From Cyanobacterium sp. HL-69 (lineage in GTDB: Bacteria; Cyanobacteriota; Cyanobacteriia; Cyanobacteriales; Cyanobacteriaceae): 64,000 nucleotides of DNA. Every line of letters begins with the position of its first letter. The stretch's first letter is position 1. The notes beneath the pieces were generated by a model. It did not search any database. It was not told the origin of the DNA and worked only from the letters and a program-made list of their open reading frames with translations. The position numbers and the translations under genes were made by a program. Of the stretch, positions 1 to 64,000 are shown in pieces. Location of the stretch: contig CP024912.1 in NCBI GenBank assembly GCA_002813895.1, positions 2,480,001-2,544,000 of the forward strand. Reading direction: 5' to 3'.

Positions 1-123
1 GGACAAGCGGCAACTATTAAATCTTTTAAAATGACTGATGGTAGTGGCGTGGGTGTATTTGTAGAGTTTCCGGATGCTACTACTGGTTGGTTTTTTGAAG
101 ATGAAGTTGTCTTAGTTCAATAA
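1..123 (+). CDS. DUF2862 family protein, C-terminal end
   Basis: Only the last 40 codons are present; the start lies before the window. The visible end contains TDGSGVGVFVEF and a closing GWFFEDE, a pattern I know from the small cyanobacterial DUF2862 proteins, which resemble SH3-like beta barrels. Function is unknown. A perfect inverted repeat follows 11 bases after the stop and may end transcription. The family call is from memory of the motif. Confidence 0.6.
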   Translation, partial: GQAATIKSFKMTDGSGVGVFVEFPDATTGWFFEDEVVLVQ

Positions 124-134
124 ATCAGGCAAGG

Positions 135-153
135 GGACGTTCATCGAACGTCC
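135..153. repeat. Palindrome GGACGTTC-ATC-GAACGTCC
   Basis: A perfect 8-bp inverted repeat with a 3-base loop, just after the DUF2862 stop. It has no T-run, so it is a weak terminator candidate. The palindrome at 29531-29550 has a similar ACGTCC core, which suggests a dispersed cyanobacterial repeat. Confidence 0.6.
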
Positions 154-197
154 TACAATGTATTCATCCACATTATTGATTATTTACTACTTTTATA

Positions 198-1292
198 ATG
201 GCTTTTATTTTAACTTTTTTAGGAAAAGGCGGTGTAGGTTCAACCACAATGGCGATCGCCTCTGCCCATTCATATGCACAACAGGGAAAAAAAGTATTAT
301 TAGCAGTGCAAGACTCTAGCCCTTGTTTTTCGGCTCTACTGGGGAAAGATGTAGGTAAAGAAGTAACGGAAATTGTCCCCAATTTAAACGCCATTCGCCT
401 TCATAGTAGTAAATTATTAGAAGATAGTTGGGAAAAGGTTGAAGAATTAGAAAAGAAATATTTGCGATCGCCCATACTTAAAAATATTTATGGTTCAGAA
501 CTTAGTCTATTACCCGGCATGGATGAAGCCCTGACACTAAACTATCTTCGGGAACAAGATGAACAGTATGACATAATTATTTTTGATAGCAAAAACGCCC
601 TTAGTTGTCTGAGAATGTTCGGTATTCCCGACACCCTTAGCTGGTACATTCGCCGTATGCGCGACATTTTGGCAAATTCTGATATTGTAAAAGGACTCTC
701 TCCCTTCATTCAACCCGTTAGCAGTGCCGTATTAAATGTTTCTTGGAATGCTGATAACTTTGCTTCCCAACCCACTAACGAAGCCAATGAGTTGTTAGAA
801 AATGGTAAAAAAGCTGTGCATAACCCGTCTAGGGTAGCCGCCTTTTTAGTTACCAATGATCAAACCAGTGCGATCGCCTCTGCCCTTTATTTATGGGGAG
901 GAGCGCAACAAATCGGTTTAACCGTGGGGGGAGTATTACTCAATCAAAGCACCAACACCCCCGAAATTACCGCCCAATTTCATCCCCTCGCCATCAACCC
1001 CATTCCCCAAACCACGAACCAAGATTGGAATAGCATTATGGCGCTGCTGCCCGACTTTCAAGAAAATGCCCGTCAAGCCCCTAAACCCTTAGAAATCGAT
1101 ACCAGTAAAAGGGAAGTGAAAATATTTCTGCCAGGCTTCGCCAAAAAACAAGTAAAACTAAGCCAATCAGGCCCAGAAATTACCATCGAAGCAGGAGATC
1201 AACGCCGTAACATCTTTTTACCACCACCATTGAAGGGGCAACCCGTTAAGGGGGCTAAATTTCAAGATAAATATTTAGTTATCTCCTTATAA
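198..1292 (+). CDS. ArsA/Get3-like ATPase with C-terminal HSP20-like domain
   Basis: This 364-residue protein belongs to the deviant-Walker P-loop ATPases of the ArsA/Get3 family. The N-terminal loop is GKGGVGSTT: the signature lysine after the first glycine is kept, but the usual lysine before the threonine is serine. The stretch RMFGIPDTLSWYIRR near residue 140 matches cyanobacterial ArsA-like proteins. The last 70 or so residues (from about 295, with EVKIFLPGF and a closing KYLVISL) look like the alpha-crystallin-type domain that ends many such proteins. It probably handles membrane or tail-anchored client proteins rather than arsenite, since no arsenite-site cysteine pattern is evident; that is inference. 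It is a stand-alone gene. Confidence 0.8.
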   Translation: MAFILTFLGKGGVGSTTMAIASAHSYAQQGKKVLLAVQDSSPCFSALLGKDVGKEVTEIVPNLNAIRLHSSKLLEDSWEKVEELEKKYLRSPILKNIYGSELSLLPGMDEALTLNYLREQDEQYDIIIFDSKNALSCLRMFGIPDTLSWYIRRMRDILANSDIVKGLSPFIQPVSSAVLNVSWNADNFASQPTNEANELLENGKKAVHNPSRVAAFLVTNDQTSAIASALYLWGGAQQIGLTVGGVLLNQSTNTPEITAQFHPLAINPIPQTTNQDWNSIMALLPDFQENARQAPKPLEIDTSKREVKIFLPGFAKKQVKLSQSGPEITIEAGDQRRNIFLPPPLKGQPVKGAKFQDKYLVISL

Positions 1293-1460
1293 ATATAACT
1301 AATACATAAGACTCACTAAAAAATGGCTCTTCCTTGTAAGATAAAATCATAGCATAGCTTAATTTCAATAATGTTTATTGTTTAGATAGAAAATAAGCAA
1401 TAATGGTAATATTTTGAGGACTGAACTTTTGCCATTATTTCACTTTCACCAAAACCCTTT

Positions 1461-2123
1461 ATGAAAATACTGTATTTATTAGCAGGATTCGCTCTATTTT
1501 TAAAAATGCTATTTACCTCCACGGCCGTTGCCGAAATAGGAGAATTAAGCATTATGGAAACTATTATCCAAGACTCGGGAGTCACCAACTCCGTATCAGG
1601 GGTAATTTTTCGTAACCGATTGTATGACACAGTTTTTGAGGTGGTAGTATTCACCATCGCCATTTTGGGAGCTACTTTTTTGCTCTCCAATGAAACCCCT
1701 ACCCAAGTAGTTTATCAATTTACCGATCAACCCTCTGTGGTATTAGCCCGTTTCGGGGCAACCATTGCCACTCTGGTGTCCATAGAACTAGCCTTGAGGG
1801 GACATCTTAGCCCCGGGGGTGGATTTGCTGCAGGGGTGGCAGGAGGAACGGCGATCGCCCTTGTAGCCATTACATCCCCATGGGAAATGTTAGAGGAAAT
1901 TTATCAAAAATGGCGTGTTGCTATCATCGAAAAAGTTTCTGTACTAATTTTTATTATTCTTGCCGTCATAACCCTCATGGGGGGAGAATTACCCTATGGG
2001 CAAATGGGAAGCCTTTCTAGTGGCGGAATTATCCCTATTTTAAACATTTTAGTAGCCGTTAAAGTTTGTCTTGGCTCTTGGGCTGTAATTCTTCTATTTA
2101 TTCGCTATCGGGGTTTATTGTAA
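1461..2123 (+). CDS. MnhB/MrpB-like cation/proton antiporter subunit
   Basis: A 220-residue membrane protein. The motif GHLSPGGGFAAGVAGG near residue 113 is diagnostic of the MnhB/MrpB subunit of multi-subunit Na+/H+ antiporters. Hydrophobic helices precede and follow it, including an N-terminal one that may be a signal anchor. In other bacteria the protein works only within a seven-gene Mrp operon, and in cyanobacteria such clusters include NdhD/NdhF-like subunits. Here no other mrp gene is adjacent: the upstream gene is an ATPase and the next gene is convergent. Its 3' end overlaps the end of that convergent gene by 26 bases. Confidence 0.75.
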   Translation: MKILYLLAGFALFLKMLFTSTAVAEIGELSIMETIIQDSGVTNSVSGVIFRNRLYDTVFEVVVFTIAILGATFLLSNETPTQVVYQFTDQPSVVLARFGATIATLVSIELALRGHLSPGGGFAAGVAGGTAIALVAITSPWEMLEEIYQKWRVAIIEKVSVLIFIILAVITLMGGELPYGQMGSLSSGGIIPILNILVAVKVCLGSWAVILLFIRYRGLL

Positions 2124-2685
2124 GATTTTCTAAAGGTAATTTTCGTTGCTTTTGCCACTGTCTCCATTCCGACGAGATACGCAGGGCAAGGAGTAATAAT
2201 AACATGGCAATTAATCCTCCATTTTCAGGGGAAGTGAGGGCGAGTAATGCGAGTATCATCGCTAATATATCCTCTGAAACCGTTAATATGATAGGCATTT
2301 TTCCCCAACGAAAAAATAAACCCACCAAAACAAATCTCAATACAAGGGCAAATAACCCCCCCGTAACGGCAATTATCCACAAAGGCACATACTCTAAATT
2401 TGTCCAATTAGCCGCCCCCACCGCTAAAATTGCCCCTACCACAGGGCTAAGTATAAGCTGAATAATTTGAATTATCCTTAAGCCAATCATTCTTTTTGTG
2501 CCGAGGATTTCAAAAATAGTTACAGATACTAAAATAGCGAGTAACACTTCAGGCTGAATGCGATTTAGTAGAGGTATTTCTGACCAAAGTTTATCTACAT
2601 TGGCTAAACCGATGATGAGAAGGGGTAAACCGAGACGAAAGCCTCCAGAGGCGGCGGCGGAGATAACTGCTAACACTTGAATCAT
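2098..2685 (-). CDS. DUF4126 family membrane protein
   Basis: A hydrophobic 195-residue protein with about five or six membrane segments, starting MIQVLAVISAAASGGFRLG. The glycine-rich first helix and the later GAILAVGAANW match my memory of DUF4126 membrane proteins, whose function is unknown. I chose the ATG at 2685 because the 20 codons upstream of it are polar and unlike the family. The gene is convergent with the MnhB-like gene and overlaps its stop. The C-terminus is basic and probably cytoplasmic. Confidence 0.65.
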   Translation of the reverse strand: MIQVLAVISAAASGGFRLGLPLLIIGLANVDKLWSEIPLLNRIQPEVLLAILVSVTIFEILGTKRMIGLRIIQIIQLILSPVVGAILAVGAANWTNLEYVPLWIIAVTGGLFALVLRFVLVGLFFRWGKMPIILTVSEDILAMILALLALTSPENGGLIAMLLLLLALRISSEWRQWQKQRKLPLENLTINPDSE

Positions 2686-3012
2686 GGAATCTGAATAGTA
2701 AAGGGGAGAAAAATAATGGTTAGTTTTTTTTTGAATAATTAACAATGGGGTTTAAAAAAGCATCCATAAATAATTTCTAGGAAAAGAGTTTAAAAGCTGA
2801 GGGGGTGAGATAGATATTTTGAGAGTTTCTTCCTATAACCATTGGATTAATTTCCTCGAGATGCCATTGCATATTTAAAGCAAAGAAAAAACTTATAATA
2901 GTTTTCAGAGTATTTGTCCGAAATTATTAAGGAGAATTTTGCTCTGAATTATTAATATCTGCTACATAGACGAGATTTTTTTATTTTTGTTATTTTATAT
3001 CCTTATAGTATT
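2686..3012. other. Gap with no gene seen
   Basis: 327 bases between two divergent genes, so it should hold the promoters of both DUF4126 and pdxA. An AAGGAG at about 2930 is not followed by a usable reading frame. I see no repeat, terminator or RNA element. Confidence 0.4.
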
Positions 3013-4038
3013 TTGAATATTAACAACAACAAAGTTAATCTGGTTTTAACCATGGGAGATGCTGCGGGAATTGGCCCAGAAGTTATTCTCAAAGCCTTAG
3101 CTGATTCTTCTATTACTGAAGATGCTAATATCACGATTATAGGCGATCGCCCTTGGCTAGAACATACCTACCATAGTTTTTCCCATGTCACTAACTTAGC
3201 ACATCCTGATAATTTTGATATTATTGATGTATCGTACCCCCTCCAAAGCTCTTGGGGAGAAGGAAATGCACAAACGGGAGAAGCTAGTTTTTTATACCTT
3301 GAAAAAGCAATTCAACTCACCCTAGAGGGTAAATTTGAAGGCATAGTCACCGCCCCCATTGCCAAATATTTATGGCAAAAAGCAGGTTATGATTATCCCG
3401 GGCAAACAGAGGTTTTGGCACTAAAATCCCGTACCGATAAATTTGGCATGATGTTTGTGGGGCAGTCTCCCCGCACGGGTTGGATTTTGAAAACCCTTCT
3501 AGCCACTACCCATATTCCCCTAAATCAGGTTTCTAGCACCCTTAATGCTGAGTTAATGACCCTTAAGTTAGAGTTATTGTTAGATACCCTCAAAAAAGAT
3601 TTTAACTTAGATGCACCCATAATTGCGATCGCCGGGCTAAATCCCCATAGTGGCGAAGACGGTAAACTAGGCACAGAGGAAAAAGAATGGTTACAGGATT
3701 GGTTTAATGATGCTCAAAAAAAATATGCCCCCGCCAAACTTATGGGCTTATTGCCCCCCGATACCATGTGGGTCAAACCATCTCAAGCATGGTACGATGA
3801 TCCTAATATTAATGTCGCTGATGCTTTTTTAGCCCTTTATCATGATCAGGGATTAATTCCCGTTAAAGCCATGGCATTTGATCAAGCTATTAATACTACC
3901 ATCGGTTTACCCTTTATCCGTACATCTCCTGACCATGGTACCGCTTTTGACATCGCAGGAAAAGGTATTGCTAACCCCGAAAGTATGAAATCTGCGATTA
4001 AATTAGCTATTACCCTTTGTAAAAATCGCCGTAGATAA
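3013..4038 (+). CDS. pdxA: 4-hydroxythreonine-4-phosphate dehydrogenase PdxA
   Basis: PdxA oxidises 4-phosphohydroxy-L-threonine in the DXP-dependent route to pyridoxal phosphate. The 341-residue protein shows the family opening [17 protein letters not shown], the central [20 protein letters not shown] with substrate-binding residues, the metal-site segment [12 protein letters not shown], and [15 protein letters not shown] near residue 275 with a conserved histidine. The start appears to be TTG: no ATG precedes the conserved N-terminus, and an in-frame stop lies about 60 bases upstream. There is no clear ribosome-binding site. It is transcribed alone. Confidence 0.92.
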
Positions 4039-4267
4039 TTTAAAAGAGATTATCAAATAACTAGATAAGCAAAAAAAATAAGCTATATAAAAAAGATAAA
4101 TGAGGGTGAGTATTGACAAAATTAATGGAATATTAGTGCTTTATAAAATAAAGAAGCAGAGACAGTCGTTAATTATTCAACTACCTCTATTTAGTGTTAA
4201 TATCACAAGTCTTACTATTAATAATTCTTCAAAAATCGAAATAATGGCTTTGACAAAGTACCTCAAC

Positions 4268-4411
4268 TTATTTATGTGATTTTTGAGCCTTAATTCCTTG
4301 TCCTTCACAATCAGGACAAACGGCAGGGTAATAATCGAAAGAGTTTATATAGTCTGATAGTCTTCTTTCTAAAATTTTACCGCTACCTTTACACTTTAGA
4401 CAAAATTTCAT
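4268..4411 (-). CDS. 47-residue double-CxxC zinc-ribbon peptide
   Basis: A short frame starting ATG at 4411 encodes MKFCLKCKGSGKILERR, then a 15-residue linker, then VCPDCEGQGIKAQK. The two CxxCxGxG units are the same kind found in the DnaJ cysteine-rich domain, so the peptide probably binds one zinc ion. GAGG lies 13 bases upstream of the ATG. It stands alone between pdxA (opposite strand) and DUF3120. I do not know its function; a J-protein-like accessory or RNA/protein-binding role would be a guess. The regular cysteine spacing makes chance unlikely. Confidence 0.65.
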   Translation of the reverse strand: MKFCLKCKGSGKILERRLSDYINSFDYYPAVCPDCEGQGIKAQKSHK

Positions 4412-4682
4412 ATCGGATAACCTCTTTAAAATGTAATTAATTGCTTATTTATAATTTACTGTAGTTATCGTAAATGGACATCGTTATATTTGTCTAACTT
4501 TAGTTAACAAAATTTAACTTGATAGTTGGTCTATTACTTAGATAAAACCTTAGCTGATCGTATTCTAAGATACCTAGCTAATTATTTTGTGCTTAAGGTA
4601 ACAAATGTATTTTACAAGTAACTAAGTGTAAATACTCACCGTACTACACAAAGAATTACATAAAGAAAAATATATCTATCTT

Positions 4683-5375
4683 TTAGCCCCCAACTCCGAA
4701 ATAGGCAGCCACTAAAAATAATCCATCGGTAATGATGGTGCTTAATACTGCCCCTGCAAAAGCAAGATGATGGAGTTTTTTCTGTTGAAGGGCATAGAGA
4801 CTAATGGCTAGGAGGATATTTGCTAGTAGAATAGCCCAACTTATTCCCCACGGGGTATTGACTTGGGCGATCGCTCCTTGTAACATAGGTTTAATTAAAT
4901 TAGGATCACTATCCATGATTTCAACCCAATAGGGAATCAAACCAGCGATATAGAAGTATAAATCTGTGATGGCAGTGCCAAGTAATGAGCCAAGATAAAA
5001 ATAATTGCCAATTAAGCCCCAACTGCGCCAAATACCCCAAAGGGCGAAGGGTAAGCCGATGGCTTCGATGGGAATATGAATAGCAGGAGTCCATCTCAAC
5101 CAACCCCAATAAATTGAGCCACATAACCAACTCCAGCTAAAGCCGATGATGATGTCTCCCCATAAATAGGTTTTAGAGTTTGACCTTAACTTTAGACCAA
5201 AAAAAACCCAAACTAGAGTAGAAATTAAACTAAAAACAGGAAAAGTGCGGACTAAAGGCGCCTGAAAAAAAACGGGAATAGAAACAAGGAAAGCAGAAGC
5301 AAAGAAAATGAGAATACTTTGACGCTTTTCCTCATCCCGCCATACCCCTTGCTGATATTGTGCCATTGCACCCAT
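4683..5375 (-). CDS. DUF3120 family membrane protein
   Basis: A polytopic membrane protein with about six hydrophobic segments. It contains WGWLRWTPAIHIPIEAIGLP and the later YFYLGSLLGTAITDLYFYI, a pattern I associate with the cyanobacterial DUF3120 family of unknown function. The ATG at 5375 gives 230 residues. An in-frame TTG at 5426 would give 247. Neither has a good ribosome-binding site, so the start is uncertain. It is a single gene, divergent from the antiporter downstream. Confidence 0.65.
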   Translation of the reverse strand: MGAMAQYQQGVWRDEEKRQSILIFFASAFLVSIPVFFQAPLVRTFPVFSLISTLVWVFFGLKLRSNSKTYLWGDIIIGFSWSWLCGSIYWGWLRWTPAIHIPIEAIGLPFALWGIWRSWGLIGNYFYLGSLLGTAITDLYFYIAGLIPYWVEIMDSDPNLIKPMLQGAIAQVNTPWGISWAILLANILLAISLYALQQKKLHHLAFAGAVLSTIITDGLFLVAAYFGVGG

Positions 5376-5692
5376 CGCCGCAGGGAAGTATGAACCAATT
5401 TGGGTTAAAAAAGTATTATTAAACAAAATTTCTTAAAATATCGTTACTTATCGTTACTTAAATCTTAATGTATTTTAGTAGTAAACACAAAAAAATGACC
5501 ATCATTCGCTGACTAGTGGGAAAGTTTTGAGAACAAAAATAGGTTTAAATAACATTCATCCCGTAAATTTTAGAACCACAACAGTTTATTCGATTTTAAG
5601 AGAAACAAAAAGTTATTGACTATATATAAAAATTTTTAAAGGTAGTGTGAGAGTGCTATATTCGATAAAATAATATCTAATTATTGTCCTAA

Positions 5693-7279
5693 ATGCTTTT
5701 AGATTATGTCTTAATTTTAATCCTTGGTTTTTTTGCAGGAGAAATTGTTAATAAACTCAAAATTCCTAGTTTAGTGGGAATGATATTAATTGGAATTATT
5801 CTTGGCTCACAGGGTGTTAATATTTTAACTGAATCAGCCCTCGAATCGGCCAGTGCTTTTAGAACTCTTGCTGTGATGATTATCTTGATGAAAGCAGGAT
5901 TGGGGTTGGATCGTCAAAAATTGCAAGAGCAAGGCAGTGTAGCCCTCAGACTAGGGTTTTTACCAGCTATTTGTGAGATGATTGCTATTACTTTTTTAGC
6001 CATGAATCTCTTAAATTTTGATTTGCCTACAGGATTACTTTTGGGTTGTATCTTGTCAGCGGAATCTCCTGCGGTAATTGTGCCAGGAATGTTACGGCTC
6101 AAGAGTTTAGGTTTGGGGGTAAAAAAAGGAATTCCTGATGCTATCTTGACGGGGAGTGCCTTATCTGATGTTTTATTGTTGTTAATTTTTAGTTTATTAA
6201 TTGCTCTTTTTTCAACGGAAGTAGATTTTAATTTAAGTTCTTTACAACTATTGCCTTTTCAGTTAGTTTTGCAAATTGTTTTAGGAGTTCTTTTTGGTTG
6301 GTTATTGGCTAAATTTTTAGTATTTATTTTAGTAACTAAAAAGGTATCTTCTAGTGCTGTTTACGATACTCTTATTACGGCGAGTTTTGCTTTATTTTTA
6401 GTATTAATGGCTAGTGAATATCCATTCTTTTCGGGTTATTTAACCGTGATGAGTGGTGGATTTTTCTTGATTGAGTTTGCACTCCCTTTGGGTAGAAGAT
6501 TAAGACAAGGATTTGATAGTCTTTGGAAAGTTGCTCAAATTTTTCTTTTTGTGTTATTGGGGGCAAATATTCAACTGGATATATTAGGCAATACTTTGGG
6601 AGTTGGTTTAGTAATAATTTTGATGGGTACTTTGGTGGGTAGGATGTTGGGGTGGTATTTATCCACATGGGGCAGTAATTGGAATGGTAAAGAAAGATTG
6701 TTTTTACTCCCCGCTAATTCACCCAAAGCTACCGTGCAGGCAGCGGTGGGTGCTATCCCGTTGGGTTTGGGCATCGATGGTGGTGAGGAAATATTGGCGA
6801 TCGCAGCTTTATCGATTTTAATAACTGCACCCCTTGGGGCTTGGGCTATTCCAACTTTTGCTCCTCGTTTATTACAAAAAGGAGAGGTTGATCCTACTAA
6901 AGTGATGATGGATAATAAAATTGTGTTGTTGACTGCTATTAGTGATTCTGTGGAAGGTAAAGGGGTATTAACTAAAACAGCAGAAATGGCGAGAAGAAGT
7001 GATAGTAAGGTGATAGTTTTACACGTTATACAAAGTGATATATCTTCTAATATCGATACTTTAAAATCAGTTTTGGGTCAAATTTTAGCAGATATAGATT
7101 ATCAATTTTTAGTGAGGGAAGGCTCAATTCCAGAAACAATTTTAAGGGTTGCTGATGATTTTCGGGTGTCTGAAATTGTTATGGGTAAACGGAATATTCA
7201 TAGAGATATATTAATGGGTTCGGTATCTCAAAATGTGTTAGAAAATAGTCCTATTCCTGTAATTATTATTGACAATTAA
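5693..7279 (+). CDS. Cation/proton antiporter with C-terminal universal-stress domain
   Basis: A 528-residue protein. Residues 1 to about 395 form a CPA-type sodium or potassium/proton exchanger of roughly a dozen helices. Conserved-looking segments are LVGMILIGIILGSQG early on and LSAESPAVIVPGMLRL near residue 120. From about residue 405 a soluble domain with KIVLLTAISDSVEGKG and a closing VLENSPIPVIIIDN has the fold pattern of a universal stress protein, probably a nucleotide-sensing regulatory module. The antiporter-USP fusion is a known arrangement. It is followed 46 bases later by tsaE on the same strand. The ion specificity cannot be read from the sequence. Confidence 0.82.
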   Translation: MLLDYVLILILGFFAGEIVNKLKIPSLVGMILIGIILGSQGVNILTESALESASAFRTLAVMIILMKAGLGLDRQKLQEQGSVALRLGFLPAICEMIAITFLAMNLLNFDLPTGLLLGCILSAESPAVIVPGMLRLKSLGLGVKKGIPDAILTGSALSDVLLLLIFSLLIALFSTEVDFNLSSLQLLPFQLVLQIVLGVLFGWLLAKFLVFILVTKKVSSSAVYDTLITASFALFLVLMASEYPFFSGYLTVMSGGFFLIEFALPLGRRLRQGFDSLWKVAQIFLFVLLGANIQLDILGNTLGVGLVIILMGTLVGRMLGWYLSTWGSNWNGKERLFLLPANSPKATVQAAVGAIPLGLGIDGGEEILAIAALSILITAPLGAWAIPTFAPRLLQKGEVDPTKVMMDNKIVLLTAISDSVEGKGVLTKTAEMARRSDSKVIVLHVIQSDISSNIDTLKSVLGQILADIDYQFLVREGSIPETILRVADDFRVSEIVMGKRNIHRDILMGSVSQNVLENSPIPVIIIDN

Positions 7280-7325
7280 CCAAGGAAATTTCACAATAAA
7301 ATCTTAGTATTTATGGATAAAAATA

Positions 7326-7763
7326 ATGGGTGAAAAAAATATTTTATTGGCGAATGAGTGGGAAACAAGAAAGTTGGGGGAAAAAGTGGCTCAAGATTTA
7401 AGCCCCAATAGTGTCATTTTATTACGGGGAAATTTGGGCGCTGGTAAAACTACTTTTATTCAAGGGTTAGGGGCCGGTTTGGGTATCGAAAGTGCGATCG
7501 CATCTCCCACTTTTACCTTAATCAATGAATATTTAGAAGGGCGTTTACCTCTGTATCACATCGATTTATATCGCCTTGCCCCTCCAGAGATTAAGCAACT
7601 CCACCTACAAACCTACTGGGAAGGCATAGAAGTTGAAGCAGGTATAACCGCCATAGAATGGTCAGAGTTATTACCTCATTTACCTCCCCATTATCTACAA
7701 GTGGATTTAATTATCAATGATGATGACACTAGACAAGCTATATTAAAGGATAAAGTAAAATAA
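7326..7763 (+). CDS. tsaE: tRNA threonylcarbamoyladenosine biosynthesis ATPase TsaE
   Basis: TsaE is the ATPase that drives the TsaB-TsaD complex forming t6A37 in ANN-decoding tRNAs. The 145-residue protein has a P-loop GNLGAGKTTFIQG at about residue 36, the segment SPTFTLINEY that follows it in the family, YHIDLYRL near residue 78, and EWSELLP near residue 116. Length is typical. It lies 46 bases after the antiporter and could share its transcript, but the two functions are unrelated. Confidence 0.93.
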   Translation: MGEKNILLANEWETRKLGEKVAQDLSPNSVILLRGNLGAGKTTFIQGLGAGLGIESAIASPTFTLINEYLEGRLPLYHIDLYRLAPPEIKQLHLQTYWEGIEVEAGITAIEWSELLPHLPPHYLQVDLIINDDDTRQAILKDKVK

Positions 7764-7957
7764 CTTGTTAGCTTTCACTGAACTTACTTTCTAGTGTGTC
7801 TCTTACTGAATCAATATGTGATACAAATACTTTTCTTTGTATATTTGCGAAATATAGTCATAACTTTAAAACAAAATACGAAGAATTGTAATCAAAATAG
7901 TACATTTTTCCATAACTATCACACCATAGAAATAGTGATGTTTACTCAGGTTTGGTT

Positions 7958-9700
7958 ATGTTACAGCATGATGTCATTATTATCGGTGGTGGTTTGGCAG
8001 GTTGTCGGGCGGCGTTGGAAATGAAAAAGCAAAATCAAGATATAGATGTGGCTTTGGTGGCAAAAACTCACCCCATTCGCTCCCATTCTGTGGCGGCACA
8101 GGGAGGCATTGCGGCAAGTTTGCAAAATGTGGATCCTAATGATGATTGGAAAGCTCACGCTTTTGATACTGTAAAGGGTTCAGACTATTTAGCGGATCAA
8201 GATGCGGTGGAATATTTAACCAAGGAAGCCCCCGAAGTAATTATTGAGTTGGAACATTTGGGGGTGTTATTTTCCCGTTTAGAAGATGGAAAAATTGCCC
8301 AACGGGCTTTCGGAGGGCATTCTCACAAGCGCACCTGTTATGCAGCTGATAAAACTGGTCATGCCATTTTACATGAGTTGGTAAATAATTTACGGCGTTT
8401 TGGGGTTCAGATATACGATGAATGGTATGTGATGGATTTGATTTTGGAAGAAAAGGCTTCAGGGCAACGGGAAGCCAAAGGAGTAGTAATGTTTAACATT
8501 GATGATGGTAATGTGCAGGTAGTTGGGGCTAAGGCGGTGATGTTTGCCACGGGGGGTTATGGACGGGTTTTTAATACTACTTCTAATGATTATGCTTCTA
8601 CGGGGGATGGTTTGGGGATGTGTGCGATCGCCCAGTTGCCCTTAGAAGATATGGAATTTGTCCAATTTCATCCTACGGGGTTATATCCTGTAGGGGTTTT
8701 AATCTCCGAAGCGGTGAGGGGAGAAGGGGCTTATTTGCGCAACAGCGAGGGGGAAAGATTTATGGCAAACTATGCGCCCAATCAAATGGAACTCGCCCCC
8801 CGTGACATCACCTCTAGGGCAATTGTGAAAGAGATTCGGGCGGGGAGGGGTATCCACAGCGATGGCAGTGCAGGAGGGCCTTATATACATCTGGATTTGA
8901 CTCATATGGGTAAGGAAAAAATTATGAGTCGTGTGCCTTTTTGTTGGGAAGAAGCCCATCGGTTGGTGGGCATTGATGCAGTAAACGAACCCATGCCCGT
9001 GCGCCCCACTGCCCATTATTGTATGGGGGGAATCCCCGTGAATACCGATGGGCGAGTGCGTCAGGATGGAAATACCCTCGTAGAGGGCTTTTTTGCTGCG
9101 GGGGAGTGTGCCTGTGTATCGGTGCATGGTGCCAACCGTTTGGGTAGTAATTCCCTATTGGAATGCGTGGTATATGGCAGAAAAACGGGAAGGGCGATCG
9201 CACTTTATGTTCAAAATAGAGAGTTTCCCACCATCAACGAAATACCCTATTTAGAAACAGCCCAAGCCAGAATCCATTGTTTACTTAATCAATGGGGAGA
9301 TATAAGGATAAATGACTTAAGGCAACAGTTTCAAGATACTATGACGGAACATTGTGGCGTGTTTCGCTCTCAAGATACAATGCAGCAAGGATTAGATAAA
9401 ATTCAAGAACTCAAGTCTTTGTATAGTAAAATTTTCCTTGATGATAAATCCAACTGTTGGAATACAGAGTTAATCGAAGCCCTCGAATTAAAAAATATCA
9501 TGGTAGTGGGGGAAATGATTCTTACCTCCGCCATCCAAAGACAAGAAAGCCGAGGCGCCCATTCACGGGAAGACTTTCCCCAACGCAATGACCAACAATT
9601 TTTACAACATACCCTTGCCTACCATCACCCTGAAGGGGTAAAAATTGACTATATGCCCGTAGTTATTAATATGTTTGAACCCAAGGAAAGAAAATATTAG
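7958..9700 (+). CDS. sdhA: Succinate dehydrogenase/fumarate reductase flavoprotein subunit
   Basis: The flavoprotein subunit oxidises succinate to fumarate and passes electrons to SdhB and the thylakoid plastoquinone pool. The 580-residue protein has the FAD-binding GGGLAG near residue 10, the FAD-linking SHSVAAQGGI near residue 44, and the substrate-site HPTGLYPVG and GEGAYLRN. Near the C-terminal third are CMGGIPVNTDG and HGANRLGSNSLLE. I chose the ATG at 7958, which has AGG about nine bases upstream, over a TTG two codons earlier. No sdhB is adjacent, as is usual in cyanobacteria. Confidence 0.93.
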   Translation: MLQHDVIIIGGGLAGCRAALEMKKQNQDIDVALVAKTHPIRSHSVAAQGGIAASLQNVDPNDDWKAHAFDTVKGSDYLADQDAVEYLTKEAPEVIIELEHLGVLFSRLEDGKIAQRAFGGHSHKRTCYAADKTGHAILHELVNNLRRFGVQIYDEWYVMDLILEEKASGQREAKGVVMFNIDDGNVQVVGAKAVMFATGGYGRVFNTTSNDYASTGDGLGMCAIAQLPLEDMEFVQFHPTGLYPVGVLISEAVRGEGAYLRNSEGERFMANYAPNQMELAPRDITSRAIVKEIRAGRGIHSDGSAGGPYIHLDLTHMGKEKIMSRVPFCWEEAHRLVGIDAVNEPMPVRPTAHYCMGGIPVNTDGRVRQDGNTLVEGFFAAGECACVSVHGANRLGSNSLLECVVYGRKTGRAIALYVQNREFPTINEIPYLETAQARIHCLLNQWGDIRINDLRQQFQDTMTEHCGVFRSQDTMQQGLDKIQELKSLYSKIFLDDKSNCWNTELIEALELKNIMVVGEMILTSAIQRQESRGAHSREDFPQRNDQQFLQHTLAYHHPEGVKIDYMPVVINMFEPKERKY

Positions 9701-9845
9701 CTATGAGGCAAGAGTTAGGGGTTAATTAGGTGTTTAGATATTAGATTTTGGGTACTGAATCAAATAATTATCCATGATCAATTCAATTGTCCTAGGGTAT
9801 GTTTTGAGTAATAATAAATTAACGACACCTGAGAATGAAAAAAAG

Positions 9846-10841
9846 ATGGCAACAGAAATTGAAATTCAATTACAAACCCTTGAGAAAGAAGCCCAAAGTG
9901 CGATCGCCCATAGCGATAATTTAAAAAAATTAGAAGAATTAAGAGTAGCTTACTTAGGAAAAAAAGGCGAACTATCATTAATATTAAAGGGTATGGGCAA
10001 ACTTTCCCCGGAAATGCGCCCGGTTGTCGGTGCCGTTGCCAACCAAATTAAAGACAAAATTCAAAATAGCCTTACCCAACAACAAGAAAAATTACAACAA
10101 CAACAAATTCAAGCCCAAATCGCCTCAGAAACCATCGATGTCACCATGCCGGGGGTAAGTAAACCTCTAGGAAAATCCCATCCCCTCCAAAGCACCATTG
10201 ACAGGGTAATTGATATATTTGTGGGCTTAGGTTACACTGTTGCCCAAGGGCCTCAAATCGAAAGTGATTATTACAACTTTGAAGCTCTAAACACTCCTCC
10301 CGAGCATCCTGCACGGGATATGCAAGACACCTTCTACTTTGGAGATGGTAGCCTTTTACGTACCCATACTTCCTCGGTGCAAATTAGATACATGGAAAAT
10401 CACGAGCCTCCCATCAATATTATTGCTCCCGGGAGAGTGTATCGCCGTGACACCGTAGATGCCACCCATTCAGCGGTATTCCATCAAATAGAAGTCCTTG
10501 CCATTGGTAAAAACCTTACTTTTACCGATTTAAAAGGCACTATCAAAGAATTTTTGAGACAGATGTTTGGGGATGATTTACCCACAGTTTTTCGTGCTAG
10601 TTACTTTCCCTTTACCGAACCTTCCGCAGAAGTTGATGTACAATGGCAAGGTAAATGGTTAGAAGTAATGGGTTGTGGTATGGTTGATCCCAATGTACTT
10701 AAAGCCGTTGGTTATGATCCAGAAGAATACAGCGGTTTTGCAGCTGGTTTGGGGGTAGAAAGATTTGCCATGATTCTTCACAAAATTGACGATATTCGCC
10801 GTTTGTATAATAGCGATTTACGTTTTCTTAATCAGTTCTAA
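9846..10841 (+). CDS. pheS: Phenylalanyl-tRNA synthetase alpha subunit
   Basis: PheS carries the class II catalytic core that charges tRNA-Phe, working with PheT (not in the window). The protein begins with a coiled-coil tRNA-binding arm (residues 1-90, including [15 protein letters not shown]). Class II motif 2 is seen as [19 protein letters not shown], and motif 3 as [18 protein letters not shown] near the end. The ATG at 9846 gives the normal 331-residue length; a longer frame from 9774 would add an unrelated 24-residue leader. Confidence 0.95.
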
Positions 10842-10885
10842 ATTTTCTGCATGATGGCTTAGAAACTGAAACACAAAATCTTCAG

Positions 10886-10902
10886 GGTGGGCATTACCCA
10901 CC
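10886..10902. repeat. Palindromic repeat GGTGGG-CATTA-CCCACC
   Basis: A 6-bp inverted repeat with a five-base loop in the gap between convergent pheS and the peroxiredoxin gene. A near-identical unit is at 58636-58652, so it is a dispersed repeat. It could also act as a weak bidirectional terminator. Confidence 0.6.
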
Positions 10903-10941
10903 ATTTGGTATTTTCCATCTATTAACATTTTCTGTTCTGCT

Positions 10942-11538
10942 CTATTTATCCGCCATAGAAGCAAAGTAAGATTTAGATTTAACAGGATCATTTACCATAG
11001 TTTTATCTCCTTCTTGCCAGTCAATAGGACATACTTCGTCTTGGTGAGATTGCACATACTGAATTGCTTTTAATACTCTTAGGGTTTCATCCACACTGCG
11101 CCCGAAGGAAAAGTTATTGATAGTCATGTATTGAATAATACCTTCAGGATCAATAATGAACAAGCCTCTCAGAGCGATTCCTGCTTCGGGTTCTAGTACA
11201 TTATAGGCGGTGCTAATTTCTTTTTTGAGGTCAGAGACTAAAGGATAATTTATATCCCCTATACCTCCTTGTTTCCTCTCAGTTTGAATCCATGCAAGAT
11301 GGGCAAATTCACTATCAACAGACACTCCTAATATTTCTGTATTGAAACTGGCAAATTCTTCGTGGTGATCGCTAAAAGCTATAATTTCAGTTGGACAAAC
11401 GAAGGTAAAATCGAGGGGATAAAAAAACAAAATAACATATTGATCGAGATAGTCAGACAGTTTTAGCATTTTAAATTCTTGGTCAACCACCGCCGTAGCC
11501 ATAAAATCTGGTGCTTTTTTTCCCACTTGAATTGTCAT
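10942..11538 (-). CDS. 2-Cys peroxiredoxin
   Basis: A thiol peroxidase that reduces hydrogen peroxide and alkyl peroxides with electrons from thioredoxins; in cyanobacteria it protects the photosynthetic apparatus. The 198-residue protein has the peroxidatic Cys48 in [11 protein letters not shown] and the resolving cysteine near residue 169 in DEVCPIDW, the typical 2-Cys arrangement. The region between contains [13 protein letters not shown] as expected. The C-terminal tail is the long form linked to overoxidation sensitivity in this family, although I do not see a clear GGLG motif. It is a single gene, convergent with pheS. Confidence 0.92.
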
Positions 11539-11846
11539 AATACTATCAAATCAATAAGTTTTCTCACTACTATTTTATCTTACCTAACCTGAGTTCGGGA
11601 TAAGATGAAGGATAAATACTGAGTTCAAAATAACAATAAACTTAAGAAGCAATATCATCATTGCGTCTAATTGTTGATAGATTATTGTGCTAACCTTCTT
11701 TGTCGATTGATGACATAGTATCGTAAATCTAAGCAAACAATTATTTCTTCCTGCGGTTCCATCCAAAAAAAATCAGAAATCACATACTATGCTAATAATA
11801 AAAGTATAGGTATAGTAGCAAAGTAAGAGAGACTAAATAATTTTCT
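11539..11846. other. Gap with no gene seen
   Basis: 308 bases between divergent peroxiredoxin and topA, so both promoters should be here. A CCTGAGTTC unit at about 11587 is partly echoed by CTGAGTTC at about 11619. No RNA gene, terminator or long repeat is evident. Confidence 0.4.
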
Positions 11847-14492
11847 ATGTCAACCCTTGTTATCGTCGAGTCACCCACCAAAGCAAAAACAATCCGTAAT
11901 TATCTACCCAAGGACTTCATTGTAGAAGCATCCATGGGGCATATTCGAGATTTACCTTCCTCGGCGGAGGAAATTCCTGCTGATTATAAACAGTATGATT
12001 GGGCTAGGTTAGGGGTAAATGTGGAAAATGATTTTGAGCCAATTTATGTAATTCCCAAGGGAAAAAATAAGAAAGTACAGGAATTAAAAAAACTTTTGAA
12101 GGGTGCTGATGAGTTAATTTTGGCGACGGATGAAGATAGGGAAGGGGAGAGCATTAGTTGGCATTTGTTACAGTTGCTTAAGCCTAAAGTGCCTATTAAG
12201 CGTATGGTTTTCCATGAAATTACTAAGGAAGCTATCCAAAAGGCTTTGTCTAACTGTCGAGATATTGATGAAAATTTGGTTCATGCCCAAGAAACCCGTC
12301 GTATCCTAGATCGTTTAGTGGGTTATACCCTCTCCCCTTTACTATGGAAAAAAATTGCCCGTGGTTTATCCGCAGGTAGGGTGCAGTCGGTGGCGGTGCG
12401 TCTTTTGGTACAGAGGGAAAGGTTGAGAAGGGCTTTTAATAGTGCTTCTTATTGGGATCTTAAGGCATTGTTGAATCATGAAAAAAGTGACTTTGAGGCA
12501 AAATTAAGCACCTTAGGGGGGCAAAAACTAGCCACAGGAAGCGATTTTGATCCCGATACGGGTAAGTTGATTAAGGGGAAAAAAGTAACGGTTTTAGATG
12601 AGCAAGGGGCGATCGCCCTTAAGGAAAGATTGGACGGTAAACCGTGGACTGTCACCGATACGGAAGAAAAACCCACCACCAGAAAACCCTACGCCCCCTT
12701 TACCACTTCTACCCTCCAACAAGAAGCTAACCGTAAACTAGGACTCGGGGCAAGGGATACCATGCGTATAGCCCAAAGCCTCTATGAAAATGGCTACATC
12801 ACGTATATGCGTACGGATTCGGTACATCTATCGGATCAGGCGATCGCCGCTGCCCGTGCCTGTGTAGAACAAATGTACGGTAAAGAATATTTAAGCTCCA
12901 AACCAAGACAATATAAAACCAAAGCCAAGGGCGCCCAAGAAGCCCATGAAGCCATCCGCCCTGCAGGTAATACCTTCCGCATCCCCAAGGAAACAGGGTT
13001 AAGGGATCGAGAATTAGCTCTCTACGATTTGATCTGGAAACGTACCGTTGCTTCCCAAATGGCAGAAGCTAGATTAACCCAAATCGCCGTTAATATTCAG
13101 GTAGAAGATGCGGTTTTTCGTTCCTCTGGTAAACGAATTGATTTCCCCGGCTTTTTCCGTGCCTATGTGGAAGGTTCAGACGACCCCGAAGCGGCCCTGG
13201 AAAACCAAGAAGTAATTTTGCCTAATCTAAAACAGGGCGATCGCCCCCAATGTAAAGAATTAGACGTAGTCAACCACCAAACGCAACCCCCCGCCCGTTA
13301 CACCGAAGCATCCCTCGTCAAAACCCTCGAAACCGAAGGGGTAGGGCGCCCTAGTACCTATGCTAGTATTATCAGCACCATCATTGACCGAGGTTATGCC
13401 CAACTCCGTGCCAAAGCCCTTATTCCTACCTTTACCGCCTTTGCGGTGGTCAGTTTACTAGAACAAAACTTCGAGGAATTAGTAGATACCAAATTCACCT
13501 CCAAAATGGAGCAAAGCCTTGATGAAATTGCCACAGGGCAAACTCCATGGCTTCCCTATCTTAAGCAATTTTATTTAGGCGATCTAGGATTACAAAATCA
13601 GGTAAAAACAAGGGAAACAGAGATCGACCCTAGTCAAGCAAAGGCGATCGCCCTCAAAAACCTTGATGTACAGGTCAAGATAGGGCGTTTTGGGGCCTAT
13701 ATCGAAGCCCAAAGGGGAGACGACCTAGTAAAGTCCTCCATTCCCGAAGAATTAACCCCCTCCGACCTTAATCCCGAACAGGTGGAGATGCTCTTAAAAC
13801 AAAAAATTGAAGGGCCCAAAGTATTAGGACATCACCCCGAGTCTGAAAAACCCATCTATCTTCTAATCGGCACCTATGGTCCTTACGTTCAACTAGGAGA
13901 CACCCCCGAAGGCAGAGCCAAAAAGCCTAAAACCGCCTCCTTTCCCAAAGGTACGAACCTAGAAGACATTGATTTGGATATGGCCTTATCTTATCTTTCC
14001 TTACCCCGTACCCTCGGCGAACATCCCGACACAGGAAAACCCGTTAAAGTTAGTTTAGGTCGTTTTGGTCCCTATGTAGTCCACGATCAAGGGAAAGACG
14101 GTAAAGATTATCGCTCCCTCAAAAAAGAAGATGACCTCTTAACTATTTCTTTTGAAAGGGCTTTAGAACTTTTGGCTCAACCAAAAAGAGGTAGGGGGCG
14201 TGGTGCAGGAAGTACAAAAAAACCATTAAGAGAATTGGGCAACCATCCCGATGATGAGCAACCGATTAACATTTATGATGGACCCTATGGGGTGTATTTC
14301 AAACACGGCAAAACCAACGTCAAGTTACCCGAAGGGGAAACCACTGAAAGTATGAGTTTAGATAAGGCTTTGTTATTACTCAAGGATAAAGCCCCCGCCA
14401 AAAAGAAAACTACCACGAGGAAAAAGGCTACTACCAAAAAAACTACCACGAAAAAAACCACTACTCGTAAGAAAAAAACAGAAGACAGTTAA
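11847..14492 (+). CDS. topA: DNA topoisomerase I
   Basis: A type IA topoisomerase that relaxes negative supercoils. The 881-residue protein opens with the TOPRIM segment [12 protein letters not shown] and has the acidic metal site [15 protein letters not shown] near residue 94. The catalytic tyrosine lies in [11 protein letters not shown] around residue 320. Residues from about 575 hold several copies of the Toprim C-terminal repeat, seen as GRFGPYV, GTYGPYV and GPYGVYF units, in place of zinc fingers. The last 30 residues are a lysine/threonine-rich tail of the kind common in cyanobacterial TopA. A strong palindrome 23 bases after the stop is a candidate terminator. Confidence 0.95.
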
Positions 14493-14514
14493 ATCTTTAT
14501 TTCTTTCATTCAAA

Positions 14515-14532
14515 AAGGGGTTTAAACCCCTT
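14515..14532. terminator. Palindrome after topA
   Basis: A perfect 18-base palindrome, AAGGGGTTTAAACCCCTT, sits 23 bases past the topA stop. The T-run after it is poor, so it may be only a partial terminator. The small antitoxin gene starts 35 bases further on. Confidence 0.5.
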
Positions 14533-14566
14533 GTCGTTAATAGACAATCAAAAAAGAACTAAAAAT

Positions 14567-14812
14567 ATGATTCAGCAATTAAAACAAGTATTTCCTCAGT
14601 TGTCAGAATTGTCAGAAGATGAACAAGAGAAAATAGCACAAGTAATAATGACAACTATTGAAAAACAACAAAACGCAAAAAAAACCACTGAAAGTGATGA
14701 CCCACTAGCAGAATTAAGAAATAGTGATTTTATTGGCTGTTTTTCTGATGAACCTGATTTGGCTGAAAAGTCAGAACAAATCAGTCAAGAAATTATTTCC
14801 AATAAACTGTAA
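14567..14812 (+). CDS. Putative antitoxin of a VapBC-like pair
   Basis: An 81-residue acidic protein, starting MIQQLKQVFPQLSELSEDEQ, placed one base before a PIN-domain toxin frame. Size, acidity and position are typical of a toxin-antitoxin antitoxin. The sequence LSEDEQEKIAQVI is like the short uncharacterised antitoxins paired with PIN toxins in cyanobacteria. I see no clear DNA-binding domain. Its toxin is broken by an insertion sequence, so the antitoxin is now an orphan. Confidence 0.6.
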   Translation: MIQQLKQVFPQLSELSEDEQEKIAQVIMTTIEKQQNAKKTTESDDPLAELRNSDFIGCFSDEPDLAEKSEQISQEIISNKL

Positions 14813-14813
14813 T

Positions 14814-15077
14814 ATGATTATTGCTGATACAGGTTTTTTCATTGCATTAGGAAACAATAACGATAATTTTCATCAAATAGCGAGACAAAAACTAACAACA
14901 CTCACAGAAAAGTTAGTCATTACCTATCCTGTAATAGTAGAAACAAGCTATTTGCTATTGGAAAGACAGAATCAACAAGTTCAATTTAACTTTTTGACTC
15001 AGTTGACAAAAGGCAGTATTGATATTTTTCATTTATCCCTTTTTTGTCACTTTCCGAAAAGAGGAATAAAAATGTAG
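14814..15077 (+). pseudogene. PIN-domain (VapC-like) toxin truncated by an IS701-type element
   Basis: The first 76 or so codons are intact: MIIADTGFFIALGNN holds the first PIN-domain acidic residue (Asp5), and VIVETSYLLLE holds a second near residue 43. The element's left inverted repeat starts at 15042. The frame then runs into element sequence and stops at 15077, so the C-terminal acidic residues of the nuclease site are missing. The missing 3' half is not found beside either IS701 end in this window. The product should be inactive. Confidence 0.75.
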
Positions 15078-15109
15078 AATAATAATAAAAATTAAAGGTA
15101 CTCACAGCA

Positions 15110-15898
15110 ATGGATGTAGCTCAGCAAATTAGAAAACATTTACCTAGAAATCCCATGGACACGGTGCCGGTCATTGATGATTATTGTTCTGCCTACTCTA
15201 CCTTGTTTTTTGATGTGCGTAACTACGAATATTTTAAATATTTACACTTAGGATTAATTTCTGATATTAAAAGAAAATCTCTTCCTGAAATTTCTCGCAT
15301 CGTTAATGTTTCTTCTCAAAGTTTACATCATTTTCTCACTTGTGCTGATTGGAATTTATGGGAATTAGAAAAAACTCGTTTGCACTCAATCTTAAATGTT
15401 TTTATTAATATTCCTATTACAATTATTATTGATGAAACAGGAGACCGTAAAAAGCGGTGCGACCCCGCGTCGGCGAAAGACGCAAGGGAACGCGCACCAA
15501 GATAAGGAAATACTACGGATTATATATCTCGACAATATCTAGGAAATGTAGGAAAAATAGATCAAGGTATTGTCTCAGTTAATGTTTATGGTCTTTATGA
15601 AAATATTACCTTCCCTTTAATGACCAGAATTTTCAAGGCAAAAAAGACTCTAAAAGAGGGTGATATTTACAAAACAAAGATTGAATTAGCAGAGGAAATG
15701 ATACTTTACTTATTAGAATTTGATTTCTCAATTAAATTAGTATTAGCTGATAGTTTATATGGGGAAGCATCGTCTTTAATTAAGACATTAACAGAAAATA
15801 ATCTTGATTTTATTGTTAGCATTAGAGAGAATCATGGGGTTTGGATGCCTAGCTCACAGACAGTAAGAGCAAATAAATGGTGCAAATTTAAAAGAGTA
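15110..15898 (+). pseudogene. IS701-type transposase, 5' part, interrupted by a 51-nt stop-bearing insert
   Basis: A DDE transposase frame starting ATG at 15110. It reaches the first catalytic-Asp motif IDETGDRKK at about codon 110, where a GC-rich 51-nt insert ends in TAA. The frame then resumes without shift (GNTTDY, then LADSLYGEAS, which should hold the second acidic residue) until the IS630 junction. The last third is missing. The call IS701 rests on the IDETGDRKKGK-TDY pattern and is reasonably firm. Confidence 0.75.
15455..15505 (+). repeat. 51-nt GC-rich hairpin insert, copy 1
   Basis: Exactly 51 bases (33 G/C, 65%) inside an AT-rich transposase gene, identical to 28441-28491. Outer stem GGTGCG/CGCACC encloses CCC/GGG and GCGTC/GACGC with a GGCGAAA loop. 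As codons it reads 16 residues (starting RCDPASAKDARE) and then TAA, and the host frame resumes directly after it. See findings. Confidence 0.9.
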
Positions 15899-15973
15899 TA
15901 GTCACTTTATTTAAGTATGAACCAATCAAGGGTAAAATAATGGATGAAGTAATTATTTTTATATTTAAGTATA

Positions 15974-16288
15974 ATGCCCCATGATATAGAATTAAGACAA
16001 AAAGTAATTGACTATGTAGAAAATAGAGGTAACGTAACAAAAGCATCGAGAATATTTGGAATATCAAGAGCATCAATATATAGATGGTTGAATAGAAAAG
16101 ATTTAAGACCAACAGTGGTCAAAACTCGTCAAAGAAAATTAGATAAATCAGCACTATATGAAGATGTAGTGAAAAATCCAGATGATAAATTAATAGATAG
16201 AGCGAAAAAATTTGGAGTAACAATGTCAGCAATATCTCATGCATTCAAAAAAATGAACATAACAAGAAAAAAAACAGTTACGTTATAG
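15974..16288 (+). CDS. IS630-type transposase, N-terminal frame (copy 1)
   Basis: Encodes the DNA-binding half of the transposase (104 residues). It opens MPHDIELRQKVIDYV and holds a helix-turn-helix in NVTKASRIFGISRASIYRWL. It ends just after a run of eight A bases, where expression of the full transposase would need a frame change into the catalytic half downstream. The second copy has nine A bases at the same place. Confidence 0.8.
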   Translation: MPHDIELRQKVIDYVENRGNVTKASRIFGISRASIYRWLNRKDLRPTVVKTRQRKLDKSALYEDVVKNPDDKLIDRAKKFGVTMSAISHAFKKMNITRKKTVTL

Positions 16289-16820
16289 AGAAAGAAATAG
16301 AAAACAAAGAATAGAATACTTACAAAAATTAAGAGAATTAGTCAAAAAATACGGAAGTAAGAGTATGGTATTTATTGATGAGTAAGGATTTGAGGAAATA
16401 AGTACTTGCATTTATGGGTGGTCAAAAAAAGGAAAAAAAATTTATGATGAGAAACAAGGAAAACGAGGAAAAAGAGAAAATTTAGTAGCAGGAAGAAGAA
16501 AGAAAGAAAAAGATTTTATTGCTCCAATGATCTTTACAGGAAGTTTAAATGCAGAAAGTGTTGAATCATGGCTAAAAATGTATTTATTACCATCACTAAA
16601 ACAATTTTCAATACTAATAATGGATAATGCACCAATCCACCGAAAAAATATGATAAAAGAATTAGTAGAAGAAGCAGGTCATCTAGTAATGTTTTTACCA
16701 ACTTATTCACCAGATTTAAATGATATTGAACACGATTTTAGTGCTTTAAAAAGAGCAAAAATGTATAGCGATAGTACAATAACTTTAGATGAAATAATTT
16801 ATAATTATTGTACTAGCTAA
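16289..16820 (+). pseudogene. IS630-type transposase, catalytic frame with internal stop (copy 1)
   Basis: The catalytic half contains VFIDE (first Asp), LIMDNAPIHRK (second Asp) and YSPDLNDIEHDFSALK (Glu), a DDE/DDD-like triad. The codon after VFIDE is TAA at 16383-16385; the other copy has TCA (serine) there. This copy therefore has a point nonsense mutation in addition to the frame split. Confidence 0.8.
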
Positions 16821-16849
16821 ATGTCTCAGTCTTATTTTGATTGACTATA

Positions 16850-16951
16850 ACTACCATTACTCGTCTGGGTGAAAAATTATATCTAAATTGTGTAACATCC
16901 CCTTTTTCAGGGAAGAAAAAGACTAAGGCAAAAATTGAAGTCAACGATTAA
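16850..16951 (+). pseudogene. C-terminal remnant of a gene cut by the IS630-type element
   Basis: Thirty-three codons run from the IS630 junction to a TAA: TTITRLGEKLYLNCVTSP, then a lysine-rich end closing KIEVND. The sequence looks like a genuine protein end, but I do not recognise the family. It lies 49 bases upstream of ftrC. The N-terminal part is not found in the window. Confidence 0.4.
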
Positions 16952-17000
16952 GGTAAAATAGTGACAGAGAAAATAAAAAAGGATCAAAACACATTAAACT

Positions 17001-17339
17001 ATGACCTCAGATAATCAAAATAAAAAGCTAGAGGCGATGAAAAATTTTGCCGAGCAGTATGCAAAACGTACAGATACATATTTTTGCTCTGAGCCTTCTG
17101 TCACTGCCGTAGTTATTCAAGGTTTAGCACAGCACAAAGAAGAATTAGGTGCGCCCCTTTGTCCTTGTCGTCATTATGAAGATAAAGAAGCAGAGGTAAA
17201 AAATACTTTTTGGAATTGTCCTTGTGTACCTATGCGAGAAAGAAAAGAGTGTCACTGTATGCTATTTATTACCCCTGATAATGAGTTTGCGGGGGAAAAA
17301 CAGGAGATTTCTTGGGAAGATTTACAAGGGGTTCAGTAA
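17001..17339 (+). CDS. ftrC: Ferredoxin-thioredoxin reductase catalytic chain
   Basis: FtrC reduces thioredoxin disulfides with electrons from ferredoxin through a [4Fe-4S] cluster next to a redox-active disulfide, linking light to enzyme control. The 112-residue protein holds the hallmark cysteines: FCSEP, then PLCPCRHY, WNCPCVPMRERKECHCMLFI. All seven family cysteines appear present. The variable chain gene ftrV is not in the window. An inverted repeat downstream separates it from convergent psbN. Confidence 0.95.
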   Translation: MTSDNQNKKLEAMKNFAEQYAKRTDTYFCSEPSVTAVVIQGLAQHKEELGAPLCPCRHYEDKEAEVKNTFWNCPCVPMRERKECHCMLFITPDNEFAGEKQEISWEDLQGVQ

Positions 17340-17369
17340 TTTCTCTTCATCTATCCCCAAACAAAGTTT

Positions 17370-17393
17370 AGAGACGTTATCAGAAACGTCTCT
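17370..17393. terminator. Bidirectional terminator between ftrC and psbN
   Basis: AGAGACGTT and AACGTCTCT form a 9-bp stem around a six-base loop, in the short gap between two convergent genes. An A/T-rich tract follows on both sides, fitting termination from either direction. Confidence 0.65.
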
Positions 17394-17402
17394 AGTTAAA
17401 TT

Positions 17403-17534
17403 TTAGTCTTCGTGGTCTTCAAAAGGATCGTCTAATTGTGCCGAGGGAGGCCCAAAAGCTGTGTACACTGAAAAGCCTGTGATTGCTAAAAGGGTAATAG
17501 CAATTGTAGAGGCAACGACTGTTGCGGTATCCAT
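17403..17534 (-). CDS. psbN: PsbN, photosystem II assembly protein
   Basis: A 43-residue single-helix thylakoid protein needed for assembly of the photosystem II reaction centre. It reads [20 protein letters not shown] through the membrane span, then [20 protein letters not shown], matching the conserved FGPPS and DPFE-HED end. The length is normal. In many cyanobacteria psbN is divergent from psbH, but here the divergent neighbour is a HAD-family gene. Confidence 0.95.
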
Positions 17535-17626
17535 ATATTTTTACTGTTATTTTTTTTAATACTATCCCTTATTTTGACATTCCTTCTTAACTTTTCGCAA
17601 TATTTCTCTTTTTCTTTGTATATCTA

Positions 17627-18274
17627 ATGGTAGAAAAAACGATTATCTTTGATTTTGATGGCACAATCGCTGATACTTTCTCGACTCTGGTGGAGATTGT
17701 CAATGGGTTGGCGTTACAGTTTGATTACCCATTGGTGGATGAATTAGAGGTGGCGAGGTTAAGTAATCTTAGCTCGAAGGATATTATTAAACAATCTCCT
17801 GTGGCTCTTCATAAAGTTCCTTTTTTGATGAAGAAAATTAAGAAGGAGTTGAATGGACAGGTTGCTTATTTATCTGCGTTTGAGGGAATGAAGGAAACTC
17901 TTGCTAATTTGTATGAGAAGGGATACACCTTGGGAGTTATTACTTCTAATTGGGAGGAGAGTGTACGGGAGTTTTTTCGTCGTAATGAGTTAGAAGATTA
18001 TTTTGAATTTGTTTACTCTAGTAATAATTTATTTGGCAAACATCGCACTATTAATCGGGTAATTCGTAATCATGGGTTATCTTTGGAAAATACTTTTTAT
18101 GTGGGGGATGAAACTAGGGATATTGAGTCGGCGAAAAAAAGTAAAATCAAGGTGATTGCGGTTAGTTGGGGCTTTAACTCAGCGGAAATTTTGCAGGAGT
18201 ATCAGCCCAATTTTTTGATTAATCATCCCCGTGATTTGTTGATGGTAATTGATGAGGATGTGATTACAGTTTAA
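17627..18274 (+). CDS. HAD-family hydrolase (phosphoglycolate phosphatase-like)
   Basis: A 215-residue haloacid-dehalogenase hydrolase. Motif I is FDFDGTIADT near residue 9 with the nucleophile Asp. Motif II is VITSNWE near residue 106, and motif III/IV is FYVGDETRDIESAKKSKI near residue 158. An alpha-helical cap lies between motifs I and II. The arrangement matches phosphoglycolate phosphatase-like members, but the substrate cannot be named. The gene abuts the end of the next, convergent gene with no spacer. Confidence 0.8.
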   Translation: MVEKTIIFDFDGTIADTFSTLVEIVNGLALQFDYPLVDELEVARLSNLSSKDIIKQSPVALHKVPFLMKKIKKELNGQVAYLSAFEGMKETLANLYEKGYTLGVITSNWEESVREFFRRNELEDYFEFVYSSNNLFGKHRTINRVIRNHGLSLENTFYVGDETRDIESAKKSKIKVIAVSWGFNSAEILQEYQPNFLINHPRDLLMVIDEDVITV

Positions 18275-19309
18275 TTATTCTTCTGTCATGACTCTGAGGC
18301 GAACTAATTTTTCTCCTCCTTCATCGAGTTTTACTTCTATTACTTCGCTGGTTAGTCTTTCTAAACAGGTAAGGAGCGATCGCAAATTAGGACTACTGGA
18401 GCCTGTTTCCACGTAAAGGCGATCAGAAATACTACCAACTTTTTTCCACAAAGTATAAAGTTTAGCTACATTTTGCTCTAGGTTGGTAGCTTGTTTCACC
18501 AAGTCGGCGGTAATGCTGAGACAATCGAGACGCATGGCTTCATCCAAGGCCATTTCTAAATCTACGGGGGAATCTCTGAGGGTTTCTACTTGGGAAGCAG
18601 AATCGATATATTTTGCCAAACTTTTGGCGGTGGATGTCATTTTTTTGACGGTGTCAATGTCGGGAAATGCTTCTACTTCCTTTTTAATATCTTCAACTTG
18701 TTCATCCGATAGCTTCTCCATCTCTTTGACGAGGGGGGCAAGGTGACGTGGAGGTAAAGAGCCATCCACGGCTTTTTCCTTGACGTTATCGGGCAAAAAG
18801 TCCGAATTCATGGCAGTATATTCATCGGTTAGTTGCTTCACTTCTCGGCGGGTAATGCGATCGCCATTTTGAGCTGCTTCACTAACTAATTTTTGTACTT
18901 CTGGCTCTGCTTTGGCGGTTTCGATAAAGGCTCTTTTACTAAAGTTTTGGATAGCTTCAGGTTCTAAATTTCCCTCTGCTAAAAGGGTATCTGCACTGTT
19001 AGCTAATTGAATCAAGGCATAGGCTTGGCTTTTGCTAATTTCTCTATTTTTAAGCCAGTTAAGAAAACCTGCACCCCGATTTTCTCCACCAAATTTTTCT
19101 CTATCTCTTACTGCTCTTAGGATTCTACCACGCCATATATCTGTTTGTAAATCGAAGCGATCGCACACTTTCCAGACATTGTCAACCTGTTGCTGAAAGT
19201 CATGCTCAGCAATTTCTTCGTCCTCCGGATCTGGTAATTCAAACTCTAAATCCACGGGCATAGTTAATGCCTCGGCAATTTCTACCGTAGAAGGAGCAAC
19301 TTCGACCAT
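18275..19309 (-). CDS. Conserved cyanobacterial protein, possibly DNA-binding
   Basis: A 344-residue acidic, mostly helical protein that I do not recognise by name. Residues 45-110 include FLNWLKNREISKSQAYALIQ, a helix-turn-helix-like segment resembling DUF3102-type proteins, and REVKQLTDEYTAMN near residue 160 resembles a second short DNA-binding-like stretch. The central part is rich in heptad-like helices; the last 60 residues may be a separate domain. It has no signal peptide or membrane helix. The function is unknown; a DNA-binding role is inference. Confidence 0.55.
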   Translation of the reverse strand: MVEVAPSTVEIAEALTMPVDLEFELPDPEDEEIAEHDFQQQVDNVWKVCDRFDLQTDIWRGRILRAVRDREKFGGENRGAGFLNWLKNREISKSQAYALIQLANSADTLLAEGNLEPEAIQNFSKRAFIETAKAEPEVQKLVSEAAQNGDRITRREVKQLTDEYTAMNSDFLPDNVKEKAVDGSLPPRHLAPLVKEMEKLSDEQVEDIKKEVEAFPDIDTVKKMTSTAKSLAKYIDSASQVETLRDSPVDLEMALDEAMRLDCLSITADLVKQATNLEQNVAKLYTLWKKVGSISDRLYVETGSSSPNLRSLLTCLERLTSEVIEVKLDEGGEKLVRLRVMTEE

Positions 19310-19545
19310 TTTGTAATATTCCCTAACCTTGTAATCGTAAAATTGAGACTTTTATTAAAATATCATTTTTCTGATGATAGTTACCATTATTTTTTAACGA
19401 GATCGCATTTACCAAGTAATATTGATGTGATTGTAGCGTGCGATCGCACAGATGAAGTAATTTATTTTATTGGTATTAGGTTGTTCTTTATAAAAGTCAA
19501 CCTAACGCTCCTGTCCGTTACAAGACTTTTGTGATATGTTGCCAT

Positions 19546-20808
19546 TCAATGATTTTGGGTATATTGATTGTTCATCAAACTTTGTTCATTATTATTAATA
19601 ACATGAATAATCAAAAAGGTTGATAAACTTATAAAAATTCCTAACAAAAAACTAAATATTAGCCCATTCAAAAATATTTTTTTTGAAATATTATTATTGT
19701 ACTCTTTTGTGGTATGAAGGTTTTTAAGATTAGGGGAAAAATTGATAATTTCAGCCAAAATATCTTCAACACTCAGGTATCTATCATCTGGTTTTTTAGC
19801 TAAACATTTAAGAATTATATTATTAAGAATGAGTGGTATATTATCATAGCCAAACTGTTGATTTGGAGGGATAGGATTCTTTTGATTATGAACCCCTAAC
19901 CAGCCCTTAGTAACTAACAAATCATCATAATCAGTAAAAGGTTTATTACCTGTTAAAATTTCATAGAATATCAGACCCAAATTATAAATATCACTTCTAG
20001 CATCTAATTGAGTAACACCATTAATATGCTCTGGAGAAACATAATAAGGAGTAGCAAAATAATCATTCATTTTTGTGAGTCTTACGACACTCATACTATC
20101 TATTTTTCTGGCGATACCAAAATCAAGAATTTTAACAATATGCTTATTATTAAGAGTAGGAATTAAAAAAATATTATCTGGTTTCAAATCTCGGTGAATA
20201 ATGCCTTGATTATGAGCAATTCTTAACCCTGCTAAAATTTGAGTAATAATAAAAAGAGATTCTTCGATGGTTATTTGCCGTTTTTTAACTAAGTAATCAC
20301 TAAGGGTTTCTCCTTGTAAATATTCCATAATAAAAAAAGGAATATGATAGATTTTTTTCCCTTTTTGTAATGGGTAAATTCCTTGGTCTAAAATATTAAC
20401 AATATTTGGATGATTAAGACTAGAAAGAAGTTTTATTTCTCTTCTAAATCTCTGGATAATTTCTTCTTTATTATCAGCTTCTAAACATTCTTTATCTAAA
20501 AATTTTACAACTACAAAATCTGTGTCAATGGTTTCTGATTGATTGATACAAAGATAGATATTTCCCATTCCTCCTTTAGCAATAAATTTAACAATCAAAT
20601 ACTCTTGATTTTCTCCACATTTTTGACCAATAAAAGGGTCAACAGGCTTTTTTCTTTGATATGTTTCAGTAATATCATCAAAAGGAAAAGAATCTTCTAA
20701 GGCTTCTATTTTGGTGGTAAATGATTGATTTTCGATTTTTGTTGTAATCTCAATTTTTGTCTTATTATCTTGCTCAATGGTAGTTTTTTGGCTAGGTTTT
20801 TCAGACAT
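19546..20808 (-). CDS. Membrane-anchored Ser/Thr protein kinase
   Basis: A 420-residue Hanks-type kinase. The glycine loop is FIAKGGMGNIYLC near residue 75, the ATP lysine is in VVVKFLDKE, the catalytic loop is IIHRDLKPDNIFLI and the metal loop is ILDFGIARK. The activation-segment end is TPYYVSPEH. A single membrane helix near residues 382-405 (IFLNGLIFSFLLGIFISLS) follows the kinase domain, so the kinase faces the cytoplasm with a very short outside tail. It starts 3 bases after the upstream kinase gene, so the two are co-transcribed. Confidence 0.88.
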   Translation of the reverse strand: MSEKPSQKTTIEQDNKTKIEITTKIENQSFTTKIEALEDSFPFDDITETYQRKKPVDPFIGQKCGENQEYLIVKFIAKGGMGNIYLCINQSETIDTDFVVVKFLDKECLEADNKEEIIQRFRREIKLLSSLNHPNIVNILDQGIYPLQKGKKIYHIPFFIMEYLQGETLSDYLVKKRQITIEESLFIITQILAGLRIAHNQGIIHRDLKPDNIFLIPTLNNKHIVKILDFGIARKIDSMSVVRLTKMNDYFATPYYVSPEHINGVTQLDARSDIYNLGLIFYEILTGNKPFTDYDDLLVTKGWLGVHNQKNPIPPNQQFGYDNIPLILNNIILKCLAKKPDDRYLSVEDILAEIINFSPNLKNLHTTKEYNNNISKKIFLNGLIFSFLLGIFISLSTFLIIHVINNNEQSLMNNQYTQNH

Positions 20809-20811
20809 TTT

Positions 20812-21663
20812 TTATTTGCGAAATTGAGTAAATAAATCAACAAGGGCGATCGCACTTTGGGGGCGTTTGGTATAATCAAACTGAGTTAAAAAATTGATAA
20901 TTTCCACCAATGGGGAAGAAATACCAGCTTTTTCCAAGCCCACAAAACGATTTAACACAGGATTAAAAAACTTTGTAGGAGACTTGCGAGTCAAAAGATA
21001 AATTAAAGTAGTACCCACCCCATAAAAATCCGACTGTATATAGGATAATCCTTTTTTTTGCTCAGGGGAACCATAACCCGCCGTAGCAATGCGTGTACCT
21101 GGTTTTTGAGTAACTTCCTTTACAGCCCCAAAATCAATTAAAACAATCTCCTCTGGGTTGTGACGCAAAATCAAATTACTAGGCTTAATATCCCGATGAA
21201 TCACAGGCTTAGGTAGATTATGTAAATAATCAAGAATTTTGGCTAGTTGAAGCATCCAACCCACCGCCTCCTTTTCACTACGGGGATTAACCATTTGCAA
21301 ACTATCCCCATAAATCATTTCCATAATCAAAGAATAGTAGTTTTTAGAAGCAAAAAAATCGTAAAACAAAGGAATGCCCCGATGGCTTAAACTTTTTAAA
21401 ATCCTAGCTTCTCGCTGAAAAAGTTCCCTAGCCTTAGCCATAGAAGACAAATCCGAATCAATCTCCTTCAACACACACAACTTTTCCATGGCATAGTTAT
21501 AAACCAAATAGGTGGTACTCATACCCCCTTCCGCCAAAACCCTTAATACTTCATAACGATTTCCACTCTCAGGATTTATAATAACTCCCTTTCCCTTAAG
21601 TAAATGACCATCCAGACGACAAAAATTAATACAAGGGGGATTCGGGCGACAACAATCAACCAT
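20812..21663 (-). CDS. Soluble Ser/Thr protein kinase with cysteine-rich head
   Basis: A 283-residue Hanks-type kinase, first of a two-kinase unit. The N-terminus has CCRPNPPCINFCRLDG, a short cysteine cluster seen ahead of many cyanobacterial kinases and likely to bind zinc. Kinase features follow: LAEGGMSTTYLV, the lysine of CVLKEID, VIHRDIKPSNLIL, LIDFGAVKE and GYGSPEQKKG. It ends straight after the kinase domain with no membrane segment. Substrates are unknown. Confidence 0.88.
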   Translation of the reverse strand: MVDCCRPNPPCINFCRLDGHLLKGKGVIINPESGNRYEVLRVLAEGGMSTTYLVYNYAMEKLCVLKEIDSDLSSMAKARELFQREARILKSLSHRGIPLFYDFFASKNYYSLIMEMIYGDSLQMVNPRSEKEAVGWMLQLAKILDYLHNLPKPVIHRDIKPSNLILRHNPEEIVLIDFGAVKEVTQKPGTRIATAGYGSPEQKKGLSYIQSDFYGVGTTLIYLLTRKSPTKFFNPVLNRFVGLEKAGISSPLVEIINFLTQFDYTKRPQSAIALVDLFTQFRK

Positions 21664-21824
21664 GTCAAAAGAACTGCCTTAACTCAATATATAGTCATAT
21701 TTTACAAAATATTGCCCCTAGATTTTCGTCCCGTGAATATTTGTAAATGAAAAGCGCAGACAAGGGATATAAATAGCACACTAGAAAAAGAAGCGAATGG
21801 ACACCCACACGGAGATAATTTTCT

Positions 21825-23351
21825 ATGAAACTAGCTTACTGGATGTATGCTGGCCCCGCGCACATCGGCACTCTACGAATTGCCAGTTCTTTTAAAAATG
21901 TTCATGCTATAATGCACGCACCCCTTGGAGACGACTATTTTAATGTAATGCGCTCTATGTTAGAAAGGGAAAGGAATTTTACCCCTGTTACTACCAGTGT
22001 AGTCGATCGCAACGTACTTGCTAGGGGCTCGCAGGAAAAGGTAATTGATAATATTGTACGTAAAGATCAAGAAGAAAGCCCAGATTTAATCGTTTTAACT
22101 CCCACTTGTACTTCCAGCATTTTACAAGAAGATTTAGAAAACTTTGTCAGCCGAGCGCAACTAAACTCAAAAGGAGATGTCATATTAGCGGATGTAAACC
22201 ATTACCGTTATAACGAATTACAAGCAGCCGATCGCACTTTAGCCCAAATCGTGAAATTTTACCTTGAAAAAGCAGAAAAAAAAGGTACTATTAATCGAGA
22301 AAAAACTGCTAATCCTTCTGTTAATATTATCGGTATTTCTACCCTCGGTTTTCATAACAACCACGACTGTCGAGAGTTGAAAAAATTAATGGCTGACTTG
22401 GGTATCGAAATCAACATGATTATCCCCGACAAAGCCAGTGTGGAAGACTTACAAAATCTACCCCGTGCATGGTTTAATTTCATCCCTTATCGAGAATTAG
22501 GCTTAATGGCAGCCGAACATTTACAAAGAGAATATGAAATGCCCTATGTGGATATAACACCCATGGGAGTGGTAGAAACAGCCCGTTGTATCCGTGCCAT
22601 GGCGAAGGTGATAAACCAGCAGGGGGGTAATGTTGACTATGAAGAATTAATTGAGTATCAAACCATTGAAGTATCCGAAGCGGCTTGGTTTTCGCGCTCT
22701 ATTGATTGTCAAAATTTGACGGGTAAAAAAGCCGTTGTTTTTGGGGATAATACCCACGCAGCCGCCATGACAAAAATTTTGGTACGGGAAATGGGCATTG
22801 ATGTGGTTTTGGCTGGTACTTATTGTAAGTATGATGAAGCATGGTTTAGGAAAGAAGTAGAGCCATTCTGTGATAATATTCTGATTAGCGAAGATAATGG
22901 AGAGATAGCAGATGCGATCGCCAAATTAGAACCCTCCGCCATCTTTGGTACACAAATGGAACGCCATGTGGGTAAACGTTTGGGCATTCCCTGCGGTGTC
23001 ATTGCTGCCCCTATCCATATCCAAAACTTCCCCATCGGTTACAAGCCTTTCTTGGGTTATGAAGGTACAAATCAAATTACTGATTTGGTTTATAATTCTT
23101 TTACCCTCGGTATGGAAGATCATCTTTTAGAAATATTTGGTGGTCATGATACCAAAGAGGTTATTACTAAAGGTATCTCTGCGGATTCTGATTTAAATTG
23201 GACAAAAGAAGCCCAAGCGGAATTAAACAAAGTACCTGGTTTTGTCCGTGGTAAGGTAAAACGCAACACTGAAAAGTTTGCCCGTGAAAGAAATTTTGAT
23301 CAAATTTCCCTTGAGGTGATGTATGCTGCCAAGGAATCGGTAGGGGCGTAA
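21825..23351 (+). CDS. chlB: Light-independent protochlorophyllide reductase subunit B
   Basis: ChlB pairs with ChlN as the catalytic half of the dark-operative protochlorophyllide reductase, which makes chlorophyllide in the absence of light. The 508-residue protein keeps Asp36 (in APLGDDYF), the aspartate that ligates the NB-cluster, and the cluster cysteine of [12 protein letters not shown] near residue 95. It ends in a helical domain of the expected length. A GGAGA ribosome-binding site precedes the ATG. ChlL and ChlN are not in the window, as expected in cyanobacteria where chlB is often separate. Confidence 0.96.
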
Positions 23352-23449
23352 ACAATTGATAATGTATAATTGACAATGGATAATTATCATAGATTAATAT
23401 TATCGGGTTTATAAGTAATAGCAAGTTCTACGAAACAAATTATCATTTT

Positions 23450-23479
23450 GCCCCCTAAATCTCACAATTCTGGGGGGGC
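23450..23479 (+). terminator. Hairpin after chlB
   Basis: GCCCCC at 23450 pairs with GGGGGGC ending at 23479 across a loop of about 16 bases, followed by TTTAATC. It is similar to the CCCCCA-TGGGGG palindromes found downstream of hisS and inside the 50.9 kb gap. A chlB terminator is plausible. Confidence 0.45.
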
Positions 23480-23604
23480 TTTAATCATTAAAAAAGGATT
23501 GGGGTTAAGGGTAAATTAATTAAGTTGTCAGGTATTGCTTAATCATGAGATGAAATACTATCGCATTATGATAAGTATTTAATAATATTCAAAATATTAT
23601 CACC

Positions 23605-23634
23605 ATTGCCTGTTCCCCATTCCCTATTCCCTAC
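23605..23634. repeat. TTCCCCATTCCC-type heptamer repeat
   Basis: A short run built of 7-base units such as TTCCCCA and TTCCCTA. Related runs occur at 42175, 42403, 58701 and 62054. These are the short tandem repeats common in cyanobacterial intergenic DNA. Confidence 0.6.
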
Positions 23635-23676
23635 TTAAATGAGAAATCATATCTAAATCTAAATTCAGCAGTGCCA

Positions 23677-24354
23677 ATGAAATTTGTCATAACTAATGAT
23701 GATGGGATTGAAGCCGAGGGTATAAAAGCCCTCGCTAATACTGTGGAGGGGAATAAATTTATTATTGCCCCTAACAAGGAATATTCGGGCTGTGGACATC
23801 AAATTACTACCCGTCGGGGTATTGCAGTAGAAGACAGGGGAAATCAATCTTATAGTGTGGATGGCACTCCTGCTGATTGTGCCCGTTTAGCCATTCAGGC
23901 TCTTGCCCCAGATGCTGATTGGCTGTTGTCGGGTATCAATGCGGGGGGAAATTTGGGCGTAGATATGTATTTATCTGGTACGGTGGCAGCGGTGCGAGAG
24001 GCAACTATTGGGGGTTTAAAGGCGATCGCCCTTTCCCATTATATCAAAAGTCCTCAAAAAATTGACTGGATTTTAACAAGTAAATTAACTAAAAAAGTAT
24101 TAGATTTACTATTATCAAAAGAGTTACCAAAAGGGCATTTTTGGAATGTTAATTTACCCCACTTATCTCCGTATCAAACAGACACAGAAATAGTATTTTG
24201 TCAACCAAGTAAATATCCTTTACCCCTAACCTTTAAACAGGAAAATAACGTTTACTTTTATCAAGGTAACTATAGTCAAAGGGGAAAAGAAAAAGATAGC
24301 GATATTGATGTATGTTTTTCTGGTAAAATTGCTGTTAGTTTAGTAAAGGTTTAA
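23677..24354 (+). CDS. surE: 5'-nucleotidase SurE
   Basis: SurE is a metal-dependent nucleoside-monophosphate and polyphosphate phosphatase. The 225-residue protein starts MKFVITNDDGIEAEG with the metal-binding Asp pair, then SGCGHQIT near residue 39 and SGINAGGNLG near residue 90 with the conserved asparagine. The ATG at 23677 is favoured over a GTG two codons earlier. It is slightly shorter than the usual 250 residues. The fni gene starts 9 bases after its stop, so the two are probably co-transcribed. Confidence 0.9.
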   Translation: MKFVITNDDGIEAEGIKALANTVEGNKFIIAPNKEYSGCGHQITTRRGIAVEDRGNQSYSVDGTPADCARLAIQALAPDADWLLSGINAGGNLGVDMYLSGTVAAVREATIGGLKAIALSHYIKSPQKIDWILTSKLTKKVLDLLLSKELPKGHFWNVNLPHLSPYQTDTEIVFCQPSKYPLPLTFKQENNVYFYQGNYSQRGKEKDSDIDVCFSGKIAVSLVKV

Positions 24355-24363
24355 GCATAAAAA

Positions 24364-25395
24364 ATGGGAGAGATTCAAACACAGACGCAAACAAGAAAAG
24401 ATGATCATATTCGTATTTGTTTAGATGAAAAAGTACAATGTAATGCGGTTACTAATGGTTTGGAAAAATATCATTTTAACCATGTTTGTTTGCCCGAATT
24501 AGACTATCAAGAAATTGATATTAGTAGTCAATTTTTAGGTAAAAAAATAAATTCTCCCCTCCTTATCTCCTCCATGACAGGAGGCACTACCAATGCTCAA
24601 TTAATTAACAAACGATTAGCTCAAATTGCCCAAAAATATAACCTCGCCATGGGTATCGGCTCAGGTCGTGTTATTATCGAAAAACCTGAGGTTGCCTCCA
24701 CATTTAAAGTGCGATCGCATGCACCCGATATATTATTATTTGCAAATATAGGCGCCGTGCAACTAAACTACGGCTATGGTTATAAAGAATGTTTAGAGTT
24801 AGTAAAAATCCTTGAAGCAGATGCTCTCATCTTGCACATTAATCCCCTCCAAGAATGTATCCAACCCCAAGGGGATACGAATTTCAAAGACTTATTAAAC
24901 AAAATTGCGAACCTGTGTGAAAATTTACCTGTACCTGTCATCGCCAAGGAAGTGGGTAATGGAATTTCCGTGGATATGGCAAAAAAGTTAATTGATGTGG
25001 GGGTAAAATCCATAGACGTAGCAGGGGCAGGAGGCACATCTTGGGCGATGGTAGAAAGCGAAAGGGCGGACAATGCCTTACAAAGACAACTAGGCCAAAC
25101 TTTTGCCAATTGGGGCATTCCTACCGCCGACTGTGTGGCAAATATAGGACGTAAATATCCTGATATTCCCCTCATCGCTTCGGGGGGTATTCGTAATGGG
25201 TTGGAGGTAGCCAAATTAATTGCCCTTGGTGCGGATTTGGTGGGTTTGGCTTATCCTTTCCTCAAGGCGGCGATGGAATCCACTGAAGCCATTGATTTTC
25301 TGGTAAATTTATTAAATACAGAGATAAAAACCACTCTTTTTTGTACAGGAAGTAAAGACTTATCCAATTTAAACAAAAGTTTACGACAACTATAA
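24364..25395 (+). CDS. fni: Type 2 isopentenyl-diphosphate delta-isomerase
   Basis: An FMN- and NADPH-dependent isomerase that converts IPP to DMAPP for carotenoid, quinone and chlorophyll side chains. The 343-residue TIM-barrel protein has [10 protein letters not shown] near the N-terminus, SSMTGGT near residue 70, a glycine-rich flavin phosphate site in VAGAGGTSW near residue 220, and [12 protein letters not shown] near residue 273. The length is typical. It follows surE closely. Confidence 0.92.
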
Positions 25396-25488
25396 AATTT
25401 GATTAACCATAGTACAAAATATTATTGAATTACAATAAGCATTCAATATTTAAAACATTTTTACTATTACCTATTCCGAAATAATATT

Positions 25489-26286
25489 ATGATTCACGGT
25501 TTTATTCCCCCAGAGCGTTTTTTTGCTTATCTCACATGGCAAGAAATTGAGCAGATGTCAGATAAAGAAAATGTCGTGATAATTCAACCCATAGGGGCTA
25601 TAGAGCAACATGGACATCATCTTCCTTTGGTGGTGGATTCGGCGATTAGTCAGGGGGTGTTAGGGAGTGCTTTGGAGAGTTTATCTTCTAAAATCCCAGC
25701 CTATGCTTTACCGACTCTCTATTATGGTAAATCTAACGAACATTTAGACTTTCCTGGTACTATTAGTTTATCGGCGGAAACTCTGTTAAGGGTATTAAGG
25801 GAAACAGCCGAGAGTATTTATAGAGCGGGATTTCGTAAGTTAGTTTTGATGAATTCCCACGGAGGGCAACCCCAGATATTAGATATTATTAGCCGTGATT
25901 TGCACCAAGAGCATCATGATTTTTTGGTGTTTCCTTTTTTTACTTGGCGTGTACCTCATATTACTAAAGATTTAATGACGGAGAGGGAAGGAAAGGAAGG
26001 GATTCATGCAGGGGATGCGGAGACGAGTTTGATGTTGTCTCTTTTGCCCCATCAGGTAAAAATGGATTTGGCGGTAAAAGAATATGCGAAAGATTTGGGT
26101 AAGGATAGTTTGTTATCTTTGGAGGGGCGTTTACCTTTTCCTTGGGTAACAAAAGAGTTGAGCAAAAGTGGAGTAATTGGTGATGCGACGGTGGCGACAA
26201 AGGATAAGGGCGATCGAATTTTAGAATCTCTTACCAAGGGTTGGATAGAATTAATAGAAGATATATACGAATACCAACAATCATAG
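25489..26286 (+). CDS. Creatininase-family amidohydrolase
   Basis: A 265-residue member of the creatininase/MftE fold. Metal-binding residues are seen in AIEQHGHHLPL near residue 38, in NSHGGQPQI near residue 122 and in HAGDAETSLM near residue 171. Members cleave cyclic amides or act in cofactor biosynthesis; the substrate here is unknown. Cyanobacterial copies are common and are usually annotated only as creatininase family. It ends 50 bases before the IS630-type element, with no damage. Confidence 0.85.
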   Translation: MIHGFIPPERFFAYLTWQEIEQMSDKENVVIIQPIGAIEQHGHHLPLVVDSAISQGVLGSALESLSSKIPAYALPTLYYGKSNEHLDFPGTISLSAETLLRVLRETAESIYRAGFRKLVLMNSHGGQPQILDIISRDLHQEHHDFLVFPFFTWRVPHITKDLMTEREGKEGIHAGDAETSLMLSLLPHQVKMDLAVKEYAKDLGKDSLLSLEGRLPFPWVTKELSKSGVIGDATVATKDKGDRILESLTKGWIELIEDIYEYQQS

Positions 26287-26362
26287 ATTTTAGATTGCAC
26301 GGGTTAAGGGTAATAAAAGGGAAGTTCAACTATCATAGTCAATCAAAATAAGACTGAGACAT

Positions 26363-26698
26363 TTAGCTAGTACAATAATTATAAATTATTTCATCTAAAG
26401 TTATTGTACTATCGCTATACATTTTTGCTCTTTTTAAAGCACTAAAATCGTGTTCAATATCATTTAAATCTGGTGAATAAGTTGGTAAAAACATTACTAG
26501 ATGACCTGCTTCTTCTACTAATTCTTTTATCATATTTTTTCGGTGGATTGGTGCATTATCCATTATTAGTATTGAAAATTGTTTTAGTGATGGTAATAAA
26601 TACATTTTTAGCCATGATTCAAAACTTTCTGCATTTAAACTTCCTGTAAAGATCATTGGAGCAATAAAATCTTTTTCTTTCTTTCTTCTTCCTGCTAC
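26363..26698 (-). pseudogene. IS630-type transposase catalytic part, distal piece (copy 2)
   Basis: Carries IFTGSLNAESFESWLKMY, LIMDNAPIHRK and YSPDLNDIEHDFSALK, the last two catalytic acidic segments. It is cut from its upstream part by the IS5-type element at 26701-27548. It is almost identical to copy 1; one visible change is phenylalanine for valine after NAES. Confidence 0.8.
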
Positions 26699-26710
26699 TA
26701 GGGCGTGTCA

Positions 26711-27127
26711 TCAATTAAGCCATATAACGACTGCGGCTAGATAAATAGCACCAAGAAAATTTATTTTTCGTTTATCATACCTAGTGGCTATGGCTCTATA
26801 TTGTTTTAATCGGGCAAAAAAGTTCTCAATCAAATGTCTTGCTTGATATAAATACTTATCATATTCTCGTTGTTCTTTTCTATTTCTTTTTGGTGGAATA
26901 ACCGCTATTTTATCCTGCTTCTTTAGCTTTTCCAGAACTCTTTCATCCGCATCATAACCTTTGTCCCCTAACAAAATATCTGCCTTTATTTCTTTGAGTA
27001 AAACATCTGCACCGTCCAAATCACATTTTTGTCCTCCGGTGAGGAAAAAACCTGTAGGATTACCTAATGCGTCAACCGTAGTATGAATTTTTGTACTTAA
27101 ACCTCCTGTACTTCGACCTATTGCTTC
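26711..27127 (-). CDS. IS5-type transposase, C-terminal frame
   Basis: The second half of a DDE transposase. It has EEAIGRSTGGLSTKIHTTVD near its beginning, LLGDKGYDADER with the second catalytic aspartate, and RHLIENFFARLKQYRAIATR with the glutamate. It overlaps the end of the N-terminal frame; AAAAGGGGGG and AAAAAC near the overlap are possible slip sites for a fused product. The exact 5' limit is set only by overlap with the first frame. Confidence 0.8.
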   Translation of the reverse strand, partial: EAIGRSTGGLSTKIHTTVDALGNPTGFFLTGGQKCDLDGADVLLKEIKADILLGDKGYDADERVLEKLKKQDKIAVIPPKRNRKEQREYDKYLYQARHLIENFFARLKQYRAIATRYDKRKINFLGAIYLAAVVIWLN

Positions 27128-27477
27128 CTCGTTTTTATCCCCCCTTTTGCACCAGCACTATGCTGGTGTGCTCTTACTATGGTTGAATCAATCATGGCAT
27201 ATTCATCGTCACTATCTCCTGCCAAAATTTGAAAAACCTTTTCCCAGACACCTTTTTTATTCCAACGACTAAAACGAGTATGAACCACTCGAAAATCACC
27301 AAATCGACTAGGTAAATCTCGCCAAGGAATACCAGCTCGATACCTGTACAATACCGCTTCGACAAAAAGTCGATTATCTTTGGCGGTGACTCCCACTGTA
27401 CCAAATCGACCCAGTAATAAATCTTTAATTTTTTCCCATTGATCGTCTCTCAAACCATACCTGCGCATTTCTACCAT
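27118..27477 (-). CDS. IS5-type transposase, N-terminal frame
   Basis: 119 residues opening MVEMRRYGLRDDQWEKIKDL, the usual start of IS5-group transposases. It contains AGIPWRDLPSRFG and AMIDSTIVRAHQHSAGAKGG with the first catalytic aspartate. It ends at TAG just past a run of six G bases. A frame change there would join it to the C-terminal frame. Confidence 0.85.
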   Translation of the reverse strand: MVEMRRYGLRDDQWEKIKDLLLGRFGTVGVTAKDNRLFVEAVLYRYRAGIPWRDLPSRFGDFRVVHTRFSRWNKKGVWEKVFQILAGDSDDEYAMIDSTIVRAHQHSAGAKGGIKTRKQ

Positions 27478-27550
27478 ATCCTCACTTTTGGCACAATTAC
27501 TATCATCCTTATTCTATCTGTTATTCTCTTCTATTTGATGACACGCCCTA

Positions 27551-27752
27551 AATTTTCTCTTTTTCCTCGTTTCTCGCCATAAATTTTTTTTCCTTTTTTT
27601 GACCACCCATAAATGCAAGTACTTATTTCCTCAAATCCTGACTCATCAATAAATACCATACTCTTACTTCCGTATTTTTTGACTAATTCTCTTAATTTTT
27701 GTAAGTATTCTATTCTTTGTTTTCTATTTCTTTCTCTATAACGTAACTGTTT
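27551..27752 (-). pseudogene. IS630-type transposase catalytic part, proximal piece (copy 2)
   Basis: Encodes KQLRYRERNRKQ and SMVFIDESGFEE. The first catalytic aspartate is followed by serine (TCA), where copy 1 has TAA. The frame is open up to the IS5-type element, so the damage in this copy is the insertion alone. Confidence 0.75.
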
Positions 27753-28051
27753 TTTTTTCTTGTTATGTTCATTTTTTTGAATGCATGAGATATTGCTGAC
27801 ATTGTTACTCCAAATTTTTTCGCTCTATCTATTAATTTATCATCTGGATTTTTCACTACATCTTCATATAGTGCTGATTTATCTAATTTTCTTTGACGAG
27901 TTTTGACCACTGTTGGTCTTAAATCTTTTCTATTCAACCATCTATATATTGATGCTCTTGATATTCCAAATATTCTCGATGCTTTTGTTACGTTACCTCT
28001 ATTTTCTACATAGTCAATTACTTTTTGTTTTAATTCTATATCATGGGGCAT
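27710..28051 (-). CDS. IS630-type transposase, N-terminal frame (copy 2)
   Basis: 113 residues, nearly identical to copy 1 over the helix-turn-helix half (NVTKASRIFGISRASIYRWL). The A-run is nine bases rather than eight, so the zero-frame end differs (NSYVIEKEIENKE). A -1 slip on this run would fuse it to the catalytic frame, as described for other IS630 elements. Confidence 0.8.
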   Translation of the reverse strand: MPHDIELKQKVIDYVENRGNVTKASRIFGISRASIYRWLNRKDLRPTVVKTRQRKLDKSALYEDVVKNPDDKLIDRAKKFGVTMSAISHAFKKMNITRKKNSYVIEKEIENKE

Positions 28052-28128
28052 TATACTTAAATATAAAAATAATTACTTCATCCATTATTTTACCCTTGAT
28101 TGGTTCATACTTAAGTAAAGTGACTATA

Positions 28129-29472
28129 CCTCGAAATCCCACAGAAACAGTTCCTCTGATTGATAACTATTGTTCGTTTTATCGTTCTTTATTTTCCGAT
28201 GTGCGTAATTATGAATATTTTAAATATTTACACTTAGGATTAATTTCAACACTCAAAAGAAAATCTTTGCCAGAAATAAGTGAAATTGTTAATGTTTCCT
28301 CTCAAGGTTTACATCATTTTTTGACAAAATCTAATTGGAATTCATCAGACTTGGAAAAAGTACGTTTAAAATATATTTTAAGTATACTGATTGATACACC
28401 GATTACAGTAATCATTGATGAAACAGGAGATCGTAAAAAGCGGTGCGACCCCGCGTCGGCGAAAGACGCAAGGGAACGCGCACCAAGATAAGGAAATAAC
28501 ACAGATTATACTTCTCGACAATATTTGGGAAGCTTAGGGAAAATAGATCAAGGTATTATAGTATCAGTAAATGTTTATGGTCTTTATAGAAATATTACTT
28601 TCCCTTTAGTGACAAGAATATTCAAACCAAAAAAGACTCTCAAAGAGGGTGATGTTTACAAAACAAAAATAGAATTAGCAAGAGAAATTATCGAGTATTT
28701 AGTAGAGTTAGGTTTTTCTATTAATTTAGTATTAGCTGATAGTTTATATGGGGAAGCATCGACTTTAATTAATGCACTGAGACAAAATAATCTTGATTTT
28801 ATTGTCTCTATTAGAAAAGACCATGGTGTTTGGATGCCAAGTTCACAGACGATAAGAGCGAATAAATGGTACAAATTTAAACGAATTTTTAGTGATGGTA
28901 AAAAAGAAGATAGATACATTAGAGAAATTATTTATGGTCTCAGAAGAGAAATAACTTATTGGCAAATTACTACTAACACAGAAACTATGCCAGAAAACAG
29001 CACTAGTTTTGTAATGACTAACATCCAAAAAACGAGAACTCAACAGAAAAAAACCATGGGAAATTTATATGGTCAACGTACATGGGTAGAGTATGGATTT
29101 CGGCAGTGTAAACAAGAATTAGGCTGGACAGATTATCGTTTAACCAAGGGAGAAGATATAGAAAAATGGTGGGAAATTATTAATAGTGTTTACTGGATGA
29201 TTAGCTTAAAAACTAAACCTATTACAGACTTAATTAATCAAAAAAAAATAGTAGAGACTCAAGATAAGAAAATCTTCATCACAGAAGATTGGCGTGATTT
29301 TAGTAGTTGGAAAAATACATTGATTAACTATCGAATTATGGTTAAACCAATGCTCATCTTTTGCACAATGTTACCTTGGTTAAGAATAATGGAGAGCGAT
29401 TTATTATGGATAGGGTTTAATCATTTACTGAACCACAGCAATAATTGTATGATTCATTTTCTCAGTGGATAA
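28129..29472 (+). pseudogene. IS701-type transposase lacking its start, with a 51-nt stop-bearing insert
   Basis: Reads from the equivalent of codon 12 (PRNPTETVPLIDNY) through IDETGDRKK. After the insert at 28441-28491, whose last codon is TAA, it resumes in frame with GNNTDY. It then continues open for 327 codons to 29472, through LADSLYGEAS and QRTWVEYGFRQCKQELGWTDY, which carries the late catalytic glutamate region. No other stop or frameshift is seen after the insert. It has no start codon context because of the IS630 copy. Confidence 0.75.
28441..28491 (+). repeat. 51-nt GC-rich hairpin insert, copy 2
   Basis: Base-for-base identical to 15455-15505 and at the same codon boundary (after the second lysine of DRKK), although the flanking transposase sequences differ at many positions. 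It folds into one long interrupted hairpin whose 3' foot carries the TAA stop. Confidence 0.9.
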
Positions 29473-29530
29473 ATTCATTTTTTCCGATTAGTTATTTCGG
29501 AAAGTGACAAAAGAAGGATAATCCTTCTAG

Positions 29531-29550
29531 GGACGTAGCATTCTACGTCC
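29531..29550. repeat. Palindrome GGACGTAG-CATT-CTACGTCC
   Basis: A perfect 8-bp inverted repeat 18 bases past the end of the IS701-type element, before the convergent nblS stop. It resembles the palindrome at 135-153. It could act as a terminator for nblS. Confidence 0.55.
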
Positions 29551-29589
29551 TTCACCACCTAAACCACTTTTTCATAAAACCCCACTTCA

Positions 29590-31527
29590 TCAATGAGCCA
29601 CTGGAACTTTTTGTTCTTGAAAAACCTGTAAATCAAACCAAAAAGTAGTACCCACTCCCACTTCACTAACCAAATTAACCTTAGTATGGTGTTTATCAGC
29701 AATATTTTTAACAATCGAAAGTCCTAACCCAGTCCCCTCAAGGGTGTGAACCCTATTTTCTACTCGGAAAAAACGATCAAAAATCGCCTCTTGGTCTTCT
29801 TTAGCAATGCCAATACCCGTGTCTTTCACCTCCACTCGTACATGGGATATTTCTTCTGGTTGCTCAGGGTTATTTCTTACCCCATAGGCATGAATGGTGA
29901 TACTACCATCTTCAAGGGTAAACTTAAGGGCATTACCCACTAAGTTAGTAAACACCTGCAATAGTAAATCATAATGACCCCATACAGGGGGCAATAAAGG
30001 CTCAACATCCCGAATCAATTCAATTTTCTTATCCCTAGCATATAGTTGATAAGTCCTCAAAGTTTGTTCTATGGGTTGGTCTAAATCAAGGGCTTGGAAT
30101 TGGTAACTTCTTGATGACTCTAAGCGAGATAAATCCAACACATCATTAACTAAACGGGTTAATCTATCGGTTTCACTATTGGCAGTTTGTAAAAACTCTA
30201 CTTTTTCGGTTTCTGTCAAATCATCTCCATATTCCGCCAAGGTTTCAATAAAAGATTTTATGTTGAATAAAGGGGTTCTTAATTCGTGGGAAACATTACT
30301 AATAAATTGACTTTTAGCTTCATTTAATTCTACTTCCCTAGTAATGTCTTGAACTGTCATAACAATACCTTTTAAATTCTCTTTATTTTGGTCTAAAACC
30401 TGAGTAATTAAAATTCTAAAAGTATGTTGATTCGGTTCTCTTAAACTAACTCTAAATTCCCCTCTGGTGGGAGAAATATGATAATCTTGATCATTTTCTG
30501 TGTGCCCTTCTTCTACAGAAATGTTCTTCAATGGTTTTTGTAGTTGTTGCCCAATTTCTGAGGGTAAAAAATCTAATAAATATTTACCTATTATTTGTTT
30601 ATCATCCCAACCAAACATTTTATTAGCGGTGGGATTTACTAACACTAATTTTAGTTGAGAATCAAGAAGAATGGCACCGTCGGCAATGGTGGAAACGAGG
30701 GTTTCTAATTTTGCTTTTTCGGCGGTTAATTCTTCAATATTTTGTTCTTCAAATGTTTCTAACCTTTCAGCCATCTCATTAAAACTAAGGATTAATTCCC
30801 CTAATTCTCCCCCTAGGGGTAAATCAATTCTTTGTTTAAAGTTTCCCGCTGCGATGTTTTTAACCCCCAACAATAGTTCTTTAATGGGTTGGGTAATGGT
30901 TAAAGCATTAAATACTCCCCCTAAAATGACCATAGCCCAGATGGAAATAAATACAGCGATGGTTACATCCCTTGTAAGATTGGATGAGGCCACGAGGGTT
31001 GGGTTGGGGTTAATGCCGATGGCGAGGGTGCCTAAAGGTTGATTATCATCCACCAGGGGAACGAATACGTCTGTTACTTGCCCATCGGGGGTGGTATGTT
31101 GTCGTACCATGGGAAGTCTTATGTCGTGATTATAGTCTTCGGGAAGTTCTAGTTTTCTTTGAATGGTGAGGGAGTTTTTGACTTCACTTTGAGAAAAGGG
31201 AATACCGAAAAAAATACTTCCTTCTTGGTCTGCATAGATGATATATCTGACGCTAGAGGTACTGTTGTAAAATCTGCCCGAAAAACGAGCTACCTCCGTC
31301 AAGTTATCTTCAGCAATCAAAGGGGCAACATTACTTGCCAACAAAAGCCCTAAATCCCTGCCAAAACGAGTGTCGTTGATTTGTGCTTCTTGTTGAATGG
31401 AGTTTACTGCCCAAAAAGTTAAACTACTCATGACAAGGGAGACAACAAGGGTAGCTGTTGCCATCAACTTTGTTTGTAGGGTAAATTCTGACCACCAACG
31501 CCCAATAATTTCTTTTAAAAATTGCAC
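29590..31527 (-). CDS. nblS: Sensor histidine kinase NblS (Hik33/DspA)
   Basis: The membrane sensor that works with RpaB and controls high-light, cold, osmotic and nutrient responses in cyanobacteria. The 645-residue protein has two membrane helices (about 20-42 and 185-205) around a sensor loop with RDLGLLLASNVAPLIAEDN, then HAMP (about 206-258) and PAS (about 270-390). HisKA follows with ISNVSHELRTPLFNIKSF, then the ATPase domain (NLVGNALKFT, VKDTGIGI, GTGLGLSIVKNI). The sensor-loop sequence is what identifies NblS rather than another kinase. The start is GTG. It is divergent from the glycosyltransferase gene. Confidence 0.93.
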   Translation of the reverse strand: MQFLKEIIGRWWSEFTLQTKLMATATLVVSLVMSSLTFWAVNSIQQEAQINDTRFGRDLGLLLASNVAPLIAEDNLTEVARFSGRFYNSTSSVRYIIYADQEGSIFFGIPFSQSEVKNSLTIQRKLELPEDYNHDIRLPMVRQHTTPDGQVTDVFVPLVDDNQPLGTLAIGINPNPTLVASSNLTRDVTIAVFISIWAMVILGGVFNALTITQPIKELLLGVKNIAAGNFKQRIDLPLGGELGELILSFNEMAERLETFEEQNIEELTAEKAKLETLVSTIADGAILLDSQLKLVLVNPTANKMFGWDDKQIIGKYLLDFLPSEIGQQLQKPLKNISVEEGHTENDQDYHISPTRGEFRVSLREPNQHTFRILITQVLDQNKENLKGIVMTVQDITREVELNEAKSQFISNVSHELRTPLFNIKSFIETLAEYGDDLTETEKVEFLQTANSETDRLTRLVNDVLDLSRLESSRSYQFQALDLDQPIEQTLRTYQLYARDKKIELIRDVEPLLPPVWGHYDLLLQVFTNLVGNALKFTLEDGSITIHAYGVRNNPEQPEEISHVRVEVKDTGIGIAKEDQEAIFDRFFRVENRVHTLEGTGLGLSIVKNIADKHHTKVNLVSEVGVGTTFWFDLQVFQEQKVPVAH

Positions 31528-31814
31528 CTTTGTTACTTTTATAAAATATCGATAATTTAAAATTGCTTTTGATCACCATGGTAATATGTATGTTGACCAA
31601 AAATTGTGTCGATAGTTTTCAGGTTGATAAGAAATTATAAGTAAAATCTTGTTTCTAATGGTTTTATTTGCTTATAATTCAAGGGTTATAAGATTTTTTT
31701 TACTTTTCTCATTTAACCCTTTGATGGTGTTTTTTTGTGTTAATTATCTCAAAAAGGATATGGTTAGACGAGATCTAGGGTAAAATCATAGGTAATTTAT
31801 TTTGGGTCAAAAGA

Positions 31815-32744
31815 GTGTTTTTTAGTGTCGTTATTCCTACTTATAACCGTCTGCCGATTTTGCAAAAGTGCTTAAGGGCGCTCGAGCAACAGGATTATGA
31901 TTCTGGTTTGATTGATGGTTATGAAATTGTGGTGGTGGATGATGGTTCTACGGATGATACTATTGGCTGGATTGAGCAACAAAAAGCCCACTTTCCCCAT
32001 GTTAGTCTTTTCTTACAAAATCATCAAGGAGCTGCGATCGCCCGTAACCTAGGCATAGAAAAAGCCCAAGGAGACACGATTATTTTTATTGATAGTGATT
32101 TAGTCGTCACTCCCAGTTTTCTGAATGCTCACGCCCAAAGCCTAATCAAAGCCCAAGAAAAACTAGGTCACGATCGCACCTTTACCTATGGAGCAGTAAT
32201 TAACACCGCTAACTTTGATAATCCTACCTCAGAACCCTACAAAATTACTGACTACTCCGCCGCTTATTTTGCGACGGGCAACGTGGCGATCGCCAAAAAA
32301 TGGTTAGAAAAAGTAGGAAAATTTGACCCCAACTTTCGGCAATATGGTTGGGAAGACCTAGAATTAGGAGTCAGACTAAAAAAAATAGGACTAAAACTAA
32401 TCAAAACTCCCGAAGCCGTTGGCTACCATTGGCATCCCCCCTTCAATCTCCAACAAATACCCAAACTCATCGAGCAAGAAATTCAACGGGGAAAAATGGG
32501 CGTAATATTTTATCAAAAACACCCCACCTACGAAGTAAAAATGATGATTCAAATGACCTGGATTCATCGCCTACTGTGGGGCATCCTATCCCTAGGGGGA
32601 AGATTAAACGAAAAAACCATGAAACCCTTATTACAATGGCTCATTGACCAAGGAAAACCCCAACTAGCCCTAGAAATAGCCCGAATCTTCCTCAATTGGT
32701 ACAACGTCCAAGGAGTTTATGAAGCCTACAACACAAGTAAGTAA
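31815..32744 (+). CDS. Family 2 glycosyltransferase
   Basis: A 309-residue GT-A glycosyltransferase. It opens FFSVVIPTYNRLPILQKC and has VVVDDGSTDDT near residue 42, the metal-binding IFIDSDLVVTP near residue 92, and GWEDLELGVRLKK near residue 178 with the catalytic-base region. There is no membrane helix, so it is probably cytosolic or peripheral. The acceptor is unknown. The start is GTG; there is no ATG near the conserved N-terminus. The acidic repeat protein gene follows 121 bases later. Confidence 0.88.
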   Translation: MFFSVVIPTYNRLPILQKCLRALEQQDYDSGLIDGYEIVVVDDGSTDDTIGWIEQQKAHFPHVSLFLQNHQGAAIARNLGIEKAQGDTIIFIDSDLVVTPSFLNAHAQSLIKAQEKLGHDRTFTYGAVINTANFDNPTSEPYKITDYSAAYFATGNVAIAKKWLEKVGKFDPNFRQYGWEDLELGVRLKKIGLKLIKTPEAVGYHWHPPFNLQQIPKLIEQEIQRGKMGVIFYQKHPTYEVKMMIQMTWIHRLLWGILSLGGRLNEKTMKPLLQWLIDQGKPQLALEIARIFLNWYNVQGVYEAYNTSK

Positions 32745-32865
32745 AAATACTTAAAATGATAAAATAAGATTCTTAAATAAATTTTATCAATATAATACTT
32801 TTAGACTAAAAATAAAAAATAGTTCATAACAAATAAAAAATAATATAAATGCGGAGGCATAAGAA

Positions 32866-34563
32866 ATGCAAATAGCTATTGGCATAATAATAGGCATCAT
32901 CATTGGTGCAGTAGTATTGTTTTTAATTAATAAAGGTAAAGTAAATCCCGAAGAAATCGAAAAAGAAAAGCAAAAAGCCCTCAAACAAGCCGAACAAAAT
33001 TTTGAAACTAGAAAACAAGAATTAATCGCATCCTTAAGGCAGGAATATGAAGCCGAATCTGCCCAAACCATTGCCTTACAACAAGATACCTATGAAAACC
33101 AAATCCAGAGCCTAAACACTCAACTAATCGACCTAGAAGACCAAAAAAATCAACTACAAAACGCCCTCAAAGAAGCTCAAGAGACTTCCGCCGATACCAG
33201 CGAACTAGACTCCGCCAAAAGCCAAATTGAGTCCCTAGAAGCCCAAATTGCCCAACTACAACCCCTAGAGTCCGAAATAGAATCCCTACGACAGAGAAGC
33301 TCTCAATTAGAAGAAGAAAAACAAACCTTAGAACAAAGTTACCAAGCTCACATCGAAGAATTAGTTAATAACTATCAACAAGAGTTAGATAACCAAATTA
33401 GAGCAGTAAGGGAAGAATATGAAAATCAAGAAGAATTACCCGAAACTCAACTAGACTTACAACCAGAAAATATTGGTGCTGCGGTTATTCCAGGAGACTA
33501 CATCCAACAACTAGCCGATGATTATCAATCAGAAGGAGAATCTTCTTCCGTAGAACAAGTTCAAGAATTCGGTGAACAAATAACAGAGGATACTCAAGAA
33601 TCTTTAGAGGAATTGACGGACAATGCAGAGGAATTAGCCGAAGACACTGAAGACTGGATTGGTGAGGTAGCCCAAGACACTCAGGAATCTTTAGAAGGAT
33701 TTGCTCAAGAGGGCGAAGAATTTACCGATGAAAACGATGATTGGATGGGTGAGGTAACAGAAAATACCCAAGAATCCTTGGATGAGTTGACCGATAGTAT
33801 GGAAGAATCAACCCAAGAAGCCGAAGATTGGATTGGGGAAGTGGCAGAAAATACCCAAGAGTCTTTAGATGAATTCACTGCCAATGTCGAAGAATTTACC
33901 GAAGAAGCCCAAGATTGGATAGGAGAAATGACCGAAAATGCTCCTGCATCGTTAGATGAATTAGGAGAGGGAGTTTCTGCAACCCTAGAAGGAATGGGAG
34001 AACAATTGTCCGAGGTGATGGATAATATTATGGGAGAAGAATCTTCTGAGGAAGAAATCTCTGATGATGATTCTGATGACTTTGATATTTCCATTTTTGA
34101 TGAGGAAGAATCTGAAGAAGTTGCCACTGTGGATATTAGTGAAGGTGATGATGAGATTTTCGCCGAAATTGACACCGAATTGTCTGATGATGAGGAAGTA
34201 ATTGACTTTGAATCCTTTGATAGCCCTGATGACGCTAATGATGGGCAAGATAATGATTATCAGTTGTCTGGGGATGATTTAGATTTATCGGGTGATGATG
34301 ACGATGAGTTAAATTTCTCTGAATTGGGAATTGAGGATGAAACTTCTTCTTCTGACGATGACTTTAATTTAGATTTAGATTTATCTGGGGATGATGATAA
34401 TGATGAGTTTGATTTAGGTGCTTTGGTGGATGAATCTAATGATTCTGATAGTGCTGAAGTTAATCCTTTTGAGTTAGATAATTCCGAATCTAATGATGAT
34501 GATATAGCTGAATTTGACCTTGATTCTTTACTTGATGATGATGACAACCAAATAAACAAATAA
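32866..34563 (+). CDS. Membrane-anchored, very acidic coiled-coil protein with 29-residue repeats
   Basis: A 565-residue protein not recognised as a known family. An N-terminal helix (IGIIIGIIIGAVVLFLI) anchors it in the membrane. Residues 28-190 are a charged coiled coil. Residues 225-375 hold about four and a half tandem units of 29 residues, each like TQESLDELTDSMEE followed by an acidic linker and DWIGEV. From about 385 to the end the chain is dominated by Asp, Glu and Ser with recurrent LDLSGDDD-like blocks. A strong GGAGG ribosome-binding site precedes the ATG and a clean terminator follows. The role is unknown; a scaffold or ion-buffering surface is a guess. Confidence 0.8.
   Translation: MQIAIGIIIGIIIGAVVLFLINKGKVNPEEIEKEKQKALKQAEQNFETRKQELIASLRQEYEAESAQTIALQQDTYENQIQSLNTQLIDLEDQKNQLQNALKEAQETSADTSELDSAKSQIESLEAQIAQLQPLESEIESLRQRSSQLEEEKQTLEQSYQAHIEELVNNYQQELDNQIRAVREEYENQEELPETQLDLQPENIGAAVIPGDYIQQLADDYQSEGESSSVEQVQEFGEQITEDTQESLEELTDNAEELAEDTEDWIGEVAQDTQESLEGFAQEGEEFTDENDDWMGEVTENTQESLDELTDSMEESTQEAEDWIGEVAENTQESLDEFTANVEEFTEEAQDWIGEMTENAPASLDELGEGVSATLEGMGEQLSEVMDNIMGEESSEEEISDDDSDDFDISIFDEEESEEVATVDISEGDDEIFAEIDTELSDDEEVIDFESFDSPDDANDGQDNDYQLSGDDLDLSGDDDDELNFSELGIEDETSSSDDDFNLDLDLSGDDDNDEFDLGALVDESNDSDSAEVNPFELDNSESNDDDIAEFDLDSLLDDDDNQINK
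33571..33990 (+). repeat. Tandem protein-coding repeat, about 87-bp unit
   Basis: Within the acidic protein gene, four units and a partial fifth encode copies of a TQESLxEL...EDWIGEV pattern. The units share codons such as CAAGAATC(T/C)T and GATTGGAT(T/A)GG, so they arose by duplication, but they have diverged. Confidence 0.75.
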
Positions 34564-34590
34564 TAGTCATTTAAATTAAAATGAAACTCT

Positions 34591-34620
34591 GCCACGCTTC
34601 TTTAGGCGTGGTTTTCGTTT
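34591..34620 (+). terminator. Rho-independent terminator after the acidic protein gene
   Basis: CCACGC (34592-34597) pairs with GCGTGG (34606-34611) across TTCTTTAG, followed by TTTTCGTTTTTT. This is a textbook intrinsic terminator on the plus strand, 28 bases after the stop. It also separates the gene from the convergent ATPase gene. Confidence 0.85.
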
Positions 34621-34624
34621 TTTA

Positions 34625-35053
34625 TTATATCTTTACACCAAAATTTCTTTTAATTGTTAAACAATTTCGATTGTTGGGATGATGTTCATATTTCAATTCA
34701 TCGGCAACTTTTTCTAAGATTTCAATACCCCTTCCTCCTGTCTTCAAATGGTTATCCTTACTGTTTGATTCTTGTGAAGATATTAAATTAAAAGGATTGC
34801 CTTGATCCCAAATTTTGATTTCCAAATTTGAAGGGTTAATGATAATCTCTATTTCGATGGTGGTTTCCGGGGGGAGATTTTTGTGGGCATGACGCACCGC
34901 ATTTGTAAAACCTTCTGCCAAAGCCAACTGACATTCTAGCCAAACTCTTTGATTAATAAATTCTGGTTTTACTTCCTCATATTTCCCTAAAACTTCCCCT
35001 AAACAGAGTAAGTCACTGGGTACAACAAAAGATATTTGTTTAACAGCTTTCAA
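34625..35053 (-). CDS. RsbW-like serine-protein kinase/anti-sigma ATPase
   Basis: A 142-residue protein of the HATPase_c_2 family, related to RsbW/SpoIIAB anti-sigma factors. The N-box is LAEGFTNAVRHAHKN near residue 50, the G1 box is IKIWDQGNPF near residue 80, and the G2 box is GGRGIEILEKVAD near residue 105. Such proteins bind ATP and switch partners with STAS-domain antagonists under PP2C control. No STAS protein is adjacent; a PP2C gene at 46.2 kb is a possible but unproven partner. The start appears to be TTG. Confidence 0.8.
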   Translation of the reverse strand: MKAVKQISFVVPSDLLCLGEVLGKYEEVKPEFINQRVWLECQLALAEGFTNAVRHAHKNLPPETTIEIEIIINPSNLEIKIWDQGNPFNLISSQESNSKDNHLKTGGRGIEILEKVADELKYEHHPNNRNCLTIKRNFGVKI

Positions 35054-35349
35054 AAGTCATTCAATCCTTTATTATTTGACCATTAATGGTTTATTATCTA
35101 TTACACTACAAAAGGCTGAGTTTTTTTGATAATTAGCCATCGGTGAGTGACAACTATCGTTACTAATTATATCTGAACGATCGCCAAGGAGGAATTTTTT
35201 TTCCTTTGGGAATGAAAATGTATAACTTAAAAGTTAGTAATTATGATTAGATGTTAATTAATTTAAGGTTAGCCTTTAAGAATTATGTTTAGCACTTTGA
35301 TAATGCTATTGTAACTCAGATTTATTTTATTAAGATAATTTTTTATATT

Positions 35350-36258
35350 ATGTTTATTTTACCTGAAACTAAGTTTTATTCTTGGAAAAAATATCAATGT
35401 GCTTATACTGAATATGGTTCGGATAATGATTCACAATCTTTACCTTTAGTGTTAATTCATCCTATTGGGGTGGGTTTATCTGGAATATTTTGGCATCGTT
35501 TTTTAAAGGCTATTACTGATTCTGATGGTAATTATAAGGTTTATAATCCCGACTTGTTAGGCTGTGGTGAGAGTGATTTACCTCGTATTGCTTATGATCC
35601 AAAAGATTGGGCTAGTCAGCTAAATATCTTTTTAGAAAATGTGGTCAAAAAACCTTGTATTTTAGTAGTGCAAGGGGCTTCTTTTCCTATCTCTGTTTAT
35701 ATGGCAGCAGGGGATTTAAAGTGTGATTTAATTAAGGGTTTAATTTTGTCTGGACCTCCTGCTTGGAATATTATGACTAATGGGGGTAATAGTAAAATTA
35801 GTGATATTGTTTGGAATGTATTTTTTGATTCTTTTGTGGGTTCTTTGTTTTATAAGTATGCCCAAAGAAGAAAATTTATTGAGTCTTTTTCTATTAAGCA
35901 GTTATTCGCTGAGGCTGATGGGGTAGATGCTGAGTGGTTGGATATGTTGGAAAAGGGTGCTATAGATCCTAAAAATCGCTATGCTGTATTTTCTTTTTTG
36001 GCTGGTTTTTGGCGTAAAGATTATACTAAGTTAATGCAAAAGTTAGATCAGAAAATTTTACTGTTGATAGGTGAAAGTGCTAGTAGTGTTAGCAAGGATG
36101 GTTTTAAGGAAAGTCCTGATCAAAGAATTGAATTGTATGGTAAAAATATTCCTAATTTGGAAGGCAAAAAAATTAGTGGTCGTAATGTTTTGCCCTATGA
36201 GTCAACGGAAGGGTTTTTGAAAGAAGTTAGACTTTTTGTTGACAATTTTTCGGTTTAA
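35350..36258 (+). CDS. Alpha/beta-hydrolase fold protein
   Basis: A 302-residue protein with the alpha/beta-hydrolase layout: LVLIHPIGVGLSG early (oxyanion region), YNPDLLGCGESDLP near residue 75, and a strand-elbow ILVVQGASFPISVY near residue 117 where the nucleophile should sit. The elbow reads G-A-S-F-P rather than GxSxG, so the last glycine is missing. The late Asp and His of the triad are not obvious; the C-terminal third (SVSKDGFKESPDQR) is unusual. It resembles cyanobacterial alpha/beta hydrolases of unknown substrate, possibly with altered catalysis. hisS follows 44 bases later. Confidence 0.7.
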   Translation: MFILPETKFYSWKKYQCAYTEYGSDNDSQSLPLVLIHPIGVGLSGIFWHRFLKAITDSDGNYKVYNPDLLGCGESDLPRIAYDPKDWASQLNIFLENVVKKPCILVVQGASFPISVYMAAGDLKCDLIKGLILSGPPAWNIMTNGGNSKISDIVWNVFFDSFVGSLFYKYAQRRKFIESFSIKQLFAEADGVDAEWLDMLEKGAIDPKNRYAVFSFLAGFWRKDYTKLMQKLDQKILLLIGESASSVSKDGFKESPDQRIELYGKNIPNLEGKKISGRNVLPYESTEGFLKEVRLFVDNFSV

Positions 36259-36302
36259 TTATTAAAGTTTTTTTGTGATTATTTTTTAGGAATTAAGTTT
36301 TG

Positions 36303-37544
36303 ATGGAACAAATTCAAGCAATTCGTGGTACTAGGGATATTTTGCCTGATGAGGCTATTTATTGGCAGTTTTTGGAAAGGACTGCTTTTGAGGTTTTGTC
36401 TCGGGCTTGTTATCAGGAAATTAGGACTCCTATTTTTGAGCCGACTCCTTTGTTTGAGCGCGGTATTGGCGAGGCGACGGATGTCGTAGGTAAAGAGATG
36501 TACACTTTTACTGATAGGGGCGATCGCACTTTAACCCTACGTCCAGAAGGCACAGCAGGGGCAGTACGCGCCTATATTCAAAATAAGTTGGCTAGTAATG
36601 GTATTCAACGATTGTGGTACACAGGAGCGATGTTTAGGTACGAGCGCCCCCAGGCAGGAAGACAAAGGCAATTTCATCAAATCGGCTTGGAGTTGTTGGG
36701 AGTAAAAGCCCCTCGGGCTGATGTGGAAGTAATTGCGATCGCCACTGATATTTTAAAAGCCTTGGGGTTACAAAACCTCAGCTTACAACTCAACTCCGTG
36801 GGTAGTGGGGAAGATAGACAAAACTATCGAGATGCCTTGGTGGCATACCTCACCCCCTACAAAAATGATTTAGATCAAGATTCCCAAGATCGCCTAGAGC
36901 GTAACCCCCTCCGTATTTTAGACAGTAAAGACAAGAAAACCCAAGAGATTGCGGAGAATGCCCCCTCTATTTTGGACTATCTTGGCACAGAATCCAAAGC
37001 ACATTTTGATCAAGTTTGTCAACTATTAAACGATCTTAATATTACCTATCACCTTAATCCTTTACTGGTGAGGGGGCTTGATTACTATACCGATACCGCC
37101 TTTGAAATCCAATCCGCCGATTTAGGTGCTCAGGCGACAGTGTGCGGAGGAGGAAGATATGACGGCTTAGTGTCTCAACTAGGGGGCGGTGATACCCCTG
37201 CCATCGGTTGGGCTATGGGGATGGAGCGCTTAATTCTCTTGCTGAAAGAATTACAACCCCTTTGCACTTCTAGTCCTGATATTTACTTTGTCTCTAGGGG
37301 TGAAAACGCCGAAAAGAAAGCCCTTATCATTGCCCAAGATTTGAGACAAAAGGGTTATAAAGTCGAGCTTGATTTGACAGGTAGTAACTTCGGAAAGCAG
37401 TTTAAAAGGGGCGATCGCACTGGTGCTAAAATATGCTTAGTATTGGGAGAAAGTGAAGTAGAAAACAACACCATCCAACTAAAATATCTCGATACGGGTA
37501 AACAAGAAACCCTCTCGGTAGAAGAAATAGAAACAAAACTTTAA
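36303..37544 (+). CDS. hisS: Histidyl-tRNA synthetase
   Basis: A class II synthetase charging tRNA-His. The 413-residue protein opens IQAIRGTRDILPDEAIYWQ. Motif 2 is GAMFRYERPQAGRQRQFHQIG near residue 110, and histidine-specific segments are RGLDYYTDTAFEI and the GGGRYDGLVSQLGG loop. Motif 3 is AIGWAMGMERLILLL near residue 303. The C-terminal 90 residues form the anticodon-binding domain. The ATG at 36303 follows an AGGAATTAAG ribosome-binding stretch; a TTG one codon earlier is less likely. Confidence 0.95.
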   Translation: MEQIQAIRGTRDILPDEAIYWQFLERTAFEVLSRACYQEIRTPIFEPTPLFERGIGEATDVVGKEMYTFTDRGDRTLTLRPEGTAGAVRAYIQNKLASNGIQRLWYTGAMFRYERPQAGRQRQFHQIGLELLGVKAPRADVEVIAIATDILKALGLQNLSLQLNSVGSGEDRQNYRDALVAYLTPYKNDLDQDSQDRLERNPLRILDSKDKKTQEIAENAPSILDYLGTESKAHFDQVCQLLNDLNITYHLNPLLVRGLDYYTDTAFEIQSADLGAQATVCGGGRYDGLVSQLGGGDTPAIGWAMGMERLILLLKELQPLCTSSPDIYFVSRGENAEKKALIIAQDLRQKGYKVELDLTGSNFGKQFKRGDRTGAKICLVLGESEVENNTIQLKYLDTGKQETLSVEEIETKL

Positions 37545-37565
37545 CTAAAGTTTAACCCTCAAAAT

Positions 37566-37595
37566 ATCCCCCAATTTTGGGGGACTTTAATTTTT
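37566..37595 (+). terminator. Intrinsic terminator after hisS
   Basis: TCCCCC (37567-37572) pairs with GGGGGA (37579-37584) across AATTTT, followed by CTTTAATTTTT. It sits 22 bases past the hisS stop, between convergent genes. Confidence 0.7.
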
Positions 37596-37620
37596 AACGT
37601 TCTTTTTTGACGCAAAAATG

Positions 37621-37878
37621 CTATTCATAATGTGACCAAATGGAAACAACTTTGATTAACTTATTTTCTTCCTCAATGCGATAAACAAGACGATGCTTAA
37701 TATTAATTCTCCTTGAATAATATCCTTTTAAATTTCCTGATAATTTCTCATAAGGAAGTTGATAGGGATTTGATTTTAATATTTCCAATAACTTTTTAAG
37801 ATTATTCTCAAGATTAGCTGATTTTATCTTTTTAACGTCCTTTAAAACCCCACGGCTAAACTCAATCCTCCAAACCAT
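37621..37878 (-). CDS. YoeB/Txe-family toxin (RelE superfamily)
   Basis: An 85-residue ribosome-dependent mRNA interferase of the YoeB type. It reads MVWRIEFSRGVLKDVKKIK at the start and KLSGNLKGYYSRRINIKHRL in the middle, and ends VVSIWSHYE, with the family's C-terminal His-Tyr. The ATG at 37878 lies inside the antitoxin's last codons, a 17-base overlap typical of co-translated pairs. A longer upstream frame would be unnatural. The gene appears intact, so the system may be active. Confidence 0.88.
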   Translation of the reverse strand: MVWRIEFSRGVLKDVKKIKSANLENNLKKLLEILKSNPYQLPYEKLSGNLKGYYSRRINIKHRLVYRIEEENKLIKVVSIWSHYE

Positions 37879-38125
37879 CCAATAACCCCAGAAACTCATC
37901 TTCCGACACCCAATCATTTTCGAACTCTGCTTGTTTAACAGATTCCACTAGATTCGGAATAGATTGTAAATAAAGAGTTTCTTGTAAACTATCCCAATCC
38001 TCCTTAGACAACAATACCGCATCCCCTTTTTTACTGGTGATAATCCGTGGTAAATGATCTTGATTAACTTGTTCTACTAATCCAAATAAATTCGCTCTGG
38101 CAGTACTAGCATTAACTATTTGCAT
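37862..38125 (-). CDS. YefM/Phd-family antitoxin
   Basis: An 87-residue antitoxin whose N-terminal half (MQIVNASTARANLFGLVEQV) is the YefM/Phd DNA-binding fold and whose acidic C-terminus should wrap the toxin. AVLLSKEDWDSLQETLYL is the family signature. The pair normally represses its own promoter through operator binding; the stretch TGTACAGTTAATGGTACC upstream (about 38140-38160) has an inverted GTAC theme that could be an operator. Confidence 0.9.
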   Translation of the reverse strand: MQIVNASTARANLFGLVEQVNQDHLPRIITSKKGDAVLLSKEDWDSLQETLYLQSIPNLVESVKQAEFENDWVSEDEFLGLLDGLED

Positions 38126-38180
38126 AACTACTAAATTTTATTGTACAGTTAATGGTACCAGTGTAGCATTTCTAAATTAT

Positions 38181-38984
38181 TTAATAGCCATAAGGATCAG
38201 CAGGAGTAGGAATTATCTCCACTTCTGAAGCATTCAAAACCAAGTGTCTTACCTCTCTTCGGGTATCTGTAACCGTAGCATCTAAAGGTGGCAAAATTTG
38301 AGTCATCATTTCTCCTTGTATCGTTAACCAAGTATCAGGGGGATAATTTTCCCTCGACTCAGGTAACTTAACGGGTATTCCTACGGGGTAAGCATCCACC
38401 GCACAACAGGTAATAATAAAACGGGATAAATAAACATAATCATCGGGCAAAGAATCTAAATGCACCACAAACCCTGTAATGTTTGCTTTTTGCCCCTTAT
38501 AAGTATCAGGCTCAGGATATACGTGTAAAGTACGTACCCATTCAATAATAGTTCTTTCTTCGGGTTTTGTCCCTGTCCCAAAGGATTCTAGTTGTAGGGT
38601 AACGGGGGGTAAAGAATCCACTAGCCCCCTTTGGATAGCACTTTGACTATTTAAAATAATCGGCTCTGTAACTAAACCAAATACCGCTACAGCGATTAAA
38701 AGAGAACTTCCCCATCCTTTTGGTAATAATAAAATGGAGTTTTGATTATCACTCCTCATATATGCTTTTTTACGGTAGTATCTCAGATAAATCTGTAGGA
38801 CTTTGAGAGAAGAAATGATGAATAATACAACACTGGCGATGAAAACCAATAGGAAATAATTAGGATGGATTAATCTATTTAATTCTCCCGTTGCCCAATA
38901 TTTAAAAAGTAATAACCCCCAAAAGAAGAAGGCAGAAAAGTCTAATAATGGAAAAAATAACAGGTTTTTCTTAATAGTCTTCAT
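38181..38984 (-). CDS. TIGR03943-type partner of a YraQ permease
   Basis: A 267-residue membrane protein with about three N-terminal helices, followed by a soluble region. VVHLDSLPDDYVYLSRFIITCC contains a cysteine pair, and AVDAYPVGIPVKL follows. This fits the TIGR03943 family, which is always next to a DUF318/YraQ permease. In other bacteria such pairs are often under zinc (Zur) control. It starts 32 bases after the permease stop, in the same direction, so they form an operon. Confidence 0.8.
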   Translation of the reverse strand: MKTIKKNLLFFPLLDFSAFFFWGLLLFKYWATGELNRLIHPNYFLLVFIASVVLFIISSLKVLQIYLRYYRKKAYMRSDNQNSILLLPKGWGSSLLIAVAVFGLVTEPIILNSQSAIQRGLVDSLPPVTLQLESFGTGTKPEERTIIEWVRTLHVYPEPDTYKGQKANITGFVVHLDSLPDDYVYLSRFIITCCAVDAYPVGIPVKLPESRENYPPDTWLTIQGEMMTQILPPLDATVTDTRREVRHLVLNASEVEIIPTPADPYGY

Positions 38985-39016
38985 TATGGAGTTTCAATAT
39001 ATAACTAATTATTTCA

Positions 39017-40054
39017 CTAGAAAAAATAACTGTAGGAAAGAGTAAAAATAAAGGTAAATTGGGCAATAATTACCATTAAATAAAAGATCATCCGAGGTTT
39101 AAAAATAGATAACATCAAACCCATGGCTTTAATGTCAATCATGGGGCCAAATACTAAGAATGCCACAAGAGAAGCGGTAGTAAAGGTAGAAGAAAAAGAC
39201 AGCACGAAAAATGAATCTACGGTAGAACAAATAGACACTACCGAGGCTAATACCATCATGGCAATAATTGATGTGACCGTGTCTTGTCCAATGTTTAAAA
39301 TAATTTCCCTAGGTATAAATACTTGGATAATAGAGGCGATCGCACTGCCCAAAATCAATACACCGCCCAAATCCCGTAACTCTTGGGTAATATTTTCAAT
39401 AAAAAGATTAAACTTGCGCCCCAATGCTTCCTTTTTTTGTTTTTCTTCCTCCGCTTTCAACAAAGCATCATCCATCTTGATTACCTGCCCTGGTTGCCCC
39501 AGAATAAAACTCCCTGATTGTAACAAACTATAACTATTAGAAAGATTATTAACAGGTTTAGATTTTGCTTGAGCCTTAGCATCTAACAATACTGTTAAAC
39601 GCTTGGCAAGGGAAGGTTTAAGCAACGGACGACAATCTTTTTGTAAGCTAAATAAACAACCCAAAGTCATGGCAATGGTCAAAGAAAAAATAATCCTCAA
39701 CCAAAAAACCTCTGGTTGCCCCCGAAAAGCCACATAAGTTGACCACAAAACCACAGGATTAATGGTGGGGGCTGCTAAAAGGAAAGAAATTGCCACAGAA
39801 GTAGGTAAACCCTGCAAAAGAAAACGTCGGGCCACAGGAACATTACCACATTCACAGACAGGAAAACAAAAGCCAAAAAAACTACCGATAAACGCTCCTA
39901 AAATGGGGTTTGACGGTAACATCTCGATTAATTTACCCTCATCGAGAAAAACAATTAAACTACTAGAAAGGAGTACCCCAAACAACAAAAAGGGCATGGC
40001 CTCTACTAACAGACTTATAAATAAGGTTAAAGCACTATATATCTGATGATCCAT
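39017..40054 (-). CDS. Permease of the DUF318/YraQ family
   Basis: A 345-residue polytopic permease with about eight helices. The motif FGFCFPVCECGNVPVARRFL near residue 60 contains the cysteine pair of this family, and SVVSICSTVDSFFVLSFS near residue 275 holds another conserved cysteine. The family includes ArsP-like organoarsenical and metal-related exporters, but the substrate here is not known. The nearby GAPDH-ArsJ pair (about 1 kb away, opposite strand) is a suggestive neighbour, but no arsenic role is shown. Confidence 0.8.
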   Translation of the reverse strand: MDHQIYSALTLFISLLVEAMPFLLFGVLLSSSLIVFLDEGKLIEMLPSNPILGAFIGSFFGFCFPVCECGNVPVARRFLLQGLPTSVAISFLLAAPTINPVVLWSTYVAFRGQPEVFWLRIIFSLTIAMTLGCLFSLQKDCRPLLKPSLAKRLTVLLDAKAQAKSKPVNNLSNSYSLLQSGSFILGQPGQVIKMDDALLKAEEEKQKKEALGRKFNLFIENITQELRDLGGVLILGSAIASIIQVFIPREIILNIGQDTVTSIIAMMVLASVVSICSTVDSFFVLSFSSTFTTASLVAFLVFGPMIDIKAMGLMLSIFKPRMIFYLMVIIAQFTFIFTLSYSYFF

Positions 40055-40232
40055 GGGGTTTATTTTATCCTGTCCATAGGTTTTTTGACCCTCAAACAGA
40101 CTTAAAAGTTCACTGAATGGTATTTTTTTCAGTCTTAATCTTACCCCATAAAAGAGGGTTAGAATGAATAATCAATAATAGATAGTGAATATTTAAACTT
40201 GATTTTTATTATATTCTTCCCAAAGATTATAT

Positions 40233-40799
40233 TTAGTCAAATTGAAGTTTAACGGCTTTTCCAGTGGCTATTCCGCCTCCATCAACTATCAAATTATTAT
40301 CTTTATCAAATGCTTCATAGGTGATTGTGGACGTAAATGAATCACCCTCACTATCTAGGGTAATATTTTCGGTCAATACTCCCCTTGTAGCAGGTAGCCA
40401 ACCACTCCAAATATTCTCTAAACTGGTATTTTCTGGGCGCGTGGTGGCATAGTATTCGTATTTTGCTTCAAATTTATTAGTATCTACTTGTCGCCAAATA
40501 CCGTAAGCAGGAGGGACGGGGGGGGCAGCATCATAGTTTGATGATTCGGTCATAGTTCCCCCTAAGTTGAAGCTGTACATAAATTCTAGGTCTTTGACCT
40601 CCGCAAATCCTCCTGTGGTGAATTGTACTTGCGATCGCCATTGTCCGATTAATTTACCATAACTTCTCACTCCTCCAGATTGTGCCTGAGAATCTTGGGT
40701 CAAAAAAGAACTTGTAATTATAAGAGGAATTAAAACAATTAATAGTATTGAAAAACGGTACTTGATAATTGATTTGGATAATGCCTTAAACAATCTCAT
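40233..40799 (-). CDS. Exported protein of unknown function
   Basis: A 188-residue protein with a long signal peptide: a basic start (MRLFKALSKSIIKYR), a hydrophobic core, and a probable cut after SQAQS near residue 41. The mature part (IGQWRSQVQF, DLEFMYSFNLGGTMTESSNY, then PPAYGIWRQV) looks like a small beta-barrel of a type found sparsely in other phyla. I do not know its function. It lies alone between the permease operon and the gap gene. Confidence 0.6.
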   Translation of the reverse strand: MRLFKALSKSIIKYRFSILLIVLIPLIITSSFLTQDSQAQSGGVRSYGKLIGQWRSQVQFTTGGFAEVKDLEFMYSFNLGGTMTESSNYDAAPPVPPAYGIWRQVDTNKFEAKYEYYATTRPENTSLENIWSGWLPATRGVLTENITLDSEGDSFTSTITYEAFDKDNNLIVDGGGIATGKAVKLQFD

Positions 40800-41160
40800 T
40801 ACTAAAACCTCACATCATAAATATTTCGATAATTATAGCAATCTGTAAGCTATTGTAAATCCGCATTTAACCTATCATCGACAAGGAAACTAAACCTCTT
40901 GACTCATCACTAAACAATAAAAATTGATTTCGTTATCATAAGTTCCTTAATCATCTCTTAATTTAGCTACCTTATATTGTTTTTATGGTTACGTGTCTCA
41001 AAAACTTACCAGGATGATAAATTTCCGACTTAAAATCTTTCTTTACTTACCTCTAAGGTTTTAGACCAAAAGATAAATTTGGAAACATATCTACTAAGTT
41101 TTTTTGATGCTAAGATTAATTTTAATAAATAAAACAATATTTTTTGGTATATAAGTAAAT
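40800..41160. other. Gap with no gene seen
   Basis: 361 AT-rich bases between the divergent exported-protein and GAPDH genes. I found no RNA gene, repeat or clear ArsR-type operator, although the arsenic-related gene downstream would be expected to have control sequences here. Confidence 0.4.
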
Positions 41161-42174
41161 ATGACGATAAGAGTAGGAATTAATGGCTTTGGGAGAATCG
41201 GCAGGTTATCTCTTCGTGCGGGGTGGGATAATCCTGCCATTGAGTTTGTCCATATCAATGAGATTAAAGGGGGAGTAGAGTGTGCGGCCCATTTACTAGA
41301 ATTTGACTCGGTCCATGGTAGATGGGATAAAAATATTCATGTCAAAGAAAATAACCTAGTAATTGAAGGAAAAGAAATCACTTTTTCCGAATTTCCTACC
41401 CCCCAACAAGTACCATGGTCAGATTATGGGGTGGACATAGTCATCGAAAGTTCTGGGAAATTTCGCACCCCTGACACCCTAAATCCATATTTTAAATGTG
41501 GGGTAAAAAAAGTAGTGGTAGCTGCTCCCGTTAAAGAAGATGCTTTAAACGTAGTAGTGGGAGTTAATGACCATTTATATGACCCAGAAAAACACCATAT
41601 TTTAACTGCCGCCTCCTGTACCACCAATTGTTTAGCTCCCGTAGTCAAGGTTATTCAAGAGGGTTTGGGTATCAAACACGGAGTTATTACCACTATTCAT
41701 GATGTTACAAATACTCAGATTGTGGTCGATGCTCCTCACAAGGATTTGAGAAGGGCGAGATCTTGTTTGCAATCCCTTGTACCCACTACCACAGGATCCG
41801 CTACTGCAATCGTCCTTATCTATCCAGAACTAAAAGGAAAACTTAACGGAGTCGCTGTTAGAGTCCCCATGCTCAACGCTTCTCTTACAGACTGCGTTTT
41901 TGAGGTAAATCGCAAAACCACCGTAGAAGAAGTTAACCAACTACTAAAAGAAGCAGCAAACACCGCCCCTCTCCAAGGCATCTTGGGTTACGAAGAACGC
42001 CCCCTTGTATCCATTGACTATAAAGATGATCCCCGCTCATCCATCGTTGATGCCCCCTCCACCATGGTAATTGATGACACCCAAGTAAAAATCCTTGCTT
42101 GGTACGACAACGAATGGGGCTACTCCAACCGCATGGCAGAATTAGTCGCCAAAATCGCTCAGTCAATTAATTGA
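41161..42174 (+). CDS. ArsJ-associated glyceraldehyde-3-phosphate dehydrogenase
   Basis: A 337-residue GAPDH with the NAD-binding GFGRIGR near residue 8, the catalytic cysteine in [11 protein letters not shown] near residue 155, and [11 protein letters not shown] and [12 protein letters not shown] near the end. Its neighbour is ArsJ. In the known system the dehydrogenase joins arsenate to glyceraldehyde-3-phosphate to give 1-arseno-3-phosphoglycerate, which ArsJ exports. This is therefore probably the arsenic paralog rather than Gap1 or Gap2. No arsR gene is adjacent. A 309-base spacer separates it from arsJ. Confidence 0.85.
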
Positions 42175-42203
42175 GGGAATGGGGAATAGGCAACGGGGAA
42201 TGG
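42175..42203. repeat. GGGAATGGGGAATAGG-type repeat
   Basis: Heptamer-like units GGGAATG/GGGAATA/GGCAACG just after the GAPDH stop. They are the reverse complement of the type at 42403. Confidence 0.6.
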
Positions 42204-42402
42204 TTTTCATCCATAATTCTCCAACTATTACCAAAAAATAATTATATTTCGCCCCAAATTGGCGGCAGGGGTGATTCAAAGTAGGAATACAAAGACGCTT
42301 AAACCTTCCCCAATAAAGAAATACAGCATTTTGGTAGTTTCAGAATTAAGGAGTAATTAAAAATGTTTATATTATCAATTTACAACCATAAACCATCGAA
42401 AA

Positions 42403-42436
42403 CTGTTCCCTATTCCCCGTTCCCCGTTACCTGCCC
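42403..42436. repeat. TTCCCTATTCCCCGTTCCCCG-type repeat
   Basis: Tandem units of TTCCCTA/TTCCCCG/TTCCCCG, reverse-complementary in theme to 42175-42203. Both lie in the spacer between the GAPDH gene and arsJ. Confidence 0.6.
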
Positions 42437-42483
42437 TAATTAAGGGGGCTAGGGGGGATCAAAATTACTACATCAATAAAAAA

Positions 42484-43713
42484 ATGGACAAAAACCTAAG
42501 AAATTATTGCCTAGTTACCGCCGCCTACTGGGGCTATACCATCACCGATGGAGCATTAAGAATGCTCGTATTATTACACTTTAACCAACTTGGTTATACC
42601 CCCATCGAAATCGCGTTTTTATTCCTCTTTTACGAAATCTTTGGCGTTGTCACCAACTTTTTTGGAGGCTGGATTGGTTCACAATTTGGCTTACGATTAA
42701 CCCTTTACGGAGGTATTGGTTTACAAATTTTTGCCCTCGTAATGCTTGGTTTTCTCAACCCAGAATGGGCGGTATGGTTTCAGGTGTTATACGTCATGAC
42801 ATCCCAAGCCTTCTCAGGAGTCGCCAAGGATTTAACCAAGATGAGTTCCAAAAGTGCTGTGCGTTTGGTAGTACCAAAAGAAGCGGAATCCAAGTTATTT
42901 AAATGGGTTGCCATTCTCACGGGTTCTAAAAATGCCCTCAAGGGTTTAGGATTTTTTGTCGGTGCAGCCCTATTAGAATTAACAGGGTTTACCAATGCTT
43001 TATTTATCCAAGCAGGGGTATTATTTATCATCTTTTTGACAGGTCGATTATTGCCCAAAAATATGGGTAAAATCAAAGCCAAAATTAAATTTAAACAGCT
43101 ATTTTCTAAAAGTAAAGCTATTAATATTTTATCTCTTGCCAGATTTTTCCTATTTGGTGCTAGGGATATTTGGTTTGTGGTGGCGTTGCCCGTGTTTTTC
43201 CAAAGTGAGTTGAATTGGACTTTTATTCAGGTGGGTACTTATATGGCCTGTTGGGTAATTGGTTATGGGTTTATTCAGTCTTTCTCCCCTGCCATCCTCG
43301 GACAAAACAAAAAAAGTACCGCTCCCCAAGCCAAGACTATCCAGATTTGGACATCAGTTTTAACCATTGTACCAGTGGCGATCGCCCTTAGCTTCATGGC
43401 AGGATTAGATCCCCAATGGGTCATTACAGGGGGTTTAATTATCTTTGGCATCGTTTTTGCCTTCAACTCCGCCGTCCATTCTTACCTTGTTTTAGCCTAC
43501 ACTGAAGACGATGATGTGGCTTTAAACGTAGGCTTTTATTATATGGCAAACTCAGGGGGAAGACTACTAGGTACCATTACATCAGGTATCAGTTACCAAC
43601 TATTTGGCATTGTCGGCTGTCTCTGGATTTCCAGCTTCTTTGTCCTCGTCGCCGCCCTCGTCTCCTTCAAACTACCCTCCCCCCAAAAACTAGAACCTGC
43701 CTCAGAAAATTAA
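42484..43713 (+). CDS. arsJ: ArsJ, organoarsenical efflux transporter
   Basis: A 409-residue major facilitator-type transporter with about 12 helices. It begins NYCLVTAAYWGYTITDGALR, the recognisable ArsJ start, and continues with EIFGVVTNFFGGWIGS and SGVAKDLTKMSSKSAVR. It exports 1-arseno-3-phosphoglycerate made by the partner GAPDH, giving arsenate resistance. A T-rich terminator hairpin follows at 43747-43772. Confidence 0.9.
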   Translation: MDKNLRNYCLVTAAYWGYTITDGALRMLVLLHFNQLGYTPIEIAFLFLFYEIFGVVTNFFGGWIGSQFGLRLTLYGGIGLQIFALVMLGFLNPEWAVWFQVLYVMTSQAFSGVAKDLTKMSSKSAVRLVVPKEAESKLFKWVAILTGSKNALKGLGFFVGAALLELTGFTNALFIQAGVLFIIFLTGRLLPKNMGKIKAKIKFKQLFSKSKAINILSLARFFLFGARDIWFVVALPVFFQSELNWTFIQVGTYMACWVIGYGFIQSFSPAILGQNKKSTAPQAKTIQIWTSVLTIVPVAIALSFMAGLDPQWVITGGLIIFGIVFAFNSAVHSYLVLAYTEDDDVALNVGFYYMANSGGRLLGTITSGISYQLFGIVGCLWISSFFVLVAALVSFKLPSPQKLEPASEN

Positions 43714-43746
43714 TAACTCCCAATCTTTACATCTCCACCCCATCCT

Positions 43747-43772
43747 ACTCCTTTGCCCCAAGGGAGTTTTTT
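43747..43772 (+). terminator. Intrinsic terminator after arsJ
   Basis: ACTCCTT (43747-43753) pairs with AAGGGAGT (43760-43767), allowing one G-T pair, and is followed directly by TTTTTTT. It lies 34 bases past the arsJ stop. Confidence 0.75.
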
Positions 43773-43794
43773 TTGTAAAAAATTATCCCCCATA

Positions 43795-43850
43795 TAAAAA
43801 ATTAATTATCAATTATTCACTCTCAATTATCAATTACCCGACAAACCGAT
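43795..43850. repeat. AATTATCAATT-type repeat units
   Basis: Three AATTATCAATT-like units (also TCTCAATTATCAATTACC) between arsJ and the next gene. The same type appears near 23355, 47100, 49415 and 62104. Confidence 0.5.
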
Positions 43851-43907
43851 CCAGATTCTGAGAAATAAAGATATAATTTGTAACAAAAGCGTTAAGAAAT
43901 ATTGCAA

Positions 43908-44228
43908 ATGAGTAATCCAGTAACAGAAGCATTCTTCTTTGGTAAAGCCCTAGCGGAAGTCTTGACAGAAAAAGTGGAAGACACCCTCACCAACACCCTC
44001 AGTGAAGTTGGTAAATTTGACGCAGAAACCAGAGAAAGACTAAGACAATTTGCCGAAGAAGTAAGACTAAGAGCCGACATTGCCAAACAACAATCCGATC
44101 ATGATCGTACCAACACCACCATAACCGTAGAAGTGGATACCAGTGTCGACTTACAAGAACTACTAGACGAACTACGGGCAGAAATTGCTAGATTGAAAGC
44201 AGAACTAAACAAGTATCGTCAAAAATAA
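43908..44228 (+). CDS. Small conserved cyanobacterial protein (DUF6825-like)
   Basis: A 106-residue helical protein reading [21 protein letters not shown] at the start, with a C-terminal acidic/basic coil ([19 protein letters not shown]). I associate this pattern with the cyanobacterial and plastid family DUF6825, of unknown function. There is no signal peptide. The ATG at 43908 is chosen over one two codons upstream because the family begins MSNP. An ABC1 kinase follows 78 bases later in the same direction. Confidence 0.6.
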
Positions 44229-44306
44229 GCAACCATTAACCTTGTCAAAGATAACAATTGCTTAACAACCAAAATCATCAGACCAATTTATCATCATAAA
44301 ATAAAA

Positions 44307-46064
44307 GTGTCATCAGCCTATCCCAACACCAGTAAATATTTGGAACCCTCCTCCGAGATTCCTAAAGTCATCCCCGCCCGTAAACCAGAACCGGGGAAAA
44401 AAGTCTATCGTTGGAATAGCGAAAATTATTCCCCCCTCCGTCGCCGTATAGATATTTGGACATTTGTTCTTTTACTACTTTTCAAACTATGGCGTAACGG
44501 CAAAAAATGGAGTTATTCCGATGGCTTTACCGAAGAAAAATTAGTCGCCCGTCGTCGCATTCAGGCAGGATGGATTAGGGAAAATCTTCTCGAACTAGGG
44601 CCCACCTTTATCAAAGTAGGGCAGTTGTTTTCTACCCGAGCGGATTTATTTCCCGAAGAATACGTCGAAGAATTGTCCAAACTACAAGACAGAGTACCCG
44701 CTTTTAGTTATGAGCAGGTATGCGCCATCATCCAAAAAGATTTTAATAAACCCCTAAATCAACTATTCCTCAACTTTGACCCTACCCCCCTAGCCGCCGC
44801 TAGTTTAGGGCAAGTTCATAAAGCCCAATTAATCACGGGGGAAGAAGTGGTGGTAAAAATTCAGCGCCCCGGACTACCCAAATTATTTGATATTGATTTA
44901 GGTATCCTTAAACAAATTGCCCGTTACTTTCAAAATCATCCCCGTTGGGGCAAAAATCGGGATTGGATGGGAATTTATGAAGAATGTTGTCGTATTCTCT
45001 GGCAAGAAACCGATTATTTATTGGAAGGCACCAGCGCTGACACTTTTCGTCGTAATTTTCGGGATGAAAGCTGGGTCAAAGTACCAAGGGTATTTTGGCG
45101 TTATAGCTCTCCTAGGGTGTTAACTTTGGAATATATGCCGGGGATCAAAATTAGCCATTACGATGCCCTAGAGGCGGCAGGATTAGACCGTAAGGAGTTG
45201 GCAAAGTTGGGAGCAAGGGCTTATTTAATTCAACTTTTAAATGATGGTTTTTTCCATGCAGATCCCCATCCAGGTAACTTGGCGGTAGATGTTGATGGTT
45301 CTTTAATCTTTTATGATTTTGGTATGATGGGGCAATTACAGCCCAACATCAAAGAGAAGTTATTGGAAATGCTTTTTGGTGTCACCGAGAAAAATGCGGA
45401 GCGAGTAGTGGATTCTTTGGTGGAATTAGGGGCTTTGGCTCCCATGGATGATCCAGGCCCTATTCGGCGTTCTGTACAGTTTTTGCTTGATAACTTTATG
45501 GATAAGCCTTTTGAGGAACAGTCTATCGGGCAGATTAGTGAAGATCTTTATGAGATTGCCTATGATCAACCGTTTCGTTTTCCTGCTACTTTTACCTTTG
45601 TGATGAGGGCTTTTTCTACCCTAGAAGGGGTTGGTAAGGGTTTAGATCCAGATTTTAATTTTATGGAAGTTGCACAACCTTTTGCCCTAAATGTTATGAG
45701 TCAATTTAATGCGGATAATGGTAAATCTATTTTAGATGAGTTTAGCCGTCAGGCGATGCAGGTAGGTAACACTGCCTTTGGTTTACCCGCTCGTTTGGAT
45801 GATACCATTGATAAACTAGATCGGGGTGATATTCGCTTGAGGGTACGTTCCCTTGAGGCAGAACGGCTATTGCGCCGTATCAGTAGTACCCAGATGGCGA
45901 CTAATTACACTTTAATTATTAGTACCCTAGTTTTGTCGGCGACTATTTTAGTGGTTAATAGTTTGTGGCAAGTGGCGATCGCCCTTGGAGTGGTGGCCGT
46001 TTTACCCACGGTGGCTCTATTCAAATTATTAAAACAAATTAAGAAATTAGACCGCAAATTCTAG
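44307..46064 (+). CDS. ABC1/UbiB-family atypical kinase
   Basis: A 585-residue protein of the ABC1 (UbiB/AarF/ADCK) family, whose members act on isoprenoid-quinone and lipid metabolism in cyanobacteria and plastids. It shows the KxGQ motif in GPTFIKVGQLFSTRADL near residue 95, the alanine-rich loop LAAASLGQVHKAQ, the lysine of VVVKIQRPG, HADPHPGNLAV and IFYDFGMMGQ. Two C-terminal membrane helices (YTLIISTLVLSATILVV and the following) anchor it. The start is GTG. It matches typical cyanobacterial AarF-like proteins. Confidence 0.9.
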   Translation: MSSAYPNTSKYLEPSSEIPKVIPARKPEPGKKVYRWNSENYSPLRRRIDIWTFVLLLLFKLWRNGKKWSYSDGFTEEKLVARRRIQAGWIRENLLELGPTFIKVGQLFSTRADLFPEEYVEELSKLQDRVPAFSYEQVCAIIQKDFNKPLNQLFLNFDPTPLAAASLGQVHKAQLITGEEVVVKIQRPGLPKLFDIDLGILKQIARYFQNHPRWGKNRDWMGIYEECCRILWQETDYLLEGTSADTFRRNFRDESWVKVPRVFWRYSSPRVLTLEYMPGIKISHYDALEAAGLDRKELAKLGARAYLIQLLNDGFFHADPHPGNLAVDVDGSLIFYDFGMMGQLQPNIKEKLLEMLFGVTEKNAERVVDSLVELGALAPMDDPGPIRRSVQFLLDNFMDKPFEEQSIGQISEDLYEIAYDQPFRFPATFTFVMRAFSTLEGVGKGLDPDFNFMEVAQPFALNVMSQFNADNGKSILDEFSRQAMQVGNTAFGLPARLDDTIDKLDRGDIRLRVRSLEAERLLRRISSTQMATNYTLIISTLVLSATILVVNSLWQVAIALGVVAVLPTVALFKLLKQIKKLDRKF

Positions 46065-46239
46065 GGTGTAATACGGTTAAAATAACTGATCAGATTATGG
46101 TAAAATTTAATATACTTAAATAATAAAGTCTGTTTTAAATAATCTGATAAATTTAAGAGATAATGAGACGGTGGGGTATCCGTCCTCTAAATTTTTTAAG
46201 GCAATTAATGTTTAATCCCAATCAAGGTAAATTAGTCAT

Positions 46240-47049
46240 ATGAAATGTGCATTCGCTGGCTTGAGTGATCCAGGACTGGTAAGGTCGTATAATCAAGATA
46301 ATTTTTATACTGATACATCTGGAAGATTTTTTATCCTCGCTGATGGTATGGGTGGTCATGCCGGTGGAGAACAAGCCAGTAAAATTGCGGTGGAGGTTAT
46401 TAAGGACTATCTGGAAGAAAATTGGGAAGCTCCCATGGATTCCTACGACCTTCTCGAAAAGGCTGTTTTACAAGCAAATGAGGGTATTCTTGAGGATCAA
46501 GATAATCATCCTGAACGGGGCGATATGGGTACTACCGTAGTGGTTTTAATCTTCCGTAATGGAGAAACTTGGCGAGCGCACATTGGCGATTCTCGTCTTT
46601 ATCAGCTTCAGGATGAGATGTTAATTCAAGTCACCTCAGATCATACTTGGATTGGTCAAGCCATTAGGGCTGGGGAAATTACCCTTGAGGATGCGAAACA
46701 TCACCCTTGGCGCCATGTGTTATCTCAATGTTTGGGACGTAGAGATTTGTATGAAGGTATTGACATCCACAAGATTGATACTATGGATAAGGGCGATCGC
46801 TTCTTGCTCTGTAGTGATGGTTTAACCGAAGAAGTTACCGATCCCATTATTTCTAAACTTTTGGGAGATGGAGATGATTTAGATAAAGTTGCCGATAGCC
46901 TCGTTACCGAAGCGAAAAATAATGGTGGTTCTGATAACGTTACCGTGGTTTTAATCAAAGTTGACGATTTAGAAGACGTTACGACTGAAGCAAAAGATCA
47001 TGATGATAATATCCTAAAGGTTTCAGAAACAAAAGATGAAGGAGAATAG
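46240..47049 (+). CDS. PP2C-family protein phosphatase
   Basis: A 269-residue Mn/Mg-dependent Ser/Thr phosphatase. Metal-binding aspartates sit in SYNQDNF near residue 20, ILADGMGGHAGGE near residue 36, LLCSDGLTEEV near residue 190 and NGGSDNVTVVLI near residue 227. It may oppose the kinases encoded at 19.5-21.7 kb or act on a partner-switching antagonist, but the window does not show that. The C-terminal 25 residues are an acidic tail outside the catalytic fold. Confidence 0.92.
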   Translation: MKCAFAGLSDPGLVRSYNQDNFYTDTSGRFFILADGMGGHAGGEQASKIAVEVIKDYLEENWEAPMDSYDLLEKAVLQANEGILEDQDNHPERGDMGTTVVVLIFRNGETWRAHIGDSRLYQLQDEMLIQVTSDHTWIGQAIRAGEITLEDAKHHPWRHVLSQCLGRRDLYEGIDIHKIDTMDKGDRFLLCSDGLTEEVTDPIISKLLGDGDDLDKVADSLVTEAKNNGGSDNVTVVLIKVDDLEDVTTEAKDHDDNILKVSETKDEGE

Positions 47050-47129
47050 GTAATTGGTAGCAAGTGTTAATTAACCCCCATCGTCTAAATTTTCCAGAAA
47101 GTTAATTATCCATTCTCAATTATTATTCT

Positions 47130-47666
47130 ATGATTAATCAAATTATTGAAATCCTCTCCGCCGATGAAATACGCCGTACCCTAAATCGATTAGCTTCCCA
47201 AGTAGTTGAAGAAGCCCCAGATTTATCTTTGGTGGTGCTGTTGGGTATCTATACAAGAGGGGTACCCCTCGCCCAACAATTGGCAACCCAAATTAAACAC
47301 ATTGAACAACAAGAAGTAACGGTAGGGGCGATCGATATTACCTTTTATCGGGATGATTTAGACAAAATTCAGATGAGAACCCCCGAAAGAACCGAAATTC
47401 CCGTGGATTTGACAGGAAAAACCATTATTTTGGTGGATGATGTCATTTACAGTGGACGCACCATTCGAGCAGCCCTTAATGCTGTGGCAGAGTATGGCAG
47501 ACCAGAAATTGTTAAACTTTTGGCACTGGTAGATAGAGGACATCGTCAATTACCCATTCACCCCGACTTTGTGGGTAAAGTGTTGCCCACGGCCAAGGAT
47601 GAAAAAGTGAAGGTCTATTTGGAGTCCGTGGATGGTAGAAATGCTGTAGAGTTAAGGAAGTTTTGA
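47130..47666 (+). CDS. pyrR: PyrR, uracil phosphoribosyltransferase/regulator
   Basis: A 178-residue PyrR protein. The PRPP-binding loop is [18 protein letters not shown] near residue 95, and [12 protein letters not shown] lies near residue 42. In Bacillus it binds pyr mRNA; in cyanobacteria the regulatory role is less certain. It overlaps the recJ start in an ATGA arrangement, implying translational coupling. Confidence 0.92.
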
Positions 47667-49387
47667 TGACATCAAATTTACCAGAACAACGGTGGCGGTT
47701 TGGTCAGCCTAATCCTCAATTGGTGGAGCTATTTTCCCAATCTTTGGGATTGTCTCGAATTATGGCTGAGGTGATTATCAATCGTGGTTTGCACTGTACC
47801 GAGGATGCGGAAATTTATATCAACCCTGAAGCCCAGACTCTGCCCTCTCCCGTCACGGAATTTCCCGATTTAGCAAAGTGTCTGGATCTGTTGACAGAGA
47901 CGATCGCCCATGGCTCTAAAATAGCTATTTGCGGAGATTATGATGCCGATGGGATGACTAGCACCGCCCTACTGATTCGAGCCTTGAGACACCTAGGAGC
48001 AAAGGTTGATTACGCCATTCCTAGTCGAATGCAAGATGGTTATGGCATTAACAATCGCATTGTCAAGGAATTTAAAGAGGAGGGAGTAAGTTTAATTTTG
48101 ACTGTGGATAACGGCATTTCAGCCTATGAACCCATCGCCCTAGCCAAAGAATTAGGCTTAAAAGTAATCATAACCGATCACCATGATTTACCCTCCAAGT
48201 TACCCCCCGCCGATGGTATCCTTAACCCCAAATTATTACCTCCTAGCTCCCCCTATAAAGGCTTAGCTGGGGTAGGGGTTGCCTATGTGTTAGGGGTAAC
48301 CCTTGCTCAAAAACAAGGGCAATTAGAGGGCTTAACAAGGCAATTGCTAGAACTTTATACCCTCGGTACCATTGCCGATTTAGCACCTCTGACGGGGGTT
48401 AACCGTCGTTGGCTCAAACGGGGTTTAAAATTGTTGGCAGACCCCCAAATTTTGGGCATTCAAGCCTTAATTAAAGTGGGAGGGGTGGATAAAAAGAAAA
48501 AAACCCTCAGTTCCGATGATATAGGCTTTAAACTTGGCCCAAGAATCAACGCTATTGGACGTATTAGTGACCCTCAAATTGTCATTGAACTTCTTACCAC
48601 CGAAGACGAGTCCATCGCCCTCCAGAGGGCTTCTGAGTGCCACAGCGTTAATCAAAAAAGGCAGGAGTTGTGTAATCAAATTACGAAGGATGCCATTGCT
48701 TTCATTGAGGAGGGGAAAATTGATTATAAGGGCGATCGCTTTTTACTATTATTAGGAGAACACTGGCACCATGGGGTAATTGGTATTGTTGCTTCTCGTT
48801 TAGTAGAGCGTTATGGAGTCCCTGTATTTATTGCCACCTATGAAGACGAAGAAAAAAAACATATTCGAGGTTCCGCAAGGGGTACTGAGGAATATAATAT
48901 CTTTAAAGCACTTCAATATTGTGATAATTTATTATTAAAATATGGAGGTCATAAAGCCGCAGGAGGCTTTGGTTTTGAGACAAAAAATCTCGATTTAATC
49001 AAAGATAGATTAAGAGAATTTAGCCATCAGTTACTATCTCTAGAACATCTTAAACCTTTACTTAAAGTTGATAGTCAGATTAGTTTTTATGATGCTGATT
49101 TTGATCTAATAAAAGAAATAGAAAGTCTTTATCCTTGGGGTATAGAAAATGATCCACCTATCTTTTGGACTCCTGATATAACGGTCATTTCGCAGAAGTT
49201 AACTAAAACAGGGGAACATTTACAATTAACCCTTCAGGATGAGTCAGGGGCAAAATTAAAATGTATTGCGTGGCAAAAAAGTCATTATTATCCCTTACCT
49301 CCTAATATTGATGTTGCTTATAAATTATCTATCAATGAGTGGCGAGGAGAAAAAACTGTGCAATTAGATATTCAGGGTATTAAGTAG
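47666..49387 (+). CDS. recJ: Single-stranded-DNA exonuclease RecJ
   Basis: A 573-residue 5'-3' ssDNA exonuclease of the DHH family. Motif I is ICGDYDADGMTSTALL near residue 94, motif III is the DHH in VIITDHHDLPSKLPPAD, and the DHHA1 motif is YGGHKAAGGFGFE near residue 430. A C-terminal OB fold follows. The ATG at 47666 overlaps the pyrR stop; a TTG one codon upstream is less likely. Confidence 0.94.
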   Translation: MTSNLPEQRWRFGQPNPQLVELFSQSLGLSRIMAEVIINRGLHCTEDAEIYINPEAQTLPSPVTEFPDLAKCLDLLTETIAHGSKIAICGDYDADGMTSTALLIRALRHLGAKVDYAIPSRMQDGYGINNRIVKEFKEEGVSLILTVDNGISAYEPIALAKELGLKVIITDHHDLPSKLPPADGILNPKLLPPSSPYKGLAGVGVAYVLGVTLAQKQGQLEGLTRQLLELYTLGTIADLAPLTGVNRRWLKRGLKLLADPQILGIQALIKVGGVDKKKKTLSSDDIGFKLGPRINAIGRISDPQIVIELLTTEDESIALQRASECHSVNQKRQELCNQITKDAIAFIEEGKIDYKGDRFLLLLGEHWHHGVIGIVASRLVERYGVPVFIATYEDEEKKHIRGSARGTEEYNIFKALQYCDNLLLKYGGHKAAGGFGFETKNLDLIKDRLREFSHQLLSLEHLKPLLKVDSQISFYDADFDLIKEIESLYPWGIENDPPIFWTPDITVISQKLTKTGEHLQLTLQDESGAKLKCIAWQKSHYYPLPPNIDVAYKLSINEWRGEKTVQLDIQGIK

Positions 49388-49612
49388 GGTTTGAAGAAAA
49401 ACGAGAGAATGGATAATTGATAATGGTAATTGTCAAGTATTTTTTGGTACTTATATTATGATCAAACCTTTGATAAATAATACTTTTGATTCTTAATTAA
49501 AGAGTAATCAACAACAACCTAAAGCTCAAAGTTTAAGACCTATGGATGTTTACTTTTGTTGAAGAATTTAGTATGATTATATTCTTTGTGAGTATTTTAA
49601 GAAAAAATTAAA

Positions 49613-50233
49613 ATGTCAAAGGGATTATTTATTGTTTTTGAAGGAGTTGATGGTGCAGGGAGTTCAACTCAAGCTCAAATGTTACGGGATTATTTTACTC
49701 ACATAGGGCAACAATCTATTGTTAGTCCAGAGCCTTCTGCTGGCCCCATTGGAAAGTTATTAAGAACTTTTTTAGCAGGGAAAAATGATTTTAATAGTGA
49801 GGATTTATACGATCAACAAATGGCTTATTTGTTTGCGGCCGATCGCCATTACCATTTATATAATAATGTGGATGGAGTTTATAGTTTAACCAAAGAAAAT
49901 ATCCATGTAATTAGTACCAGATATTATTTTTCTTCCCTTGCTTATAATGGAAAAACAGAAAAAGATTATGATTTTGTAAGTATTTTAAATCAAAAATTTC
50001 CTCCCCCAGATTTAGTTATTTATCTTGATCTTCCCGTAAATATAGCATTAGAAAGAATGTGCGATCGCCCTTCAAAAGAAATATATGAAACCCAAGAAAA
50101 ATTAACTAAAGTTAGGGAAAGATTTACAGAAATATTTGCTAATTATTCCCATAAAATATTGAAAATTGACGCCAGAGAAAGCAAAAAAAAAATCCATCAA
50201 ACAATAGTTAATGATATTGAAAAATGGAACTAA
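49613..50233 (+). CDS. Divergent thymidylate-kinase-like protein
   Basis: A 206-residue P-loop protein of the thymidylate kinase family. It opens FIVFEGVDGAGSSTQAQML, has DRHYHLYNN and STRYYFSSLAYNGK in the middle (the usual DRY reads TRY), and has a lid-like segment at CDRPSKEIYETQEKLTKVRERF. The P-loop has S where bacterial Tmk has the ATP-binding lysine (GSGKTT). It may phosphorylate another nucleotide or be a secondary Tmk. The next gene overlaps its end by 10 bases. Confidence 0.7.
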   Translation: MSKGLFIVFEGVDGAGSSTQAQMLRDYFTHIGQQSIVSPEPSAGPIGKLLRTFLAGKNDFNSEDLYDQQMAYLFAADRHYHLYNNVDGVYSLTKENIHVISTRYYFSSLAYNGKTEKDYDFVSILNQKFPPPDLVIYLDLPVNIALERMCDRPSKEIYETQEKLTKVRERFTEIFANYSHKILKIDARESKKKIHQTIVNDIEKWN

Positions 50234-50571
50234 TAGAATTTATCGAAGCAGGATTATATATTTTTGCTAATCTTTTTAAATTAGTGCTAGAGGCGATCGC
50301 CCTTTTGTGTATATTATGGGGATTAATTAAAACCCTACAACTGTCCCTTAATTACAAATCCCATCACCGCCAAAACCGATTTACAAAAGTTCGATTAGAA
50401 TTTGGTATGTGGTTAGTCCTTGCCCTAGAATTTCAATTGGGGGCGGATATAGTTGCCACCACCCTAAGCTCAGATTTTACCTCCCTTGGTAAACTGGTTA
50501 TAATTGCTATCGTTCGTACCGTATTAAACTATTTTCTGACCAAAGAATTAGAAGGAAAATTACACGAGTGA
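50224..50571 (+). CDS. DUF1622 family membrane protein
   Basis: A 115-residue protein with three or four membrane helices, starting MELIEFIEAGLYIFANLFKL and ending NYFLTKELEGKLHE, with the family segment FGMWLVLALEFQLGADIV in the middle. DUF1622 proteins have no known function. It overlaps the tmk-like gene by 10 bases in another frame, so the pair is probably co-translated. Confidence 0.8.
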   Translation: MELIEFIEAGLYIFANLFKLVLEAIALLCILWGLIKTLQLSLNYKSHHRQNRFTKVRLEFGMWLVLALEFQLGADIVATTLSSDFTSLGKLVIIAIVRTVLNYFLTKELEGKLHE

Positions 50572-50645
50572 AATGCAGTAATTTATCTAAAACTAACTTT
50601 CTTCCTAGTACCTAATTAACTTGAGTTTGAATTAATTTACTGTGT

Positions 50646-50870
50646 TTAGTTAGGGCGATCGCAACTCCAAGCCCACCAAACCTGCTCACACTCACAAGTA
50701 TAAAATTCTTGCCATTTGCGTTCATAGTTTTCCATCATCACAGGGGCATAACGATTAAGCCATACTTTAGTAGCTTGTCGAGAGGATGCACCACAACGGG
50801 GGCAACAAAAACTGAGGGCATGGGTGGCTTTATAAGTCCACTCTGGGGCGCTACGGGCAAAGGCTTCCAT
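50646..50870 (-). CDS. Small zinc-ribbon protein
   Basis: A 74-residue protein starting MEAFARSAPEWTYKATHALS. The cysteines are in FCCPRCGASS and TCECEQVWWAWSC, a pattern that could bind one zinc. The ATG at 50870 is chosen because the longer upstream frame is basic and repeat-like and crosses a terminator-like palindrome. I have seen similar small proteins only in cyanobacteria; the function is unknown. Confidence 0.65.
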   Translation of the reverse strand: MEAFARSAPEWTYKATHALSFCCPRCGASSRQATKVWLNRYAPVMMENYERKWQEFYTCECEQVWWAWSCDRPN

Positions 50871-50909
50871 ATTTATAAAATTTTTCCGTTTCTTCGATTT
50901 TATCCCCTT

Positions 50910-50940
50910 GATCCCCCAAAATGGGGGATTTTTATAACGA
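50910..50940. terminator. CCCCCAAAATGGGGG palindrome
   Basis: ATCCCCC/TGGGGGAT with an AAAA centre, then TTTTTATAA on the plus strand. It lies between two minus-strand genes, so it fits plus-strand termination of the tmk-DUF1622 unit or is simply a dispersed palindrome like the one after hisS. Confidence 0.5.
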
Positions 50941-50969
50941 GTATTTATCCAAATTTGATGCAATAATTA

Positions 50970-53900
50970 TTACATTACAGGAAGACGGTTAATAACATTA
51001 TCAATCTCACTCTGAGTGGCTATAGTGTTACCCACAGAAGATAAAAACTCAGAAGCAATCACTTCTGCTTCTTCTCCAACATATCTTGAACTCATACCAA
51101 GAGATTGTAGACGCTCTAGGAATAATTCTGCACTAACAACCTTATTACTCAAAATACTAACATCAGAACCAATGGCACCCAAAGAAATCTCCAGAGCAAG
51201 GTTAGCAAGAGTAACATCCCCTATTTCTAAGGCATTATTCCAGTAATTTAATCCTTCTTCTTCAGCCGGGCGGTTAAAGGCGTTACTGTAAACTAGGTTA
51301 ATAGCAAATAGACTATCATTTTGACCAAATAATCTGACGATTTCTGAAGAAGCAGCAAAATCATTGATAATATTTTGATAACCAATTCTCTGCTCCTCAG
51401 GGAAATTAGCTAGAGTATCACCATTAAAAGGGGAATAACTAATGTTATTTTCAGTAATGGCATTTTTCCAGAATCCTAACCCTGTAGGATCTCCAGGTCT
51501 TCCTGTTAAGGGAATATAGAGGATTTGCACATTATTTTCACTAAACGTTAAAACTCTTTCAATAAGAGAATTTCTTGGGGGAGTCGAGGTGTCAGGAGTC
51601 TGTACAGGAGGGATAATTGGGGGAGTAAAACCACTTCCACCTCCGCTACTGCCAGTATCTGGAACAGAGCTACTCAAATTCAAGCCAACAATAACAGGGT
51701 CATGATCTGAAGAACGAAAAGGGCTATCGTCATAAAGACTAATAACTTGATTTTCAGATTTAAAATTAGTATTGTAGTCTAAAGCATTGGGTTCGTCGGC
51801 GTTGATATGCCATTTTGTGGCTCCTGTAACTTGGTTACGTATACTACCCGTAGCTAAAGCATAGTCTAGGGTACCCCATTGACCGTCAAAAACAAAGGAA
51901 TAACTGCTTTGAGGAACTAAATTTTGATAACCTGCATTCTCTAGGGTTGTGATAGGATCCTCTTGGGCATAAGCATTTAAATCCCCTAAAATAACCACAT
52001 CACTGTCATTAATTCCTGTAGGATTAGTAGCCAACCAATTGGCTAAATCTTGAGATGCTTGGGTGCGAGTATCATTCCAAAATCCTTGTCCATCCCCTTG
52101 ATCAAAGTTAGGATCATTTTCATCACTCAATCCTGATGAACCTTTAGATTTAAAGTGATTGTTAACGGCTGTAAACTGTTCTCCGGTGGCTAATTCTTCA
52201 AACGTTACCGCCAAAGGTACACGATGACGGGCGACATTAACAGGGTCAAATGCCCCTGTTTCTAAAATTGCGACACTACTTTCATCAGCTACTTTTACCG
52301 AATTAGTTTTGTAAATAAAGCCCACTGCGATCGCATCAAGTCCCAAAGTAGGAGTACCAGGATCGACAAAAGCATAAGTACCCTCTCCCTCCACAGCGTT
52401 TAAACCATCAATGAGATCTTGAATGGCACTATCATTCCCGTAACCGTCATTTTCAATCTCCACAAGACCAACCACATCAGCATCTAAACCGACAATAGCT
52501 GAAATGATTTTATCTCTCTGACGTTCAAACTCTTCAGGATTATCAGCCCCCCTTTGCTCAGAACCAGAAAAATCCCCTGCACCATCACCATTAAAATAAT
52601 TGAGAACATTAAAACTAGCAACCTTTAACCGTCCACCAACATCAGGAACTTCCGTGGGACGAGAATTGGTAGCTTGAAAATCAATGGGGGCAGTAGGTTG
52701 AATCCGATAATTACCAATATTAGATGCACCAAAACGATCATCAAGAATACCAGTCAAACCCATCACCGTATCACCACCACGGAGAGTATTCGTAGGACTC
52801 AATGGCATTTCCTCTCTACCATTGATAATGGGATCTGGATTTTGAACCGTTAAACCATCATCAACCACAATGCGACGCTTCGCTAACTCTTCTTGATAGG
52901 CACTGAAACCATCCACACTAGGAGCATTAAATTGAGTAAACTGGTCTAAACGTCCATCAGTATCAGGTTGATTAGTGTCACCATCAGAGGATAAAACCAC
53001 TTGACCAAAGCGACCTAATTGAAAATGTTCCGTTACGCTTAAAGTATTCGGAATTGTGATCAACATTCCCTCAAAAGCCTCTAAATCATTAGGATTATTG
53101 AGAGGAAATGAAACTTCTACAGGGGTGGGTAAAGCATTATTTTCACTAACCACAGTGACATCGCTAACACTGCGTAATTGAGTTAAACTACTGCTACCAG
53201 AAGTAAACTCAGCCACAGTACCAGTTACCCGAACTAAATCACCGACATTAACGTCAACCCCAAAGTTATCATCAAAGATGAATAAACCTTCCGAGGTCAA
53301 AGAGTTATCGTCAATGTCACTATCTTCCTCTTGAACATAAAAACCCCGTAGATTACTACCAGTATTATCATCAAAAGATTGAAAATCACCAACAACGATC
53401 GCCTCTATGGTTACAATTTCATCCACAAGGGGGGATGCCATACCTTCTCCCTGAATGGTATGAATTTTAGTAATTTCTGGCTCTGGGGGAATTTCTGGTT
53501 CTGTATCTTCATCTTCCCCCGGCTCATCTACAATTACTTCGCCATCTAACAGGGTTAAAGAAAAATCGTCAATACCTAAACCATCATCCGCCCCAGAGGC
53601 ATTAAAATCAGTCCAGCGAATCCAAAACGTTTCTCCGTCTTCAATTTCTAGCTCTGAAATGGTATTAGCAATTTCTACAGCATTTTCATTACCATTCTTT
53701 GCCCCCACATCTCCCGTAGTGATAGGAGGGGTAAAATCTAAAGAATCCACATCAACCCATGTACCTGAATTAAGGGAAGTTGCATCCAAACTATATTGAA
53801 AGTCTAAACGGTCTGGAGTGGTTCGGTCAGAGGTTCCTAGTCGCCATTGTTCGCCCTGATAGCTAATGTCTAATCCTGTAACGGTAGAACCAGAATTATT

Positions 53901-54161
53901 GGTAAAACCTGCTCCAATCATTGAATTTAATGAGCCAGATAATAAAGTACCAAAAGCTCTGTCCGTAGAATCTGTTGAGCCGTAACTGTAGGTATTTCCA
54001 GAGTTACTACTGCCATCGCTAATACCATAGGTTTCGTTCGCATTATTACCAGTTTCTAAAAAAAACCACCCTAGGGGCAAAACATTACTAGGCTCACCAC
54101 TGTTGGCAAGAGTATCAAAATTCTGGTCATAGTTCAAACCAGTTAAGTTAATTGTTGACAT
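50970..54161 (-). CDS. ExeM/NucH-family extracellular nuclease with DUF4214 tail
   Basis: A 1063-residue multi-domain protein. Residues 1-207 are a beta-rich domain (EQWRLGTSDRTTPDRLDFQY); 232-500 include an OB-fold-like DNA-binding region. About 510-860 is an endonuclease/exonuclease/phosphatase domain with KVASFNVLNYF, GLVEIENDGYGND, NNHFKSKGSSG, VILGDLNAYAQEDP and SSDHDPVIVGL. Residues 930-1045 match DUF4214 (NAFNRPAEEEGLNYWNN). No classical signal peptide is seen, so export would be by a type I-like route, as inferred for other DUF4214 proteins. It probably degrades extracellular DNA for phosphate or nutrients. Confidence 0.88.
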   Translation of the reverse strand: MSTINLTGLNYDQNFDTLANSGEPSNVLPLGWFFLETGNNANETYGISDGSSNSGNTYSYGSTDSTDRAFGTLLSGSLNSMIGAGFTNNSGSTVTGLDISYQGEQWRLGTSDRTTPDRLDFQYSLDATSLNSGTWVDVDSLDFTPPITTGDVGAKNGNENAVEIANTISELEIEDGETFWIRWTDFNASGADDGLGIDDFSLTLLDGEVIVDEPGEDEDTEPEIPPEPEITKIHTIQGEGMASPLVDEIVTIEAIVVGDFQSFDDNTGSNLRGFYVQEEDSDIDDNSLTSEGLFIFDDNFGVDVNVGDLVRVTGTVAEFTSGSSSLTQLRSVSDVTVVSENNALPTPVEVSFPLNNPNDLEAFEGMLITIPNTLSVTEHFQLGRFGQVVLSSDGDTNQPDTDGRLDQFTQFNAPSVDGFSAYQEELAKRRIVVDDGLTVQNPDPIINGREEMPLSPTNTLRGGDTVMGLTGILDDRFGASNIGNYRIQPTAPIDFQATNSRPTEVPDVGGRLKVASFNVLNYFNGDGAGDFSGSEQRGADNPEEFERQRDKIISAIVGLDADVVGLVEIENDGYGNDSAIQDLIDGLNAVEGEGTYAFVDPGTPTLGLDAIAVGFIYKTNSVKVADESSVAILETGAFDPVNVARHRVPLAVTFEELATGEQFTAVNNHFKSKGSSGLSDENDPNFDQGDGQGFWNDTRTQASQDLANWLATNPTGINDSDVVILGDLNAYAQEDPITTLENAGYQNLVPQSSYSFVFDGQWGTLDYALATGSIRNQVTGATKWHINADEPNALDYNTNFKSENQVISLYDDSPFRSSDHDPVIVGLNLSSSVPDTGSSGGGSGFTPPIIPPVQTPDTSTPPRNSLIERVLTFSENNVQILYIPLTGRPGDPTGLGFWKNAITENNISYSPFNGDTLANFPEEQRIGYQNIINDFAASSEIVRLFGQNDSLFAINLVYSNAFNRPAEEEGLNYWNNALEIGDVTLANLALEISLGAIGSDVSILSNKVVSAELFLERLQSLGMSSRYVGEEAEVIASEFLSSVGNTIATQSEIDNVINRLPVM

Positions 54162-54785
54162 TTTTTATCTGATTTATTCAGTTTTATTAGGAGGTTAAGA
54201 GAAGATTATCTTCATATTTAACAGCTATATATTGTATAAAATTAATTAATTAAATATGTTTTCTGAGCTATTAAACCTGCTGATCTTAAATCCTAAAACC
54301 TATTTAAGTCAAGATAATAATGTAATATAGGCAACAAAATAGTTAACTTTTTTTTGATTTTTAATTAAATATTTTAAAAATTTATTTTTAATTATTTTTC
54401 TAATATATTTTGTTTAATTTTAGATTAACTTTAAATTAAGTTTTGGTTAGACATATATATCAATTTGACTTGTTGGCTAGGTAGGCGAAAGAAAACGAAA
54501 CTATGTAAAAGAATTCAAATGAGAACGAACATTGACAAAATCAACATAATATAGAACCTATTCTTTCTAGCTAAAGGTACAGAAATTTCTGAACACACTT
54601 CCAGCCGTAACGCCACAGTTAACGTTATTGAAGGAAAAGGAGTTTTAACCTTAGAGGGAAACGACATCACCTTAGAAAAGGGTGTTTTTGTCGTCATGCC
54701 CCATGATGCCCCCCATGCCCTAAGTGCTACTGATAACCTTTGTTTTCTTTTAACCCTTTCAGCTACATAGGTTAAAGTATTGTTA
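54162..54785. other. Long gap with a cupin remnant
   Basis: 624 bases between the nuclease and glbN genes (both minus strand). The first 350 bases are very AT-rich, with no gene seen. The last 220 bases hold the broken cupin frame described separately. Confidence 0.5.
54559..54769 (+). pseudogene. Cupin-domain gene remnant
   Basis: A reading frame with no start codon encodes LAKGTEISEHTSSRNATVNV, a glycine turn (EGKGVLTLEG), then GVFVVMPHDAPHALSATDN and a stop at 54769. This is the C-terminal two-thirds of a small single-domain cupin. A stop lies just upstream and the N-terminal strands are absent. The metal-binding His and Glu residues are partly present. It looks like decay of an old gene; no IS end is visible. 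Confidence 0.65.
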
Positions 54786-55160
54786 TTAACGGTTTAAAAC
54801 ATCGTTACGATGTTCCACTGCCCCAACAATGGTAACGACTTCATCAATGTTTTCTTGAGATACATTCAACTCATGGAGGGTTTCTACAAGGTTTTGGGCG
54901 ATCGCATCAAAATGAAGATCTGTCAAGCCCATTTTGTCCACTAAATCCTTATGGGCATCCCTCATATTACGACCAGTGAACTTCTCAGTACCACCGAAAG
55001 CATAGGTCATAAAAGCCTTTTGATGATTTTTTTGCTGTTTCATATCAGTATTAACAAAAAAGTGTTTTACCCTTTCATCATTTAATACCTTTTCATAAAA
55101 CATATCCACAGCGGTATCTACAGCTTCTTTTCCGCCTAATTTTTCGTATAAAGTTTTCAT
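54786..55160 (-). CDS. glbN: Group I truncated hemoglobin GlbN
   Basis: A 124-residue 2/2 hemoglobin. His46 and His70, the two axial haem ligands, are in KNHQKAF and DAHKDL, and His117 in EHRNDVLNR is the position that in Synechocystis GlbN forms a covalent bond to the haem vinyl. FAFGG-like AFGGTEKFTGR is conserved. It is inferred to detoxify reactive nitrogen or oxygen species. It sits downstream of, and opposite to, the small gene at 55.3 kb. Confidence 0.92.
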   Translation of the reverse strand: MKTLYEKLGGKEAVDTAVDMFYEKVLNDERVKHFFVNTDMKQQKNHQKAFMTYAFGGTEKFTGRNMRDAHKDLVDKMGLTDLHFDAIAQNLVETLHELNVSQENIDEVVTIVGAVEHRNDVLNR

Positions 55161-55305
55161 TTTTAATGTTGTGTCAAAGTTTCACTACATGTTCATTGTA
55201 GATCAACCATAAAAATCTGAGATATTTAAAAATGTTAAATTATCCTGACATTTACTTTGTATTTGGTATAATTTTATACAGAAGCAAAAAAAAAGGATAA
55301 ACCCT

Positions 55306-55533
55306 ATGGATTCCACAAAATGGGAACAAGAAGAAGCCAGAATCTATCAACCCGGCACCCCAGTACAACTAAAACAAGAGGGAGGAAAAATATACTATGT
55401 GGAAGAATATGATCCGATGTTTGTACCTCCTGTCTGGTTAGAAAACTATCCCAAACCTTGCTATCCCGAACAATTGAGAGTCTTATCAAATCTGTTTTGT
55501 GTCTTGCCCCAAAGAAGTTTACAAGTTGCTTAA
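55306..55533 (+). CDS. Small conserved protein of unknown function
   Basis: A 75-residue soluble protein (MDSTKWEQEEARIYQPGTPV) with IYYVEEYDPMFVPPVWLEN in the middle. Composition is normal for a coding gene, and AAAGGAT upstream is a fair ribosome-binding site. I have a weak memory of similar short cyanobacterial proteins but cannot name a family. It is convergent with dapL. Confidence 0.6.
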   Translation: MDSTKWEQEEARIYQPGTPVQLKQEGGKIYYVEEYDPMFVPPVWLENYPKPCYPEQLRVLSNLFCVLPQRSLQVA

Positions 55534-55557
55534 TTACTGTAGTTTAAAAAACTAAAA

Positions 55558-55592
55558 AAGGGCAAATCTTCCCAAAGAAAAGACTTGCCCCA
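55558..55592 (-). terminator. Terminator for dapL
   Basis: On the minus strand GGGCAAGTCTT pairs with AAGATTTGCCC and is followed by TTTTTTAGTTTTTT. It sits 22 bases past the dapL stop, an intrinsic terminator for that gene. Confidence 0.75.
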
Positions 55593-55613
55593 ATTATTCT
55601 GGTTTAAAAACAA

Positions 55614-56852
55614 TTAAGCGAAATTAAAAGTTGTGGTGATACGCTTCATCGCTTCAATGACATTTTCACGACTATTAAACGCACTAAGACGAAAATAACC
55701 TTCCCCAGCTGCCCCAAATCCAGAACCAGGGGTACCAACGATATGGACGTTATGAAGTAGTTTATCAAAGAAATCCCAACTAGATAAACCATCGGGAGTT
55801 TTTACCCACACATAGGGTGCATTCACGCCACCATAAACAGTTAAACCTGCTTTGGTTAATTCTTGGCGAATGATACTAGCATTTTCGAGATAGAAGTTAA
55901 CTAATTGACTAATTTCCGCTTTTCCTTCGGGGGAATATACCGCTTCGGCCCCTCTTTGCACAATGTAGGATACACCGTTAAATTTAGTGGATTGACGACG
56001 ATTCCAAAGTTTCCAGAGTTCTACTTCTGAGCCATCATTGGCTTTTCCTTTGAGGGTTTTGGGTACTACGGTAAAGGCGCAACGGGTTCCCGTGAATCCT
56101 GCATTTTTGGAAAAGGAACGAAATTCGATCGCACATTCTCTCGCTCCTTCAATCTCGAAGATAGAACGAGGTAAACTAGGATCAGTAATAAAAGCCTCAT
56201 AGGCAGCATCAAAAAGAATGATAGAGCCGTTTTCTCTGGCATAGTTTACCCACTGTTGTAAATATTCCTTGGTGGCGGTAGAGCCGGTGGGGTTGTTGGG
56301 GAAACAAAGGTAAATTAAATCTACGGGTTCAGCAGGGATTTCGGCGGTAAAATCATTATCGGCACTAATGGGAAGATACACTAAACCTTCATATTCTCCC
56401 TTCTCGTTAGCGTCTCCTGTGTGTCCTGCCATTACATTAGTATCCACATAAACGGGATATACGGGGTCAGTTACGGCAATTTTGTTGTTTTTGCCAAAAA
56501 TGTCTAAAATATTGCCACAGTCGCACTTAGAACCATCGGAGATGAAGATTTCTTCGGGGGATACATCACACCCGAGAGCTTGAAAATCGTTCTGGGCAAT
56601 TTTTTCCCTTAACCAGCCGTATCCCTGCTCAGGACCATATCCTTTGAATGAAGTGCGATCGCCCATATCCTCAATGGCCTTACTCATGGCATCACGACAG
56701 GCTTGGGGTAAGGGTTCGGTAACATCTCCAATACCTAACTTAATAATATTCGCTTCAGGATTATCTTGAGCAAAAGCACTTACCCTTCTACCAATTTCGG
56801 GGAATAAATAACCAGCTTTTAATTTTAAATAATTATCGTTGATACTTGCCAT
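55614..56852 (-). CDS. dapL: LL-diaminopimelate aminotransferase
   Basis: DapL converts tetrahydrodipicolinate directly to LL-diaminopimelate, the lysine/cell-wall route of cyanobacteria and plants. The 412-residue PLP enzyme opens [18 protein letters not shown] and has [11 protein letters not shown] near residue 105 and [14 protein letters not shown] near residue 190. The PLP-binding lysine is in [14 protein letters not shown] near residue 249. The length is normal. It is a single gene with its own terminator. Confidence 0.95.
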
Positions 56853-56929
56853 ATATAAATAATTGTAAAGATACTATAAGCTATAGTATCACCCCAGATC
56901 CACCACCATGACAAAAATCATTCTACTGT

Positions 56930-57220
56930 CTATGAAAGGATATTGGCGATCGCCCCTTCCAACTCATCCTGAGTTAAATCTGTAATAATGAAAACCTCCT
57001 GTACACTCTTCCCCTGACGGGCAATGAGCTTAAAACCCCCTCGAATCGGCACAGAAACCTTTAATTTCAGATGGGGAATGTGACTGCGCGAACGACTCAA
57101 AACCGCAGGGGTAATGGTGCGAATCCCATCATAAACCACTAACTTTTCTAAAATGGGAATTAAACCATCCAAATGGGTAGAATGATTCCAAACAATGCGT
57201 CCTTCCGATGACTTACTCAT
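56930..57220 (-). CDS. DUF2103 family protein
   Basis: A 96-residue protein starting MSKSSEGRIVWNHSTHLDGL. The VWNHSTH segment and the later LKVSVPIRGGFKLIARQG match the cyanobacterial/archaeal DUF2103 family, probably a small nucleic-acid-binding fold; function unknown. The ATG overlaps the clpS stop as ATGA, so translation is coupled. A longer frame upstream would run inside clpS and is rejected. Confidence 0.82.
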   Translation of the reverse strand: MSKSSEGRIVWNHSTHLDGLIPILEKLVVYDGIRTITPAVLSRSRSHIPHLKLKVSVPIRGGFKLIARQGKSVQEVFIITDLTQDELEGAIANILS

Positions 57221-57522
57221 GATGCCTCCAATGGTGCCATGGTCAAACCCTCTCTCCTTAACTGTTGATGATACAACTCCGCCTGTTCCAAAGGCCCTGC
57301 CCAAACCATCGCCTGACCTTGAAAATGTACCTGATTAGTCAAATTCCACGCCAACTCCTCTGTCATCTTGGGGATATGACGCATCAAACAACTAGCCACA
57401 TGGTCAAAGGTATTAAAATCATCATCCAAAACGATAACCTTATAATTAGGGTAAGGTTTGCGGACAGTTTGTTCAGACTTCGTCGGAGTAACTATAGCAC
57501 TTCCTAATACCATATCAGTCAT
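57217..57522 (-). CDS. clpS: Clp protease adaptor ClpS
   Basis: ClpS feeds N-degron substrates to the ClpC/ClpP protease. The 101-residue protein holds YKVIVLDDDFNTFDHV near residue 28, the fold's core, and AWNLTNQVHFQGQA near residue 58, and ends GPLEQAELYHQQL. The residues of the N-degron pocket are consistent with the family. It is the first gene of a unit with the DUF2103 gene. Confidence 0.93.
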   Translation of the reverse strand: MTDMVLGSAIVTPTKSEQTVRKPYPNYKVIVLDDDFNTFDHVASCLMRHIPKMTEELAWNLTNQVHFQGQAMVWAGPLEQAELYHQQLRREGLTMAPLEAS

Positions 57523-57752
57523 AAAAGGTTATTAATATCAATATTTTTTTCAAAACTTAACGTCCTGTTTTATTAATTATATAGTAACTCCCTTGCAAAC
57601 ATCGGAGCATGATAGAGACACACAAAGAGATTATTTTTTACACTTAAACCCCTCCACTGCCCAAATGACTACCCAGAATGTCCCAAATTAGCATAAACTA
57701 TTTGAAGAAAGTTTGTTTAGTAAAAAAAATATATTCAAGGAGATAAAAAAAC

Positions 57753-57941
57753 ATGGGAGCTATATTCCAATTACTTTTAACAGCATTGGTTCTTTTTTCC
57801 TTTATCATGATTGTTTATGTACCCGTTGCCTACGCCTCTCCCCAAAACTGGGAACAGTCTAAATCTATTCTCTATATCGGCTCTGGTTTATGGATAGCCT
57901 TAGTAGTTGCCGTCGCCGTACTCAACTTTTTCGTGGTATAA
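57753..57941 (+). CDS. psbZ: Photosystem II protein PsbZ
   Basis: A 62-residue two-helix thylakoid protein that sits at the edge of PSII near CP43. It reads [20 protein letters not shown], then [18 protein letters not shown], the conserved loop, and a second helix. A good ribosome-binding site (AAGGAGA) precedes the ATG. A hairpin with a T-run follows at 58019. Confidence 0.95.
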
Positions 57942-58018
57942 GTTCAAAACTTCTTAACAAAAATTAACATTTATTCAAGAATTTCTGAACAGAATAAACA
58001 ACAATTTTTTTGATCAAA

Positions 58019-58048
58019 AGGGGCTTTTAGATAAGCCCTATTATTTTT
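58019..58048 (+). terminator. Terminator after psbZ
   Basis: AGGGGCTT (58019-58026) pairs with AAGCCCT (58033-58039) across a short loop, then ATTATTTTTCT. It sits between psbZ and ribH on the same strand, so the two are probably separate units. Confidence 0.7.
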
Positions 58049-58078
58049 CTAGCAATAAGTAACTTTTTATTTTTAAAT

Positions 58079-58558
58079 ATGGCAGTTTTTGAAGGTAATT
58101 TTACCCAAGACATCCCAAATCTTCGCTTTGCATTGGTTATCGGGCGTTTTAACGATTTAATCAGCAATAAATTATTAGCCGCCTGTCAAGATTGTTTAAA
58201 AAGACATGGCATTGATGTAAACCCAGAAGGAGAACAGGTGGACTATGCTTGGGTACCGGGTAGCTTTGAAATTCCCCTCGTCTCCCGTAAATTGGCAGAA
58301 ACGAAAAAATATGATGCCATCATCTGTTTAGGTGCTGTAATCAGAGGAGATACCCCCCACTTTGACTATGTTTCTAGTGAGGTAGCCAAAGGGGTTGCTT
58401 CAGCTTCTGTGCAAACGGGAGTACCAATTATTTTCGGTGTTTTAACCACTGACACCATGCAACAGGCTTTAGAAAGGGCAGGTATTAAGAGTAACCATGG
58501 TTGGAGTTATGCTATGAATGCCATTGAAATGGCTACTCTGATGAAGCAGTTTAAATAA
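58079..58558 (+). CDS. ribH: 6,7-dimethyl-8-ribityllumazine synthase
   Basis: RibH makes the riboflavin precursor lumazine from DHBP and the pyrimidine dione. The 159-residue protein has [13 protein letters not shown] near residue 21, [10 protein letters not shown] near residue 60, [13 protein letters not shown] near residue 85 with the catalytic His, and [16 protein letters not shown]. Length is typical of the icosahedral enzyme. Confidence 0.95.
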
Positions 58559-58635
58559 AGCTAGGCAATACGACAAAAATACAGTAGTTAAGGCGTGGGA
58601 GTGTCAATTACCAACGTTATCTCAAAGTTTCAAAT

Positions 58636-58652
58636 GGTGGGCATTGCCCACC
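58636..58652. repeat. Palindromic repeat GGTGGGCATTGCCCACC
   Basis: A second copy of the GGTGGG/CCCACC unit also seen at 10886-10902, here with loop CATTG. The spacer between ribH and convergent cysH is otherwise repeat-like. Confidence 0.6.
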
Positions 58653-58700
58653 CGACAGAATCTCAATATTATTTGTCAGTGAGTGCAATATTTTTTTATC

Positions 58701-58732
58701 ACCGTTGCCCGTTGCCTGTTCCCTATTCCCCA
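58701..58732. repeat. GTTGCCCGTTGCCTGTTCCC-type repeat
   Basis: Heptamer units GTTGCCC, GTTGCCT, GTTCCCT and ATTCCCC in a row, immediately downstream of the convergent cysH stop. Confidence 0.6.
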
Positions 58733-58734
58733 GT

Positions 58735-59493
58735 TTATAATTGACTAGAATCAAGACTTTGGGCTTCATCGTTGCTGAGAGGTAAATGTAACCCACACTC
58801 TTGTTTTACCCCATGGAAACGGGTATCTCTTTCATCTCCATCAGTGGCACTTAATGGACGGCTGGAATGCCAATCTCCTACGGATACGTAACCTTTATCG
58901 AAGTAGGGATGATAGGGTAAATCATGCTTTGTTAAATATTCATAAATATCACGGGAACTCCATTTCAGAATAGGTAAAATCTTGTAGTGTTCCCCTTGTT
59001 TATTGACGTATTCTAATTGTTGACGGAATTTGGTTTGATTTTGTCTTAAACCTGCTAACCATGCCTCGGCTTTTAATTCTTTTAAGGCTCTTTGCATGGG
59101 TTCTACTTTCCTGATGCGATCATAAAGGTTTAAAGACTCAACGCTTTTATCTTGCCAAAGTTTACCATGAAGGGCTTCCATTCTGGCAGGACTCATTTCT
59201 GATTGATATACTTTTAGATTGAGGTTTAATCGGTTGGTTAATTCTTGGGCGAAGACGTAGGTTTCTTTGGGTAAATATCCTGTGTCAATCCAAATGATAG
59301 GCACATTGGGAACAACTTGGGTGACAAGGTGTAACATCACTGCTGATTGAATCCCAAAACTGGTACTCATTACCAAATGTTCCCCAAATTCCTGATTTGC
59401 CCAGTCAACGATCGCCTCTGCACTATAATCAACTAAATGGCTGTTAACGGATGCTAGATCTAAGGTTTCTTTGGCGGTAGATAATTGATACAC
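58735..59493 (-). CDS. cysH: Phosphoadenylyl-sulfate (PAPS) reductase
   Basis: CysH reduces PAPS to sulfite with thioredoxin in sulfate assimilation. The 252-residue protein has [17 protein letters not shown] near residue 43 (P-loop-like), [15 protein letters not shown] near residue 66, and the active-site KQECGLHLP near the end, with the catalytic cysteine. It lacks the CC/C-C cluster motif of APS reductases, so PAPS is the likely substrate. The start is GTG; the previous in-frame start is not better. Confidence 0.93.
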
Positions 59494-59574
59494 AGGATAT
59501 ATAAATAAGTTTTTTATTTCTGAATAGATGAATTATATTCTAGGTTTCTTACCTTATATATGTCAACCGAATAG

Positions 59575-59605
59575 AAAAAATCCCACTCTCTAATGGTGGG
59601 AAAAA
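59575..59605 (-). terminator. Terminator after the 61-residue protein gene
   Basis: CCCAC (59582-59586) and GTGGG (59596-59600) form the stem, and on the minus strand it is followed by ATTTTTTC. It sits just past the stop at 59613. Confidence 0.65.
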
Positions 59606-59612
59606 GAAATTA

Positions 59613-59798
59613 TTAGTAGGCAAGGGTTTCTAGGGTAGAGCGTAAATATTCCCTTACTTGCTCGTCAGTTTGTTCTTGGCTAGATTTCTTCTCTTGTTGC
59701 CACTGTTTAAAACCAGAGCTTTTGGCGATCGCCTTTTTAAGATTGTTCCAAATTTCTTGATCTTTGCCTAAACCACTCGAAATAGTTGACATTGCCAT
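59613..59798 (-). CDS. Small conserved cyanobacterial protein
   Basis: A 61-residue soluble protein reading MSTISSGLGKDQEIWNNLKK near the start and ending LRSTLETLAY. Closely similar sequences are, to my memory, found across cyanobacteria; function unknown. Either the ATG at 59798 or the one two codons in (59792) could be the start. It has its own terminator, so it is a single-gene unit. Confidence 0.7.
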   Translation of the reverse strand: MAMSTISSGLGKDQEIWNNLKKAIAKSSGFKQWQQEKKSSQEQTDEQVREYLRSTLETLAY

Positions 59799-60141
59799 AA
59801 ATACCTATTCTCGTCATTAATATTTAGTCCTAAATACAATATAACTTAATATCTCTTTTCTTGATTGTAGTCATTGTCACAGTTTCATCAAGAGGTTTTG
59901 AGGGGCAGTTTACTAATGAAGTAAGGTTTTAGGGTTTTGTGTTTCTACTTCAAATAACCCATGGCTTTACACCTGAAAATTAATGATAATTACTTGCAAT
60001 AATAGCTTAAATAGGATAAGCTAAGTTTAGCTTCCATAGACAGGAAGCTAGATGAATCGGTTACTTGTTTTGAGCAGGATCAAAGATCTTGCTTAAAACT
60101 TTTTTCATATTGTAAATCTATTGTCATTATAATTGAGAATT
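59799..60141. other. Gap with two hairpins (possible small RNA)
   Basis: 343 bases between divergent genes. No protein frame is seen. Two hairpins and a T-run at its right part are described as a separate feature. Confidence 0.5.
60015..60106 (+). ncRNA. Candidate small RNA with two hairpins and terminator
   Basis: TAGCTTCC/GGAAGCTA (about 60030-60052) forms a first stem. GTTTTGAGCAGGATC and GATCTTGCTTAAAAC (60067-60081, 60085-60099) form a 15-bp stem with two or three mismatches, then TTTTTT. A terminator this strong with no upstream protein gene on this strand suggests an independent small transcript starting near 60015. The 5' end and promoter are guesses; it does not match an RNA that I can name. 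Confidence 0.5.
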
Positions 60142-60900
60142 ATGTTCAAGCATCCTGATGTTTTATGGTTAAATACAAATACCTATTTCAAGCGGTTTAA
60201 CCTACCCATTATCAAATACCTATCCCGTCAAGTGTCCATTGGGCAATGGGAATATGAACAAAATCAGGATGAAGGGTGTTCTTTAGAAAGTGCGATCGCA
60301 CTTTTAGACGATTATTTAACCATGGTCAAAAAACCAGTACATTTAATTGGTCACAGCACCGCAGGGGTGCTAGGTTTATTGTATGCCCGTAAATATCCAG
60401 AAAAAATAAAATCCCTAACCCTTTTAGGAGTAGGTGTAAACCCCAGTAGAGATTGGGTAGAGTATTATTACAACCTACGCAAAAACTTCCCTTGTCGTCG
60501 AGAAATTATTCTAACTCGTTTATCCCATCATCTATTCCACTATCAAAATCACTACTATCAAAAAGCCTTCCTCAATATCCTCGACAAAGCCTTACTATAT
60601 TCCCTCTCTCCCCACTCTCTCTATGAAAACCCAGATATTCTCAAAGGAGGGATAGATAAACCCCTAATGGTGTGCGGTAGCTCAGAAGATGCTATCATAT
60701 CTCCCCAAGATATGGAACAATGGCAACCTTACCTAAAAAAAGAAGATTATCTCTGTTTAATCAATCAAAGTAGTCATTTTTTTCATTATTTATCTCCCCA
60801 ATGTGTAGGGCAACAAATCCTTCAATTTTTAAGTGCCACCTCAGATAACATTTTAAAATCTGAATTAGACAGAAAGATTCTTGATTTAGGTAGGTATTAA
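60142..60900 (+). CDS. Alpha/beta hydrolase
   Basis: A 252-residue alpha/beta-hydrolase. The nucleophile elbow is HLIGHSTAGVLGLLYARKY near residue 72 (GHSTAG), an acid residue is likely in CGSSEDAIISPQD, and the histidine is in NQSSHFFHYLSP. The ATG at 60142 follows the terminator hairpin by 36 bases; a TTG three codons upstream is possible. The substrate is unknown. Confidence 0.8.
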   Translation: MFKHPDVLWLNTNTYFKRFNLPIIKYLSRQVSIGQWEYEQNQDEGCSLESAIALLDDYLTMVKKPVHLIGHSTAGVLGLLYARKYPEKIKSLTLLGVGVNPSRDWVEYYYNLRKNFPCRREIILTRLSHHLFHYQNHYYQKAFLNILDKALLYSLSPHSLYENPDILKGGIDKPLMVCGSSEDAIISPQDMEQWQPYLKKEDYLCLINQSSHFFHYLSPQCVGQQILQFLSATSDNILKSELDRKILDLGRY

Positions 60901-60925
60901 TAAGTAATTATATGTCAACATTTCA

Positions 60926-61990
60926 TTATAAAAACTCTTGACTATTATTTTGATTTTGTAATAACTTCAATGCTTTTTTAATATCCTGAGTTTGATTTTT
61001 ATTAACCACTAAAGTAGCATTACCATCACGAACAATGACCACATCTTCTAAACCAATAGTCATAATTATTTCATCATTTTGACTACTATAAATAATTGAA
61101 TTTTTAGTTTGATAATTAACACTATTAGTATTAGTTACATTATCATCATCAATTTTCGATAACAACCTTTCTAGGGCATTCCAGTCCCCCAAGTCATCCC
61201 AAGGGAAATCTGCAGGTAACACATAAGCCGAGGCCGTTTTTTCCATTAAAGCATAGTCAATGCTAATTTTTTCTAAATCAAAATATCCCTGTTCTCCCTT
61301 TTCCCGTAAAGGTTTCAATATTTGAGGGGCAAACTTTTCCAACTCTTGTAATACAAAACTTACCCCAAAAATAAACATCCCACTATTCCAGCTATAATCT
61401 CCCGTAGCGATGAATTCGGATGCGGTTTCTTGGTCTGGTTTTTCCGTAAAACGAGTTACTTTATACACAGGTAAGCCATTTATTTCTTCTTCCTTGTTTC
61501 CCTGTTGAATATAACCATAACCAGTGGAAGGATAAGTAGGGTTAATACCAAGGGTAACGATCGCCCTTTGGCTCTTTGCAAACTCAATACCTGCTAAAAT
61601 AGTTTTAATGAAGCCCTCTGGAGACTCAATCCAATGGTCGGCGGGAAAAAAACCTGCGATCGCACTTCCCCCAAAACGTCGTTCTATCTCCAAACTAGCC
61701 CAAGTAACGGCGGGGGCAGTATCTTTGCCCTCTGGCTCAACTAAAATATTTTCTGAAGGTAAAAGAGGTAGTTGTTGCCTTACATTCTCCGCCACCAAAG
61801 CCGAAGTAATCACCATCAAATTATCCCAACCATCCACCAAAGGCAAAAGACGGTTAGCTGTAGCTTGTAAAAGACTGATACCACTGCCATCAAGACATAA
61901 AAACTGTTTCGGGCGCTGACGACGACTCAATGGCCAAAAACGCTCACCTTTTCCCCCTGCCAAAATTACGGGAATAAATTTTGATTTCAT
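60926..61990 (-). CDS. manC: Mannose-1-phosphate guanylyltransferase
   Basis: Makes GDP-mannose for exopolysaccharide or GDP-sugar routes. The 354-residue protein has the nucleotidyltransferase loop ILAGGKGERFWPLSRRQRPK at its start, VTRFTEKPD near residue 185 and DFPWDDLGDW near residue 267. It lacks the C-terminal isomerase domain of ManC/AlgA bifunctional forms, so it is the single-function type. It is convergent with the alpha/beta hydrolase gene. Confidence 0.9.
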   Translation of the reverse strand: MKSKFIPVILAGGKGERFWPLSRRQRPKQFLCLDGSGISLLQATANRLLPLVDGWDNLMVITSALVAENVRQQLPLLPSENILVEPEGKDTAPAVTWASLEIERRFGGSAIAGFFPADHWIESPEGFIKTILAGIEFAKSQRAIVTLGINPTYPSTGYGYIQQGNKEEEINGLPVYKVTRFTEKPDQETASEFIATGDYSWNSGMFIFGVSFVLQELEKFAPQILKPLREKGEQGYFDLEKISIDYALMEKTASAYVLPADFPWDDLGDWNALERLLSKIDDDNVTNTNSVNYQTKNSIIYSSQNDEIIMTIGLEDVVIVRDGNATLVVNKNQTQDIKKALKLLQNQNNSQEFL

Positions 61991-62053
61991 GTTTATAAAA
62001 AACTAAATTAATTAATAATACTAAATCTTATAGTAATAATATATTAATCGTGG

Positions 62054-62083
62054 CGGGGAAGAGGGAACGGGGAACAGGCAACA
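62054..62083. repeat. GGGGAAGAGGGAACGG-type repeat
   Basis: Heptamer units (CGGGGAA, GAGGGAA, CGGGGAA, CAGGCAA) in the gap between the divergently arranged neighbours of the MATE gene and manC. Same family as 42175. Confidence 0.6.
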
Positions 62084-62103
62084 GTTAATAATGGTTTACT
62101 GTC

Positions 62104-62137
62104 AATTATCCATTATCCATTATCCATTATCCATTAT
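62104..62137. repeat. ATTATCC heptamer tandem repeat
   Basis: About five tandem ATTATCC units ending at the MATE stop codon. The last unit drifts to ATTATTC. This is the clearest tandem heptamer in the window. Confidence 0.7.
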
Positions 62138-63502
62138 TCATTGCTTTCCTGCTAAAGTTTGAAATCGCCACACAAAAACCACAGAGGCAATTACTACCCC
62201 AATCAAAAGTCCTAACCACAAGCCCACAGCCCCCAAATTTAAACCAAATGCAAACCAATAACTACAGGTTAAACCAATACACCAATAAAATAAGAAACTT
62301 AAAACCATTGGTACATGGGTATCCTGTAAACCTTGCAACGCCCCATAGGCAATTTTTTGCACTCCATCAAAGATATGGGCGATCGCCGCTACCCGTAAAA
62401 TAGAGACTGCAAGGGATACAATAGGCGCATTTTCTGGCTCAAGCACATTAATATATAACCCCACAATTTGCTGAGGAAACACCAACAACACCACCACAAT
62501 CAAAGCAGTCCATAAAGTTCCCACCGTAACACTAACTAACCCTGCTTGACGGATGCCTAACATATTCTCTTGCCCAAACCATTTACCAACCCTAGCAGTG
62601 GCAGCAAACGACATCCCCAATGGCACCATATAAATGATATTCATGGTTTGAAAAACAATCTGATGGGCGGCTAATCCATCGGTACCAAATTCTGCCATCA
62701 GATAGCTTACTGCGGTATATACCCCAACCTCAAGGGTAGTAAAGACTCCAATGGGTATCCCGATTGTCAGCAATTTCCATAGTGTTTTTGGTTTTAACTG
62801 ATGGAGATGGGAAAAGAATTGATAGTCTTTAAAATGTTCACTCACAGAAAGATAAATAATTAAAGCCCCAAACATCCCCCACCATGTGAGAGTAGAAGCC
62901 AAAGCCAACCCTGCCAATTCTAAACGAGGAAATCCCCACACCCCAAAGCCCAAAACATAGTTACCCAAAATATTAAAACCCGTGGCGATGGTAACAATCC
63001 AAAAAATAGGACGGGCTTGGGATAGAGCAGAAACTACACCCCGTAACATGGCAAAGCCCAACGCAGGAAATAAGCCCCACAACATAATATCAAGGTATGT
63101 ACTGCCTAATTCTACGGTGGTGCTATCTAATCCTAACCCCCCCACTAAACTATCAAAGTGGGCGGTGACTATCATAATGGGAATGGAGAGGAGTAGTGAT
63201 AACCATAACCCCTGTCGGGTACATTGTTCGATGTCATTTTTATTACCTGCACCATAGGCATTTGCCACTAAGGGAGTAACACCCATAACGATGCCACTGG
63301 TGGCTATCATGATAGAAAAAAAGGTAATGAAAGCTAACGCACCAGCCGCCAAAATTTCGTTGCCCAAATGTCCCATCATCACGGTATCAGCGAATCCTGT
63401 GGTTAACTGTGCCACCTGGGCGCTGGCTAGGGGTATGGCTAGTTTTAAGAATGCCCTGATTTCTGTACGAATACCCAATTTTGAATCATTGGGAATGGTC
63501 AT
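62138..63502 (-). CDS. MATE-family efflux transporter
   Basis: A 454-residue transporter with about 12 helices of the NorM/DinF type. It reads FLKLAIPLASAQVAQLTTGF near the start, then ADTVMMGHLGNEILAAGALA with the conserved acidic residue of the N-lobe. The middle has GIPIGVFTTLEVGVYTAV. It exports drugs or metabolites with sodium or protons; the substrate is unknown. It lies 30 bases downstream of lipA on the same strand. Confidence 0.88.
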   Translation of the reverse strand: MTIPNDSKLGIRTEIRAFLKLAIPLASAQVAQLTTGFADTVMMGHLGNEILAAGALAFITFFSIMIATSGIVMGVTPLVANAYGAGNKNDIEQCTRQGLWLSLLLSIPIMIVTAHFDSLVGGLGLDSTTVELGSTYLDIMLWGLFPALGFAMLRGVVSALSQARPIFWIVTIATGFNILGNYVLGFGVWGFPRLELAGLALASTLTWWGMFGALIIYLSVSEHFKDYQFFSHLHQLKPKTLWKLLTIGIPIGVFTTLEVGVYTAVSYLMAEFGTDGLAAHQIVFQTMNIIYMVPLGMSFAATARVGKWFGQENMLGIRQAGLVSVTVGTLWTALIVVVLLVFPQQIVGLYINVLEPENAPIVSLAVSILRVAAIAHIFDGVQKIAYGALQGLQDTHVPMVLSFLFYWCIGLTCSYWFAFGLNLGAVGLWLGLLIGVVIASVVFVWRFQTLAGKQ

Positions 63503-63532
63503 GTTAAAAAATCTCCAGTGTCCTTTATTTCT

Positions 63533-64000
63533 TTATTCCCCCGCATGGTAAGAACTACGCACCAAAGGAGCACTACGAACATGACTAAAACCCATTTTAA
63601 GGGCGATCGCCCCTAACTCTTCAAATTCTTTAGGAGTCCAGTATTTTTCCACAGGTAAATGAGCCAAAGACGGACGCATATATTGACCGATGGTGATGCG
63701 ATCGCACTTTATGCCCCTCAAATCCTCCAAAGTAGAAACAATCTCCTCCTTGGTTTCTCCCAAACCCAACATTAAACCCGATTTCGTGGGAATACTATCA
63801 TCAAATTCCTTCACCAAATCCAAAACCCGCAACGAGCGCTCATACTTACCCCCCCGACGCACAGGATTTTGTAACCGTGGCACCGTTTCCACATTGTGAT
63901 TATAACAAGCAGGTTTTGCCCCCACCACCGTAGCCACCCTGAGCGCCTGTTGATTTTCCGCATCCTTCCCCGTACCAAAATCAGGAGTCAACACCTCAAT
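63533..64000 (-). CDS. lipA: Lipoyl synthase, C-terminal part
   Basis: A radical-SAM enzyme that inserts two sulfurs into octanoyl-proteins. The last 156 codons are present; the start lies past the window end. Visible segments are [35 protein letters not shown] and [18 protein letters not shown], and the closing RSSYHAGE with the C-terminal serine that ligates the auxiliary cluster. The N-terminal cluster motifs are outside the window. The MATE gene follows 30 bases later. Confidence 0.95.

Follow-up and report, generated by a model that had tools for sequence, protein, structure and literature searches.

Two diverged IS701-type transposase genes in the 64,000-nt stretch of Cyanobacterium sp. 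HL-69 DNA analyzed here (the window) carry the same 51-nt hairpin at the same codon, and the reading best supported by sequence comparison is that this insert belongs to a 51-nt repeat family that is dispersed, and apparently mobile, among cyanobacteria. We consider it probable that the family is a mobile hairpin which persists in genes as an open 17-residue insert, and that the IS701 pair reflects the recent arrival of a variant with T at position 50.

The insert and its IS701 hosts in the window

As an earlier note had described, 15455-15505 and 28441-28491 are identical and directly follow the codons for DRKK. The insert comprises 17 codons, reads in frame as RCDPASAKDARERAPR before a terminal TAA, and leaves the downstream frame intact. 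Judged from relatives, the element borders lie one base earlier (Table 1), which splits the second Lys codon as AA^A and still gives a net insertion of 51 nt; the reported length stands, and the reported start shifts by that base. The downstream frame of copy 1 has the 131 codons first counted, and that of copy 2 has 326 codons plus a stop instead of 327. The latter encodes DDE_Tnp_1 and DDE_5 domains (scanned part 28525-29472). The flanks had been judged by eye to differ at about one base in five, and the measured figure is 98 of 456 aligned positions (21%), taken by comparing the full copies L012 and L017, one per IS701 family, rather than the window copies themselves. The closest mismatches between these two lie nine bases from the insert on either side, leaving eight identical bases at each flank.

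Table 1. Features of the two IS701 copies and their inserts in the window
Feature	Position	Strand	Evidence
51-nt hairpin element, copy 1	15454..15504	+	covariance model R1, 77.7 bits, E 8.8e-20
51-nt hairpin element, copy 2	28440..28490	+	covariance model R1, 77.7 bits, E 8.8e-20
IS701 copy 1 (family A), from left inverted repeat to cut by IS630-like element	15034..15899	+	
Copy 1 transposase gene, 5' part: 131 codons and the TAA closing the insert	15110..15505	+	
Copy 1 downstream open frame, 131 codons and stop	15506..15901	+	
IS701 copy 2 (family B), truncated 5' by an IS630-like element	28126..29520	+	
IS701 copy 2 right inverted repeat	29497-29520		
Copy 2 downstream open frame, 326 codons and stop	28492..29472	+	

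The hairpin proposed in the earlier note is recovered by RNA folding at -23 kcal/mol (z = -2.9, 2 of 200 shuffles equally good), and folding as DNA gives z = -1.4 with 20 of 200 shuffles equally good. The alignment of relatives described below supports the hairpin much more strongly than does this single sequence. When the window was scanned with the covariance model, the next-best match after both copies reached only E 1.8. Against Rfam, the segment 15000-17400 had six matches at E ≤ 10, all under their gathering scores; the lone match within the insert on the same strand, BSnc150, was rejected at 18.6 bits against a gathering score of 73.

IS701 copy 1 begins at 15034 with the left end TATCCCTTTTTTGTCACTTTCCGA, shared by other family A copies, and an IS630-like match starts at 15900, right after it. 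One IS630-like element in fact interrupts both window copies, its segments at 15900-16850, 26335-26700 and 27548-28125 being 97-99.7% identical. It cuts the 3' side of copy 1, lies reversed and itself split at the 5' side of copy 2, and carries HTH_Tnp_IS630 within 15974-16285. On the other side of copy 1, a PIN-domain gene at 14814-15033 (PF01850, 23.6 bits, exactly the cut-off) ends abruptly where the IS701 begins, at 15034.

The 51-nt hairpin family

Relatives of the insert are present in many other cyanobacterial genomes, in unrelated contexts. When 388 genomes of the class were searched with a 72-mer, 17 had a match at E ≤ 1e-6, the window's own included; at E ≤ 1 the number rises to 144 genomes, the weaker matches being mostly chance. 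These matches fall in IS605 TnpB, IS630 and IS1 genes as well as in intergenic DNA. A sequence pattern run over 84,980 species genomes found at least 117 stretches, and the 80 listed are all cyanobacterial, from Okeania, Xenococcus, Pleurocapsa, Baaleninema, Spirulina, Crocosphaera and other genera. With the covariance model, copies were detected in 24 of 100 genomes of the order, the richest being G422 and G436 with at least 59 and at least 60 matches, respectively (59 candidates scored in each). None of fourteen family mates of HL-69 has a copy within three mismatches, and one of them (G013) yields a single copy by more sensitive searches. The exact 22-nt core was absent from viral contigs; eight plasmid records have partial or diverged matches, six of them from Stanieria or Chondrocystis. 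Among the loci examined, the exact core occurs outside HL-69 at two, L142 and L181, which end in AAGAGA and AAGACA. The dispersal makes the first option of the earlier note, a small mobile repeat that entered each copy recently, the best supported, and its term "site-specific" holds no further than a target preference. We recognized no published description of this family in the literature searched, a scope that leaves aside the small dispersed repeats (SDR) compiled by Elhai et al. in 2008, and four element strings searched in paper text led to no apparently relevant paper.

The length is 51 nt in all 90 flank-distinct copies, as counted with a pattern that fixes both ends and leaves 14-28 nt free inside; 52-nt variants occur in other searches. 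The elements begin with GCG and end with AAGA[GC]A, termini seen also without the end-fixing pattern. They fold into an outer stem of 6 bp, inner stems of 3 and 5 bp, and a loop of 7 nt. In an alignment of 25 diverse copies, 98.9% of stem cells are paired and 35 cells are changed on both sides, compared with 6.8 in shuffles, of which 0 of 500 score as high. Two-sided changes are present at five of the 14 stem pairs, and because the collecting pattern fixed most inner columns, the covariation support comes from four outer pairs and one inner pair. The alignment (A2) was chosen for diversity from pattern hits; 28 rows were picked and three excluded, one with another inner hairpin and two resembling halves of two nested copies. 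On the + strand, 69 distinct sequences show 25 G·T wobbles versus 3 A·C, 21 of the 25 at one pair (element pair 17-27), which hints that the + strand is the folded strand.

Insertion occurs mostly between A and a purine, with no target-site duplication. Of the 90 copies, 73 follow a host A and 15 a T, and 64 precede a host G and 16 an A; within genes, the element often sits in A-rich Lys-Lys stretches. In heptamer arrays the period of 7 runs on across the element (by eye; e.g. L105, L121, L159, L163, L186), and copies nest inside other copies at CGCAA^GGGAACGC (by eye; L126, L138, L145). When the element of L218 is excised, five of six comparisons with P450 homologues from G205 and G450 are gapless and one has gaps beside the site. 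A CobN-like orthologue likewise shows no gap at the junction after excision, L219 gives a one-base gap adjoining the junction, and both comparisons for L232, where the element is nested in another palindrome, are gapped. Several other empty-site alignments fell short of the junction or were ragged nearby. The target-site duplication expected of a MITE or IS remnant is missing from the gapless P450 sites and from the heptamer arrays, whose period is kept.

At L224 and L232 around 1000, a CobN-like and a chorismate-binding gene of G422, the 51-mer lies within another palindrome, about TGTAGGGGCGTTTCGCGAAACGCCCCTACA, that is itself in frame. In the G205 relative of L224, another kind of palindrome occupies the place of the nested element.

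Many copies lie in protein genes. At 41 of 140 distinct sites, representing 38 distinct contexts, a frame of at least 150 codons runs across the junction once the element is removed by script. The pattern accepts 51 nt only, so that being "in frame" follows from length, and the tests are openness, phase and orientation. The element is open in the host frame at 37 of the 41 sites, where 24.5 would be expected if element types were distributed as at the remaining 99. The 41 sites are not independent of one another, since one IS can contribute several, and some of their frames look spurious (e.g. L109, L111, L115, L166). Among coding copies in sense phase 2, 17 of 19 are open versus 24 of 99 non-coding copies (Fisher 1.1e-7; 15 of 17 by distinct context), and sense phase 2 together with antisense phase 0 accounts for 30 of 41 copies against 13.1 expected from the target profile, in counts that may include chance frames. 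The HL-69 copies were excluded from the openness and phase counts, as they were from the comparison with IS701 relatives.

The unbroken host frames include an NRPS of 1655 aa and a P450 of 498 aa with two elements, one P450 of another genome having the element at the same place. They also include a CobN/Mg-chelatase protein whose 1339-aa frame contains the element (one of three in G422), a PKS piece, a chorismate-binding enzyme and an N6 methylase. In an IscB-type protein (L153:6935-7999; RRXRR and HNH domains), the element's 17 residues separate the two cysteines of a C-A-Y-C motif. Ten more frames that were scanned proved to be nine TnpB and one IS1. In the family at large, the insert is probably translated as a tolerated 17-residue peptide. 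The open frames of the gene copies fit such an insert, whereas bypassing or splicing would not demand openness.

Arrival in IS701 and alternative explanations

The insert is not confined to the two window copies. The HL-69 genome (3,296,945 bases) contains 12 copies of its 43-nt core with at most three mismatches, and the covariance model at E ≤ 0.01 returns the same number and none further, with no source copy found outside IS701. All 12 occupy the same IS701 codon, five in family A and seven in family B, and all end in TAA, so the window copies are not open in frame. No stop-free copy was found in this genome, and none of its 23 IS701 protein matches lacks the insert at the site, two short matches ending before it. 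One internal deletion is common to five B copies and another to three A copies, and their flanks differ, indicating that IS701 copies moved with the insert on board. Copies of A and B adjoin at one place, L010.

IS701 relatives occur in 91 of 368 genomes of the order at E ≤ 1e-60, the window's own included, and those outside HL-69 are at most 64% identical among the matches listed. Bases were inspected in three of these (L025, L026, L028), which lack the insert and read GAT(AGA)AAAAAAGGTAAT, compared with GATCGTAAAAA[51]AGGAAAT in the window.

Within the IS701 families, 4 of 102 insert sites vary compared with 3 of 1151 sites elsewhere in the IS, a count that omits the columns lying far downstream in family A (333 of 565 variable), where unrelated inserted or flanking DNA was being compared, and in the upstream part also L009 (A) and L014 and L015 (B), which are cut or different there. 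All four varying insert sites represent loss of G or C, and the A and B consensus sequences differ at 0 of 51 insert positions. Because the insert is more variable than the surrounding IS, the identity between A and B points to recent arrival rather than constraint; on these counts, the insert is young in this genome.

The stop itself appears to be incidental. At element position 50, 54 of the 90 copies have G, 34 have C, and A and T occur once each; T at this position makes the last codon TAA in the window's frame; the stop is thus a one-base variant outside the family design. The earlier note had singled out both the length divisible by three and the terminal stop; the first turns out to be a trait of the whole family and the second a variant of this lineage.

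Occupation of one codon in two hosts has parallels. In TnpB genes with flanks 26-43% apart, inserts at GKK^GYP differ at 2 of 51 positions, and two such lineages coexist in G192 (L206, L208). At five IS630 loci the element lies in the same Lys-Lys stretch, the base not always identical, with differing stem types and inserts that differ at 1 to 13 of 51 positions. Two P450 genes have the insertion at a common place, their inserts differing at 5 of 51. Such same-place inserts in diverged hosts suggest that some sites are hit repeatedly or are shared through conversion.

These observations suggest the following course of events. A 51-nt hairpin would enter between A and a purine, leaving no target-site duplication. 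Being 51 nt long and stop-free in most frames, it can sit in a gene as a 17-residue peptide, and the gene copies that persist would be those open in the host frame. The same codon of both IS701 families would have been reached recently, either because one variant inserted twice or because a single insertion was followed by gene conversion, after which the IS701 copies bearing the element would have multiplied. The T at position 50 creates the TAA, so that the transposases would be truncated; these copies may have been moved in trans by a lost transposase absent from the assembly, which is a guess, and readthrough is possible. More tentatively, and with the balance of our judgement somewhat against it, the hairpin could be mobile as a unit in its own right, and perhaps the smallest such unit known inside protein genes. 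It would use a duplication-free mechanism based on RNA or single-stranded DNA, choose an A-rich purine target, return repeatedly to the same Lys-Lys codons in transposase lineages that are unrelated, and leave a 17-residue module behind.

For the step that placed the element in both families, gene conversion of a single insertion between A and B, compatible with the course just outlined, has close to an even chance against two separate insertions. Both families have the T at position 50 that is so rare among relatives (1 of 90) and the same loop, their copies are neighbours at L010, eight identical bases lie on each side of the insert, and this genome offers no alternative source copy. The flanking identity is short, however, and falls within the conserved DRKK-GN stretch, and inserts at one site in hosts diverged by 26-43% are found elsewhere, including the two TnpB lineages of G192. 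Descent from a common ancestor of A and B, with the insert held identical by constraint, would also account for the shared codon and the identical consensus, yet it is hard to credit given that the insert is the more variable part within families, and that the sites at L025, L026 and L028 are empty, the matches listed outside HL-69 being at most 64% identical. As to the mode of movement, a REP/RAYT-type element, in which single-stranded DNA is moved by a Y1 (HUH) transposase, shares with our family a short palindrome, the lack of target duplication and a favored 5' flank, and Y1 genes are present in 13 of 18 genomes examined. We nevertheless regard it as unlikely: the ends show neither the GTAG nor the CGTC tag described in PMC3733652, G205 has six copies and no Y1 match at 1e-5, and G036, with nine Y1 matches, lacks any copy at E ≤ 0.01.

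The earlier note had also raised an old insert conserved for programmed bypassing or RNA removal, and this option is unsupported in view of the openness of related gene copies, the mismatched bypass codons and the variability of the insert relative to its IS. In bypassing, ribosomes would skip the 51 nt with its stop as a conserved regulatory gap and make full-length transposase. The 50-nt gap in gene 60 of phage T4, described in PMC5009743 as a block of about 50 nt with hairpins within the gene, is indeed similar in length and hairpin; this and the Magnusiomyces mitochondrial inserts are likewise short blocks inside genes, and all 12 IS copies multiplied despite the stop, no stop-free copy having been found in HL-69. 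But the take-off and landing codons do not match (AAG precedes the gap, TAA precedes the resume codon), the stop closes the gap instead of adjoining take-off, related coding sites are open in 37 of 41 cases and need no bypass, and the insert is unconstrained in HL-69, which together make bypassing most improbable. A -1 frameshift, with an A-rich slip before the hairpin, was dropped since the reading frame is the same on both sides of the insert. Excision of the hairpin from mRNA, as a minute intron-like element, appears just as remote as bypassing. The split C-A-Y-C cysteines of L153 would hardly be harmless in a protein, and the excess of G·T over A·C wobbles looks as if RNA were folded, though 21 of the 25 are at one pair; against this, phase and stops should not matter to an excised element, yet coding copies avoid stops and favor two frames. 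To our knowledge, 51 nt is also far below the size of self-splicing introns.

Known systems and related repeats

The closest parallels are the Rickettsia palindromic elements (RPE) and the in-frame copies of NEMIS and ERIC, which are described in PMC2229807 as small palindromic repeats with open frames, found in frame within conserved protein genes; the same source reports one RPE-bearing enzyme as translated and active. By analogy, the 51-nt family would behave like these repeats while differing in size and host. It is a dispersed palindrome (12 copies in HL-69 and the many in G422 and G436) with a covarying stem, and it is open and in frame in genes, although the window copies are not. RPE proper are 105-146 bp long and belong to Rickettsia, whereas the present family is cyanobacterial and inserts precisely without duplication, a distinction drawn by description. 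REP and REPIN with RAYT are, according to PMC3733652, short dispersed palindromes, some within genes and some in cyanobacteria. The 51-nt family differs from them in lacking the tag and a consistent link to Y1. The SDR of Nostoc (Elhai et al. 2008) are reportedly 21-27 nt long, nested and inserted in heptamer arrays. They are thus very small cyanobacterial repeats with the same nesting and array habit, set apart from our family by described size. PMC2884548 gives the SDR as about 20 bp.

The family offers a mobile repeat of less than 100 nt with defined ends, empty sites, a covarying fold, frame statistics and recurrent targets, in hosts that can be cultured and sequenced. The recurrent targets and copy-rich complete genomes would make the movement of such tiny repeats testable. 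For annotation, RCDPAS..ARERAPR or SLGARSLA..AGSHR blocks in cyanobacterial proteins likely derive from the 51-nt repeat, and a stop within such a block is by itself no pointer to recoding.

Hairpins of related build were also encountered. L075, in the N6 methylase gene, keeps the outer stem of the family but encloses another inner hairpin of equal length, as if the element were modular. Sister types (e.g. L088, L141, L147, L158, L167 and L169) have the inner GACCCCGCG..AGGGAA hairpin in common and differ in their ends (ACGAGCG..GCGAGT and others) and flanks, some of them lying in TnpB-like contexts.
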